64,000 nucleotides of DNA, from positions 6,198,236 through 6,262,235 of the forward strand of contig JAJEKV010000071.1 in NCBI GenBank assembly GCA_021234155.1, given 5' to 3'. A program made the position numbers and the translations under genes. Positions 1 to 64,000 of this stretch are shown in pieces; within the stretch, counting starts at the first letter, position 1, and each line of letters starts with the position of its first letter. The stretch is from Isoetes taiwanensis (lineage: Eukaryota; Streptophyta; Lycopodiopsida; Isoetales; Isoetaceae). Under the pieces are notes generated by a model. It searched no databases. It was given only the letters and a program-made list of their open reading frames with translations, and was not told the DNA's origin.

Positions 1-1631
1 TCGGTAGCGTTTCAGTTATTCACGATACGCTACAAGGCAAGATCACGAGGATGGCGTATGCCCCTCGTCATCCCATACGCAAGAGATCCGGGTAACAGAA
101 AAAGATGCTACGCCGCCATCACGGCGGATACGATCTTTGCGGTTGTTGCTCTTCCGACTCGTTCGGCGTTAGGTGAGCCTCCAGCAGTCAGGCCGGCCAT
201 GCATGCCGCTTCCCTAGATAAAACCCTAAACATCAACCTTCAATTTTTTCCATCAATGCTTTTATTTTTACCGCAACTTGCTGAGCCTAAGAACAACAAT
301 GGGTGCTCTTCTTTCACCCATTCCTTCAGCCACTTGCGCATAATAGCCCTTTTTACCCATTTGATAAGCTCATTTTTGCGCTAATAGCCCACCTTTTGCC
401 TTTATTAGCCCACCTTCATCTCAAAATTGGGCTAAATGCTTGGTCGTGGTGGGCACTTGTGGTCAATAAAGGTCAATTGTGAGTTTGGTGTTGGTCTATT
501 GAAGGGCATTTGGGGTCTATTGGTGTCAAAATTACCATACAACCAAAAATCTTTATAGCAACTTCAATTTATGCGAAATGACTGCGTGCTTAATATCAAT
601 CCTATATCCTATATTATAAAATTTTAATGTATGTCCGTCTTGAACGACACTTTAAATTGGGCCGGTTTTGATTTTTTTTGAGACCATTGGCATCATCTCC
701 ACCTTTCTTCGAAACTTACCTTTCTCTAGGGTTTTCCTTCACGGCGTGATTGCTTCGGGGGTTATAATTCGTTTCTATTTCTATCTAACCCTAATCACTG
801 TTGTTGAGCAGGAAAGGAGGCTGCGTTGCAAATCCTTTGTTGGGCGATGCGAGGCATGGTGAAGATGGGGATTCAACACCAAAAGGTGGCGATCATTACC
901 CTAAGAGGCTGCGAGTTTGAGCGGTGAGAAGACCTAGCCATGGTGAATGCCATAAAACATAACATCTGCTTTTCGGTAACCATAGATATTGAGAAGAATG
1001 ATGCTTATTGGGATGGATTTTGGGGCATAGCAGTTATAGGGGCAGGCGATTACTGCGGTAATCCTCATGATTGATTGAAGATGTTGAATTAAATTACAAA
1101 ATAAATATCTTGGGCCAAATAGATTTTTAAGGATGGGATCCTCCAGCGCTCTGCATTGATTAAGTGTTGTCTCATGAGATATGGTAACAAACTTTTTCTC
1201 TTTGTACTCAACATGGCATCCATTTTTTTTTTACGGCGGATCATTGGGTATATCTTCTTTTTGGGAACAATTATCATGCTTGAGTTGGCTTTAGATCTTG
1301 ATGTGATTTTATTGATTCTCATGGGGGTTTATGGTTTCCCATTATTGCTAAGTCTAAGAAGGTTGTGTGAGGGAGCTATTCCATATTATTTACCACTTTG
1401 TCCTCTTGTGCAACATCGAGCTTCTAGCTAACATTTTGATGATAGGTTAAAATGATAAAGGTCAATGGATTCCATTGTAGCTTCTTTTAGTTCAAGAACT
1501 ATGACTATGACTTAGGCACTTTCGGAAGATCTTAGAGGTGTATCGACATGCAAAAATTATTTTTATCATCCTTTGAGGCCAATCGACCTATGGGACCCAT
1601 AAGGGCTTAACAAACTTTATTCTTGTCAGGG
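1..1631. other. No recognisable gene
   Basis: Short frames only, none resembling a known family. The AT-rich stretch near 330-420 repeats a phrase close to 'tagcccacctt' a few times. A string TCCTATATTATAAAATTTT at 607-625 recurs in variant form near 41,362 and 53,598 and is listed separately. Confidence 0.5.
607..625 (+). repeat. Copy 1 of a TCCTATATTATAAA-type element terminus
   Basis: The string TCCTATATTATAAAATTTT nearly matches the starts of similar sequence at 41,362 and 53,598. All three begin with TC after an A-rich or T-containing flank and run into non-coding sequence. A 5'-TC followed by an AT-rich stretch resembles plant Helitron 5' ends, but no matching CTRR 3' end was located. 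Confidence 0.35.
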
Positions 1632-2068
1632 TTAAAACCACTTGAAGGGTTTAGAAGAGGAAAAAGCAGGTAAGCGATAATAAAAGTCTTTCATCAAGCG
1701 TACAAGTAATACATCAATGTTTATATACATGTCAAGTGTGTGCGAGGACATAGCTGATCTCGCATGTCCATAACCTCGAAGATATGATCGACACCCATCG
1801 CGGATCTTGTGCTCAATGTCACATGTAACGGTGGCGGGCGACCAACTCAGCATGTCGTGTCGAATTTGATCATATCTTTGGGCAACTTTGAAGTATGAGA
1901 GATTCATCCTCAATGACTCCCATTTGGCGGCATTGTGAGCACGTCTGGCGTGGCTCACCAATCCATCTGCTGTCTCAATTCAGAAGATGATGTGCCCCTG
2001 TGCAAATGGAGGCAATGAGTCTGCGCCTTTTCATGGGCAAGTGGATGCGCCAAATAGCATTGCGGGCC

Positions 2069-2555
2069 TCATTCCAATGTGGGATTTATTTGGTAGTATC
2101 TTTGTCGTGACTGTTCAAGGGCAAGAACATCCCAAAGCTTCTTGAGGAAGCAATCGTCAAGATATTGCCTCAAGCTATGGCGATGCGCCTCTGTTTGCAC
2201 ATGTATGCACACGTGCTCCTGCACATTCCATCTAGCCAACCATTGAGCTCTCTCTTTTCCCTCAGCGGGGCCTTGTTTGCGGCTCCGTACCATGATATAA
2301 ACTAGTTTAGGGAGGCGAGCATCGTCCATATTGACCACCTTTTGAAAATAGACAATGTGGCGATCAAGGGCAGCCCTCCCCGAAGAGGCAAGAATCACGT
2401 CTTCTGCGGTAGAAATTTGATATGGGACGGTGGACTTCACCTAGTGCTTTCGTGCTAAGAAGGCTTTTGGACTGCTCCAAGTCATTCAAGTAGCAAGTGA
2501 TACTCTTGGGCCCCATACTTCCACCCGTATAAAGGGCCGGGGCTCCACTAAGACC
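2069..2555 (-). pseudogene. LINE ORF2 C-terminal region
   Basis: After the RT thumb-like block (ALYAMQ... near 2,610) the minus strand gives RVEVWGPRVS (related elements have 'YGxEVWG'), SPKAFLARKH and VKSTVPYQIS, then a 123-residue frame (2,440-2,069) that includes LPKLVYIM and a C-terminal 'YLDDCFLKKLWDVL'. This matches the usual post-RT helical part of LINE ORF2 in order and spacing. A stop lies between ARKH and VKST. Confidence 0.6.
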
Positions 2556-3660
2556 TTGAATAAGGCGTGGTGATGGGCCCAATCATACAACTCTGCTCTA
2601 TGACTATTGTTTTGCATTGCATATAGTGCCTTCCACTGCTTGAGTCACTCGTAGCCCGTATGGATGTGTCGTGCATAGTAGAAGGAAACTCCACTCCCAA
2701 ATATTTGTATGTGGATGCAACTTCCACATTTTGGCCTCGATGGCGAAGGAGGGACCCTCGGTGGCGTGAAGATGATATGAAAACCACCTTAGTCTTGGCG
2801 GGGTTGGCGCATATCGGTAAACTTGGCGAGAATGTGTCGGGGGCATCGATGTGGATTGCATGTGCTGGCGGTGTGTAAGCTAGGAGGTCCACATCGCCGA
2901 CATATATTAAGCTTGTCGGAGATGATGCGATAGAAGGTGAGCTCCATGCGCCCCATTATCAACAAGCCCGGACTCTCAATTGATCAATGTAAAGCCCAAA
3001 CAATGTTGGGGAGAGAGGCATCACAGCCGAACCCGATCTTTGCTGCTATCAAATGGTTGGCTTATGCTGCTAACCGACCCGAGAATCTTTCATTACGGCA
3101 CAGCCTGCTTGCATTCTGCAAATCTCTGAGGAACCCCAAACATTCTTGCGGTCTTGCCCATAGTTTTCAGAAGCCTGATTGTCAAAGCGCCGGTAAAATC
3201 ACAAAGCAACAATATAGATCCCCGGTTCTGTTTGTCTGCTGTCGAGTTCTTAATGTGAAGATGTGGTCAATGGTTGAGTGGCGGGGTGAATCCTGCTGGG
3301 TGAGGCCCGCACCTCTGCTGCCTCACGCTTGACCGTCAAGCTGGCTGCTTTCGAAAATCGGCAAGCAATTTTGCAAACAAGGCCGACCATGATTGTTCGA
3401 TAATTGGGTACGGCGTGTGGGTCACTGCCTTATATATGGGAACAACTTCTTGCTATTGGTCCCCTTTGCAAGCGGGAAACCTTTCTGTAATGCCTTGTTG
3501 AACAAGGCGATTAAAACCTTGGTATTATGGCCACCTTGCTAAGCAATTCTACGCATACCATCCAAGTGCGGGGGCTTTCCCATTGGCAAGACCTTTGCCA
3601 AACCTTGTTACGCGTCATGATTTCCAACCTTGGGGCCTTCTTGCAAGGGTAATTTGCATA
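2555..3660 (-). pseudogene. LINE reverse transcriptase domain, frameshifted
   Basis: The minus strand shows RT landmarks in order across different frames: a 'GKPPHLDGMRRIA' block near 3,560 (family form GKAPGxDGxxxE), STIDHIFTLR near 3,270, GDLYCCF near 3,215 followed by a shifted FYRRFD (family form FVDFxKAFD), YVGDVDLLAYTP at 2,904-2,870, and NPAKTKVVFIS then STYKYLGVEF near 2,790-2,690. The polymerase box YxDD reads YVGD, so one catalytic aspartate is glycine. Stops and shifts separate the blocks. I am confident of the domain but not of the clade. Confidence 0.8.
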
Positions 3661-4774
3661 TGCACCACAGGGTCATTATAAATTTTATTTACCAAGTATT
3701 GTCTCCACTTCTCGGTACAGTGATATTCCTGTGGGGCTGGCTTTCTAGAACCAGCCGCGAGAAGGTCACGGGATGGCGTTCAGGAGGTAAAACATTTCCC
3801 TTTGATGCTGCAATGTACGGCTTTCTTAGCTTTAAGGGAAGATCGCGATCTTTGTCTAGCGCATGTGGGCGTAAAGGCGCGGTGCGTGACTTGGAACCCG
3901 GCGTTTGTGTTCCTTGCACTCTTGCATCAAACCATTGATTCACGTGGGAAGGTTGTGTTCACGGAGGTCGTCGCAGGCGGCTTATCCCAAAAGCACCTCG
4001 CCCCCTTGGTCCTAAGCATGGTCGATCCCAAGCCCGTCTGTCATTTGCTCTAGTGTAGGATATTGCAAAATTTTGCGCGGTCATCTATAAGCATGCAGGC
4101 ATAAGCCCACTGCATGTTCATAATCAAATGGTGAGGCATGTGAGGGTTGTTGCAGGGTTTTCGCTATTTTGCCAAGCCAACTTCAAGTAAAAGTGGTAAG
4201 TGGTGGTCGATCGATCTTTTCATCCCTATTAGCTGTTCCCACGAAAGTGCTTGGCGGCGGGCATATCCCTACTCGGGCACCAGCACATAGTCCACCACAC
4301 TAGATCCGCCCCCTGGTTTTCTGCCTACAAGTGCTCTTGCGGTGGAAGGCCGCGTGCTAGTCCATTCGAATTACGGTCAAAATCTTTATGAGCAAAAGCA
4401 GCTATGCGACCGACCATGGCGTGACTGATTGTCATCGATGTCGTGGCCAAGCTCCTTCGGGATGCATGCTGCAATATATCATAAGTCAAGGGATCAAATC
4501 TCATGGGTTGTTTCTACGGTCTCGCGGCGCATTGAAGTCTCTCAAAGGAGTATGACCTTGGCCTTATCTTTGCTATGTCATCGCTATAGATGACATAGGG
4601 TCCGACCTATCCATCAGAAGTGGGTTGGCGAAGTTACTTTACTACGCGTAGGAAAGTAGCGGTTTTGCCACAAAGAGAGTCACCTTTCTGCCGATTTTCT
4701 GCCGCACCCGCAATTTACCGGTTGTGCTTGTGCTGTCTTGAACAGGAGATTGATTGTGCCAAGGTTGTTAGGTA

Positions 4775-4906
4775 TTAGCGGGGCAACCCCCCATGCCCTT
4801 GCTTTCTATTGCAATCATTGAAGATTGAGTAGTGCTGGTATCCTGGCAAGTCGGGTATCCTGTGTCCTGCATGCTCCCATGTTTCCATGAGGAAGATGAG
4901 ATCCAT
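4775..4906 (-). pseudogene. LINE endonuclease segment
   Basis: The minus strand reads DLIFLMETWEHAG, then IPDLPGYQHYSIFN and RKQGHGG. Apurinic endonuclease-like domains of LINEs have a glutamate strand of the type 'xxLxETW', then 'LPGY' and a 'G-GHGG' turn before the next strand, which is the order seen here. The same frame continues upstream to 5,227, but that part looks unlike a LINE endonuclease N-terminus. The catalytic Asp and His motifs further on were not found in a continuous frame. Confidence 0.7.
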
Positions 4907-5230
4907 GTCTGCGGCAACTGAGTTGAGACTTATCTCCCTTCTACCATGGGAAGCAGAGCAATTCAGGGGGGCCATCGCGGAGGCACAATTCCTATTTGTT
5001 GGCGGCGAGGTGGAAGTCGATGGCGACAGCGAGAAGGGGAGTGGCGGAAGTGCGGCACTGATGATGCGAAACAACGAGAAGGTGAGACCCAAGCCCAGGC
5101 AGGCGTCGCGGCTACTTGAGTGAAGCGATGGCTTTGGCCAGATGTTTCTTTGGAGGGTTGAAAAATATTCGTACTTGACATTGATGCGAATTTGCATCTT
5201 GCCCCGAGCCGATCTACGGCTCTCCACGTC

Positions 5231-7030
5231 AATGCGAATGCTTTTAACTTTAGCCCCTTCGTGCTGCGGTCTTCTTGTTGGGCGGGGTGGTCTCGATCAA
5301 CATCTGAGTGGTTCCTTGCTGCCTACTGGCGCAGGATGGCGGCTTTCACTTGCGCATCTCGTACTGTGAGCAGTGACCACCCGTGGAAGAGTGCGGAGTC
5401 TTTGGGCCATGGCATCTCGCCCTAATAATGTTTACGGCATGGGAATGTCATTGAGCAAGAATCAACATTTGGAGCTAGTTAATGATGTCCTCCCACATAT
5501 ACGGCCAGACCCGCATTACCACCACATTGTGGCTTCTCACTTCGGCTCACGGAGCTCTTTTGGTATTGGGTCCAATCATGCCCACTGCCAGGGGTTATTT
5601 CTTTGTTGGCGGGGCATGAGGCAATGGCCTACGTTGGGGCCGGGGGGTGGCATGGAGGCGGCTTGGGGGGTGCAGTGGTAGGCGGCCCTAGCTGACTACT
5701 TGAACTCTTGGGCAGGTGGGTGCGCGTGGCGGTATAGTGGTCACCATACCTTCACGAGCGGGAGCTTAGCTCCTGCTGAAATTGTTGCGCCTTGTCAATT
5801 CCGCATGCACGTTGCAATTGCTCATGAGCATCGCATTGAGGCCCTTGCCTTGTTCAGCAATGTTTGCCCTCGGCTCCCGCATCTTATGATTTTTGGGCGG
5901 AGCTATGCTCCGAGTTTACATGGCGAGAGTCCACCATAGGGTTCATTGTAGATGAGGCCACTTCTTGTGTCTCGACCCTACTTTGAAGGGCTCTCAATTG
6001 TGGTGGCTCTCTTCAAAAGCGACTGGACTTTTTGCATCCACGGTAGCGGCCTCGACCTCGATCGAAGGCGGGAGATGGTTACCATTGTCTCTGCTCAACC
6101 GTTGTTTGTCTGTGTCATGGTTTCCATGGCGGTGTACAGAATCTATGCGGGCCTGCATGTCGGCAAGACTCTTCTTATCATACGCCTTTGAGTGCACTAG
6201 AAGGCCATCTTCAGTCTTTGTATGTGGGTCTCCATCTTTGGAAACACATTTGTTTCTCGGTTAGCTAGCTGCCTCTTGAGCAATTTGGGTGTGGAGGCAC
6301 GCATTTCCCTATGCCAAGCAAGCAATTCGAGCTCTGTTGCCCTCTGCCATTGCTTGAACTTTGTTTCGGTGCTCCTCAACTACTGGTTTGGTGGTGGTGA
6401 AGCGCGGATCACGACTTACCCGCTAGGCTAAGTATCTGTCATATACTGCAGAGCTATGCTTGTTGCGAGACTTTGCAGCTTCTCTTTTCGGTTACTTTTG
6501 TCAATTTTGCGGTGTCATCGGCCTGCGATTGGGGATGGCATCTATGTACTCTCGGTAGAAGTTTTTGCGCCATGTGCGCTAGGTAGAGGGCGCATATCGG
6601 CACCATCCACATGCATATCTATGGGGTTGGATGAAGGGGCCGCCGGGGCTCGTCAGGCTCTTCTATCCTTTGGAGTTGCCATGAATAGGGTGCCACTTTC
6701 TGGGCAGCTTGTTATAAGCCTCCAAAGCACTTTGATGATGCACAACCTCACGTCCCTTTCTGGGCGCCCGTCGAAAGCTGCGATGTCGAAGCGGGTGCGA
6801 GGGTTTCCAAGTGCAAAAGCAAGTGCATGCTCTTTCACCTTCAGGACACACAATGAAAGTGTTCAAGTGCATAAATCAGCGCGACCTCTAATGCAACCTC
6901 GCCACACCTTCTGAGGATGCTTATGCGAAATGAAAAGAAGCAATGGTTTTCCCCTTTACGGGCCTTGATGCGCAAGGCTCCGGCATGTAAATGCTTTAAG
7001 CCAAAAGGTGATTGGATGGTATCACACACT
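5231..7030 (-). other. Possible LINE ORF1 / 5' region, very decayed
   Basis: This stretch lies immediately upstream of the LINE endonuclease on the minus strand, where ORF1 is expected. It has short frames of charged, helix-prone character, for example 6,379-6,197 (FKQWQRATELELLAWHREM, rich in Glu, Arg and Leu) and 6,197-5,994. No zinc knuckle or RRM was recognised. Assignment rests on position and composition only. Confidence 0.25.
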
Positions 7031-7800
7031 CTGAATCCGTCTTAAAATCGGGTTGCAAAAACTTGTTGTTTTTCTCCTCTGGATCTTAAGCAAATGTGTA
7101 CAAAACCATATGTCTTTATAATCATCATAGAACAAGAATTCCAATCATATGCATTGCTCCCCAAAGCAGTGCAAATCAATAGATATGAAGAAAAGTATAT
7201 AGTGCTGAAAAATCGAATAATGGAAACCTAAAAGCCAGCACTGAAAATCTGTTCTTTTTTGCTCTGAAATCCTATTTAAACATTAGCAACATAAAATATC
7301 TTTGAAGAACTGCGAGAGAGCTTTCCAAAGATATAAATTTCATGAAAAAGGAGTCATAGAAAGGGATATGAACAAAAATGTAATATGAACCACAAAGTGG
7401 TGGTCGGGGGCTATAAATCTGTGTTTTGCTATGGAAACACCATTCAAAGACATGCAAATCACATACCTTCAGGAAAGATCACCGGGGGAGCTTTCCAGCG
7501 AAACACATTTCAGCTGAAGCGGGTTAAAATCCATTAAAATCGATAAGAAATATGTGGACAATACCACGAGCACTTCAGGGGTTGTTTTTAGCCCTCGATT
7601 TGCAGCCAGAAAATTCGAGTTTTGCAGAGGAAAAATTATTGAAAACATATACAAATTACATACCGGTAGGAAGAAATCTGAGATGACTTTCCAGCGCAAT
7701 AAATTTTAGCGAAGCGGAGTTCTTGATCTCGGATATGATCAAAAGTGTTTGGGCGGCACCACCGAGCGCCGGGGTTTAACCATCATTCATTTAAATTGGA
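7031..7800. repeat. Dispersed non-coding repeat, several internal copies
   Basis: The phrase 'gagctttccag(c)g...' with 'caaatcacatacc' nearby occurs three times (about 7,300, 7,460-7,520 and 7,650-7,700), and 'gcagcc(a/c)gaaaat' also recurs. A related copy lies at about 30,040-30,260, where 'caaatcacataccgaca', 'gatggctttccaacgc' and 'atctcggttatgattgaaaag' line up with the sequence here. It is therefore a dispersed repeat with roughly 200-bp internal periodicity. No coding capacity or element class was recognised. Confidence 0.55.
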
Positions 7801-7933
7801 TTTATGTCTGTTCCAAAAAGCGCCACTTTTGCATACCCTTTTCTCACTATAGTGTTTTGTTGTGTGACATCTTTGTTTTGCATTGTTGCAAATTTTTGCA
7901 TTGTAGTAGTGGGTGGTTTAACATTTTCTTGTT

Positions 7934-10700
7934 TTAGTGAGAAGAATGTGGTGTTTGATTAGCATATGTAGTTAACAACACATCAATATCTGAGAGAACA
8001 CTTTTTACATTGTATTCACTTGATATGAAGATTACATCATGGAGGACTAGTCCTTTCTTTGTCAAATAACTCTCAAGATAGGGATCCATCTCCTTAGTCG
8101 ATCTAGTTGGATGCGTTTGACAACATCGATATTGTTTTACGGAAGCCAAAGCCACTCATGATGGACATGAATAGTACTAGAAACTCATCTGTTGAGTAAT
8201 CTTGTGGAGTATAAGTTGGTGGATTTAGAGCACGGCCTTGATTATAAAAGCACTTAAGAGCATCATCATCTACTATTATGATGTCCTCTTTCTTTTGAAT
8301 GCCAAGCTGATCCATCATAGTACCAAGATGTTTTCGAAGACGGTTTGCCATCGGATCTCTTGGATGTGGAAACTTTATACACTTTTTGGTCCCAAATCGT
8401 CACAAAGTCTCGATTCATGCCTGGTAACACCCTAAGTACTTCATCAACATTTTGCGTTCCATTGAGGACCCGGATGGCAGCTTCGAAACAATCTGAGAGC
8501 CTCATTCATCATATCTTCTAAGTGTGGGCGAGGATAGATCCACTTAGTATTCGATTCTAGAGGGACTTGCTCGAAGTCATCCTGTTAATAAGCTTCTTAG
8601 GAAGCGTTTTACGCGGGGACACCATTCATATCGAAGACAATGATTTTGTCACAAGCGGTGGAGGCTGAACCATGGAAAACAAAGAGTTAGCCATGCAAAA
8701 GTGTTACGCAATACCGCCAAAGCTGGCGTTTTATGCTTCATAAATAAGCTACGTGTCGGCGCTGGCGTGAATTACCTTTCATCATCGCCGTTATCGCGTC
8801 TACTTGACTCCGGATGCTTCTTGTCCGGAAGCATGAGCATACCGTTAAGTTCGGACCGTTCTCTTCTATAAAGCTACCCGGGGTTTGATTCCCTAACCTC
8901 GGTGGTTGCATCGAGCTTACATGGTCATCACGGCTGCCATCGGCAAGCTACGCAGCGATCGTACCCCAAAATTTGGACATTACCGGGTGGAATGTTTTTG
9001 AAGCATGGGCGTAAAATTTTTCTCCATGGTCTCACGTTCGGCGCTAGCATTTCGGCCCTTCTCCTCGGGGGTTGCATTGCTTTTGAACATTTGGGAGTTG
9101 CACTTTCGGGCTTTTGTGAACTAGTATTCTCCTTACGCCCTTCGTAAGGTACCAAAGCCAGCGGTTTTATCTTTAATGAGGACCCCAATCAGCCGTGGCT
9201 AGTACCTTTCGAAAAACACTTCAAAGGAAATCCACTGGACTGGTCATCGTTGTGAAACTTTAACATCTTCTTGATGTCTTGAGGCCTCTCTACCAATATA
9301 CCCTCCAACATGCAATTCCACAACAAGTGGTATCAAGTGGTGCAAATGCCTCAACAAGATAGCTTGCGGTTGATTGCAAACCCATGTTTATTCAAGGGCC
9401 CTTTTTCTTTTGTCGGCAATTCAAGTGATGTCTTTCGGTGAGGTCGGGAGAACATCAAATTCACGGCATTCATTAAGCTTCATCCTCATCATACGCTTTG
9501 TAGAAGACATTTTTCAAGTTGGGTTCATCCAAAAGAAAACAACGCCATGCACCTTTATCCGATGCCCCTTTGTTCTTAGCTACCTCATAGTCATCATCGG
9601 CACAAGGGATATCATTATGAAGATTATACAAGCGCTTTTTTTTAAAGCGCATCCTCATATCATTATCCTTTGTCTCAAGAAGAGAACCTTCCCTAACGAC
9701 CTTTAGGCATTCCAAGTCATATGAAGCCACCCAAAGCATGCATATGAGGAGGCTCTCACAGGGGGCATATGATGACAATAGTAAAAAGAGCTTACGAGTT
9801 GTTAAGCCTATCGGCTACTAAAAAACTGCTATACTCTGTTGAGTCATCCCCTTCTCTCCTTTTTGCAGATCCTGCTATCAATACAAGCAGAGAAATATTA
9901 CGAGGGCCTATTGTTGTATCGGGTGGGAGACCTTTATAACCAGTAGAGACCAGGTATTGGAGTGCGGGTAAGTCACCACCAACATCTTTCCGGGCCGGCA
10001 ACCTTTCTTCTCAGCTCAGCCATCACCTTATCGGATAGCTTTGAGGGTGTCTTTGTTGGTTCTTTGATTTCTGTTTTGCGAAATTCCTTCGACCAAAAAG
10101 GCGTATTTCTTGATGTCATCGGTGGAACCGCCATACTTGTCTAGCGGCCGACTTAGGACAATGTAACATCACCGGATAGCTTACGAAGTTCTTCACCAAG
10201 CTGCTACCTTCATAACTTCGCATGTTCTTTATATGAGTGCAACAATCAATGAAAGACATTTTGTCCTCAAAGCGAAGAACCCTTCTTGTCTGAACTTCTT
10301 TGTTTATGCATTGATTTAACAACCAAATGATTTCATCATCTTGAAGGCCACATACTTTCCTCATCTCGGTAGTCTTGAGATCAAATATTGAAGTATCTTG
10401 AGGAGGCACTTTCGTCCCATTTGAATTACGGTAAGCTGTTTTACGAGCATAAGCATCGAACTTCGTTCCGCCGCCCGGACTTCGTCCTTAGCGAAGGCGA
10501 TCTTTAGGCAGCATCTGTAGGACCTGGAAGGTCGCCGGGCGTCTCTTTGCTTCCTCCAGTTTTTTTTTCTTTTTTTTGGCCCTTGGCTTCCTATCTTGGA
10601 TGATAGTCCGAGCCAAGGTCTTTTCAATGCCTTAAACTCCTCGGAACCGTTCCTCCCCTGTTTTGTTTGCGAGGGGGTCTTCCATATTCTATCCATTCTT
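7934..10700 (-). pseudogene. Unrecognised decayed coding stretch, minus strand
   Basis: Successive minus-strand frames have protein-like composition although each is short: 10,409-10,116 (97 residues, including VCGLQDDEIIWLLNQCINKE), 10,001-9,792, 9,778-9,473, 9,188-8,928, 8,505-8,266 and 8,351-8,103. Acidic clusters, Trp and amphipathic helices suggest an old gene or element broken by shifts. I could not assign a family. A minus-strand continuation upstream (11.4-12.4 kb) may belong to it. Confidence 0.3.
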
Positions 10701-10814
10701 TGGCGGGCATGGCCGGAGTTGTTCCCGCGTAAAGGGTCGCGTGTAAGGAAAGCATGTTAGCCAATACCGCTTTTTAGATCAAGCAAAAATGATAATCAGG
10801 AACGTCAAAGGCAG

Positions 10815-11075
10815 CCATGCCAATTCGGCGCTGGCGTGTATTCAGGGCGCCAATTCGGCCGGACGAATACGCCCGGTAGCTGAATCTGAGCGTTTCCAAT
10901 TCGCGGCGTGGCGTGAATTCATCTTTCCAATTGGCGCTGGCGTGTATTAGATCCACCGAATTGTCAACATGGGCCTGCGCAGCGGCGTGGCTTGCTAATA
11001 TCTTTATTTTTATGCCGCGTGCGTTGGCATTCAGTGGCGTGGCGTGTATTCATCCTTGCCAATTAGCCCAGCGAC
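10815..11075 (+). repeat. Interspersed short motif, about 5 copies
   Basis: The motif 'ggcgtggcgtgtattcatc' with variants ('gcgctggcgtgtattca', 'ggcgtggcgtgaattcatc', 'ggcgctggcgtgtattaga') recurs about five times, alternating with 'ccaattcgg' or 'ccaattgg'. Spacing is irregular (about 45-75 bp). It separates two stretches of decayed minus-strand coding-like sequence. Function unknown. Confidence 0.55.
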
Positions 11076-11399
11076 AATGGCCGAGAATGAATTCTACGCC
11101 ATTGACCTAATCTACTATCTACTACTGTTATTGCTACTTGATATATCGACTCTATTCCACCAAATATACTAACCTTCTATAAGAAAAGACTTAGCCCATT
11201 TAGTTCAATGTTGCACTAATCTACGCTGGGTCCTCTGAGGGGTATGGGGAGCTTAGGAACCGACACCTCCGTGGTTGTAATGTACTAGCGGATACATTGT
11301 TTGTCGGTTTTGCTTAGCCTGGTTGGATAGGGATCGTTGTGCCTCAATAGAATCTTTGTCAGAGTCAATAATAAGGAAGCATACATTAGGGTTCTCCCT

Positions 11400-12500
11400 T
11401 GTTAGCTCTTCTAGTGTTGTCCTTTGAGTGGAGCATCCTTTTTCTTATCCCAAGGAAACGCGTCTGGCGGCATAGGAACTTGGCACGGATTCCTCACCAT
11501 CGCCCTCAATATTTCTCTTGCATGCTTTCGGGGTCATACCTCACTGCTAACAAGACTTGACTTATGTGATCTCACCCGGCCGGTCAACATGGATGGGATG
11601 TGTAAAGATTGGCCAAGTGGGTAGTTAATGCGCATACTTGACTAGCCTACTCATTGCCTCGGTTTTACCAATTTCTTTTTTGAGTCATTTTCTGCCAAAA
11701 TGCCATCAAGCGTTGCGGCCGGGGATGTCCTTTCTAAGTCCGACAATCTTCGTACATCCACGATATCATTTTGATGCTTCATCTCCTCCGGTAGTAACTT
11801 GGAAAGGTCCTCATAAAAACTCTCCTCTCCTCGCTAGACCCCTTCACTAATAGAAACTGGAGTGAGGGTGATTTGAGGCCATCCAGTACTTGAAACATGA
11901 CTTCGGCACTCCGCGTCCTTCTTCATCGGACCATCTTTGAAAGCGGTTGCTGGCTGGCATGTGTAAATCGGCGAGATCTTTCTTGTGGTTCTTCACAACC
12001 TCCACTAGGAGTTGACAACATATGTCATTCTGCTCCTCACAAGTGATAAAGAATACCTTGTTTCTTCATAAGATCGGTCTCTTTCTTTACGGAGTGTAAA
12101 ACAAGATCCACCTTACCGTTTGTTTTTGCCTACATCAACATACCACTCCGCCTTGTCATCCATCTTCTCCTCGGGGCATGGGAGGATTGTATGCTTTACG
12201 ATAATGGATCGCTATCATCCATCGACAATGCATAGGATCTGCGTCCTCATTGGGCTTTCCCTTCTTACGTGAGCTGGAGCTGGTGGGTATCTTCGAGCCT
12301 CTTGCTTTCTTAGGAGGAGGTGTAGGAGCTACCGATTCCGGTTTGTCTCTTCTTCCCCGCAAGCGAGGATGCAATACGCTTAGCGCGATTTCGGGTGGTC
12401 ATCAACTCCGGCCGGGGCTAAAAGCAGAATGGCATACGGTCCCCAATTACAGACATGCACTCATAAAGGCGTGCCAATTACGACATCTTGACCAGACGGT
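11400..12500 (-). pseudogene. Possible upstream part of the unrecognised minus-strand gene
   Basis: The minus-strand frame 12,374-12,156 begins with a basic, Pro/Ser-rich segment (PPPKKARGSKIPTSSSSRKK), which resembles a nuclear localisation signal. Lower coordinates give fragments such as LSKLLPEEM and 'DGILAEND' in alternating frames. This could be the N-terminal part of whatever decayed protein lies at 7.9-10.7 kb. The family is unknown. Confidence 0.22.
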
Positions 12501-12949
12501 CGGGCAGGCCAACTAAAACGGTCATACTACTTTACAAATTATATCTGAGCAGTTAATCACGAAGCGGGACAATTTAACACTGGGAAGGACATTTATTATG
12601 TAGATGCAAATACAAGTCACGGCCGAGAAATGAGCAGCTAAAGAAATGATAGGCGAAGTGTCGTGACTATAGAAATTCAAGTCTTTGCTACATAAATCTT
12701 GGGCAGGGTATAGGCGGAAGATCTGAGCAAATCGATGCATCTGAGCAATAAACAATGAATGAATAACACACAAAATGATGACAATACTGACCTTGAGCAT
12801 CGTCTCGCGGCCTACCGAGTTTGGGGCAACCACGACCTTTGGGCGGCATCTACGCGATGATCTTGAGTGCCTCGGAGTTCTGGCGCCTCAGCGGAGTTCT
12901 TGAAAAGTCTCGGAGCAAGTCGACAATCAAAACCAAGAAATGGAATTCA

Positions 12950-13145
12950 AAACTTTATATAGATTTCCATAAGGTGATTAGGTCGACTTTCGATCGATGA
13001 CTTTCATTCGGACCGACTTTTGATCGGCGGTCCGATAGAAGCGCCCGGTTATTAAAATTTCGCTGGATCGACTTTTAATCGGCGGTCCGATAGAAGGGGC
13101 GGATATTTAAATTTCATGGATCGACTTTTAATCGACGGTTAGCAA
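12950..13145 (+). repeat. Tandem repeat, about 62 bp, about 3 units
   Basis: Units contain 'gatcgacttttaatcggcgg' followed by 'tccgatagaag' and an AT-rich 'attTaaatttc' tail. They begin near 12,980, 13,060 and 13,120 and diverge at the outer edges. 'GATCGACTTTTAATCG' is partly self-complementary. There is no coding signal. Confidence 0.6.
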
Positions 13146-13149
13146 TCTT

Positions 13150-14280
13150 CACGATTGGGCCTAATGGGCCCGGGGCCGATCGTACGAAAGCGATAAATGG
13201 CTCTCGACCGCCCGTATTAATCAAATCCCATAATTAGATTTCACTCAGCGGCTAGAAAAGCAGTACAATTAACGGATAATTTGAAACTACCACCCTTTCT
13301 TGTCATTCGAACTCGAAAGAACTTGGAAGAACAGGAAGAACTCGAAAAAGAACTTGGAAGAACTAGGAAGAAGCCGCTACCGCGATGATGTCGGCGCCTT
13401 CATGTAAGTTCATCTACTCTTCGAGAACCCAAGCTCCAAATTAATCCCATGATCTTGCGACATTGAGCGGCGTTGGAGAAGAATGCTACATCTTGGCGAT
13501 TTAATTTGAAGAGGAGGGTGGGAAATTGCAAGATAGAATCGGTCGATCGAGGAAGCAACCGCCATGGAGTTCCTCTTGGAAATGATCATGTGAAGATTCT
13601 AGTAACGATTGCCATTTCAGCGGCGAAGCATTACCCAGAAGGCATCCTGATGGAGACACAGTGGGTGAAAGCATCGGAACCTTTGTTGCATGGCCAGTAA
13701 TTCGCTTAAAGAAGGTGAGTTTCATTTTCTTGAAAGACATAGAGGAAGATTGAGTGCTAATACTAAAATGCACAAGCTGATTACGTCATATGTATGAAAT
13801 TGAGGCGGCTTGCATGCGGAGACCATTCATTCAATATTGCAAAACTATAAGGCCCAGGACCGGAGCATTCGGGATGGGATATTATTTAAAGAACACGCAT
13901 TCTTTACATTGTTTTAATTACATCTGTGTGTTATTCATCTATGTGTCATTCATCTGTGTGTTGTTCCTCAGTAGTCTCAAATGCTGGCAAAGTAGATGGT
14001 GCAGCTATTGGGATATTACCCAAAATGGCTTCGAGGTCTGCAACTCTAATTATCAGCTTAGCATTCTCCATTTCAAGCCCCTCAAGAGCACGACACTACT
14101 CATTGAATAAGCTTATGCTTGTAGCCTATCTGGCACAGGAGGAACTTCAATTGAATACATTATGTTTTGTTGAATCTGGCGCCCGGTAGCGAATTCATAA
14201 ATCATGTAAGTTAGAGAAAAACAAATTAGTGATTTGCGCCATGAGCTTGAATTTAAATGCCATGCGTGTATCGTGTTGTA
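13150..14280. other. No recognised gene
   Basis: Contains runs of 'aactcgaaagaacttggaag' phrases near 13,310-13,370 (a short imperfect repeat) and overlapping frames of 75-106 codons at 13,473-14,110. None of these resembles a known family. Confidence 0.4.
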
Positions 14281-14284
14281 CTTT

Positions 14285-14585
14285 TAAAGCGATGCTTGTA
14301 ATTTCTTCAAAAGTCATGCGTAATTCTTAATTTTGAGAGAGAGATGAAGTGAGATCGCGCCCGGTGAAATATGTTTGTGCAAAATGTTTACATTCTCTGC
14401 GAGGGTCCAATACGCTGGCGTGGCGCATAAAGCTAATTCGCGTATGCAATTCCCGGCGTATTGACAGGCTTTGACAATTTAAACATTTTGCACACAAACA
14501 TATTCGGCGCTATTGATCTCACTCTCTCAAATTAAGAATGAAAGAGGCGGATTCAAAGCAACTTGAAGAAATTACGGTTATGCTT
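14285..14585. repeat. Foldback (inverted repeat) element, MITE-like
   Basis: The left arm at about 14,325-14,389 (cttaattttgagagag... ending tttgtgcaaaatgttt) is the imperfect reverse complement of 14,480-14,535 (aaacattttgcacacaaaca... ending ctcaaattaag). Weaker pairing continues outward through 'taatttcttcaa' (left) and 'ttgaagaaatta' (right). The loop is about 90 bp. Arm plus loop size fits a MITE or foldback element. Target-site duplications were not identified. Confidence 0.65.
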
Positions 14586-14816
14586 TCAAGTTAGAGTTGA
14601 CACTAAAAGAAACATATTGCGGTCGATAAATCCTTGTATTGCCATTGAAAATTTTTACATAAGGCCTTTTATTAGAGTTGCGGAATTCAAAAAACCTGCT
14701 TGAGAAATTACGGTTCGCTTTTCAAGTTAGAGTAGAAACTAAAGAAACATATTACGTCAGTAAATCCTTGTATTGCCATTGAAAAAAGTTTACATAAGGC
14801 CTTTTATTAGAGTTGC
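14555..14816 (+). repeat. Tandem duplication, about 130 bp, 2 units
   Basis: Each unit contains 'gaaattacggtt', 'tttcaagttagagt', 'aaagaaacatatt', 'taaatccttgtattgccat' and 'acataaggccttttattag'. Units start near 14,565 and 14,700. Unit 1 overlaps the outer right arm of the foldback, so the duplication may have arisen from its edge. Confidence 0.75.
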
Positions 14817-14904
14817 CCAGCTCCGTGTTACAAAATTACAGAAGTTCTAGGCAGTTTAAGGAGATGCCTAGCTCCATTCATAATCCTCATAACCAAAAAC
14901 TAAA

Positions 14905-15135
14905 TAACAAAAACAAAAAAAAAAAATTCAGCCCTCTACCTCCTCCTCCTCTTCCTCCTCCTCTTCTTCCTCGAGCTTTCATCACGCCATCTTCGTCGGG
15001 GATGTCTTGGCCGACATCTTAGGTCTTGGGAGGAGGAGAGGGCGTCCATAATCGGCTGCTTTTTTTCTTCTTCTAATTCTTCCCGCCATTCTTCATGCTT
15101 CCTCCATTTCTTCTTCTTTTTCAATCTAGTTCTCC
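14905..15135. repeat. Low-complexity poly(A) and CCT/CTT tract
   Basis: A run of A near 14,915 is followed by a pyrimidine-rich tract of CCT and CTT triplets (14,935-14,980, then 15,060-15,130). The 72-codon Lys/Arg frame on the opposite strand is a product of this composition. Confidence 0.8.
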
Positions 15136-15149
15136 ATCTCCTCATCTGA

Positions 15150-16530
15150 ATCAAAGGGGGTATGGGGGACTCGGGGCTCTTTGGTCTTTGGTGCTCGGAT
15201 AATCTTTTCGGTGAAGCTTGCCCACGAAGAAATAACTCCTCGCATAATTATCGGTTTTGGGTGCGAGGAACACACCACCATGACATCTGCGGGAGGGGGG
15301 AATGGATTTCTTTATCAATTTTTTTATTTGCCTCTTCGCCTCTCGGATGAGTCCGTGGCTTGAGGTTGCCCTTAAGCCCAAATTTTGATAGGTGTAATTT
15401 AGAATATAAAGGTGAATCTTAGCTTTTTTGGTTAGTTATGGCTTAATTTTTTCCGAGCCTCGATAAAAAGTTATAGCAACCTTGGCGAATCTTTCCTTCG
15501 TCGAGCGATGGAATATATGCTTTTTGCCCAAGTAAAATTTGGGTTTGCAATTTATATCTCTTAAGTCCCTACACACAATTGTAAGACATAATGAATACAC
15601 ATGCATGTTACTCCACATTGGTGTATATATCTTCACAAGAGAAAGGTCAAGCTATTTATCGTCAACAACAAAAACGTAAATCACAGCTATCTACTGGAAC
15701 CCCAAGGCATTAATTTTTATATCAATTGCCTTCAACATCCATAATGCAATTGAGCAATAAAATGCTTAGATCATGCAGTTTCTACATCGAGATAATTAGT
15801 CATTAGAAAAACAAATAATACCAAATCCAACAATTGGTGCTTATGCGAGATCTTAAGTTTTCGAATAGATGCCTGAACCCTAGATTTGTACCACAAAATC
15901 TAACCTCCGTCGTCGTCACCAATCTAAAAAGTTTGATGTAAGGATATTTGTGGAAACAATTGAATTGAATTGTGGAAACAATTGTTATATATTGAATTGA
16001 ATATGTTTGTGGCAGACGTAAGGGCCAGGATACTGCAAAATACAAAAAATCGAAACATGTTATTTGGGATCATGGAAATTTCCTATTTGCTATTCTTATA
16101 TAGCAAAAAATCAATCGAATAGTTAAAGCATTTGGGTTCGGCTTAAAGTCTTAGTCTCAACGTTTTTCCAAAGCCTGGATTGCTTAAATAACATACGAGA
16201 AACAACTAGTCGGATGAGTCGGATCTATTAAATCGACCAGTATTTGGCTTTTTGCAATAATGTTATGTCGTAATTCCTGGATTTGGATCCAGCCCTAGAT
16301 CGGACGGCCACAGATGGCCTAACCAGATCGAAGGGTCCAAACAAAGCCCCTTTTTTTAAATATAATCTCTTTTTCGATGGTCCAAATGCCCTTTATTCTG
16401 CGAAGCCCTTCCGAGTCTGACGGCCATGACCACATCAGCCTGTAAACACGTTTTTTCCTTGCCCTAGCTACCGCTGTGAGCACAGCAACCCAGGCCTTGA
16501 TCGATTCATGTAGTTGCCCCATGGCCGTTT
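15150..16530. other. No recognised gene
   Basis: AT-rich. Frames of 60-80 codons exist on both strands without a family match. Near 16,280-16,350 there is a 'cctagatcggacggccacagatgg' type phrase, similar in style to phrases near 23,200 and 53,100 ('ggaccgt...gccatc...gatc'), so an old dispersed repeat may be present. Confidence 0.4.
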
Positions 16531-16534
16531 TTGC

Positions 16535-16632
16535 TTGCAGGATTTTCCGGAGGAGAAGCAAGCGACTTCATGCCTTTTTTAGCTTGGCTTTTCAGGATTT
16601 CTCGCCAGAGAAGCAAGTTGCTTCATGCCTGT
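16535..16632 (+). repeat. Tandem duplication, about 47 bp
   Basis: 'gcaggattttccggaggaga' followed by 'agcaagcgacttcatgcc' recurs as 'tcaggatttctcgccagaga' followed by 'agcaagttgcttcatgcc'. A third partial match ('ttccggaggagagac') lies at about 16,655. Confidence 0.65.
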
Positions 16633-17369
16633 CATTGGCTTTGAGGTAGATATTCCGGAGGAGAGACAAACTGATAATGAGGGTTCATCTCTCAAAACCT
16701 CTGTTCATGGTTCTAGAAAGCAGGATTCTGGAATGCGTGGTTTCTGGCTTCTTATTATAAGTATAAAATGGCATGATGCCATGTCCAGCACTTGGCATGG
16801 ATATATTCTGCCGAAGTCTTCTACAGTGCAAGGCCTTATATTTAGCGAGATCATGTAATACAGATTCATGGCTACTATCTCTGGAACCTCGATTGGGTAT
16901 CTTCTGAATCCAGACTCCTGATTTTCGTTTGGGTTTTGTTGAAGAAAACAGTGTCGTTTCTTAGTGGGGCATTGTCTGGATAAACTGGAGTTGGGGAAGT
17001 ATATGCTCCTTCGTATCTCAGAATTGCCGCTGGTGGTATAGGCTCCCTGTCTCTCAAAGGCGGAAACCACTATGTAATATTGGCCTATTGGGGTTGATCT
17101 GCAGTGACTAAGAAAGTGTATGTCTGGCTTGGATGGATCTGAGATGAGGTATTTTTAATTTGCTTTGTGTAGGATGCATCAATTTCTACCACTGTTAGAC
17201 TGTAATTTGCTATCGTGATAAAGAGATTTGGAAGCTTTTCTTTGTTAGGTTGAAGCAACTAACGCTGCATTTTCTTATAACAAAAGCAGCAAAACAAACC
17301 AAACCAGCAAACCACCAGGCCAGCAAATCACCAGGCCAGCAAATCACCAGCAAACGTGTAGAACAGCAG
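16633..17369. other. No recognised gene; short tandem phrase at 17,285-17,352
   Basis: The 121-codon minus-strand frame (17,070-16,705) and the 77-codon plus frame (16,625-16,858) overlap each other and match nothing I know. At 17,285-17,352 the phrase 'ccaggccagcaaatcac' and its variants repeat three to four times just outside the large inverted repeat. Confidence 0.4.
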
Positions 17370-18180
17370 CATGTGCATAGTTTTTTCTTCTGCTTCGTGT
17401 GAAGGTAAATACAATCTCTTCTGGCATTATAGCATGTCGATGTAAATATGCAAAAGTGTAGGTTCAGGGATCTTATTTAGGAGATGGAAACTGGCCATGG
17501 AATTGTCATTAGTGTTTGGTTGATTTGCAGGTCTGTCCATCCAAAAGTGCTACAAACCAGTTATGTTGTTTCAAGAGAAATTGACGTCTACATTTTGCTG
17601 AATAATCCATGTTTGAACTATAAATAAAGCTATCTGAATAATCCATGTTTGAACTATAAATAAAGCTATCGGAGTTTAACTATTGTGCGTTTGCTTTCCA
17701 ATTGAAATAAGTTTCTGCCTGTTGTGCTACATCAATAATGCAAACATAATAATATGCATGTGTTTTTAGGATGCACATCATTAGTGTGGGTTGCTTTGCA
17801 GGTCTGTCCATCCAAAAGCGGTACAAACCAATTGTGTTGTTTCAAAAGAAATTGACGTCTACATTAAATTGACGCCTACATTTGCTGAGTAATTCATGTT
17901 TGAACTGGAAAAAAAAAGCTATTCTGAATCTAAATCCGAAGCTGCAAATTGGGGTAAGCTTTGCTTTGCTTTTTAATTTGTTTTTGAACAGCTAAGCTAG
18001 GGCTTGAATAGGACAATTTTCTCTACTGTTGTGGTACAACATTTAACCTCTAGACGTTTCTCTTTTTCAGGATTGCATCATTTAGTCTGGTTGAATACCT
18101 CATAGAAATTGCACTATGATCTTGAAAAATAGAAGTTTGTGCGTTTGGCACAAGCCAGTCTATGTCTACTGCCACATAAG
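17370..18180 (+). repeat. Large inverted repeat, left arm
   Basis: This arm is the imperfect reverse complement of 21,421-22,258. Landmarks in order: catgtgcatagtttttt, 'gaaggtaaatacaatctctt', 'gatcttatttaggagatgga', 'ccatggaattgtcattagtg', 'ccatccaaaagtgctacaaa', 'aaattgacgtctacat', 'ggacaattttctctactgtt', 'gaaattgcactatgatctt' and 'tggcacaagccagtc'. All reappear inverted and in reverse order on the other side. The arm also carries an internal duplication (17,525-17,670 versus 17,800-17,935) and a 36-bp direct duplication at 17,602-17,674. Confidence 0.85.
17602..17674 (+). repeat. 36-bp perfect tandem duplication inside the left arm
   Basis: 'ctgaataatccatgtttgaa' plus 'ctataaataaagctat' occurs twice back to back. 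The right arm of the inverted repeat has only one equivalent ('ttcaaacatggattattcaa'), so this duplication came after the arms formed, or was lost on the right. Confidence 0.85.
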
Positions 18181-21100
18181 TTCAATACAAAAGAAATTCC
18201 TACTTATATCATCCAGCAAAAGGTCATGGAAGTAAAAAATTTGAGATTCCTGTAACATTATGGATATTTATGCACATCCAATAGTATTTGAATTGTACTC
18301 TTCATTCTTTATAATACATTCCATCTTGCAGTTATTGTTAGTTCTTACAAGGCAATATAACCATGCCCAAAGTGTGACTCAAATGTGGATCTGATTGTTC
18401 AGTTGGTTGCATCACTTATTGTACAGGTACTTATTGGAAGCTTGATACACTTATTGTACTTTTGGAATTCTTTATTCGATTCGAATGTTGGCTGAATTGC
18501 CAATGCAAAACCAAATTTAAGAACATTGATGGTGTTATTTGAAATGCCATGGTGAAATGGCAAAATAGAAAAGCATTATCATAGATAATAAATAATAACA
18601 CCTTACAAAATACTTTGCATGCATAAGCAACATCCGAAGTCGTATATTTTTCTTGCATGCATAAGCAACATCTGAAGTCTTATCCGATTATGTACAAAGC
18701 TTACACAAACTAAAAGCGGTACAAAAATACTAATGGACTAAATTATTGCCCAAAGCTACGTGAGAGCAAAGAACCCTTGCTATGTGAGAGCAAACAACCC
18801 TTGACATTTTAAATGTTGGGTCAACTCTAATATTATAATTTTTGCATTTAAAAGGACATTTAAAATGTACAAGCTTGAGATCATATACCTAGGCCACAAG
18901 GTTACATAGGAAATTGTTTCTCCTTATGCCATTACGATTGGTAAGGGCTTGAAGAGTTTGTCATGGTCCGTAATGGTTCGCTTTTATCATTTGCGGCCAT
19001 AATATTTACATGCCCCCAACTTATGCCCAAAGAATTGCTGGCACCTTTACTAGTCAAATAAGAATATTTTCCCGCAATAATTAGAACCTTCAACTTTTTT
19101 TAACTTCAAAATGCCGCTTGCTTTTGGGAAAGCCGGTTGCTTATGCACATGCACCGGAGAATTATCTCGAGACATCAAATATAACGTGATTTCAACACGG
19201 AGAAATCTATGCCATGATTAATTTATAGACCGATCCTAATAGATAACGGGGAAATTATCAGACAACAACATTGCATGCTTGTCAAAACACTTCCAAATTT
19301 TAAAAATCGACTGGTTCATAACATGTTGTCCTTTGCATGTCCTATCGAGAATCTATCCGAAATATGTTGAACTCTTATCATGCTCTTATCATTTTAAAAT
19401 ATCATTGTCAATAAACTACCAAATTTCGGATAATGATAACTACTAGATGTCAATGAACTATCATTGTTCTTATCATCTTTCAACTACCCGACTTCTAAAA
19501 CCTATCTGCAGAGATGCTTCTCTTGTTTCATTTTGCACTCCATCCATCCGAAACTTGAGGCACTACAAAATAAAGAAGACTACTAGAGCATCCTTGAGTT
19601 TTTAACACATGATTGATTTTTCTTCTATCTTTTGAATCCCATAATGCTAATGCCCGCTCATATGGAAAGTCATTCACCGAATAGGTGCAAGTATATGCAC
19701 GAGCGGATGTCTAAACTTTTGTTCAACCTATTATGTACTTTATTCTTGAGGTAGCCCATGATGCTAAAAGTTCTCTGCGTCTTCCACCGAACCTAAAATC
19801 ATTGTCGGCAAAGAATAACAAGCCTAAAATATTTCGCATAACGATCTTGAAGCACTTGGCTGCTACTAAGCCATACCCATAATCTTGTAATAGCACCAAA
19901 TTCTTTGGGATCTTTTGAGCTCACCGCATTGAGACCACATGGTTTCTCCAGAATCATCGCGATTGTTCCAAAGAAAAGCGCCACCATCTATTGCACCATT
20001 CAAGCTACTCTTGCCTACACCTAGAGAAAACAGTTTTAGAAAAATGGCCTTTCAAAGTATGTACCTTATTTCAAATCCTTTTGTACCACTTCTGCGGCTT
20101 TATACGATCCAACATGTGGATACACAATGGACATTGCATCCAATAATTCATCTCTTGAAAACGTTACGCTATTTACGCTTTCAAAGTAGTAGCTATCTTT
20201 TTTTGAGATTTTGCCTCACGGTTAAAATGATCTCTCGGAAATGCATCTTTAGTGACGAGGCGATACAAGACAAGACGCCTTGAATTCTTCGTTTTTTCAT
20301 TATACATCTACATACACATAGTGAAACTTTAGTAAACAAATGAACAACAAAATGAATGATAAATAAATGCATACACCGCTTTCTGGAGGATGTGGAATAG
20401 ACAACCAAGACTAATACGGAATGCACTTTTCATGCATATTTTATCCGCAAGATCAACTTCCAAAATGCTTTTGTTGCTACCAATGTCAATTAAATTGTTC
20501 CATATCACAAACTTCTCCTTATCACTAGTAATGGTGCCCGGCGTTCTTTGGGCAAATGTTGGGAACCTGTCAAGGATATGTGGTCTTTATCGATATGAAG
20601 TCATTTCTCACACATGCAAACTTATTAACAATTTGCTATCTTCAAAGCCAGTCTTCGTTATCCCTGCTTCTACTTCCATCATCCACTCTTCAAAATAAAT
20701 AACGGAATGCCTATGATTAAAAACCTTATGAATAGCAAACTGCAATGTGCTCGCTAGCTTCCACAATAATCTGAAGCTTGGCGTTGTAGCGTGACGGATC
20801 GGCTCCTGTAACGGGTTGCTCGAACAAAAGAAAGGAAAAAGAAAAGGGCAAGATGACCATGGACTATCTGAACCGTCGAAATAACTTGTAAGCCAAATCT
20901 AGGCCATCTATATATTTTATGCTTGACAAAAAAGAGCATAAGTAGGTGTGTCTTACTCATAGCAAGGGTGCCTAGCAAAAACTTAAATGGCGAGATAAGT
21001 TGGCGTATTTATTATTGGGCTAAAGTTGAAAACTTGTAACTGAATTTTTGCGTGCATTCTACTTTAGACCGTTGAGAATTAGTTAGCGTTGGGCTAAAGT

Positions 21101-21420
21101 TGAAAACTTGTAACTAAATTTTTGTGTGAATTCTGCTATAGAATTTTAAGAATTATGTGTATGTCCCCAAATGTCAAAGTTTACATTTTAGCATATGAAT
21201 TGTATGTTTGAACTATGGAATTGCATCCCTCTTGCATTGAAGAAATTTAATGGCTAGATAAGATAGATTGAGAAAGTGAAGAAATTTAATGGCTATATAA
21301 GATGATTCAGAAAGAAGTTATTGATGCATTGTAGAGGTCAATTGGTAACTTGTTAGATTGATTTATGGCTTTTCCTGCTCACTATGCTTTCCTAAATAAT
21401 CTGACATGGTCTATTTCTAT
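18181..21420. other. Spacer of the large inverted repeat
   Basis: About 3.2 kb without a confidently recognised gene. It holds small direct duplications: 'gcatgcataagcaacatc' twice at about 18,617-18,680; 'gggctaaagttgaaaacttg' twice at 21,017-21,120 (period about 72 bp); and 'gaagaaatttaatggcta' twice at 21,238-21,300. Minus-strand frames at 19.5-20.4 kb vaguely recall a hAT C-terminus but are too weak to call. Confidence 0.45.
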
Positions 21421-22258
21421 GGTTATGTGGCAGTGGACTGGCTTGTGCCAAATGTATAAACTGCTATTTTTCGAAGATCATAGTGCAATTTCTATGAGGT
21501 ATTCAATCAGATCAATTGATGCAATCCTGAAAAGATAAACGTCTGGAGGTTAAATGTTGTACGACAACAGTAGAGAAAATTGTCCTATTCAAGCCCTAGC
21601 TTAGCTGTTCAAAAACAAATTAATAAGCAAAGCAAAGCTTAAATTTGCGCCCGATTTAGATTCGAATAGTTTTTTTCCGGTTCAAACATGGATTATTCAA
21701 AGAAATGTAGGTGTCAATTTAATGTAGACGTCAATTTCTTTTGAAATAACATAACCGGGTTTGTACCACTTTTGATGGACAGACACAAAAGCAACCCACA
21801 CTAATGATGTGCATCTTAAAAACACATGCATATTATTCATGCGCATTATTGATGTAACAACAAAGTGTAAAACTTATTTCAATTGGAAAGTAAACGCACA
21901 ATAGTTAAACCACGATAGCCTTACTTGTAGTTCAAACATGGATTATTCAAAGAAATGTAGACGTCAATTTCTTTTTGAAACAACATAGCGGTTTGTAGCA
22001 CTTTTGGATGGGCGGACACGCAAATCAACCAAACACTAATGACAATTCCATGGCGATTTCCATCTCCTAAATAAGATCCCTAAACCCACACTTTTTGCAT
22101 ACTTACATCGACATAATATAATACCAGAAGAGATTGTATTTACCTTCACACGAAGCGGAAGAAAAACTATGCACATGGCCTACTTACATCGACATAATAT
22201 AATACCGTAAGAGATTGTATTTACCTTCACACGGGCGTAAGAAAAAACTATGCACATG
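21421..22258 (-). repeat. Large inverted repeat, right arm
   Basis: Reverse complement of 17,370-18,180, from 'ggttatgtggcagtggactg' (inner edge) to 'actatgcacatggcc' (outer edge). The outer 80 bp is tandemly duplicated here: 'tacttacatcgacataatat' starts at 22,100 and again at 22,181. At several places where the left arm has CAG or CTG, this arm has a CG-containing variant (for example left 'tgcaggtctgtcc', right equivalent 'tgcgtgtccgccc'). Confidence 0.85.
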
Positions 22259-23090
22259 GCCTCCCAGTTACCAAAGTCGCATTGTTCCATTATTAGTGAA
22301 AGGGGGCATTAAACCGGCCTTTGTAAGTCATAACAATGCCTCCTCAAGGCAAATTCGTTTTGAGTTGGCTGCATGAAATGACAAAATTTGATATGTTAAT
22401 GCAACAGTCACAAATGCTTATAACAGAAAATCCATACCCAATATGACGTGAATCCATTAAATACCTAACTATTCCAGATACCTATCTATGCAAGCTGCGA
22501 TGAGACCCCGTCTTTGTTGAATGTTGGCTATCAATTCGGACCATGTGTAAAAGCCTCCCCATTCAAACCAATGCTTGTAATCGATTAGAACCCTAGTTTT
22601 CGATTGTTGAGCATGACCACATGATACAAAGCTATTGTTGTGCAAATCCGGCAAAGACCACCAACAAAAATAAAAATATTCATCGTGAGGTCGGTGATGA
22701 GAGCTTTGGTGAGCCACCTGATCCTCCTTAACCTTATCGATTCTCTCTAACTCTAGCGACACCATAGCAATAGCAATATGATGATTAGAATTAGAACCCG
22801 AGCCGCTCCACAAAACACTAACCCGTGGGATCCATTTGTCGATTTAGGGCATGGGTAGGAAGTGAAGATCCCGGGCACATCGGCCGAGCAAGCGGGGATG
22901 CCATCATCTGTTGAAGCAACCATCGGCGCCAAAGAAAAGCCCCTAGACATCGGGATGCCATCCTTTGTTGAAGCCTATGGTCGATCTTAAAGCCCCCTTT
23001 TTTTCCAAAGAATCGATCACGGATGGGTGAAATGAACATGGGTCCTTCGATCTAGGGCGGATAGTGCTTGGAAGCGGATCATGATACCGA
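22259..23090. other. No recognised gene
   Basis: A chain of minus-strand frames (23,039-22,469) includes a hydrophobic stretch (VLILIIILLLLW) that could be a membrane segment, but frames overlap and shift and no family was recognised. Confidence 0.35.
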
Positions 23091-23149
23091 GCTTTGCAAA
23101 CCTTGAAGAACCCTTAAATCGTGTTGCAATCTTGGCTATGCTGAAGAAC

Positions 23150-23345
23150 CCTAAATCGGTATAGCAAGAAGAAAAAGGGCTATCTGGACCGCCAAGTTTT
23201 TAATCGAATCTTGGCCATCGGATCTAGGGCGTGGTCCATTACTTGCCCCTAAATCGGTAGATAGCAGAAGAAAAGGGCTATCCGGACCGTCCAAGTTTTT
23301 AATCGAATCTTGGCCATCAGATCTAGGGCGTGGTCCATTACTTGC
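23150..23345 (+). repeat. Tandem duplication, about 113 bp, 2 units
   Basis: Each unit holds 'aagggctatc(t/c)ggaccg', 'aagtttttaatcgaatcttg', 'gccatc(g/a)gatctagggcg' and 'tggtccattacttgc'. The units start near 23,168 and 23,270. They sit at the 3' edge of the hAT-like remnant. A looser relative occurs near 20,850 ('actatctgaaccgtcg'). Confidence 0.8.
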
Positions 23346-23359
23346 ACTAAAACATTATA

Positions 23360-25260
23360 ATATAAGATAAGGCACATCGAGAAGTAGGATACATAAATTC
23401 CAAAGCAATGCATGCCATCTTTAAATTTCGTTACATACAAACAATATACATCGTGCGCTTTTGAGCAAGTTTTGTCAAAAATTCATCTCCTTCAACATCG
23501 GCAACATGCCTTAACAATAAGCAAACAACCAAATTTTCAGAAAGCTTGAAATATGTCCTATTAAACAAATGAAGTACCGCTAAGGTCAACAAGGTCTCTA
23601 GATCCACAGTCGTGCTAGTAAATCTCTTTGGTTTTTCAAACCTCTTTTCCCTTGTTTGGACGCTTAAAGTTTATCCATCAACCCAACCAGGGAAGGATAT
23701 TCTTGAAATAAACGTTAGTGGGGCTTATACAACAAGATCCATCTTGTACTCCAAGATGTTAGAAGCTTATTGCCTTTAGTTAGACTCGGCCGCCATCTTC
23801 TTGAACTTTCGAAATCTGCACTACACTACATCGAGAATCTTAGTATCATGAAAATGAAACAGAAATCATGAAACAGAAATCATGAAACGACCAACCTGCT
23901 TACCTTTCGAGCTACGACAAAAAGGTATAAGTCTCCTTTATTAAATTCTCAAACTTGTTGACACACTCAAAGGTGTCAACAATCTTATATGCCAAGTTCA
24001 TTCTATGTGCCATGCAATGGATGCCAAGTGCATAAGATGCCAAGCTTGTTTGGATTTTCACCTTCGAGGCCATTTCGGCATCCTTGCATATGAGCAACCA
24101 TCTAGGCCGATGCAAACAAGTTTCTTTGCAATGTCAGCGCAGACAGACCCCAAGATTGTATCAAAGCTATCTTGAACTATCACATAAATATTCTCGCATT
24201 TGCATTTGATTGTAGACGTGTGATTCCAACATAGCGGGCACACCTAACAAAGTTTTTCACATAATATACGGTCATACACAACCATGAAGAGTTGTCTTTG
24301 CGGTAACCGTCTAGAGAGAAGGCAAAGTAATCACACCTACGTAGCTCCTCGCATAAATCTTCCTTTAGCACTTCATCAATACAATCCGCAAACATCCATC
24401 CACTTTGTTTCGACCAATGCGATTTGGGAAAGTTAGGAATGGGCTGCAATTCCAAGATGTCTTTTGCCGAGGATAATCGTCATAGGTCTACCTCGCTTCA
24501 AGACATGGAAAACTGCTTGTAGCTGCACTATCTTTCCTTGCAAACTCTTATCTGCCAAGCTTTTTGTAAAAAACTTCTAATGGGAGATACTTTTATGATT
24601 TTGATCCTTTCCAACTCTTTTTATATGCTTCCACATTTTGCAAATGCCTACACTCTTTTCCTTTTTCCATCTTTGCACATTTGTTTCCTTCCCATCGACC
24701 ATCTTCTTCTCATATATTTTACCCGCATGCTTCTCTATAGTATCCAACTTCAATTGCAAATCAACGTGGTGGTTTAACTTCCATGAGCATCTTTGTACAC
24801 CTTGCTCTAGTTTTTTTCGTGGAAATCCATGCTCGTCTTTCTCGTCCAGTGGCTCTATGAATGGAAAGTCTCTAACCCAATGATCTTTGAACTCTCTTCC
24901 ACTAACCCATTGATCGATTTTTTTTTCTTTTTCTTGCCTTTGCTAATTTGTGCGGGTTTATCGGGATGGGAAAGGTTTTCTTTGGTCATCTTCAACCCGA
25001 TTGTTATCTGCATCAAATGTGGAATGGGCAAGGTTTTCTTGGTCATCCTCAACCCGGTTGCCATTTGCATCAAGTGTGACTTATCGTGCATCACAATCCA
25101 CATTTACAATGATAATATCCTCATTTGTATTGGCTCTTTGCATCATAGAACTTATCAACCCCGTTCAAAGAACCATTTTCACATTGTTGCACTACTACTA
25201 GAACTGGCCACACCTTTGTTGCATGGTCTGAAGAATGACAGAATTCCCTTTGTCATATTG
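23360..25260 (-). pseudogene. hAT-superfamily transposase remnant (TTF-zinc-finger/DUF4371 type)
   Basis: Read on the minus strand, blocks appear in the order of plant hAT-like transposases with a TTF-type N-terminus. A basic N-terminal region at 25,100-24,850 is followed by LKLDTIEKHAGKIYEKK (24,755-24,705), which is the zinc-finger 'KxHxxSxxH'-like segment. The core gives YFAFSLDGYRKDNSSWLCM (24,335-24,280), IAKKLVCIGLDGCS (24,140-24,100), GIHCMAHRMNLAYKIVD (24,025-23,975) and NLIKETYTF. After a possible intron with donor GAAAG|GTAAGC at 23,905 come KLLTSWSTRWILLYK (about 23,760) and DLETLLTLAVLHLF (about 23,600). The core has family Asp residues and the HC-AH motif. Several shifts and stops are present. 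Transposition activity is unlikely. Confidence 0.78.
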
Positions 25261-25269
25261 GAATGAAGC

Positions 25270-26520
25270 CTGATAAGAATTGGTCCTGAAATACAAATGC
25301 ACACAAAGGCATGGTTAGAATTATGATTTTTTAGTTGATAGAAGAAGTGCTTTCTTTGGCAATTGCAAAAGAAGAAGAGGGATCCTAGTTTTTAAGACCA
25401 AGCCTACTCCTTGGGACTTCCTTTACTATGAGAATGCCTTATTAGGTAGGTGCCACAAAACGGAGAAAGGCATTCAACCAAATATTATAATAATCTGGAT
25501 AACAGCAATGATAGAACCGTTCTAATTATGGTTGCTTTCTCTCCATTCCGACTTTATATTTTACAGTGGCATAAGCATTGGTGATTGTTGCAAAGAAAAC
25601 GTCACACTTTGGAGCTTTTATGTAAACTAATATTTCACCAACAATGGGTGAGACAAAACCTCCAAATAAATTTTGTACAACCAGTTGTTTCATATGATTA
25701 CTGCAAGATTTATTGCTTTGAAGTATAATGCAGTTGCAGCAGGCAAACGTTTGCTAGATGTAAGCCCATTCTGCATTTTAGGAACCACATGGAAAAGCCG
25801 TGGTGCCATTTGGAAGATAATATTTTCATATCTAAATCATGTACTTTAGGATTGTTAAATTCTAAAATAAATTCTTGCAAAATAAATTACGAAATAAGAT
25901 AACTAGGCGATTCATCTTTAAAAGATTCTAGCACGTAGATCAAGAAGCTCAAATCCTCTTTAATGCATCGATTCTAGCAAATGAAATGCGTTAGGCCATT
26001 CAAGAAAACTAGAAAAACTAGAAACATACCTAGTGTTAAGAGGATTCTTGAAATTGGATCTGTAAGAAAGATCGAAAAGTGAGGCGAATCTATTTTGAAT
26101 CAATAACCGGGATCGTAAGAGGCGAAATATCGATTTGCCGTTTAGTTAACGAAGGGCGAACAACTTAGTGGCGGATTTTTTTCAGATAGGTGGTGGCTAA
26201 TTTCCATTTTTTATTTCAAACTGACCCTACTCAACATTCGTGTGCCAAAATCATAAGACCATTGAAATATAGCATTTTTGCGAAATTTAAGCCCTCTTAA
26301 GGGCAACCTTCCACGGCCGGGATGGAGCGAGGGAAGAGGGCGGCGGCATGGCTCACCATGGTAAGGAAGGAAGAAAAGAACGGATTGGCGCTAGAAGGAA
26401 GAAAGGATTGGCGGTTGAAAGAATGGAGGGTTTCATGCATGCAAGGTTTCTTATAGTAGCGGAGTTGTAATTATGATTCCATCACATCATACAAGATTTA
26501 TATCCTAACCTATAATACTG
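25270..26520. other. No recognised gene
   Basis: AT-rich sequence without a frame that resembles a family. No clear tandem repeat was seen. Confidence 0.4.
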
Positions 26521-26800
26521 AATTAGCTATCATTACTTCTATTAAATTAATTCGCCCTAGGTTATCATTAATTCTCTATAGAATTACCCACATGTCAGCT
26601 ATACTTAAAACCTATGTTTTCATTAATTTTGTATAATTACCTAGACCTCAGCTATACTTACACACAACTTTGGCCTATCTAGATTTACGACCTATACTTA
26701 CCTCATTAGTACTACTAGCATACACCCTATGTTACCATTAATTTTGCAATAATTACCTACACCTAAGCTATACTTACAATCTATTTTTGGCTGCACTTAC
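26520..26800 (+). repeat. Cluster of GCTATACTTA motifs upstream of DUF7869-like gene 1
   Basis: GCTATACTTA occurs at 26,598-26,607, 26,651-26,660 and 26,767-26,776, with variants CCTATACTTA at 26,691 and GCTGCACTTA at 26,790. Between them recur 'cctatgtt(t/a)(t/c)cattaat' and 'aattaccta(g/c)ac'. This is a degenerate tandem array or a motif cluster. It lies about 240 bp 5' of the first recognisable piece of gene 1, as the palindrome cluster does for gene 2. Confidence 0.55.
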
Positions 26801-27038
26801 AACATATATTTGTCCATTTAATGGTTTTTTTGGTATTTCTTAAAGTTCCTTTTAATCGGTTCTCAAAATTACTTTGTCCTTTTTTCGAACTAATATTAAG
26901 ACATTTAACTTTATATAGGTGAAGCGTGCGGATCCTAAAAAGGGTAAAAATGTAATACCTATCCCCCCAACATGTTTCAACATTGTTACCACATGTTCTT
27001 ATCACATTGTTACCCCATTGTAAACATTGTTCTTGTAG

Positions 27039-27205
27039 GTCAATGCTGTGGACCACCCAAAGGGTGTTGAGGCTGAGGCTACTAAGCAAATTATCCTCTA
27101 CAGTAGGTTGGATTGGAAGAATAAGAAGGTGAAACTGAAGCACCAATGCAATAAGGAGCTAGTAGGTGAAGGAACTATCATAGTAGGTGATCCTATCCGG
27201 TATCA
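27039..27205 (+). pseudogene. Possible N-terminal exon of DUF7869-like gene 1
   Basis: After a splice-acceptor-like 'tgttcttgtag' the plus strand reads VNAVDHPKGVEAEATKQIIL and continues YSRLDWKNKKVKLKHQ to a stop near 27,209. It is lysine-rich and coherent but matches nothing I recognise. Position suggests the N-terminal part of the gene that follows, which is inference. Confidence 0.35.
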
Positions 27206-27544
27206 ATGATGAAAGGTTAGGGAGAGGATAAAGTGGGTGTGGCCATAACAAGTTTAGAGGAAAAATGGAAGGAAAAAGGATCAAATCACCGAGGATTACC
27301 TTTGCTTGTATTAAACAATTGGAGGTTCCATGCATCATGCCATGGCTATAGCCCTACATTGAGTTTATAGGAGAATTCCTTTTACGAGCCAGAGGTTGTG
27401 GATGACAGCGATTTTCTTAATGCACCTCAATAATGTTGCCGGGACCACATTTTGAGAGAAGAGGGCACACTCGGTGGTGAAACATTATCCTAGCAAAGAG
27501 GTCCAAGTCAAGTAGTGATTGTTCACGTGAATCTCGACTAAGGT

Positions 27545-29085
27545 AAGGGAATGGAATGTTGTTGGGCTAATTGTGTTGGAAGTTTGAAATTGATGAATTG
27601 GTGGAAGCAAGAGCCACCTTCCAAGAGTATACTTGTGATGAGAGGAGGACTTACATGTACTCCATTCATGAGCTTGCACTTCAAGATGAAAAATTTCCAA
27701 AGAAAAAAGATACCTTTGCTAGGGACATGGATATGTAAAGTTGCATGGATACATATTCATGGCATTCCAATTCGTCTTAGCAAAGCGGCAAGCAAGTCAT
27801 GCAAAGGGGAGTAAAATTGCATTACATGGAAATAATGGCATGTTGAGGCCAACTTCTAGGATCCCGGCTGCTAGGGAGGTTTTGAAAAATATGTTGAATT
27901 CAATGCCGAGAATATGCCACATAAAAGTAGGAAAGATCAAGGGAAAAATAGTTGTCGAGAAAGAGATTGCCATCCCATTGTACCAGGAAAGAGCATATTG
28001 GAGGAAGTGAATGCTTTGCTTCGAGAACTACAGTTACCGCAATATCTCAACCCAAACCTTGAGTGAACTATGGAGCAAGCACTTCAAGCATGTCACTATA
28101 GACACTTGAACAACTTTGCAAAGTGCAACTTGTGTGCTAAGTTGAAAGAGATTCTTGATAAGACCAAGCAACCAAGCCAAAGGGCTAAGATAAAGGGAGC
28201 AAATGAAGATCACATGACGGACCAACTATCATGTAGATCCACTTATTGGATGTGGAGAACATTATCATGTTTGGAACCCAATAACTATGTTTGTATTATC
28301 CATGACAAGATGGATCAATCGAAGACTTGTTTGCCAGGTATAGTTACATACCCAAGCAAATCAATAGAGCTTATCCTTTGCAAGTCTCTCGGCGGTGCAA
28401 TAGTGCATGGCTCGGTGCCAATTTATTATGGCCATTTTAGTTTGCAATTGTGGAGTGATGGTCCTGATTTTCATATTGGAAGTGTGATGAGGTGCTTGAG
28501 GAACTATGAGAGTGGTTATTCCGGTGACCTCCACAACCACAGGAGGTGGTAGCCAACCACTCTTGATTGCATTGTTGGATAGAAAGCCTAATAATTTAGA
28601 AGTTTACTAAAGGCAAGGTTTAGGAAGTCGGTGCTTACGAACATGTTGGAGCCTCAAGTTCACGTCTCAACCTCGAGATCTACCACCAAGGTTCCTCCTC
28701 CAACTTGACAATTGTCTTTGAATGAGAATAAAAAAGCAGTATATGTTCTCATTCCTATCTTATCTAACAGCCGTGGGTGTCTTTGAAAAGAGTGAATTTA
28801 GGGTTCTTAATGCTGGACATACTCATGAGGATGTGGATGCATTGTTTGGGAAGTATAGTCTTGTGATTGAAATCTCAAAGCGTGACCAATCTTCCTAGAC
28901 TAATGGAAGTTCTTAGTGAATGCATTTCACCTTCTCCTATAGGGTTGATCATACAAGAGGTGCCTGATTGGAAGAATTTTATCGAAGGTTATGCTCTTGA
29001 TATGGAAGGTCAATCTAGACCTCTTGATTACACTTCTCGGGTCATGGGAAATAAGCCAATCATGCAATGGAAGATGAGACCTTGA
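27545..29085 (+). pseudogene. DUF7869-like gene 1, frameshifted
   Basis: Plus-strand blocks across three frames reproduce a family I recall as Pfam DUF7869, which is long and often has a Cys-rich N-terminus. The N-terminal motif is ECCWANC (27,552-27,572), then after a one-base shift KFEIDELVEARATFQEYT. Next come FAKCNLCAKLKEIL (28,106-28,147) and YVCIIHDKMDQSKTCLP (28,287-28,337), then FLLQLDN near 28,700, and NAGHTHEDVDALFGKYS (28,809-28,859). The end is IQEVPDWKNFIEGY (about 28,948-28,990). The conserved HDKMD, QLDN and GHTHxDxD motifs suggest a metal-dependent enzyme fold, possibly integrase/transposase-like, but the biochemistry is unknown to me. At least four shifts and several stops make it a pseudogene as given. 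Confidence is high for homology to gene 2 and moderate for the family name. Confidence 0.7.
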
Positions 29086-29850
29086 GGATGATAAATGGAG
29101 GCGGATGAGGGAGTACCTATATGGTACGAAGATGAAAATGGTAAACCCTAAGATTCCAAGGGGTCAACCAAAAGCTCTTAAGCCTTTTCAGAGGTGGATT
29201 CATTGCAAAGCACATTGGCTGGCATTTACGAATCGTCAAGTATTGGAAAAATAACCCCAGATGATACCAACCTTGCATTGATAGATTATTGGATACGAGG
29301 TACATGGATTATTGGGACAAGTAGACACATCCTCTAATGAACTCAAAGATGGATGGCTACCTAAGACTAGGTGGAGAGAGTTGATAACACACGAGGAAGG
29401 CGATGATGTGGTTAGTAGTATTCGCAAGTCCATGGCTCCTCCATTTCTTTGAAAAACACTATGTTGGTCCTAGGAAAGGAAGGCCTAAATATCTCGGGCT
29501 GGAGGATTATGATCCCAAAGATGACTTGCTTTGCCATCAATTTGCACTTATAGTACGGAGAAATAAAGAGATATACCTGTGTGGATGGGTTACACCATCT
29601 CGGAGGTTTGCAAAGAAGTAGGTGACATAATGTGAACAAAGTTAGGTGTGGAGTGGTGGTGTCATTGCACCAGTAAAAATCGATGGTGAGAGAGGAAGAA
29701 AGGTATAGAGGCAATTGGACAAAGAGATGGAAGAGAAACCCTATTGAAGGGGATGATTGGGTTGAGTTAGATACTATTTTGTTTTCATGGACCCCAAAAG
29801 GCCATCGAGGCAAGGCTGCTAGGGGTTACAATACGTGGAAGTGAGGAAGA
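29086..29850 (+). pseudogene. C-terminal remnants of DUF7869-like gene 1
   Basis: Plus-strand fragments continue after the domain: REYLYGTKMKMVNPKIPRG and QPKALKPFQRWIHCKAHW (29,108-29,215), KDGWLPKTRWRELITHEEGD (29,347-29,406) with VVSSIRKSMAPPF after it, then 'EVCKEVGDIM' near 29,605. Composition is protein-like and basic. I cannot assign a domain. These pieces may be the gene's own C-terminus or a second decayed gene of the same element. Confidence 0.4.
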
Positions 29851-29859
29851 AAGCTATGA

Positions 29860-30260
29860 TATCTCTAGGGGTCCCAGAAGTAATTGGCAATATGTAACTC
29901 GACATGCATATGTGAAGTATTTTTAATTTTTAATGCAATCATGTTGTCTTTGTTATAAAAAAAGTCACATTCTCGATGCAAATTTACTAACCCCAGGGGA
30001 AAAAGTTGCGAGTGCCAAAATGGTCCAAAATCGACATAAATCAATTTAAATGAATGATGGTTGTTTTGTTGGAACCCCAATTTGCAGCCCGAAAATCTGT
30101 GTTTCTGATGTAAAATAATCAGTGAAACATATGCAAATCACATACCGACAAAGAACTGCGAGATGGCTTTCCAACGCATAATAGATTTGGCTGAAACGGA
30201 CTTTCGGATCTCGGTTATGATTGAAAAGCGTGTGACCGGCTTTGAGGCGCCCTAGGGGTT
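29860..30260. repeat. Dispersed repeat copy related to 7.0-7.8 kb
   Basis: 'ttaaatgaatgatggttgtt', 'atttgcagcccgaaaatctg', 'gcaaatcacatacc', 'gagatggctttccaacgc' and 'atctcggttatgattgaaaa' match phrases at 7,440-7,790, partly in the same order. This directly supports a dispersed family with at least two copies in the window. Confidence 0.6.
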
Positions 30261-30408
30261 TCAGAGCGCCTATACAAAGGGGATCAAATCATGGCAAATA
30301 GGCTCAAAACGGACTTCGGATCTCCGATTATGATTGAAAAGCGTGGCGGGCTTTGAGGCGCCTAGAGTTTCAGAGCGCCTATGCAAAGGGATCAAATCAT
30401 GGCAAATA
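30189..30408 (+). repeat. Tandem duplication, about 112 bp, 2 units
   Basis: Each unit reads 'aaacggact(t)tcggatctc', 'ttatgattgaaaagcgtg', 'ggctttgaggcgccta', 'tttcagagcgcctat', 'caaagggatcaaatcatggc' and 'aaata', starting near 30,195 and 30,307. Differences are mostly one-base gaps within G or C runs. Confidence 0.85.
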
Positions 30409-30409
30409 G

Positions 30410-30970
30410 AAGGGTGATGATCATAATGTGCATCAGAAGCATCAGGGTAGAAAGGATCATGGCTATGGTGAGAAACACGATGCTTGTCAGGCAAAGTTGA
30501 GAGCATCTGAGTTAGGTCAGTGGAAGAAGAGATGCATATGCCACATGGTTTGTTTGGGGTTGAAAACATAAATGAAAATTTGTTATGGGATGCTTCATAA
30601 ATCTGCAAATATATAATACTTGCTTAAAAATACAGGCTGTTTTGTGAATGCAATGCGATTACATACTTTGTTTGTGATCCGAAATATACCATATGGGCGG
30701 CATGCAATAGTCTTTGTGGAAGATACTTACAAGTACACTAACTTTCTTTTTCAAACTTTCTTCTAAAGTAACTTCCAACACGTGTTGAAAGTTAAACTTT
30801 TTGTGTGTGCATCATGCCTTTGTCATCATTTTCTTAAAGCTCCCATGTTGTTATCTTCCTACACGTGTTAGAAGTTAAAACATGTTTTATATATCCTTTC
30901 TATCAAATTAATGGGCAACTTCTTTCTATTCTCTTTATTTTCCCAGAATGTCTGATTCTTTTGTGTATGC
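30410..30970. other. No recognised gene
   Basis: AT-rich. 'ctaacacgtgttgaaagtta'-like phrases recur at about 30,775-30,795 and 30,860-30,880. The last part (30,945-30,971) is pyrimidine-rich and ends in 'tgtgtatgcag', a good splice acceptor for the coding piece that follows. Confidence 0.4.
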
Positions 30971-30971
30971 A

Positions 30972-31874
30972 GGAATCATATTCTTTCTTGTTCTTTCTTA
31001 GCCCATATGAGATGCAAAGCTGTATTGATGTGCTTACTAAGATAGAAGGGAAAGTCCAATTGGCATTTGGGTATAATGAATCAAGCACTGATAAGGAAAG
31101 GATAATATCTGTGAAAACATATGTTGTGCTTGCACTTGTTTCGAAATCAAGGAAAAGCAATTTGGATACCCTTGTACAAGAAACGTTGTCCTTAGAATTT
31201 TGAAATGATGATGAGATTCCGCCGTTTGATCCCGCACGTGACATTCCAAAGACAGAAGCATCTTCAAAAGATTTATATTTGAGGCCATTAAGTTACTCAA
31301 TGATAGGCAGGGATCAAGTTGGTCCTATTGTAAAGGATACAATGTCAAGAAGTGCATCCTTCGTTTTATAAATTGTTTGTCAAAATCCAATCAGACAATA
31401 GTAGAAGTCAACTATGGTGGAAACATTGCAAGAGAGGCTTTGTTGATGGGCAGAGAAGCTTTGGTATTCACGGAATCAGTTGCTCAAAAGATGGCAATCG
31501 AGGCTGTCGTCGGTATTTTTTCAAGACTAAGTTTGTTTCAGTTATTTGCACCAGTCCGTTCAACACATTCACATAGCCAATTGCCGCAAAAGGAATCTTC
31601 AAAGTCCAAAGGGGATGAACGTCACGAAGTTTTATCATCTAACTCTGCATCCACGTCATCAAGTTCTTCTGGATCAATATCAAACAAATCTGGAGATAGT
31701 ATGGGAAGCTCTTCAGATAAAAAACTTGAGGAAATTCCAACTGCTGGACAACAAATTCCAACAACTGAACAAGAAGATCATGAAGTGCAACAAAATACTC
31801 CAATAGCTGGACAAGAAATTGAGGGTAATGCAATGGAAGGAGATGGCATGGATGGATCATTGATCAAACTATGA
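30972..31874 (+). pseudogene. Unrecognised protein-coding pieces, plus strand
   Basis: After the acceptor-like 'tgtatgcag' the frame reads ESYSFLFFLSPYEMQS, then CIDVLTKIEGKVQLAFGYNE and ISVKTYVVLALVSKSRKSNL, to a TGA at 31,201. The same frame then continues NDDEIPPFDPARDIPKTEAS to about 31,370. A second frame takes over (31,302-31,874): CKGYNVKKCILRFINCL, VEVNYGGNIAREALLMGREA, VFTESVAQKMAIEAVVGIFS, then a Ser-rich, acidic low-complexity tail that includes SNSASTSSSSSGSISNKSGD. It has ordinary plant-gene composition: folded N-terminal part, disordered tail. I do not recognise the family. It may be the 5' part of the NIF-like gene downstream, separated from it by 0.94 kb of AT-rich sequence. 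Confidence 0.45.
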
Positions 31875-32815
31875 ATGCGGTCAAGTAGATGGATCTAATT
31901 GAAAAAGCATAGAAAGGCGAAGGAAGGGGCAAATCGTTACAAACCTCGGGGTGATAATCTATAGCATCCATGGAATAATTTAAAGGGCTAAACTTAGCTA
32001 TTTATTTTTTTGCACATTTTCAAAAAATTGGCTAAAGTAAATGAAAAAGTAATAATTATAAATTAATTTCATGCACCAATCCTCTCTTTAGCCAAATGCT
32101 AGAAAGTAAAAAGAAGTCAAATGAAACTAAAGGATTTTTAGAATGAATTTTGGACTAGTTTAGCTAAGACATTAAGTTTTATAAATATATGATTAGTAAT
32201 TTAGTTTCGCATTTATTAAACCTCGCCTAGTTGATATGTTTTCTAAACAATTGAAATAAAATATAGTAATTTCAATCAATTGGCCACGGAGAAATTGTTT
32301 GAGAGGTTGGATTTAGCTAAATGCTAGGTATGAGAGGAAAAGTAGAGTTTAGCTGGAAAGTTTTGGGATTAAGAGCAGAGTTTAGCTAAAGAAATTGGAA
32401 AATCAATTAGTAATTTATTGGATCCAACTTGAAGTTTGAGAGGCTTATGATGGAAAGTTGTTAAATTAAAAAATGGAAAAAAATAGTATACATCCAAGGC
32501 TATATGCTTGAAATTAAAATAGTTACATCAAGCATATGTTGGAAGTTATGTAAACTAATCAATGCAATTTCTTATTCATAGGAATATGATCTCTGCTGCA
32601 AGTACTATGGAACAACTTCTCAATATAATTGACTTTAAATTATTAAGATCCTATCTACTATCATAACTTTCTATAATTCTAATGTATAATTATGATGTTT
32701 GGGATATATAGCATGTAAATAATGTATTGTATCATGAGTTAGGGTTATAGCATTGGAAATAGTTTTATGTATTTAATATTTCATGGAATTTGCACTAATA
32801 ACTTTTTTGTTCATA
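31875..32815. other. AT-rich non-coding stretch, intron-like
   Basis: Very AT-rich with many stops in every frame. It includes repeated 'ttagctaaa' phrases (32,090-32,390). It ends in 'tttttttgttcatag', a strong acceptor-like sequence just before the NIF-like domain, so it could be an intron joining the two coding stretches. Confidence 0.4.
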
Positions 32816-33724
32816 GATGTTGAAGGTGTCCCCAAAACATCTTCATTTATTACAAGAAGGCTTATTATCCTTGACATGAATGGAGTACTTCTAAAATGTG
32901 AGCACCAAAGGGTATAACAAGTATAAATAATAATTAGGCCAAAGTGCGGAATTTATTAATGAACTTTTGAAGTTTGCTGAAGTTGGAATTTGGACCACAA
33001 TGTCGTTTGCCCTCATGATTTCTTTGAAACAAATTGTTCAGAATGATGATGTTTTCAAATTTTATGGACCCAGCAAAAGTGCACAAACTTGGGCTACAAT
33101 AAGCTCTCTCATAAGAAGCCATTCCTTATTAAAGATATTAGAAAGGTATGGAGAAGGTATCCAGAGTACAATGCTCATAATACTATAATGGTTGATGATG
33201 ATTGCAGAAAGTCTTTTAAAAATCTAGAACACGTGGTGTTGCATCCTTATATATATTCTGGAGATGAATCAGACAAGTTTCTTATGGATATATTGTTGCC
33301 ATATTTACAAGAAGTATGTGCATCCATAAATACACAAGAATATTTACATTGTAATGTAAAAAATGCCATTTTTCAGAAAAGCCTGCCAGAGCAATCCAAT
33401 GAAATTCAAAGATGTTTGGGCCATGTCTCTGAGATTTGGCAACCTAGAAAAAGGGTTGGTTCAGCTCCAGAATCTGAAACAAATACTACAATAACTGCTA
33501 GCATGGAATGGAGCGACAGCAAAGGAAGTAATTTGTCATATCTTGTAAATGGTCCACCAAAATTTGGACAACCTACTCGCCATTATAAAACGAATGCTGA
33601 AGCTCGAATGGAAAATGCAGCTAAGATGCGATTAGCAATCAATGCAGGATATCAAGGCAGACGCATCTCTTCGGTACTTGCAGAAAGATATTTGAAGTCC
33701 GTGAGAAAAGATCTTAGAAAATGA
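32816..33724 (+). pseudogene. NIF/FCP1-like HAD phosphatase domain protein, frameshifted
   Basis: The order of blocks matches plant NLI-interacting-factor (FCP1-homology) proteins. RRLIILDMNGVLLK (32,857-32,898) is the HAD motif I, with DMN where FCP1 has DxD, a change common in plant members. STKGYNKYK, then SAEFINELLKFAEVGIWTT (32,945-33,001), is motif II. After a one-base loss near 33,063, WTQQKCTNLGYNKL and KKPFLIKDIRKVWRRYPEYN lead to NTIMVDDDCRKSFKN, motif III/IV. Then comes VVLHPYIYSGDESDKFLMD and a 100-residue C-terminal tail that ends at 33,724. Family members act on phosphoserine/phosphothreonine or are regulatory. TAA stops near 32,930 and two shifts break the frame. Confidence 0.75.
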
Positions 33725-33842
33725 AAACATGTTTAATGAATCTATATGTACTTTATCTTTCTTATAAATATTCAGCTATGGTGGATGTTTCAACATGTGT
33801 AACTTCAATGTTGCTAGATATAATTTAATGAATAGAATGGGA

Positions 33843-33879
33843 TGTGAGTATGCACCAGTAAAAATTGGCTTCCATGTAC
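33843..33879 (+). repeat. 37-bp direct repeat, left copy
   Basis: 'tgtgagtatgcaccagtaaa' followed by 'aattggcttccatgtac' is repeated without mismatch at 34,194-34,230. Weaker similarity continues about 25 bp after both ('ctgg(a)gaaa...ttttcag' versus 'ctgggaaa...tcttcag'). A tRNA-like unit lies between the copies. Confidence 0.9.
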
Positions 33880-33920
33880 TGGGAAATTTGGTATCTTCAG
33901 TTGTTGCCTAAAATTTCCCC

Positions 33921-34193
33921 GACTTCCTGAGGCGGGATTCTATCCTGTCTATAAAGTGTGCATGTATGGCTAAAGTTTTGCCCAACGGACGTGTGGTGAG
34001 TTGGTATAGGCTTAGTAATGTCAAAATGAATGTGCACTTGGTCAGGGGTTCAACACTGGCCGGTGTATGTTTAGCCTTGGGAGTTGTTACTGGGGTTATC
34101 GATGATGATCCCCGGCGTGGTAGAACTTGTGCCTATACATGTCCTTCACTTTAATGCGCTATAAAGGCAGCAGGATAAGCTCCACAATAATTG
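33921..34193 (+). mobile_element. Solitary tRNA-like (SINE-like) unit
   Basis: A diverged single copy of the 338-bp unit found in tandem at 40.4-46.9 kb: 'gacttcctgaggcggg', 'aagtgtgcatgtatggctaa', then an A-box-like 'tggtgagttggtatagg' (about 33,992) and a B-box-like 'gggttcaacactgg' (about 34,048). It lacks the A-rich 3' end of the array units. It is bracketed by the 37-bp direct repeat, which is longer than typical SINE target duplications. Confidence 0.65.
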
Positions 34194-34230
34194 TGTGAGT
34201 ATGCACCAGTAAAAATTGGCTTCCATGTAC
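34194..34230 (+). repeat. 37-bp direct repeat, right copy
   Basis: Perfect match to 33,843-33,879. Confidence 0.9.
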
Positions 34231-34434
34231 ACTGGAGAAAATGTTTATTTTCAGAATGGACTTATATGTGCTATTAGTATAACTTCATACCATGTTAGAT
34301 GTTTTTAAATGTAATACCTATATTGAAATCCTATTTGCAAAATGCTCAGTCTTGCACAGATTTTTTTCGGCTACAATTATTTTTCCTATACAATGGATTT
34401 ATGTGTACTATATGCCTCGATTGTTTTTTTAGTC

Positions 34435-34565
34435 TGACCCCATATCCGTATTAATTATGTTCAAATATATCCTAATATAAATGTTGGTATAAGTGATTTT
34501 TAACCATATCCATATTAACTATGTTCAAACGAATCCTAATATAAATGTTGGTATAAGTGATTTTT
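34435..34565 (+). repeat. Tandem duplication, about 62 bp
   Basis: 'catat(c)c(g/a)tattaa(t/c)tatgttcaaa' plus 'cctaatataaatgttggtat' and 'aagtgatttttt' occur twice, ending at about 34,502 and 34,565. Confidence 0.8.
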
Positions 34566-34624
34566 TTAATAGGGCAACCCATAGTGTGGGACTTGCATAA
34601 GTCCCACTTTTCTTGAATATGTGA

Positions 34625-35195
34625 TTAAAGATCTGAGTGGCCTCTACAATTCTAGCTCTCGCTAAATTTATCTCACCTTTTCCACTAAAAACACCTTCAT
34701 TGAAGATGTTTGCCCGCCAGTGTGCCGAAATGCTCGAACTAGCTCTCGCCAAATTATTTCACCTTTCCACCAAAAAGCACCTTCCTTTGAAGATGTTTGC
34801 TCGCCAGGGTACTTTGGAATGCTCGAAATCCTCCCTTTTTTTTTCGGTCTTTATGAAGCTTTTTAGTGCTCATTTCTAAAAGTCTTTTTGCTCTTACGGA
34901 TTTTTACGAGACAATGCAATACATACTTTATACGTAATCTAAAGCAGGCCATATCTTGTGACATCTTGATAATCTTTTGTGAGAAGATGCTTACAAATTA
35001 CACTAACAATGAAGATCACAGTGGCTCTTCAATTCTAGCTCTCGCCAAATTTATCTCACCTTTCCACAAAAAGCACATTCTTTGAAGATGTTTGCTCACT
35101 TCTAGTACTTTGGAATGCTTTGAAATCCTCTTTTTCTATCTTTATGAAGCTTTTAGTGCTCACCTAAAAAATCTTACGCTCTTGGGTTTTGAGGA
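34625..35195 (+). repeat. Three dispersed copies of an about 120-170 bp unit
   Basis: 'ctagctctcgc(t/c)aaattta', 'tctcacctttccac', 'aaaaagcac(c)ttc', 'tttgaagatgtttgc' and, in two copies, 'tactttggaatgctcgaaat' with 'tttatgaagctttttagtgct' appear near 34,650, 34,738 and 35,035. Copies 1 and 2 are adjacent. Copy 3 is separated from them by about 200 bp of AT-rich sequence. Confidence 0.75.
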
Positions 35196-35690
35196 TCTTA
35201 TTGCCGATTTTGGACACGAGGATTTCTTACTAGCAAAAATGTATATCTGGTTCTTGATTTCCTCAAGTCTACAAGTCATGCTTACCACATGGCCATCACA
35301 GATCTATTTACGTATTTTTGTGTCCTCTTTTCAATGCGGTATGTTATTTGTTGTCCATTGGTTAAAGCCAAGTTCCATTGTGCAAAAAGTTTTTGACCTC
35401 CAGATTAATTTATGTTTTTAGTTGCAAGCCTCTGTTTAAGAGTGTATCTCATTCAAATAGTTTCTATCATTAGAGGTGTTAAAAGAGAGCAAAATTGATG
35501 TTTCCTTCTCTATTGGCTTTGTCAATGGAAGTCTCGATACTCTTATATTGCAACATCTATTAAAAAAAGATTAATATTTATATGGCATGGTCCTACAAAA
35601 ACTAGATGATCAATCCTGATGGATCTTAGTCGGCACTTCTATTTTGTAATACGATGAATGCCCAAGCTCATAAATGAGCAAACCTACTGA
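35196..35690. other. No recognised gene
   Basis: AT-rich. A 109-codon frame starting in the repeat above (35,092-35,421) shows no family resemblance. Confidence 0.4.
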
Positions 35691-36275
35691 AAGTATAATA
35701 AGAAGGTTATTTTTTGGATATTGATGGATACTACGTATGGGTGCAATAGCTTTAATAAGTACCTTTTGTCCAAATACAATATAATGCTTCCTCAATGCCA
35801 ACTTTTCAAATGGGTTGTAGTAAGCCTGCAGTTGGGTAGACAAAGTAACTTTTGTAAGTATTTTTGCAGCATTGCCAATGGCATAGCATTTGGATGAACT
35901 TGAGTAATCCCCTATGGCTCTTAGGATAGCAAAAAGTTTTAATAAGAACTTTTTGTCTAGATACAATATGATGCTTGCTCAATGCCAACTTTTTGATGGG
36001 TTGTAGTAAGCTTGCAGGTCAGTAGACAACGTAACTTTCGTGAGCTTTTTTGTAGCATTGCCAATGACATAGCATTTGGATGAATTTGGAGTAATCCCCT
36101 ATGGTTCTTAAGATAACAATAGTTTTAATAAGTACTTTTGTCCAGATACAATATGATGCTTTCTCAAAGCTAACTTTTTGATGGGTTGTACTAAGGTTGC
36201 AAATGGGTTGTGAGTATTTTTGCGGCATTGCCAATGACATAGCATTTGGATGAACTGGAGTAATCCCTATGGCTC
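35690..36275 (+). repeat. Tandem repeat, about 187 bp, about 3 units
   Basis: Each unit holds 'ttttaataagtac(c)tttt', 'gtcca(g)atacaatat', 'atgctt(c/g)ctcaatgccaac', 'gatgggttgtagtaagc', 'agacaa(a/c)gtaacttt', 'gcattgccaatg(g/a)catagc' and 'atttggatgaa'. Units start near 35,749, 35,937 and 36,122. The last is shortened. The array runs into a PPR-like fragment, and a translation near 36,025 (VDNVTFVSFF) is PPR-like, so the unit may derive from a PPR gene. That last point is inference. Confidence 0.75.
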
Positions 36276-36279
36276 TTAA

Positions 36280-36355
36280 GGTATGTGGAAACTAGAAAGC
36301 TTGACAATGTCCATAGAATATTTGACAAGATGCCAAGGAAGCAGTTTATGACATA
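36280..36355 (+). pseudogene. Pentatricopeptide repeat (PPR) fragment
   Basis: The plus strand reads LRYVETRKLDNVHRIFDKMP then RKQ. Plant PPR motifs of PLS-type proteins have the form 'MYaKCGsLddArrvFdkMP-r', and residues V-ETRKLDNVHRIFDKMP fit it closely. Only one motif remains before a stop, so this is a gene fragment, probably left by the event that made the tandem array beside it. PPR proteins bind organelle RNA. Confidence 0.6.
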
Positions 36356-36444
36356 AAAATTGCACAAACTATATACCACCCCAAAAAGCATCTTGCACTT
36401 ATAACCTTCTTCGTGTTGTGGTAAGAGGCAGAGTGTGTTACAAC

Positions 36445-36550
36445 CAAAATACTACACACATTAAGTATACTCTTCATGTGCAATACTACACACATTAAGT
36501 ATACTCTTCATGTGCAAAATACTACACACATTAAGTATACTCTTCATGTG
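36445..36550 (+). repeat. Tandem repeat, about 35 bp, 3 units
   Basis: 'aatactacacacattaagta' plus 'tactcttcatgtgc' is repeated three times in a row with one-base spacing differences. Confidence 0.9.
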
Positions 36551-36561
36551 CAATCTACGAG

Positions 36562-36735
36562 GCATGCAGAAGGTGGGCACATTTTCTAGTTGAAAACTAA
36601 ACTTTGAAATTTCATAATGTTATTTGAACTTTTTTAGTTAAACGCCCACCGAAGGTGGGCAATTTTCTAGTTGAAAACTAAACTTTGAAATTTCATAATG
36701 TTATTTCAGAACTTTTAGTTAAAAGTGGGCGGTTT
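36562..36735 (+). repeat. Tandem duplication, about 85 bp
   Basis: 'gaaggtgggca(ca)attttc' plus 'tagttgaaaactaaactttg' and 'aaatttcataatgttattt' occurs twice, starting at about 36,569 and 36,650. Short inverted pieces ('cgcccaccgaaggtgggc') lie at the junction. Confidence 0.85.
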
Positions 36736-36865
36736 ATGGGCACCCTCCCCTATAGCAGCAGCTCCAACAAAACACCACAACCTAGTGCAGCTGCTAAACT
36801 ACCACAAGACGGTGCAGTTGCTCCAAGAAAACACCACAAGCTACTGCAGCAGACGGTGCTGCTAC

Positions 36866-38382
36866 TAATCTATCAAGCATTGATTCAAAGGTCCTTTGCT
36901 GATTCTCATTCCTCTTAATCCAATTTTGACTTCCACCTCTATCGCCTCTCTACCATTTCCATTGGTCAAGACCTCTTCCTTAAGAGACCACAAGCTATCA
37001 CAAATATCATCAAAGCTAGGACGTTTGGCATCATCCCTTTCAGTGCAAGTGTCTATCAACTTTCTCAGCTTATTAGGAACGTCTGTAGGTAGAGTTAGCT
37101 TCTGATATCTGCTATCGCGTATCTTTCCTGTAAAATTTCATTGCAAATCAAACCAAAGCTATAAATATCCACTTTTCTTGAATACTTTCCCTCCACGTCC
37201 TCCATTTCTGGTGCCATGTACATCAAAGTGCCCCTCATGTCTGTATGCGTCGATGCCGTCTTAAAAGGAATCTTTAGAAATACCAAAATCGCTCAATTTG
37301 ATAAGTAAACTTCCATCCTTTCTGGATTTGCAGCAATATATTAGCAGGTTTAAGATCTCGATGAACCACATTAGTGTTATGTAAATGCTTCATTGCTTTG
37401 GCTATTTGGAGCATCAAGTCAACTGATTGAATTAGAGGAAGTTGAGATTCTAGCCCTGTTATATGCTTTTTCATATCCTTATCCATAAGCTCTAACACAA
37501 GACTTTTCTCAGAGCAACCTAACATGCGCACAATATGGGAGGAATCAGAGTGCTGCATAATACTGGAGGAATTAGAATGCTGCATAATATGGGAGGAACC
37601 AGAATGCAGCAGCCCCTGAAAAACTAGTAGCTCGTCGTTCAAAGCTTTATTATCCGTAAACATTTTCACAGCTACAGGTATTTTATGCCACTCTGCGCTA
37701 TGGACTTTGCCAAAACTACCTCCTCCCAGATCTTCCAATCTAGACAAATCAGAGTCGTTGATATTAGGCTTTTCATTTTTCAACAATAGTAACAAACTAA
37801 ATAGATGCGATCTGCCTGATAGAGTCCAGCTGAATAGACGCCATAAAATAGATTGAGACTCTGAGCTATTTATCAGAGTATTTTTGTCCTGTTGATATGC
37901 TACCTATTCAAGATAAAAATGCAAATTGTTGCAGTCCCACTCCACTTCAAGCATAAGTTTCTCAACAATAAGGTCCAATGATTTTAGAGAATGCAGAATG
38001 AAGCGATTTATCATCTGGACATAAATCCTAGCATCATCAATAATTTCCTCAACTCACCTTTAAAACCCAAAGTGACCAAAGGTAAAGGCAGACAAATCCT
38101 TTTCGAAATCCTTATTGACACATAGAATGACGAGTTGCAGGCCACTATCAGAACTCTTAACAGCTCCTTCCCCACTTGTTCCGTCAAATTCAACCATGCT
38201 CCTTTACCACATATTTTAATCCACTGTTTCACACATCGTTGGATGAAATCTGCCAGTAATTTTACCGAAATACATTGAAGCTCATTTATATGAGCTTTCT
38301 TGCCCTCCACTGCCTCCTTAATCTTGCAGCATAAAACAAGAACATCAGAAACCCAGCAATTCAGACTAGAGCTCGTTTCCAT
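36866..38382 (-). pseudogene. TKL-like protein kinase, copy 1, frameshifted
   Basis: The N-terminal part (38,382-38,011; METSSSLNCWVSDVL...) is helical with no recognised motif; it could be a HeLo/MLKL-like bundle, but that is only a suggestion. The kinase domain starts about 37,745 with a glycine loop GGGSFGKVHSAEW, then VAVKMF (invariant Lys), VHRDLKPANILL (catalytic loop, about 37,365-37,330), SDFGIS in a shifted frame (about 37,285), GTLMYMAPEM (about 37,225) and KVDIYSFGLICNEIL (about 37,165). The C-lobe Arg motif is KRPSFDDICDSLW (about 37,015). All catalytic motifs are present, but one-base shifts occur near 38,050, 37,319 and 37,120. A 10-residue triple repeat sits in the N-lobe (37,540-37,612). 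A second copy at 50.6-52.1 kb has the 38,050 frame intact. The gene may be functional if the shifts are sequencing errors. Confidence 0.8.
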
Positions 38383-38930
38383 CCTTAGATCGGCAAATCT
38401 TATCTAGCGGAGATCGGCAAATCTTAAGAGCTAGCGGCTCGAAGCAGAAATATTGAATATTTCTATTCTATTCTTCGAATGTGCACAACAATCCTAGACA
38501 AGTAACCACTAAGTTAATCAGAGTTAATTATGTAACCAGTTGAGACGTGCTTTATGCAATTCAATTAATCTGCACGATTCTGCACGATTCAATTATTCGA
38601 CCTCATTCTGGAAATACAGGTCACAATGCTGGCTTTTTATTCATTCGGCCGCAATCCCTCAAATCTTTCTGAGCAGCCCACGCCCTCTTGGGGTTCTCAA
38701 AGCCTCATATCTGTTAGGGTATCTGAAGACAATTCAAGGTTACGTCTCTATAGAGTGGTCCCATCTGGTCAATAACCAAGGCCATATCTGTATCAGAGCA
38801 GGAACCAAATTAGATGCCTGCGTTGCAATAGCAAAGCAACCTAGCAAATCTGTATTACGGCATAGAAATGAAACAGAAAGGCCTTCAAACTGATCCAGCT
38901 ATCAACAGACAAATGGGGTAAGAATCATAC

Positions 38931-39208
38931 CTCTGCAACAAATTTTCGGCTGCAATAGACAGATCCGGAAGGTTTTGAATTGATTCTGGCCAAAATCGGC
39001 CATGTGCAAGTTGAGCCCATACACCTACGCACAGCGTGGAGCCCAGGGGATATCCTTCATAGCCGAGCTTGAAAGTGGAACCAGGAATTGCATGCACATT
39101 TAGCTGCTTGGACCAGAAATAGTTTTGCTGTAGTTGTCCAACTGCTCTAAAAACCGGACCATATCCTCCATTTGATACTGTGTTTCTCTGTTGAAATTTG
39201 AGGCGGTC
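38931..39208 (-). pseudogene. Probable bulb-type (G-type) lectin exon
   Basis: The minus strand has a clean open segment between an acceptor-like 'atgtttgcag' (39,209) and a strong donor GCAGAG|GTATGA (38,930). It reads NTVSNGGYGPVFRAVGQLQQ, then GSTFKLGYEGYPLGSTLCVG and VWAQLAHG, then DLSIAAENLLQ. 'GSTFKLGY...yLGIWy' and 'dLSItAdGNLLLq' are features of bulb-type lectin domains in plant S-domain receptor kinases, so the fit is good but not complete: the 'VWvAN' motif is not clear. The exon lies between the LRR piece and the kinase, all on the minus strand. Confidence 0.45.
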
Positions 39209-39360
39209 TGCAAACATAATGCTCACTGTTACAGCAACAACATAATGCTCACTGTTATAGCAAGACTGGTATGAGAATGTAATTGTTGATTTTGATCTTT
39301 ATGATTCAAACCTGTGTGCTTTAATGGGTACGCAATTCCACATGAATCAAAGCACAAACT

Positions 39361-39885
39361 AGCATTTCCAGTGAATGAGAAATTTCTCCAGAAGTATTTT
39401 TACGCCAGTCAAATTGTTATATGCAAGATCTAAAAGCTTCAAGTTTTCATGGTCATATTCTTTTTTGGAGAGAAAATGAGACAAATCCAAATAGAACCAC
39501 AGATGATAGATTTTACAGAACTAGGAATCTTGCTAGATGGCTGATTATATGACAGATGCAAATGCTCTAATGTTCTCAATTCTTGACTATACAAAGGAAT
39601 ATCTTTGTGTGACACTGCTACCAACAAAGGTTCAGATGGTGTAGGAATTTGTTCACAGGAGTGCAATAAAATGCACTTTGTTGCAAACAATGGACTAGGT
39701 CAAACGTTGCCTTCTGTGACTTTATGTTTGGTCATGTAACCAACCTTGCTTTTAAATGCAACAAAGGGTCTCCAGCTATAGGCAATGAAACCAATGCTAT
39801 GAGTGGCAAAATATTGGGAGAATCTTAAAAGCTTAAACCCAATAGCGCAAAGAATTAAGAAATGGCCAGGCCGAAGTCTTTTCAT
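39361..39885 (-). pseudogene. LRR receptor-like protein N-terminal region, broken
   Basis: A hydrophobic leader starts at 39,885 (MKRLRPGHFLILCAIGF), plausible as a signal peptide. A frame from 39,690 gives LRTLEHLHLSYNQPSSKIP (39,579-39,520), a plant-type leucine-rich repeat with the 'kIP' ending. After a shift near 39,450, NLKLLDLAYNNLTGVKILL (about 39,445-39,390) gives a second LRR. LRR ectodomains of this type bind peptides or other ligands at the cell surface. Only two repeats survive, so it is a fragment or one exon of a longer gene. Confidence 0.6.
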
Positions 39886-40376
39886 GCTTATGGTTAGCGT
39901 CGTGGGCCATTTGAGAATCGAAGCGAATGGTGAAAGCGAGGAAATCGTCCTTGCATCTTTGTTTTCGTGATATCATATGGACTCAAACAATGGAACTAAT
40001 TTGTGCTTAGGTTTAAAGTGGCGCCCTTTCACAGAAAGTAAAGAACAAAATCTGTGTGGCCAAATTTGGGCTATTCTTGGATCTCCAACCACGAGCCACT
40101 TTAAAAGAAGTTGTATGGGTAAAATTTGGTCAATTCCTTGAAAGTGAGCGACTTACACTTCCAAAATAACTGCGAGTAAGATGTATAATTGCTACATGCC
40201 TCGGTGTCTTCTTGCACAAACTCATGAACTATCCTATGAGTATAAATTGCATATTTGGTTAGCGTTTATGTGGTGCATTGCATCATCGCTAGATGGTGCT
40301 TCGATCGACTCCCGAAATTAAGTCGAGGAGGCGGTAGGGTTAAAGCCAAAAGCGAGTTCTAGGCCGGGTTAGCGAA
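39886..40376. other. No recognised gene; possible promoter side of the LRR piece
   Basis: No frame or repeat of note. It separates the LRR leader from the tRNA-like array. A TATA-like or promoter element could not be assigned. Confidence 0.35.
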
Positions 40377-41361
40377 GTGACTTCCTAAAGGCGGAGATAT
40401 CCACGCCTACAAAGTGTGCATGTATGGCTAAAATTTTCCCCAGCGGATGTGTGGTGAGTTGGTATAAGCCTAGTAATGCCAAAATAAATGTGCACTTGGT
40501 GGGGGTTCAAACCCGGCGGTGTATGTTTATATTTGGAGTTAGTTCTTGGGGTTATCGGCCATGATCCCGGCGTGGTAGAACTTGTGCCTATCGTGTCCTC
40601 CACTTTAGTTTGCCTTGATCGTGATAAAAATATTTCTAGCTAATGCGTACAAGATGATATTCTAGTGACAAGACTAGTTTAAATTTGGACCAAAAATAAA
40701 AAATACAAAATTTCCGTGACTTCCTAAGGCGGGAGATATCCTGCCTACAAAGTGTGCATGTATGGCTAAAGTTTTGCCCAACGGATGTGTGGTGAGTTGG
40801 TATAGCCCTAGTAATGCCAAAATAAATGTGCACTTGGTGGGGGGTTCAAACGGCCCGGTGTATATTTATATTTGGGAGTTGATTCTTGGGGTTATCGGCC
40901 ATAATCCTGACGTGGTAGAACTTGTGCCTATCGTGTCCTCCACTTTGGTTGCCTTGGCCGCGATGGGATATTTCTAGCTAAATGCATACAAGATGATATT
41001 CTAGTGACAAGACTAGTCTATTTGGACCAAAATAAAAATACAAAAATTTAAAGTGACTTCCTAAAGGCGGGGAGATATCACTGCCTACAAAGTGTGCATG
41101 TATGGCTAAAGTTTTGCCCAGCGGATGTGTGGTGAGTTGGTATAGGCCTAGTAATGCCAAAATAAATGTGCACTTGGTGGGGGTTCAAACCAGGCCGGTG
41201 TATGTTTATATTTGGGAGTTGTTCTTTGAGGTTATCGGCCATGATCCGGCGTGGTAGAACTTGTGCCTATCGTGAGTTGTTGCCTTGGCCGTGATGGGAT
41301 ATTTCTAGCTAATGTACAAGATGATATTCTAGTGACAAGACTAGTCTATTTGGACCAAAAA
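40377..41361 (+). mobile_element. tRNA-like tandem array, part A (units 1-3)
   Basis: Three head-to-tail units start at 40,377, 40,716 and 41,053, period about 338 bp. Each begins with 'gtgacttcctaa(a)ggcgg', passes through 'aaagtgtgcatgtatggc', has a Pol III A-box-like 'tggtgagttggtata' and a B-box-like 'ggttcaaac(c)cgg' about 50 bp later, then 'ctagtgacaagactagtcta', and ends with the A-rich 'ccaaaaataaaaatacaaaa'. Head and tail fit a tRNA-derived SINE. Perfect tandem order without target duplications is unusual for SINEs and satellite-like. Unit 3 stops at 'ccaaaaa' (41,361), where foreign sequence begins. Confidence 0.75.
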
Positions 41362-41661
41362 TCTATATTATAAAGTTATTACGTAATTGTTGGACCCGAC
41401 CCTAGATCCAGCGGTGAGATTTCACCATCTAATCGAGGGCTTAGATTACAAGCGTAACTTTTTAAATAAGAACATAAAAACCCTAGCCCTAAGGGAGGCT
41501 CGGATGCCGGGACCCCAATCGAGGGTAGAAGAAGCGAGTTGTGGGTGCGAGTTGTGGTGGAGGGGCGGATAAGGATCGTAGCATCGTATGAGGTCCATCT
41601 CCATTAGGGTCTTCTCTTCGGAAATCTTGTGCCATATGGCACTCGGCTTAAATTTATTTGC

Positions 41662-42321
41662 GGTATAAATTTATCACCGTTGTCGTGCAGAGCGGTATAA
41701 ATTTATACATTTCGTCTCGGCGGTATAAATTTATACGGCTCGAACACTTCGCGGTATAAATTTATCTTTGTGGCGGAGCGGTATAAATTTATCGGCGGTT
41801 AATTTTCTTCCGGCGGTATAAATTTTCATCTGCGCCCGAGCCATATCGCGGTATAAATTCATACAGCATGAGAGCCATATCGGTATAAATTTACACTTAC
41901 ACTCCTACTTGATTAAAACAAAGAGAAACTAAGGCGGTATGGATAGTAGACTTACGTGGCCATGTGGCGGTATGGACTCGTATTTGGAGAGCAAATAAGG
42001 GGGCATATAAACCCCTTATACCGCAGCATATCAACTCATTGCGTGTATATAGAAAATAAATTGGCGGTCTTGGGGCTTAAGTACCTCTGCTAAGTCGTTT
42101 AGGTATAAGCTTCTCCATAAAGTTTTCAATACAAGCTGTGTGTGAGTTTTCGTATAAATTTATCGTTTCTTTTCTATGTTGCCCTCCTCAGGTATAAATT
42201 TATACCATCTCGTATAAATTTATCTGATCTGCCGCTTCAAGTTTTGCCTTCTCTTGTATAAATTTATACCATCCACTGTGTAAACCTTTGCCGTGCTGCT
42301 CTTACGTAGGTATAAATTTAT
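41662..42321 (+). repeat. Cluster of palindromic GGTATAAATTTATACC motifs
   Basis: The core GTATAAATTTAT occurs at 41,662, 41,694, 41,722, 41,753, 41,780, 42,151, 42,191, 42,211, 42,255 and 42,309 (motif starts). One-mismatch relatives are at 41,815, 41,850 and 41,882. The copy at 42,191-42,206 is the full 16-bp palindrome GGTATAAATTTATACC, and 42,255-42,270 nearly so. Spacing is 20-40 bp in two groups. The sequence between copies is unrelated, so this is a true motif cluster and not a decayed satellite. Such clusters are known as subterminal transposase-binding arrays in CACTA and hAT elements. Here the binding protein is unknown. Confidence 0.85.
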
Positions 42322-42427
42322 CACGATTGTGGCCTTAACTTTGGAGGTATGGCTCGAGGAAAAAAAAGCTGCGGGGCCTCCAACTCGTTAAGCGGGCTTC
42401 CTCTGCAATGACATTCATACCTCCTCA

Positions 42428-43384
42428 ATGTTTGGAAGTAGCCTCGAAAATTCGCCTCCGATATTCAAAACCCCGACTCTGTTGAGTTTACTCGGCCACG
42501 ACCACCTCGGCTTCCACCACCAGTTCAATTTACTCCACTACACCCTGCTCCTGAACGTCGTTTGCCCCCACCAATGCGTTTTACTCCACCACAGGCTAGA
42601 GAGGTCAGACTACCTCCTCCACTTCATTTTAGTACGTCGCCCATAGTCCACCGTAGGGTAAATCCCCGGAGGCAAATCCGCCAACTCCATCCATTTAAGC
42701 TAAATGATACTACAACAAGTGGGGCGGTCGGCGACCACGCATGGCCTCTGTGTTCTCACGACCGTCGGGGGCTGGTCAACTACGTCACCAACCTCGATTA
42801 CTTTTTCCCAGAGACAGGGAAAGCACCTCCCCCCAGGACTCTCACCGTCTACTAGTACACCTCTTGTTGATCTCTCAGACGAAGAAACACCTCATGTTGA
42901 TCTCTCAAACGAGGACCTACCAAAGCCACAAGACTCCATGTTTGAATTCAAAGCCCCTGCAAGTAAGAATCTTAAGCGTAACTTACACAAGAAAGCATGT
43001 ACAACCGTTAGGAGAAAGAAACTCATGGACGAGGCTCACTTGAGGGCAACACATACAAAGCACTGTTGTTCTCAACGTTGTTTGCTTAAGATTGGACTAA
43101 AGGAATTGAGGTTGATTCGTGATAGTTACAGTTCAATGACTCTGCTAGACCAAAGGGGCTACTTAGCCTTCAATATTAGGCCAGATTATGGTGAGAAGTT
43201 TACTTACGGTGGTGGGCCACCGTCATCAAGCGGCCTTCAAATTGATTCATGCTTTAGGCGGCGAGGCGACTTGACGCTGAAGAAAAGGCTTGACAAGAAT
43301 CAGGGCATTAATGACTCACGCCATTCGGGAGGTATATCCGAATTCATGCCCTTCAATGTGTTTCTGGATGGAAGGTTTCTTTAA
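42428..43384 (+). pseudogene. DUF7869-like gene 2, N-terminal half
   Basis: A Pro-rich leader (about 42,505-42,640: PPRLPPPVQFTP, PPPMRFTPP, LPPPLHFS) lies in a different frame from the main piece, 42,704-43,384. The latter has an acidic repeat (VDLSDEETPHVDLSNEDLP), a basic stretch and a Cys motif KHCCSQRCLLKIGLKELRLI (43,057-43,116). It continues RDSYSSMTLLDQRGYLAFN and ends DGRFL. The Cys motif lines up with ECCWANC of gene 1, as in the family N-terminus. A shift near 42,840 joins leader and body. Confidence 0.65.
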
Positions 43385-45200
43385 GGAGTCTTCGCGAAAC
43401 TCCCCTAACGACCCCATGTACCACTTGGTGACAACTTCACGAAGCGTGAAGTCTCGATAATTATAAGGACATGTGTGTTGAGGCTGGGAGAGCGCCATAT
43501 ACGCTACTCTTACTTCAACGTGCTCACGGAAAAAGAGTTTTCTCGGCGTGTCCATTCCTAGAAAGCACCGGATGTACGTGTGTGCTACATGCTCTGAATT
43601 AAAAGCTCGGAGACAAAATGCAAAAGGAAACTTCACACTAAAAGTAAGCTTCGGGGCGTGTTCTTGCCTAGTTCTACTTAAAAGTAGGTTCTTTCCTAAA
43701 CATGTTTTCATTTAGGATGCATTGAAAGAGGCCTGAACAAGCAGAGAACAACAATCTTTAGAAAGGAGAAAATTGACAAAACATAGGAAGAAAGCCTTTG
43801 GAGCAACCACTCAACTACATATCGGTTGTTATTGATGGAATGGACGGAAGAAGACCACCCTACCACATTTTGTCAATGTGCCTAAGGATCTTCTTGAAGA
43901 AGATTTCATACACACTGCATGTTGTTGGTGCTATGGTATTTAATGGAAAACTATCTTGCAAGGCATTTTTGAACTATCAAACATTCATGCTGATCCAAAT
44001 CTCACTATCACAATATTGAATAAGCTTCTTTCCAATCTAGAACATATACCCTTTGGTTTTGTATCTTGACTTGACAACACGACAAGAGAAAATAAGAATC
44101 GGCGTTGTTTGCTTCTTGTGCTATGCTAGTTGAAACAAATCTTCAAGAAGGTGAAGATTGGTTTCACCTTGTTGGTCATCATACACGATCAAATTGATCG
44201 AGATGTTGATTAGGTTCTCTAAAGCGTCTTGCTTTCGAAAAAAGCACTCGACCTCCCGGCAATGATTGAGGTTATCCAAGATTCCTACAATCCTCGTCCG
44301 GACATCGAGTTATTAGAAGAAACTTATGATTTCAAGGAATGGATTTTTCGGAGAGATCAAGCTGGGTCCTTTGTGCTATTGAGCCCTTGAGAAACATTAC
44401 ATTTCAGCATCGGATCAAAATTTCACTTGTAGATGGCAAGGCCATCTTACAAGAAAAAAATATGCCACATCCTTGCGATTGGCGACCCGGTGTGAGTATT
44501 CAATTCATTCGCACCATCCCCAATACTAGTTCCATGCTCTCTGCGAGAATAAATGCCTCTAAAAGCACGAAAAGAAATCACAAAGAGTAAAAAAGGAGGA
44601 AGAGCATTTGACTCAAACAAATCATTGGATTTTATTGAGACAAGTATTCGATCGTGCTCTAACCACTTTGGGGGGCGGATGCTTTATGGTGGCCTCGTTT
44701 TTTTTTTCACCGACAGCGTGACATGTTGCAAGCTTCATTACAAGGTCGGAGACCGGTTACATTCAGCCCCGGCCATCTAGGCAAACTCTCCTGTGCAAGT
44801 TGAGAATCAAGAGGAACATGTAGAGATATTGGCTAGCTCGGATGAAAGATAGTCATGTACTGCGGCCCCAGGGCATACGGCACAACAAGTTGCTTTCGAG
44901 TATCGGTTCGATGTCGAGAGATTGAAAGGAATGCTCATAAACATCGGTGATAATGATGAATCTGGAAAGCCATTACGGCTAGCTAAAATCTTGGAGGTAA
45001 TAAGAGAGGATGGAATTCCCACTCAATTAAAAGTGCCTTTGGATGAGCGAATCTTGCCAATGCTTTCAATGGGAGTTATACTTTGGAGATGGTAAAAGCA
45101 GGGAGTGGGAAAGAGAGCTAAGTCCAAAACAAACCTTTGTTGTCATAGATCTAGCTGAAGTAAAGGTTCTTGCATATGACTTTGTTACATTGCTTTGCTA
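43385..45200 (+). pseudogene. DUF7869-like gene 2, catalytic-like half, frameshifted
   Basis: Family motifs appear in order: LNYISVVIDGMDGRR (43,812-43,856; gene 1 has CIIHDKMDQSK), HFVNVPKDLLEEDFIHTA (43,866-43,920), HVVGAMVFNGKLSC, HADPNLTITILNKLLSNLEH (43,985-44,044), LDNTTRENKN (44,071-44,100; family QLDNxxxENKN), VxxIHDQID (about 44,180-44,208; family VGHTHxDxD with a one-base insertion) and EVIQDSYNPRPDIELL, YDFKEWIF (44,268-44,347). A coherent tail, VERLKGMLINIGDN to LDERILPMLSMGVILWRW (44,917-45,093) and VKVLAYDFVTLLC (45,163-45,200), may be the C-terminus. At least four shifts. Function unknown; context suggests the element's mobility protein. Confidence 0.68.
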
Positions 45201-45769
45201 ATAAGTTCACGTATGATCACTCAAACTTTAATAAAGGTCGGCATGTGGATTAGACAAACAACCTAGAAAGGTGGCAAAAAAAAGATGATGATGAAGACTC
45301 ACTTGTAGGCGGTGAGGGAAGAAGATCGTTCAGTACATCCGGTTTAGTGAAGGTGAGGATGAAGGCTCAAGTGATCGAGGGGATTAAATGAGTCGGAAGA
45401 TGAGATGCATCGATCTTGCTGCAAAATGTAAGTTTGTCCGGTGACTTCGAACATGTATAGAAAACGAAAGTGCGGTGATGAGTGTTTGTCAAAATGTCCT
45501 ATATTTTAGACAATTTTGTTCATAATTTTTACAATTTTCCTGGCAAGTGAATATATCACTTCTTTGTCACTCTACTACCCTTGCTATTTTTTTATTGCCT
45601 TTTTTTTTGTTATAGGAGGATGAAAATAGTTTGGGAGGATGAAAACTATTTAAAATTTTTGCATGAAAGTTATGTTTAATCAACCCCTCAAAAATAGTAC
45701 CTAAATTACTTAAATTGTCACACCTGTCACAAAAAAATCTTAAAAATGGACTTTTTTAAGGGAATTTTA

Positions 45770-45792
45770 GGGAATCTTTCAAAGATTCCTTT
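45770..45792. other. Perfect hairpin near the right end of the insert
   Basis: GGAATCTTT-C-AAAGATTCC pairs over nine bases with a one-base centre, followed by TTTT. It lies about 48 bp inside the point where the tRNA-like array resumes. Helitrons carry a hairpin near the 3' end, but usually within 10-15 bp of a CTRR terminus, which is absent here. Confidence 0.6.
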
Positions 45793-45838
45793 TGAAGTGC
45801 GTTTGCAGCAAATAAGTGCGTTTCATTTTAAACTTTGT

Positions 45839-46922
45839 TGACTTCCTAAGGCAGGAGATATCCTGCCTACAAAGTGTGCATGTATGGCTAAATTTTTGCC
45901 CAAGCGGATGTGTGGTGAGTTGGTATAGGCCTAGTAATGCCAAAATAAATGTGTACTTGGTGGGGTTCAAACCCGGCCGGTGTATGTTATATTTGGGAGT
46001 TGGTTACTTTCGGGTTATCTGACCATGATCCCCAGGCGTGGTAGAACTTGTGCCTATCGTGTCCTCCACTTTGGTTGCCTTGACCCGGTAGTAGGATATT
46101 TGGTTGCCTTGGCCGTGATAGGATATTTCTAGCTAGTCTGTAGAAGATGATATTCTAGTGACAAGACTAGTCTAGCTGGACCAAAAATAAAAAATACAAA
46201 ATTTCCGTGACTTCCTAAGGCATGAGATATCCTGCCTACAAAGTGTGCATGTATGGCTAAAATTTTGCCTAACGGATGTGTGGTGAGTTGGTATAGGCCT
46301 AGTAATGCCAAAATAAATGTGCACTTGGGGAGTTCAAACTTCGGCCGGTGTATGTTTATATTTGCGAGTTAGTTCTTGGGGTTATATGGCCATGATCCCA
46401 GACATGGTAGAACTTGTGCCTATCGTGTCCTCCACTTTGGTTGCCTTGACCCGTGGTAGGATATTTCTAGCTAATCTGTACAAGATGATATTCTAGTGAC
46501 AAGACTAGTCTATTTGGACCAAAAATAAAAATACAAAATTTAAATTGATTTCCTAAGGCGGGAGATATCCACCCTACAACAAGTGTGCATGTATGGCTAA
46601 AGTTTTGCCCAGCGGATGTGTGGTGAGTTGGTATAAGCCTAGTAATGCCAAAATAAATGTGCACTTGGTGGGGGTTCAAACGGCCGGTGTATGTTTATAT
46701 TTGGGAGTTGGTTCTTGGGGTTATATGGCCATGATGATCCGGCGTGGTAGAACTTGTGCCTATCACGTGTCCTCCACTTTGGTTGCCTTGGCCGGCGATG
46801 GGATATTTCTAGCTAGTGTGTACAAGATGATATTCTAGTGACAAGACTAGTCTAGCTGGACCAAAAATAAAAAATACAAAAATTTCCGTGACTTCCTAAG
46901 GCAGGACTGCCTACAAAGTGTG
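45839..46922 (+). mobile_element. tRNA-like tandem array, part B (units 4-7)
   Basis: Units start at 45,839, 46,207 and 46,545, and a truncated one at 46,888-46,922. Each has the same A-box-like 'tggtgagttggta' and B-box-like 'ggttcaaac' as part A. Unit 4 is about 30 bp longer because 'ggttgcctt(g)' is duplicated near 46,073-46,105. Unit 4 has a perfect hairpin GGCAGGA-gata-TCCTGCC at its head, while most other units read GGCGGGA there, which breaks the pairing. Confidence 0.75.
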
Positions 46923-49600
46923 ATCGAGCAAAGGGTGATTGAGCTTCAAACTACCACGAAGGAGGGACCGAGGGATAGGCAAAATCGAGGGCGGTCGCAC
47001 ACCCCAAGGATGCTTGTTTCGTTTGCGGACAGTGAAAGTAGATGGAAATGGTGCTTCATCGAGCGGTGCACAAATATCGTGCGCCACGAGAACTGCAGCC
47101 ATGACCCTTTCACAAATGCGGGGATTGGTCCATGCTGTGCATCACGAGGCTAGCGACTGCCGCTGAAGCTTAGAAGTATTGGAATGACCACGTGCTGCGT
47201 GGGACATCGCAATAACGCGGGGACCATAAATCGTATAATGATGTAAGCCAGTTGAGCGAGTCATATACCGATTCCGATGGCGCGGGGAGGATGTGTGGCA
47301 AGCGGCATACCGGTGAGAGAATACTCGGTAAGATCCCTTGAAAATTCTTTTACCACGGAGGCGGTGATGTTATCCATTACCTCCATACTTTGTGCATGTC
47401 CATATTTTTGTTTCAATGATGTTGTCAAACTTTTGTTTCAATAAGAGCACAATCGAAAATATTTTGTCATTCAATGTCACCACATTGCACCTCCTAGGCG
47501 GGAATGCAGTGCGGACTAGGAAAGCCTCGAGAGTGGGATTGTGATTGGAAAGCCTCCGGGAAGGTGATTTTTCACCAGCCCTGGAATCTAATCTTTGCTT
47601 GACCCGTTGGACCCGGCCATGGATCCTAGTCATCAAGATGACAAGATGTTGGGAAATTTCTTTGTGAGGTGGGGCGGGCGGTGGTGGTTGGGCCATGGAT
47701 TCAACCTTACTGTACAAATCTGTGGAAGTTTTCAACATGCGAGACCATTGTACCGATTGCGAGGGGTGTGGGGTTCCCGATCTTTTACATGCTCTGCGGC
47801 GTAGAGGCCGATGGGGGCACCGGTGACATGCCACGAAGATAGCACTCGTCTTGTGTTTTGAGCGAATGGGCACAATCAGGGCCTAGGTCAATCACCATTG
47901 ACATGGGGCGGGTGAGAGGCGGGCTATCACGGAGGTCGTGTCGGAAAACCCACATTGTTGGGAAGGCGGGGGGCGGGTATGATCGGCGTGCATTGATTGT
48001 ATCGCTAGATGGAAAGCGACACTCAAGGTTTTTCAAGCGGGTTGCGAGGCAATGTTCTTGCATGTTGGTTCCATGCGAAAGCGTGCGTGGCAAAAATATC
48101 TGCGCCTGGCTTTGGCTGAAGAAGAGATGTGGCTCTGCGAGTGTTCGTCGTTGATAAGTTGATGGCGGAACCCGAGCGCCCATAGCGTACCACCGGTGAT
48201 TGGCACAATTTCAACTTGTCTCACGAGAAAACCGTTCATACAAGGGTGAGTGCACAGCGGCGTTTGGCTCATACATCGACGACTCGGCTGGCTCATACAT
48301 CATTTGGTGCCCCAATCGCTCAAAGAGCCAAGCCGTCGCTTGTTGTACAAAGACAACTTGAGGGTGAGATCCGACAATGGAGCACATGGGCGCATGAGGT
48401 GGGCACAAGAAACACTCCATGAGCCAAGCGCTAAAGGAGGTTGAGGCGATTCCAGACGCCATGCAGGCAAAGGTCGTAAGTACCACCAGCCCACGCGGAT
48501 CGCCATCTCCATACCCGAAGTCCGCCTCGCATGAGGTAACGAGCATCCAATGGCCATCGCGACCGCCAAAGATGTAATATTTTTCCAACTTGCTATGTGT
48601 ACCGCGTTTAAGCGGAAATGACATTTAAATTTAAACTAAAGCAAAAGAATTTGCGTACTTGCCATGTGGCGATGGGCCATAGGACCGGGCGATTATTACC
48701 GGTCGGGGATGCTTTCGGCCCGGGGAAGAAGGTGGGAGGCGCACTCCTCGGGAACCGCGTTGGTGTGTCTCGGCCCCGGACGTAGTCGTGATGAACCACG
48801 AGGTCCACCATCAACAACTTCGCGGCCTTCGCCGGGTAGCATGTCAAAGGCCTTTGCATACATGGAACTCCGGTGGTTAGATGTTGCTTGACGATACATA
48901 CAAACTAAAAGCGGACCATTACCTCGCCAGCACTTCGAATGTGTCCCTCCTCCCTTTGTCCATCCGGGTGTGCAAGCCTCGATGAGGTCAAAGTGTGAGT
49001 TATGCGCCCGCATGCTGGCCGGCACCCTCTGCGACACCAAGTGGCGCGCTATCGGCATACGTTGGCGACGCTGGCGAAGATGCTTTCGGTGATCTGAAAG
49101 CGTAGAAGTGGGTGAACACCCCTAAGAGGGGCCCGAAGGGACTGAACGCAACTGGTAGGGATGCGCAAGTGCTTTCGGGGAGCTGTACCGACTATATACG
49201 TGGTACGGGACCAACCTCGAATGGGTACACACGCGGTAGCTCCGGATGGTGTGCTGTCAAACTCTCAAGGTGGTACATGGAGAAAGCGGCGTGCTTTCGG
49301 TCTCTCATCCATGCCTCCGGTTCCCCGAAACCTGCGATCGTCGAGGAAATGGCGAGGTCAAAGTGTGTGCCATACCGTGCACGCCATTGCGGTCCTCACA
49401 ATGTCGTCGAAACACGAAGACCCCTGGCGGTCAACCTTGTCACCGCGCAAGCGCGCCCTATGGAAGGAGGGGTGGCCATATAGAGAGGTCAGCCGGCGTG
49501 AGGGCGTGTCCATGAGAGGAGCCTGTGTCGACTATGGGATACTAACTTTACTTGAGGGTGTGAATCTTAAAGCCGATTAAGAACTTAGCAATCCTAAATT
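46923..49600. other. Less AT-rich unassigned region
   Basis: It has more GC than its neighbours and many frames of 60-167 codons on both strands. The longest are 47,873-47,370 (minus, basic and Pro-rich) and 48,624-48,211 (minus, 137 codons). Overlap on both strands is expected from the composition. Minus-strand pieces such as KIFSIVLLLKQKFDNIIETK are protein-like, but I recognise no domain. It may be an old element. Nothing firmer can be supported. Confidence 0.3.
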
Positions 49601-50570
49601 AACGGTCTTGAAGGTACCCTTCTTTGCTATAAACAGATTTCCAATTTCTTGATATAGATAAATAAGCATTTGGGGCCCTATTGCTCGTCGACTCTTGTCA
49701 ATACTTTTGGCTCACAAGCTTGAAAAAATATGAACCAATAAAAGCTTTCGTCCATACCTTTGAGGCTATCATCGTTTTCATTCTCGTGCGGATTAGCCCC
49801 ATCATTCTGTACATGAGAGAGGATATAATGAAAATACTTATTTGGGTACGTTCTTACGGCGTAAAAAGGCTTTCCTTCACTTCTTCTAAGAATTCACGAG
49901 CTAATTACGCCATTGCCCAATTCTTCTTGTCAATAACTTTCTCTTTTAAGCTCTTATCTGCTTTAGTTCGAACCATAGCAAATTCCTTGTTCCACTTCGT
50001 TGATTGTATAGCGATTTGGACATCTACCTCCGAGAATGTATATCGCTGCTTAAAATGAGGATACATTCAAAGGCGTAGAGCATTTTATCCTCGAAATATG
50101 TTCTTTTCGGATCTTTTTAAAGTGCCCGCACCGGGGGAAGACCCAAAAACAACATTGGGAAATTTAGAATTTGTATAGCGCTTCACGTCATAAATCAGCG
50201 ATTTGATAACCTTGACCTTTAGCACACCTAACTTTAACAAAATTTAGGCCACGGGGTGAGTAAGGTTGCAAGAAAAAGCCGGAAGGAAACTTACAAGGTT
50301 GCAAGAAGGAAACTTACAAGGTTGCAAAGAAGTTGTTGATGAAAGTGGACTTGCCAACTCGGACCCTCAAGTGAGCGGCAAAGTTGAAGTGGTTGGCGTG
50401 GTCAATACAAGGCGCCTTCTTGCCCTTTCAAAGAAGAACATCGCTTGGCTCCTCAGGCTACGGAGGGTGGAGCTCGAGTGGCTTGATCGCTTAATAATCT
50501 GCTTGGAGCCGCTTAATTGCATGCTCTCATTCCTTGTAGTTCAATTGTGAATTTCAGCTCTCGGCCTCTG
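49601..50570. other. No recognised gene
   Basis: A short direct repeat 'aggaaacttacaaggttgca' occurs twice at about 50,283-50,325. The phrase 'cttgccctttcaaagaagaa' at 50,420 recurs at about 51,884, inside the second kinase copy's upstream part. Confidence 0.4.
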
Positions 50571-52075
50571 AATCAACAATTACTTTGGTCAAAAGTTCTT
50601 CCTTAACAAGCCACAAGATATCACAAATATCCTCAAAGCTAGGGACGTTTGGCATCATCCCATTCGATTGCAAGTGTCTATCAATTTTCTCGACTTATTA
50701 GGAATATGCGTAGGTAGAGTTAGCTTCTCTTCTCCGTATCTTCCTGTAAGAATTTCATTGCAAATCAAACCAAAGCTATAAATATCCACTTTTCTTGAAT
50801 CGTTCCCTCTCATTGCTCCATTTACGGTGCCATGTACATCAGTCTTGCCGCCTTATTAAAGATACGAAATTCCTCAATTTGATAAGTAAACTCCCATCCC
50901 TTCTAGATTTGAGCATCGGATAAGCGGGTTTTAGATCTCGTGAACCACATTCATGTTATGTAAATACCTCATTGCTTTGGCTATTTGGAGCATCAAGTCA
51001 AGTGATTGAATTAGAGGAAGTGGCGATTCTTGCCCTCTTATCTGTTCCTTGAGATTTTTTATCCATAAGCTCGACACAATATTTCCTCCGCTGTGAGTAT
51101 TAACCTAACATCGCACAATATGGGGAGAGTCAAGTTTTACATCTCTGTAAAGACATGTGAAGCCTTCAATCTTCATCAATGAAAAATTGTTTCCGACTCT
51201 ACAATTATTTTTATGCCACTACTTTTTGTAAACAACTCCAAAACTACCGTATTCGGAGGTTCCTTTTCGGACAAATCACCGTTGTTGACATTAGGCTCTG
51301 CGATTTTTCAACATTCGTAACAAACTAGACATCGAACATTAGGTGTGACTTTGAGCTATTTATCGGAGTATTCTTGTCTGTTGATATGCTACTTTTCAAG
51401 ATAAAAATGCAAATTGTTGCACTCCCACTCCACCGAGCATAAGTTTCTCAACAATAAGGTCCAATGGTTTTAGAGAATCACGAGAATGAAAGCGATTTAT
51501 CATCTGAACATATATCCTAGCATCATCAATAATTTCACTCAACTCACCTTTAAAACCCAAAGTGACCAAAGGTAAGGCGAGACAAATCCTTTTCGAAATC
51601 CTTTTTGACACATAGAATGGCGAGTTGCGGGCCACTATCGGAACTCTTAACAGCTCCTTCCCACTTCCGTCAAATTCAACCATGCTCCTTTACCACATAC
51701 TTTAATCCTTTGTTTCACATATCGTTGGATGGAATGCGCGATAATTTTTACGAAATACATTGAAGCTCATTTATATGAGTTTTCTTGCCCTCCTTTGCCT
51801 CCTTAATCTTAAAGCATAAAGCAAGAACATGAAAACTTGACAATTCGGACTAGAGCTCGATTCCATCCTTAGATCATCGCTTGCCCTTTCAAAGAAGAAC
51901 AGCGGACAAATTCCATCCTTAGATCGGCAAATCTTATTTAGCGGATATCGGCAAATCTTAAGAGCTAGCGGCTCGAAGCGAGAAATATTGACTATTTCTT
52001 GAATGTACACAACAATCCTAGACAAGTAATCACTAACGAGTTTAATTATGTAACCCGGTTGAGGGCGTGCTTTAT
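50571..52075 (-). pseudogene. TKL-like protein kinase, copy 2, more decayed
   Basis: Aligns with 36,930-38,550, including the region upstream of the start codon ('aagagctagcggctcgaagc', 'acaacaatcctagacaagta'), so it is a segmental duplicate on the same strand about 13.6 kb away. The N-terminal frame at 51,683-51,396 is open where copy 1 is shifted and reads KRISKRICLALPLVTLGFKG, ELSEIIDDARIYVQMI. The catalytic loop is lost to a one-base gap ('atctcgtgaacc' where copy 1 has 'atctcgatgaacc'), as is the APE region. The N-lobe triple repeat of copy 1 is absent. Non-functional as given. Confidence 0.8.
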
Positions 52076-52079
52076 ACTA

Positions 52080-52910
52080 TTTGGCATGAACCATATATTG
52101 TCGAAACTAATTTTGCTCTACCTAATACTTGAAAGCTCCATGGGAAAGCTGACCTTCCATTGCAAAATATATATACATATATAAACAAAAATTTTTAGCG
52201 TCCTACGGTCGTGTTCTATATTCTTCTCTTTAGCATGTTCTTATGGTCTCTTGCAAGGAAACCTTTCGTGCTCTAGGTAACCAACGATTCTCTTTGAGAT
52301 TCTCTTGTGATTCCTCTATATTCTTCAACATTCTATGTACTATATTTAGCATTCATAAATATTCCCCTAGATTCTCTTAGGAGGTGCTTACCTATGAGCA
52401 TTTAGAACCTTCCAAAATAATCTATTTTGGATCATGCCATGGATGTAACATTCTAAATCACTTTCTATTTTTTAGAGAGGCACTTAATCTACGAGCATCT
52501 AGACCATACTTTTTTTTTCAAGATTTATATTGTACACCTTTATTATGAAACATTTTAGAACATTCTATTGTGGCTCTCTGCAAAATCTTAAAAAACTCTA
52601 AGACCATCAAGATTTTCTTAGATTCCCTTAGATTCAACTAGATTTTAAAGATTCCCTTAGACTTGTAAATATCTTCCTAGATTCTCTTACAATTTATGAG
52701 ATTTCCTTAGATTCCCTTTAATTCTCTGGATTCCCTTACATTCTAGAAATTTCTAGAACATTCTAGAACTTCACTGGAACATTGAAACTTTCAAAACATC
52801 CTAGAACTTTACGGAAGTACTTCCCTATTTCCTTACAGAGGAATGTTATATTCTATTTTATCTTAATTAGGACATTACCCTTAAGTATATTTGAAACATA
52901 AATTATTCAT
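52080..52910. repeat. Degenerate 'attctcttagattccctt' repeats
   Basis: Between about 52,270 and 52,830 the phrases 'gattctcttag', 'gattcccttagattc', 'acattctagaa' and 'tagaacattcta' recur many times without fixed period. It is non-coding and looks like an old, decayed tandem repeat. Confidence 0.5.
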
Positions 52911-52917
52911 AGAATTA

Positions 52918-53300
52918 ATGCTTGGTCTAGTGGTTAGAATGGGGGTTGGGGGTTAATGACCGAGGTTGAATCCCCAATAACATAAAAATTTTAAAAGCCT
53001 TTCCTTAAAAGTTGTTGAAAATACCAAGGCCAGGCATGCAATGTAGTAGTAGGATCTTGGACTAAGGATTATGATCAATCTGGACCGTAGGATCATGTAG
53101 GATATATCTAAAGCAACGTGAGCCGTCGGATCTCGGACCAATGGTGGGGATCGGATCAATGGACCGTGGACCCGCGGTACACATATTATATGTAAACTCC
53201 CAAGCCATCTCGTAGTAGGATCGTCCCAAAGCCCGTGAGTAGTCGGATCTAGAGCGGACGGTCGGATAAGCGCGACAAACATAAGAACATATATAGATCG
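52918..53300 (+). mobile_element. tRNA-derived SINE-like head
   Basis: The A-box-like 'tggtctagtggt' at 52,923-52,934 matches the consensus TRGYNNARYNGG. The B-box-like 'gaggttgaatcccc' at 52,962-52,975 is close to GGTTCGANTCC. Spacing (about 40 bp) suits an internal Pol III promoter. Downstream is non-tRNA sequence with 'ggaccg...ggatc' phrases, as in a SINE body. 3' end and target duplications were not found. It belongs to a different family from the 338-bp array. Confidence 0.55.
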
Positions 53301-54470
53301 GATATCACATGCGCATACAAGCACTATGAAAGATGCCAACTAAAATTGACTTATATAAAATAACACTAAAAAAAACAACTAGCATTAATGGGGCAAAGGG
53401 TTGGGGTGAAAGTGTGAATTACATTCCACAACCCATTCTTAACAACTTGTCTATGTGACATTCGGATAGTTAAAAATTTCCTTTCCATTTTCTATCACGA
53501 ATATAAGTTTAATTTTGAAGCAATACCAATATTTAACGTTAACGTTGGGAGATGTAGAACAAAATAGACATTCACATAGATAAATAGTATAAGAACATCC
53601 TATATTATAAAGTTTTAGTGTAAGTGTTGGACCCGCCCTAAATCGGACGGTGGCATTAATTTGGCCCATCTAACGGTCTACACAAACTCAACCTTTTTCT
53701 ACCCTTAAAAAAAAAGTTATCTATGGTTGCGGGATCTCGAATCTTGCTAAAAATTGGCATACGCGAGGAAGACATCTTCTAGATCGACCTCGGATGGGTC
53801 GATCGGAAAAGCTCTTGGATTTGGTTTAGTGTCGCGGAGGGTTTGTGCCTTGCAGGCTGATGGTTTTGTGCGGCTCTTCCTCTTATCCTTTTTACCCTAA
53901 AAAAAAAAAAAAGGGTTAAAAGCGAGTTTCATTAAATTTGGAAATTTCGTGATTCTAATTTTTCATAAAATCAATTTCTTCTGTTTTATCACACACTTCA
54001 CGTGATAGATATGGCGCTATTTACTTAACAAGAAACCGGTTATCATGCAAAAACCGCTACATTTGGAGAAGTATGGGCGCCATTTACTAAGAAAGTATAA
54101 GGAAAAGCGGCGAAAGAAATGAAATAGAAGATATTAAAATGCAAAAAAGCGCCATGTAGGTAAAGCAAATGGGCGGCCCCTTTTCCTTTAGAATTACTAC
54201 ATAGCAATTAAGCGGTGGCGCTATTTTGCTTTTAACGTAAAAACCGACAAATAGTGCGGGCGTGCTTTGCTTTAGCGTCAAAGATCCGACAAATAGTGCA
54301 CCAGCGTCATTCTCCTATAGATAACACATTTTCTGAGGAAGATCATGTAGTCATATATTAATATAATACAAAAAGTAGATACAGTTTTTTTTTAATACTC
54401 GTGACCAAAGTGTTCATCATTGACTTTCTCATAGTCTGCAGGGTTAATTTTACTGCGATCAATTGTATGC
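53301..54470. other. No recognised gene; small duplication at 54,220-54,300
   Basis: Contains the third TCCTATATTATAAAG terminus (53,598-53,616) followed by 'gttggacccgccctaaatcg', very close to 41,380-41,410 ('gttggacccgaccctagatc'), so both are the same element family. At 54,220-54,300 'cgacaaatagtgc' with preceding 'gcttt(t)a(a/g)cgt' is duplicated. Confidence 0.5.
53598..53616 (+). repeat. Copy 3 of the TCCTATATTATAAAG terminus
   Basis: TCCTATATTATAAAGTTTT, followed after about 10 bp by 'gttggacccgcccta'. Similarity to the start of the 41,362 insert extends for about 60 bp and includes a 'ggt...cccatctaac' segment. This is the best support that the 41,362 boundary is a real element end. 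Confidence 0.55.
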
Positions 54471-54472
54471 TC

Positions 54473-54745
54473 TTACTGCTCAGCTCCCCAGTATGTCTCT
54501 ACATCTGTCATCTGTGATGCGGAATCGAAGCACTTGATTATGGTCTCACTTATCATGCTGGCAGGCAGCGCTGTAATTTCTTGCACAATCCCCCCGGCTG
54601 TGACATGTTCAACAAAGTATCTTGGCAAGTCCTTATCTGTTTCGGGCTTAAGGATTTTTCGAATAGATCTGGCCAAGGAGAATGGCATGTTACCATGAAC
54701 ACCCTTTTTGAGTATTCCTTCCGACACCCACTTATCACAAGGCAC
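54473..54745 (-). CDS. Unrecognised 90-residue coding piece
   Basis: The minus strand reads PCDKWVSEGILKKGVHGNMP, then FSLARSIRKILKPETDKDLP, RYFVEHVTAGGIVQEITALP and ASMISETIIKCFDSASQM to a TGA. It has strongly protein-like composition with no low complexity and no stop, suggesting a last exon or a gene remnant. I do not recognise it. An upstream exon was not found. Confidence 0.35.
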   Translation of the reverse strand: MPCDKWVSEGILKKGVHGNMPFSLARSIRKILKPETDKDLPRYFVEHVTAGGIVQEITALPASMISETIIKCFDSASQMTDVETYWGAEQ

Positions 54746-54869
54746 CCAAAATTAAAAACGTACATGGTTCTTTCCTTGGTTATGACTAGAAAACCATTCT
54801 ATAAAGCCAATGGGTGTTTGTGGGTTGATATCATTAAAAACCATATGTGGCTAAACTAATGGGTTCTCT

Positions 54870-55350
54870 TGTTAGGTTTGTTAGGGTGGTATTATGGCAT
54901 GGTAATCGCACATGTTCTTTTTGTAGAGTTTGTCAAAATGGTATTACATATTGGTAAATGAATGTGGTATACTTATATTGTTTAAGTGTACGATTTGTCC
55001 ATGTGGTATAACATTATGGTTGTGAATGTGGTTTAATGTAGTGCTCGTTTTGGGTGATTTTATAATGTGGTTGGCTATTGTAGTAAACTAGCATGGCTAA
55101 ATGTCATGGTAAAGCACATGTGTGTTTGTTCTATATGAGCACGGTTTTGTTATGCATTAGCTATATGGTTCTCATTTATAAACCAGTAATAGTATGTTGT
55201 TTGAAGCATTTCAAGTTTTTAAGTATAAGACTATTAAGGATTTGTGGATGGTTTCTTATGCATACAAGCAATGAATACATTGTTTGAAGCATTTCAAGTA
55301 TAGAAGACTAAAACTATTAAGGACCGTGTATGGTTTCTTATGTATAGTAG
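54870..55350 (+). repeat. Degenerate 'gtggtat/tgtggttt' repeats with a 90-bp duplication
   Basis: 'tggtatta(c)', 'gtggt(t)taat' and 'atggt' phrases recur from 54,870 to 55,080. At 55,198-55,345 the block 'gtttgaagcatttcaagt' ... 'actattaagga' ... 'atggtttcttatg' is present twice. The same style of sequence occurs on the opposite strand at 62.2-62.75 kb. Confidence 0.6.
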
Positions 55351-55404
55351 TGCTTTTCACTGCTAATTCACTTTATCTGTTTTCCTCAATAGCAACAAAA
55401 TAAT

Positions 55405-55440
55405 AGGGAGCAAGGGGATTTGAACCCCAACCATTTCCAA
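55405..55440 (-). other. tRNA 3'-half-like sequence
   Basis: On the minus strand, 'ggttggggttcaaatcccct' plus 'tgctccct' resembles a tRNA T-arm (GGGG-TTCAAAT-CCCC) and the 3' side of an acceptor stem. The 5' half (D-arm and anticodon arm) is not present in the bases that should precede it, so it is not a tRNA gene. It could be the end of a tRNA-derived repeat. Confidence 0.4.
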
Positions 55441-56575
55441 AACTCATAAACAATGATAAATTTATTTCCAGATATATGTAGAAAACTAGATCTAACATCT
55501 ACAGCAAAGCAAAAGGTAATCATCTGGCATAGGAGGAAAGTGACGACCTTGCAATACTCACGTACTGACCTCTTGCATGTGAGAGAAAGAAATAAAGCAT
55601 GTGAGAATGTAATGACCTTTAAAGTTTCCAAAAAGGCCCTCTAGCATGCAAGTATTGATCAAAATTAAGTTATGTATTTAAACAATTTACAATTTACCGA
55701 GTTTATAATTCTAGCAATGCAGACTTGACCTTTATATCCTTCTTAATCAAAGATGGACGCCATAGCCAAAACTTGATTCTCTGTTAAAAAGGGAAAAAAA
55801 TATCATCAAATGAATCAAAGGAATGGAAAAGGCAAAATGGCAAAATGCTAAGAAATATTGGAATGCTCACGAGGAATAACACTCCCGGAAGGAGTTCAAA
55901 AAGCCACACATAAAACAAACCTTCTCGGCCGGAAAGAAATGCCTCAAAGACAAACAAATCGCTATAGCATTTGGATTCAATATTGGCTCCTATGCAATAG
56001 CGAGAAAAGGGGCAAGTCGCCATGGCCGATACTAGATTTTAAAAGCTGGAAAGAACCTTTGATAAACTAGTAGCCTTGGCAAGAGATCGCTGGAATGGCT
56101 TCCTAGGAAATTAACTTTTGTATTTGGGAAGAAGGGGATGGATGTAATAAACCAAATAGAGTTTAAAAATCTTATCCGCCATCGCCATACAATGGCTTGA
56201 TTGGAATCTGGAAATCGTAATCTTAGCTCATTCCCTTGCGAGAAAGTTTAAGACGGATAAGAATTTTACACCATCTTTGATCCTTGGGATTCGCCACAAC
56301 CAAACTTTGTGCTACATTTGGCATAGATCAAAGTAGAGAGCCGTAAATAAAACACTTGGGTACTGAAAAGACATCCCAATCGCCAAGCTTCCCTGAGTTT
56401 AAATAGAACACCGAACAAAGCAACTTCACATCTATGCTATTATTGTCTTGATAAGCCCATACATGGCAAACAAATAAATTGAAAATGATGTGCGGGAAGA
56501 CTTTGATTTGGTGTTGCTTGAACAAATCAAAATCCTATCTCAAGCTTTATTCCACTTAGTCCGGCACATGCTTTT
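55441..56575. other. No recognised gene
   Basis: AT-rich, with no family resemblance in any frame and no clear tandem repeat. Confidence 0.4.
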
Positions 56576-56579
56576 ATTA

Positions 56580-56855
56580 TTACGAATGGATCAAGGTACT
56601 AATCAGAGTAAGAAGCAACACATCAATGCATTGGCTTTTGCAGCCTTCAACTTGTATAGTAAATACTATACTACTGGTATTAGTGCCGTGGCATTGACTC
56701 TGGCAACCAGAACCACAATAATCAGATGTGTATCCACAGTAAGCCCTTCTTCCTGTGTATACACTGGTAATAATTTGCCCCAACAGATGTTGACTATAAG
56801 AAGCTACCCCTTGCATCTTCGGGTACAGCATGGTATATTGTGAATACATCTTCAA
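56580..56855 (-). pseudogene. Partial hevein-type chitin-binding domain
   Basis: The minus strand at 56,741-56,688 reads YCGYTSDYCGSGCQSQCHG. The second half of hevein domains has the form 'GxCGxtxdYCgxGCQsqC', so four of the eight disulphide cysteines and the chitin-binding aromatic are clear. The first half (C-G...C...CCS) is not readable in any frame of the preceding bases. A frame on to 56,580 adds a second CKSQC. Hevein domains occur in class I chitinases and related defence lectins. No chitinase catalytic domain was found, so this is a fragment or a diverged gene. Confidence 0.6.
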
Positions 56856-57040
56856 TAGAAAGCTTTGAATACAGTTCTTAGCATTCTAGATCTATTGATG
56901 TTTGCATTCTAAATCTATTCATGAAAGTATCATACATACCAAAATGAAACTAGAATCTCTTTAATCCTGTACGACCTGAGCAAAGCAGATACCCTAAAAT
57001 ACAAATAAAAGTAAACAAGAGAATGAAATTTAAAGGATAC

Positions 57041-57337
57041 ATGCAGGCAAACTCCAGCTATGGCATTGGCAATGGCAACCAGTTCCTTTACCCCTAAAGA
57101 ATGGATATACCATTGGGAGGCGAAGCGAAGAGCCCCGATTTGGTCCGGTTTGTGTCTTTGAAGAAGAAGAAGAGTACGAATTTGCTCGCTCTTCTGCTCT
57201 CTCCTATTCATTCTAATTGCAAAGGCCTCTAGAATCAATAGGGAAGAGCGGGAAAGAGAGTAAATTCTATGGAAATCTGCCGCATCGGATCTCTGCTGCT
57301 GCCTGCCATCGAAGTTGAGGAAGCCGGCCGCCGCCAT
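57041..57337 (-). CDS. Plausible first exon, function unknown
   Basis: A frame starting MAAAGFLNFDGRQQQRSD runs 99 residues (RIYSLSRSSLLILEAFAIRM, NRREQKSEQIRTLLLLQRHK, IHSLGVKELVAIANAIAG) to a donor-like GCAT|GTATCC at 57,040. Ala-rich start, no low complexity and a preceding purine-rich leader look like a genuine first exon. I recognise no domain. It lies on the same strand and just upstream of the hevein fragment, but no exon link is visible. Confidence 0.4.
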
Positions 57338-57359
57338 CGTTCAAGGAGCAGGAAAACCT

Positions 57360-59790
57360 AAAAACGAAAATGAGTGAGGAAATAAAAATTATAAACCTAA
57401 CCTAACTAAGCAAATATATATACATATTAAAAAATTGCCGGCCTCCTCTTTTAGTTTCCGAATATTTGCCTTCTACGAAAGAACCTCCCTTTTTTTTTGC
57501 CGTCTAAAATTTATTGCACCCGGAATGTGGTGCTGGAAAGACATTTAAGCAATTGGATAATAAGAAAGATGGGCGGATTTTTAAGGGAGGAACTCCCTTA
57601 TTTTCGAACCATGGTCAAAATTACAACGGCTCTACACAATAAATGCCTGTTTTACAGAGCTGGTCGATTTGTTCAAGTTTCAAGCTATTCTTATTGTTAT
57701 TTATGGTGTTCAAGCATCAATAGTGTGATCAATTCTGGCCTACACTAAGAGCTAGTTCACATGCTTGTAAAAGGGTTCACTCTATGTGAACCGGCTCTTA
57801 GGTCTAATTATTCTTTTTCATATATTTAAAAGTTAACCATTGGATTATAAACCATTGAAATGTTAAATATACACAATAAGTACAGCAAAATATATAAATA
57901 CATGCCCGAACTGCAGTTGCGCCCAAGTGAAATCAGCGTAAGCATAAACCCACCAACAACTACTTCTATAGCATGAAATTCATGACTGTAACTACAAAAT
58001 TCGGGATATGTTTTAAGATTCGTGACCAGGCCAAAAATTCCTCGTGAAGTATGGCTATAGCCTTGTAGCTGGTCTAGTGGCCAAAGAACCCCTTCCAAGT
58101 GCCAGAAATTCTTCTCAATATATGGCCATGGCCCTGTAGGAGATCTAAACAGGCATTGAAGCATTTGATTTCTCCATGATATAGAGCCGCACCCAGGGGG
58201 TTAGGGGAGGGTCATAGAGTGGAGGCGGGGGTTGCATTATTCTATAGAGACCCCCACGATACTTTGTATTTCTCCATGGTAGAGGTATGCGTCCACCCAT
58301 GTATGTGATGTTATGTGGTGTGAGATCATTATCATTTATTTGTTATATACAACATGGTGAGCAACCTTCTTGGTTGTCGCGTATAGCCAAGGGGCATGCC
58401 CCAAGGCTAAATGGTCACTTGGTGGTTTTGTTTAGCTTTGTTTTGGCCTTCCTTTACTCCAAAATTATATTTGCTTGATCAAGAGTGGCCTTCTCCTCGT
58501 GGAGGGGGCCCTAATTATATTTGCTTGTCCCGAGATCGGGGATTGTTTCCTTGCTTCTTCATTTGAACTACTCATTTTGGCATATCTATATTTTTTAACT
58601 TAAATGGTTGAAAGATCCTAAAAATGTTAAATGATGTGGTCTCACTTAAGTAAATATCCATAACATGTTAACCTTGCTAGGCATATTAGGCCTTGGTAGG
58701 TCTAAAATGTTTTTCTTTAAGCCTCTTTAGGCCTTTCCGGACCTTTTCGGAATCGATCGGACATCCAAAGTCGTATTCTTGATACAATGATAGATTAGAA
58801 AATACCTTTAACCTATGAATTGGAGGAAAATGTTTTCGGAGCGATTGAAAATTTCTCAATAATCCGAGCATTTGTTGAAGATTTAGCCTCTTAAATAGAA
58901 TTGAATCGACCGTATTGACTTTTATCATCCACGAAGACCAAATGGCCATGGAACCCAAACAAAGGACAACAGCTTATTAACTGTCCAAGATTAAAAGCCC
59001 TTGTCGGAAGGGTTTTCGAGGGAAAAACCTTAGCAAGATATGAGCTTGTCGACCAACTATACATTCGTAGATGATTGTGTGATGATCGTATCCCCAACAA
59101 GAATCAAATGAAGCTATCTATATTTGGCATGCTCCTATCTCGATATCAACATTAGAAAGCATCTGAGATAATTCTAAATATGAAATTGGATGGATTGTAT
59201 CTTGGAACCAAACTTGGTAAAGTGTATGAATGCACTAACCTTTAGGTTATTATCTGCAGTGTAAATGGATCAACAAGGAGGAATCAGGAGCTAGGAACAT
59301 ATGCATCAAAAGAAAAAGTACTCGTATATTATATTTGATATTTTCTAATGCATCAAGTATATGCATTAGGTTACACATAATTACATTAAAAAAGTAGTTG
59401 ATTCTAATGTCTAAGTAATAAATGATCTTATATTAGTAAGTAGCAACTATAGTTTCAAAACCCTGATAGAAGATATTGGTTTTCTAAAGACGCAAAACAA
59501 TTTACAAGAGACCAAACAATGACAAATTACAAAAGATACCTTTTATGCTTTTTTCATGATATTTGAATAAGGTCAAAGTGCTTCAAAAACACAAAAATAC
59601 AAAAACCATATCTACAAAAACTTATCGCGGCCAAGGCCAACGCTGAACATTCTCTAGTTCCAAACCGAGGTTTTGCCCACTATTAACGTTCAACCTGTCA
59701 ATGCAATGCTCTTGTCCATACGATAGATAGTTGCTGCGAGACGACCATGAGATTCCCAATGGTGGTATCCCTTTCTCTCTTTTATCCTCT
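57360..59790. other. No recognised gene
   Basis: Frames up to 112 codons (58,164-57,826, minus) lack recognisable motifs. No clear repeat structure was seen. Confidence 0.4.
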
Positions 59791-59794
59791 CCTT

Positions 59795-60095
59795 TTTATC
59801 ACCCGATGCTAGTCAGTGGGGTTTGAGCCTGGATGGGTCTTTGCCCGGAACCAATAGCCCGACCACTAGGCTAGCAGTAGCAGTTGCCATTATCTCTTTC
59901 TCACCATCCATTGCTAGTCAGTGGGTTTTGAGCCTGGATGGGTGATGCCCAGAACCAATGGCCTGATCACTAGGCTAACAACGCGATGGACCTTTTTGTT
60001 TATTTAGTTGCACCCGATGATGGGCAGTGGGCTTTGAGCATGGGGGGGTTTCCCATAACCATTAGCTTAACCACTTGGCGTCAGCAGGGGTGAGC
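59795..60095 (-). repeat. Three tandem tRNA-like modules
   Basis: Read on the minus strand, each module of about 105 bp has an A-box-like 'tagcctagtggt' (59,873-59,862), 'ttagcctagtga' (59,978-59,967) or a weaker 'cgccaagtgg' (60,080-60,071), followed about 35 bp later by a B-box-like 'ggctcaaacccc' (59,829-59,818), 'ggctcaaaaccc' (59,933-59,922) or 'tgctcaaagccc' (60,039-60,028). 'cccatccaggctcaaa' is shared by the first two. This matches the Pol III promoter spacing of tRNA-derived SINE heads. They are not complete tRNAs. Confidence 0.6.
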
Positions 60096-60099
60096 ATCT

Positions 60100-62160
60100 T
60101 TTTATCTCTGCCTCATTTGTTTAATGTAATTTATTTGTTTAATATTTCTAGTTTGATTTGTTGAAGAATAGATGTGGGGAACCTCCTGGTAATCAAACAG
60201 CATGCCATCTATTGTATGGGCCAGAAAGGGATGAGAGATATAGAGCACACACCTTGTTTGAAGTATGCATGGAATGGAAGTGGATCCGCGGGTTGTCTCA
60301 TCATCGCTCGCGATGGCCGCATTGGTCCTGCATGAATGCCTTGTGGATTGGGGTGGGCGCGGAGTTTTGTATATGCAGAGGCAAGCACAGGTCTGGCTAT
60401 GGCGGACGTCGGAATAATGGCCGCAATAAATGCAAAGTGTATTAATGGCCGCAATAAATGCAAAGTGGGCCGCCATGATAAATTTCTTTTGTCCCATATG
60501 CTGCAAAAGACATTTTGTATAAAGTCAAAAGAATTTTAGTTTTGAACCTGCAACAGTTGAACTAACTGTGTCTAAGATTTGGACAATTCTAAACTCGTAT
60601 TTATTCAGATAAATGATTTTTTTGAAATTTAGATAAGAACTTTACAATGAATTTTGAGCTCCACAATTTATGACATGAGAGGAAAACTAGCTCATTAGAC
60701 TAGACTTGTATACTATAGTTTGAAACTTGTCTTTCACCTTTCTAGTGTTTGTGGAGGCCACAAAATAAATAGTCATTTTCCATTGCTATTCAATTAATAT
60801 GGCGTTTTGAAAGTTTTTATGTCGATCTGTGACTATGGATTTACGTCTACGGTATTTTTGCCACGTGGGGAAGGAAACTAGCCTTTGCCACGTTTCAACG
60901 ATTCTTCTTTTGGAGTCTTCACTCGGCCTCGCCCTCCTTGCAGAGCAAAAATACGAAACCGATTCGATACTTCTCGGTTATTTACTTCTCGGTCAGGTTC
61001 GATTGCCCCAAAGCGGGGTTCATTAGATACTATTGGCTCGAATTATTTTGTCAAAGTGCAAACCAAGCCCCCGGCCTATTCAATGGTGAAGAACCGGAAA
61101 ATAAAACGGTGTGGATTGTCCACGGAAGAATCGTCAATGAGCCCACGTACCATACGGAATTTATATGTAATTAAAATTTTATCCAAGAAGATGGGCTCTG
61201 AGGCAATGTTCTGTCGATAGCCCTGTTGGGGTTTTACAACAAACGACATGAATTTTTGTTTGGCGTTGGCCCCAAACCTTATTATGCGATAAATAGTATG
61301 AATGATTATCACTCATTGTTGGAAGATTCTTGACTCTTGAAGGAAAAGGGTCATATGGATTTGGTGAGATTAAATGGTGTTGTAAGCCACAAACCGGGGG
61401 AGCTACATAGAGCTGCCGCCTCCTCCATCACCCAAAGCTGCTACATAAGCCACGGCTCTCTCAAAAACGCCCCAAGATTGAGTGTTTTTCCATCACCCAC
61501 GGCTCCAAAATCCGCTTAGATTGAAAACACTGGTCTTAATCGAGGAATAAGAAGTCGTTAAATAAGAGCAAAAAGCAGGGCCGCCCAAAATATGAAAATG
61601 CATCTTCTCCTTACTAGAGATGAAAATAAGGGTACGTTGGAGACCATCCTTACGAGATGCGCACCGTTTACGAGTCATGGAAGGATCAACCAGGGAAGGG
61701 ATCATTTTGTTGCCTGACCTTTTACCTTTTTTTTAAGCCGGGAAAATCATCGTGACTAGCCCCGCTTGGATCCAGATAGGCTGCGCATCCCCGTATGTCG
61801 AGCTCATGCATGACAATGCCTCTCAAAGGCTGCACCAAAGCGGACCTCTCCAAAAAGAAATTAAATGCGCTATGGCGGATCCACGGTTCCTCACTTGCTA
61901 TGGCCTCTGTACTGCTCACGGATCCAAGGTTCCTCACTTGCCCCGTGACTTATCACCTGGATCGCTATGGCATGCGAGGCGAAGAGGGAGCAGCAGAGCA
62001 AAGCAGTAGAGCAAAGCACGAAACAGGGGATGGATTGATTGAGGAAGGGAGTCACGTGGGGCTGGCTCCTCCTCAATAAATGCAAAAATGCAAAAATGTT
62101 CCCCCAAAAAAAAATTTGACATTTGGCGCGCATGCAATGGAGCATCAAGGAATCTTGAAG
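60100..62160. other. No recognised gene; small duplications
   Basis: 'aatggccgcaataaatgcaa' with 'agtg' occurs twice in a row (60,417-60,470). 'ggatccacggttcctcactt' recurs as 'ggatccaaggttcctcactt' (61,879 and 61,920). The overlapping 78-134 codon frames show no family. Confidence 0.4.
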
Positions 62161-62164
62161 AATA

Positions 62165-62770
62165 GAATCAAAGTGAATGCTTTATATATGTTTTGATAGT
62201 GGTTTGGTGGTTAATTATGATAATTGTTTTTGGAGGCCTTATGAGTAATCACTATAGATAGCCAAGTCTCTTAGGCGAATATCTATGAGTAATTACCATG
62301 ACAATTAACTTGGTATTGAAATTATGAAATAAACCACAACCATTTTATTATAACATACACCATGATAATAAAAAACTAGCATGAATAACCACCATGGCAT
62401 TTAAGTTGGTATAAAAAAGCACGCCATAAAGTACTTCAACTTTGTGACAGTAGAAAACCAACATAAACAACCATTGCCACATTAAAGTTGTGTTGAAAAA
62501 CCATGTTACACAACTCTGTCAATTTAATAAACCATGTGACATTAGAAAACCAACATGAATGACCACTGTTGGTGCTAGAAACTATGTAATAAAACAATAT
62601 CGATTTTAATAAACCACGCTATAATAAAAAAGTAACATGAATAACCACGCTCTAGTTATGAAAACCACTATGTTATGTGGTTTTCATTAGGAATGAAAAT
62701 TTTGATATAAAAAACCACATCTATAGTGGTTTTCTAGTGATTTATTATAGTGGTTAAATTTTTGGGTGTC
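62165..62770 (-). repeat. Degenerate 'aataaccac/aaaccac' repeats
   Basis: 'aaaccac', 'aaccaccat(g)', 'aaaaccaacatgaa' and 'taataaa(a)aa(c)t' recur about 15 times without fixed period. The reverse complement resembles 54,870-55,080. Non-coding. Confidence 0.5.
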
Positions 62771-64000
62771 TTGTGTATGATGACACATTCCCTAAGCCTG
62801 AAGTGCAATATCAGAGAAGCTTTCGGTGGCCTTCCTTAAGTCCTCGAATTGCTTGTACATAATGCCAATTTGATCGGAGATGAAGTGCGATTATCTCCTT
62901 CTTCATATAAGCAAGAATTCTTAAGTTCTCAGGTTTTGTCTTGAAAAATTTTTCGCCTTTGTTTGTAACGAGGGTGACTTTGACGATATGTTCCCACTTA
63001 ATGTTTCTTGAGGACCTTTCGACAATCATCGTAGTTCAAGCCCCTCATGCATCTAAGGTAGTTGTCGCTAAAGTAATCTTTGTCTTTTGCCCAATTGATT
63101 ACTATCATTGGATCCAAGCAGAATTCCATGAATATGCCAAATAAAGGGCTGTGGAATTTCCACATCAGACCCACGTATAAGTTTGTGCACCCTATACAGC
63201 TGTTATACCTACATACATACATGATATACTTCAATCTATCTGGCGTAAAAATGCACGAACACCATTGCATTCACAAAAGAGAGATAAGAACAAAGGAGAT
63301 TGAAGAATAGATAAGAAAGAGAGATAAGAACAAAGGAGACCAAGAATGATAAGAATAATTTAGCACCGCAATTTCAAAAGACGAAGAGCTTTGCAACTCT
63401 CGCCAGATGCTCGAACAACGGAACTCAGCAAACTGGGTTCGCAAATTTGGTCGAAGAAGAACTACAACACAGAAGGCAGGCCTGGCTTACCACCCGAACA
63501 ACAAGATCCTCGCTTATCTTGTCTATGTAGAGTCATGTCTATCCCGAGGCCCGCCGCCAACAACAATCCTCGGAAACCATAGCCATAGCTGGAAACCGAA
63601 AGTAGCCATAGCTGGAGTAGCCAAAGCTAGGAAACCGAGTAGCCTATAGCCGGAGTAGGCATACCTAAAAACCAATCGCCACAATTCCGAGCAAAACCGG
63701 AAACAAGGGCACGTTGTTTTTATGCCCAAGCAAAATCGAAACCTCATACCGCACCTCCCCCAAAGCGAGAAACATGCTTCAAGGCCGACACGTGCATCAG
63801 ACGCCCACATCTGCATCATCGCTTACATCTCAGATCGCCTCATCGCCCATCATGCTCCTGGACGGGCCACGCCAATCGTAGAATTACCCAAGCTCCAAAA
63901 ACTACTAACAAAACCCTAACCCCCATTTTCCGCTACACCATTAACAAAAGCATTGTAAGAGATAATTTGCCAACCTTATAGCTTGACCCCTATTGTCCTT
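62771..64000. other. No recognised gene; short repeats
   Basis: 'aagagagataagaacaaagg' occurs twice (63,278-63,340). 'agccatagctgga' and 'aaaccga(a)agtag' phrases recur at 63,580-63,680. No family resemblance in the frames on either strand. Confidence 0.4.

Follow-up and report, generated by a model that had tools for sequence, protein, structure and literature searches.

A DNA insert splitting a tandem array in Isoetes taiwanensis is probably the truncated right half of a Sola-like transposon with a DUF7869 gene

The window analysed here, a stretch of 64,000 nucleotides from Isoetes taiwanensis contig JAJEKV010000071.1, contains a tandem array interrupted by an insert. Most likely, the insert is what remains of a DNA transposon of the Sola superfamily resembling Sola1: its right half, decayed and truncated at the 5' side, an assignment made by features rather than by sequence homology and held at a probability of about 0.8. 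The placement follows from related copies, whose target site duplication (TSD), length, termini and conserved aspartates, together with a methyltransferase on the opposite strand, fit Sola and above all Sola1-1_Ec32.

Insertion in the tandem array

Units of approximately 340 bp, about three in number, occupy 40,375–41,360 on the plus strand. The array breaks off at 41,360 and is picked up again at 45,840, continuing to 46,922 on the same strand; its orientation was identical on both sides of the insert by TRF and BLAST self-comparison. The split noted in the initial annotation is real. The description of the array as tRNA-like was not confirmed, ARAGORN predicting no tRNA genes. Only a motif resembling box B, GGTTCAAACC, was observed by eye.

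Insert edges had been proposed at 41,362 and 45,838. The right edge proved to be an element terminus with its last base at 45,839, whereas the left edge is not an element end. Of the 34 loci scored, 30 reached the same last base, the window being one of them, and in the 12 right ends that were read the flanks diverged after a common T, the duplicated array excepted. The left edge at 41,362 was used by two of the 34 loci only, namely the window and a copy of the array on contig C1106; the remaining 32 began at insert base 299 or further in. Contig C1106 holds a diverged duplicate of the array carrying the same insertion, so that the two loci count as one event. Insert bases 1–283 matched other repeats, with 5 of 42 matches spanning bases 2–231 and 8 of 42 spanning bases 231–283. 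These correspond to a fragment of another repeat in place of the left half of the element (41,363–41,592), absent from the five copies that were extended leftward, and to a fragment of a further repeat (41,592–41,644).

The right (3') half of the transposon, delimited by the shared right end and by comparison with the extended copies, lies at 41,660–45,839 on the plus strand; the left half with its methyltransferase gene is missing. An array of the palindrome GGTATAAATTTATACC, which in complete copies lies between two divergent genes, occupies 41,662–42,324, where eight sites with no more than two substitutions were found; 200 mononucleotide-shuffled versions of the insert gave none. Broken remains of a DUF7869 gene span 42,562–45,273 on the plus strand, as judged from tblastn pieces, and include a Pfam match (PF25273) at 44,223–44,390 on the same strand (E 3.7e-4; 20.6 bits, under the curated cut-off of 26 bits). 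Fourteen stops interrupted one frame over 43,716–45,125. A start codon for these remains was read by eye at 42,349. The right terminal inverted repeat (TIR), AAATAAGTGCGTTTCATTTTAAACTTTGTT, was placed at 45,810–45,839 by comparison of ends, and a subterminal hairpin, GGAATCTTTCAAAGATTCC, was located by eye at 45,771–45,789; the hairpin was kept in the right ends of copies e6, e9 and L001 and, with one change, in e12. The palindrome cluster and the hairpin of the initial annotation were thus confirmed, as was the orientation of its DUF7869-like gene, but the gene is not intact. The window copy lacks a left end and a second TSD copy; GACT at 45,840–45,843 would be the surviving one.

This arrangement probably arose by insertion of an element into the tandem array, after which the window copy lost its left half together with about 20 bp of the array. 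Pieces of other repeats now occupy the lost part, and array and insert are also present as the diverged duplicate on contig C1106.

Complete copies and empty sites

Three of the five copies extended leftward possessed both ends, at lengths of 8623, 8615 and 8614 bp, and reached approximately 4.4 kb left of the window-type remnant to a matching left end. For the other two, e5 and e14, no left end was found within the stretch examined. The insert had initially been taken for a whole element; this is ruled out by the three longer copies and by the repeats that make up its left edge, the insert being truncated at the left. Complete copies measure approximately 8.6 kb and carry 30-bp TIRs, AACAARGTTTAAAATGAAACGCACTTATTT. 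The end motif, allowing one mismatch, occurred at 1871 places (928 + 943), versus none for a reversed control.

A TSD of 4 bp was exact in 20 of 20 pairs, among which 19 different sequences were represented, and was also recognised by eye in e6, e9, e12 and L001 (4/4) and at all four loci read in a second family. Joined flanks were used to locate the empty site of e12: all 40 main matches crossed the joint, and a single TAAG was present in the four sites that were read. The evidence from empty sites concerns this one copy, since all 40 scored candidates belong to the e12 site. The other copies, TSDs and empty sites for which a search had been proposed were thus all encountered elsewhere in the genome, and the reading of the insert as a DNA transposon is upheld in that it is a piece of one.

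Genes of the element

Element copies carry two divergent genes, a rightward gene matching DUF7869 (E 2.1e-40) and, on the opposite strand, a leftward gene matching N6_N4_Mtase, an N4/N6-type DNA methyltransferase (E 7.3e-15). The DUF7869 motifs IDGMD[QG], [LV]Q[LV]DN and GHTHDxIDQ were all present in 16 of 24 loci searched, including seven of seven Azolla-like loci, in whose proteins the three aspartate motifs are invariant. At least one was missing in the other eight loci, seven of which belong to family A, where many copies are broken. The structure model of the DUF7869 protein (A1; mean pLDDT 39.1) was too poor for a fold search or to show an RNase-H fold; a PDB sequence search returned two chance-level matches only (E 0.4 and 0.88). 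As initially proposed, this protein is most likely the mobility protein of a DNA element and its transposase; it would be a DDD-type enzyme acting on the TIRs. An origin of DUF7869 in viruses or prokaryotes was rejected, there being one pattern match and no relative in viral contigs, and seven relatives in a prokaryote collection that are read as Azolla DNA.

The methyltransferase piece resembled the bacterial adenine methyltransferases MboIIA, RsrI and CcrM in a PDB search; with PHROGs and NCBIfam, the only matches obtained were weak ones to methyltransferases. N6_N4_Mtase also occurred in prokaryotes, in 11 of the 14 genomes taken as controls, so the family alone is not specific to transposons. 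Pairing of the two genes was examined with the best 150 DUF7869 matches and the best 150 of 1444 methyltransferase matches: 24 pairs lay less than 20 kb apart, against 0.5 expected, and 22 of these were divergent, the other 126 DUF7869 matches having no partner among those best 150 methyltransferase candidates. For a ParB-like part, the best match was DUF6551, below cut-off (E approximately 0.01–0.08); PDB sequence searches gave none or chance-level matches, and the structure model (A2; mean pLDDT 38.6) was too poor for a fold search. The methyltransferase may serve as a DNA-modifying accessory protein.

Palindrome arrays

Families differ in the palindromes between their two genes, which are GGTATAAATTTATACC, GTATTCCGGAATAC and AAGTCGATGC-N3-GCATCGACTT. 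The corresponding position holds unrelated palindromes of higher G+C content in the second family and likewise in the Azolla-like contigs, where they are inverted repeats identified without a shuffled control. Some palindromes of both host families were also seen between the pieces to which the methyltransferase gene was mapped. Among 52 listed places with palindrome A, at 33 loci, 37 places (23 loci) were within 9 kb of an end motif, where approximately 2% would be expected by chance; the other 15 places were not. Spacings in family A peaked at a period of 10–10.5 bp (R 0.55), and distinct spacings alone gave R 0.13, which shows no phasing. Peaks for the second family (10.0 bp, R 0.84) and the Azolla-like contigs (10.5 bp, R 0.83) stand against an R of at least 0.53 at every period tried, in copies that share ancestry. 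Helical phasing is suggestive only.

The arrays are candidate sites at which proteins of the element itself would act, and could be its address tags; one of the two proteins may bind the family-specific palindromes. On a more speculative and rather unlikely proposal, each family would mark itself: a family-specific, regularly spaced array between its genes would be read either by the family's own transposase or by its DNA N-methyltransferase, the latter perhaps aided by the ParB-like part; the code would have changed between families and both proteins stayed homologous. Alternatively, host proteins rather than those of the element might read the array as a cis-regulatory block, be it a two-way TATA-rich promoter, an insulator or a replication aid. 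The location between divergent genes agrees with this, as does TATAAATTTATA, which would read as a TATA box in both directions, but the unrelated, more G+C-rich palindromes at that place in the second family and Azolla-like contigs and those among the methyltransferase gene pieces do not; we consider a host-read block possible, if short of probable.

Relation to known transposons

The Sola superfamily was reportedly treated by Bao in 2009, and Iyer in 2011 is said to be other work cited on algal transposons. CACTA and PIF/Harbinger elements have TSDs of 3 bp, hAT elements 8 bp and piggyBac TTAA. CACTA and hAT elements resemble the Isoetes element in having short motifs in arrays to which a protein of the element may bind. 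The Isoetes element differs in its 4-bp TSD and AACAA termini, and its arrays are found between and inside the genes, several kilobases away from either end. Mutator TSDs are 7–12 bp and those of Tc1/mariner TA (PMC10741241). All six groups were rejected on the TSD, here 4 bp with 19 sequences in 20 pairs.

Sola elements are described as having a DDD transposase, a 4-bp TSD, a length mostly of 2–9 kb and TIRs of 11–1124 bp (PMC10741241). The TIR of about 30 bp and the lengths of 8614–8623 bp fall inside these ranges and the three aspartate motifs would be compatible with a DDD transposase, a likeness by description and not by sequence homology. Sola1-1_Ec32 of the brown alga Ectocarpus is reported to carry an opposite-strand gene for ParB and a predicted N4/N6 methyltransferase (PMC12477816, where Petroll 2025 is cited for algal transposons). 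Both are DNA transposons with an accessory N4/N6 methyltransferase gene opposite the transposase strand. The algal element is 21.5 kb long, that of the land plant Isoetes 8.6 kb; the ParB-like part, present in the Sola1-1_Ec32 gene, is weakly supported in Isoetes, and the palindrome arrays of Isoetes find no mention for Sola1-1_Ec32 in the relevant passages of that source. Mariner elements of viral genomes also encode a methyltransferase (PMC3627910) and differ in transposase and gene content.

The insert was initially thought to represent an undescribed transposon class, an idea at odds with the fit to Sola by description and with a Sola1 element with opposite-strand methyltransferase already in print (PMC12477816). 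DUF7869 might nevertheless define a superfamily distinct from Sola, its 4-bp TSD and accessory methyltransferase gene having come to resemble those of Sola1 through convergence or gene capture. The likeness to Sola is one of features and not of a sequence match to its transposases, the term DUF7869 occurred in none of the papers searched, and methyltransferases are reported from other transposons such as Mariner (PMC3627910); but TSD, size, TIR, aspartates and opposite-strand methyltransferase all fit Sola, and Azolla, the likely source of DUF7869 relatives, is reported to be rich in SOLA elements (PMC6786969), so that we judge a separate superfamily improbable. Far more remote is a rearrangement of two separate arrays with no insertion, with which the ragged left edge composed of other repeats would agree: it is contradicted by the terminus common to 30 of 34 loci, by the differing flanks beyond that shared end and by the equal orientation of the array on both sides.

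Distribution in plants and significance

All seven DUF7869 relatives from the prokaryote collection belong to a metagenome-assembled genome of Trichormus, of which they are contigs. Trichormus lives in symbiosis with Azolla, its host fern; on this ground, and from a Ty3-type integrase frame seen by eye in locus L077, the contigs are likely Azolla DNA. Both element genes were found in them, in order. What is new here is a two-gene element that has amplified within a land-plant genome, where 1871 end motifs were counted, that is present also in likely Azolla contigs and that bears family-specific arrays. Transposons carrying methyltransferases are reported in brown, green and red algae, and none from a land plant was recognised among the literature matches listed.

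DUF7869, a Pfam domain of unknown function, thereby gains a probable role as a Sola-type transposase. Transposons with a methyltransferase, published from algae, have become numerous in a land plant as well. Should the element's own enzyme act on the palindrome arrays, these would constitute a self-marking system and would provide exact sequences at which to seek N6-adenine or N4-cytosine methylation in plants.

Edges of the insert

The insert interrupting the tandem array is best explained as the right half of a Sola-like DNA transposon. The array, with units of approximately 340 bp, occupies 40375-41360 and resumes at 45840. It had been called tRNA-like in the initial annotation, a description not borne out by ARAGORN, which found no tRNA genes in the window. 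A lone partial unit of approximately 243 bp and 86% identity (33910-34152) may be a dispersed SINE-like repeat. Elsewhere in the window, an inverted repeat of approximately 800 bp and 84% identity, with arms at 17370-18179 and 21423-22177 separated by approximately 3.2 kb, could represent another element with long inverted ends.

Contig C1080, which holds the window, belongs to a 1.658 Gb genome in which the LEAFY SAM domain, a family not known outside land plants and their algal relatives, was matched four times. Comparison of the insert, annotated as 41362-45838, with this genome yielded 1950 candidates, from which 34 loci were scored. Matches reached the last query base in 30 of these, the window counted among them. 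Twelve right ends compared base by base were near-identical up to ...AAACTTTGTT with divergent flanks beyond, the exception being L004, a genomic stretch that shares the array of the window. The interruption and the right edge are real, the final element base lying at 45839 and not 45838, but among the scored loci the proposed left edge is shared by the window and contig C1106 only; the other 32 loci begin at insert base 299 or later. Contig C1106 carries array and insertion as in the window at approximately 85% identity, indicating a single event that was later duplicated.

Insert bases 1-283 match other repeats and, apart from matches of at most 27 bp, have no counterpart in five copies from elsewhere in the genome that were extended leftward (e5, e6, e9, e12 and e14). 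Fragments of other repeats, each with ends that recur elsewhere in the genome, lie at the broken left edge (41363-41592 and 41592-41644), where the array, judged by eye, is short by approximately 20 bp relative to its own units. Taken together with the unshared edge, these data indicate that the left half of the window copy is lost and that other repeat pieces now occupy its place. The insert was rejected as a whole element, given its unshared left edge, its foreign first 283 bases and the further leftward extent of complete copies.

Complete elements and mobility

Both ends were present in three of the five extended copies (8623, 8615 and 8614 bp); no left end was seen for e5 and e14 within the stretch fetched. 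The inverted ends, of approximately 30 bp, carry AACAAGG on the left and AACAAAG on the right, and the end motif, allowing at most one mismatch, occurred at 928 + 943 places in the genome against none for the reversed control. From 100 listed places 23 end pairs were chosen and 20 read, leaving out C223, C312 and C434. Every pair read comprised one G-type and one A-type end with an exact 4-bp duplication directly outside, represented by 19 different sequences. Four further duplications agreed by eye: ACTT (e6), TACT (e9), TAAG (e12) and AAAT (L001). The ends are separated by approximately 2.2 kb in L001, C23, C64 and C116; judged by size, these are non-autonomous derivatives.

A search with the joined flanks of e12 returned 40 paralogous places, the joint being covered in all, and the four read were empty with a single TAAG. 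The ends, the 4-bp duplications and this empty site demonstrate that the family is mobile. The initial annotation's proposal that the insert belongs to a DNA transposon is upheld in part; mobility is demonstrated for the family, and the window copy stands outside this demonstration.

Two divergent genes

DUF7869 is encoded in the right half of the copies (E = 2.1e-40, piece of e6) and an N6_N4 DNA methyltransferase in the left half on the opposite strand (E = 7.3e-15, piece of e12), its closest solved relatives being bacterial adenine methyltransferases. In the window copy the DUF7869 gene is broken by 14 stops and the methyltransferase gene is absent. Genome-wide, 150 of 9907 first-look DUF7869 candidates were scored, all exceeding the cut-off with open frames of up to 987 aa, as were 150 of 1444 methyltransferase candidates. 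Between these best-150 lists, 24 pairs were separated by no more than 20 kb, where 0.5 were expected; 22 of them were in divergent orientation, and 126 entries of each list had no partner in the other. Among 14 prokaryote control genomes, DUF7869 was found in none and the methyltransferase profile matched 11.

The motifs IDGMD[QG], [LV]Q[LV]DN and GHTHDxIDQ were all present in 16 of 24 loci. The usual methyltransferase motif IV is DPPY. Of 17 sources searched, 14 had a motif-IV-like D[IL]PYGF, and none of the four Azolla-like contigs reaching the gene lacked it. FSG[ST]G, a motif I, occurred in 11 of the 13 sources from the host and in one of the four Azolla-like ones. The 14 that read D[IL]PYG instead of DPPY are L065, L067, L068, L069, L074, L076-L078, L086, L087, L089, e6, e9 and e12. 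In the left part of the C960 copy region (L022, 162-3220), minus-strand frames with a CCHC knuckle, retroelement gag-like by eye, are probably a nested insertion.

The Azolla-like relatives are seven contigs binned as a Trichormus MAG, interpreted as Azolla DNA within the bin of its cyanobiont. Their DUF7869 genes are single open frames of 873-924 codons whose products are 38-41% identical to that of host stretch L020. Four (L074, L076, L077 and L078) also carry the divergent upstream gene; in L076 methyltransferase pieces follow it, and the L076 proteins match e12 and e6 in the same order. SOLA elements are reported to be numerous in Azolla (PMC6786969).

Palindrome arrays

Three full copies contain 22, 22 and 23 GGTATAAATTTATACC sites within two substitutions, 10-13 of them exact. 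The 23 sites of e12 comprise 12 in the stretch separating the two genes (4325-5043), nine between mapped methyltransferase gene pieces and two elsewhere (469 and 3690). Searched in a 20-bp form, the motif matched the genome 962 times forward and 955 times in reverse, mostly at identical places, and the control not at all. L001 (16-2218), a 2.2-kb element sharing the ends of the complete copies, has a 4-bp duplication and nine palindromes within two edits; the array therefore survives when most of the element is lost.

In a second family, four loci, with duplications AATG, ATAT, ATAT and GGTC by eye, lack the GGTATAAATTTATACC motif and instead carry 10-15 GTATTCCGGAATAC-like sites each at matching positions; in L089 these are mostly TATTCCAGAATA, with one site outside matching positions. 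A 20-bp form of this palindrome occurred at 1925 places (control 0). In the Azolla-like contigs the region separating these two genes holds interrupted palindromes, e.g. GGAAGTCGATGC-TAG-GCATCGACTTCC. Sorted by eye and without a shuffled control, the inverted repeats there contained the GTCGAT core in 10/10 cases in L078, where repeats are approximately 51 bp apart, 14/17 in L074, 3/4 in L076 and 5/6 in L077. Position is therefore kept while sequence is family-specific.

Relationship to Sola and proposed mechanism

The suggestion of an undescribed transposon class is not supported: Sola is a known superfamily whose described features (PMC10741241) resemble those of the Isoetes transposon, which is probably a member. 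Sola is also known in Physcomitrella (PMC9033089). A land-plant case with such a methyltransferase, a DUF7869 assignment and family-specific palindrome arrays were not found in the literature listings searched.

The elements have defined ends, insert with a 4-bp duplication and carry two conserved divergent genes and family-specific arrays. The DUF7869 protein is most likely the transposase, putatively of the DDD type given its three aspartate motifs, with the methyltransferase a possible accessory protein. The palindrome arrays are putative binding sites of either protein; a kept position with changing sequence would be the behaviour expected of a candidate recognition site for an element-encoded protein.
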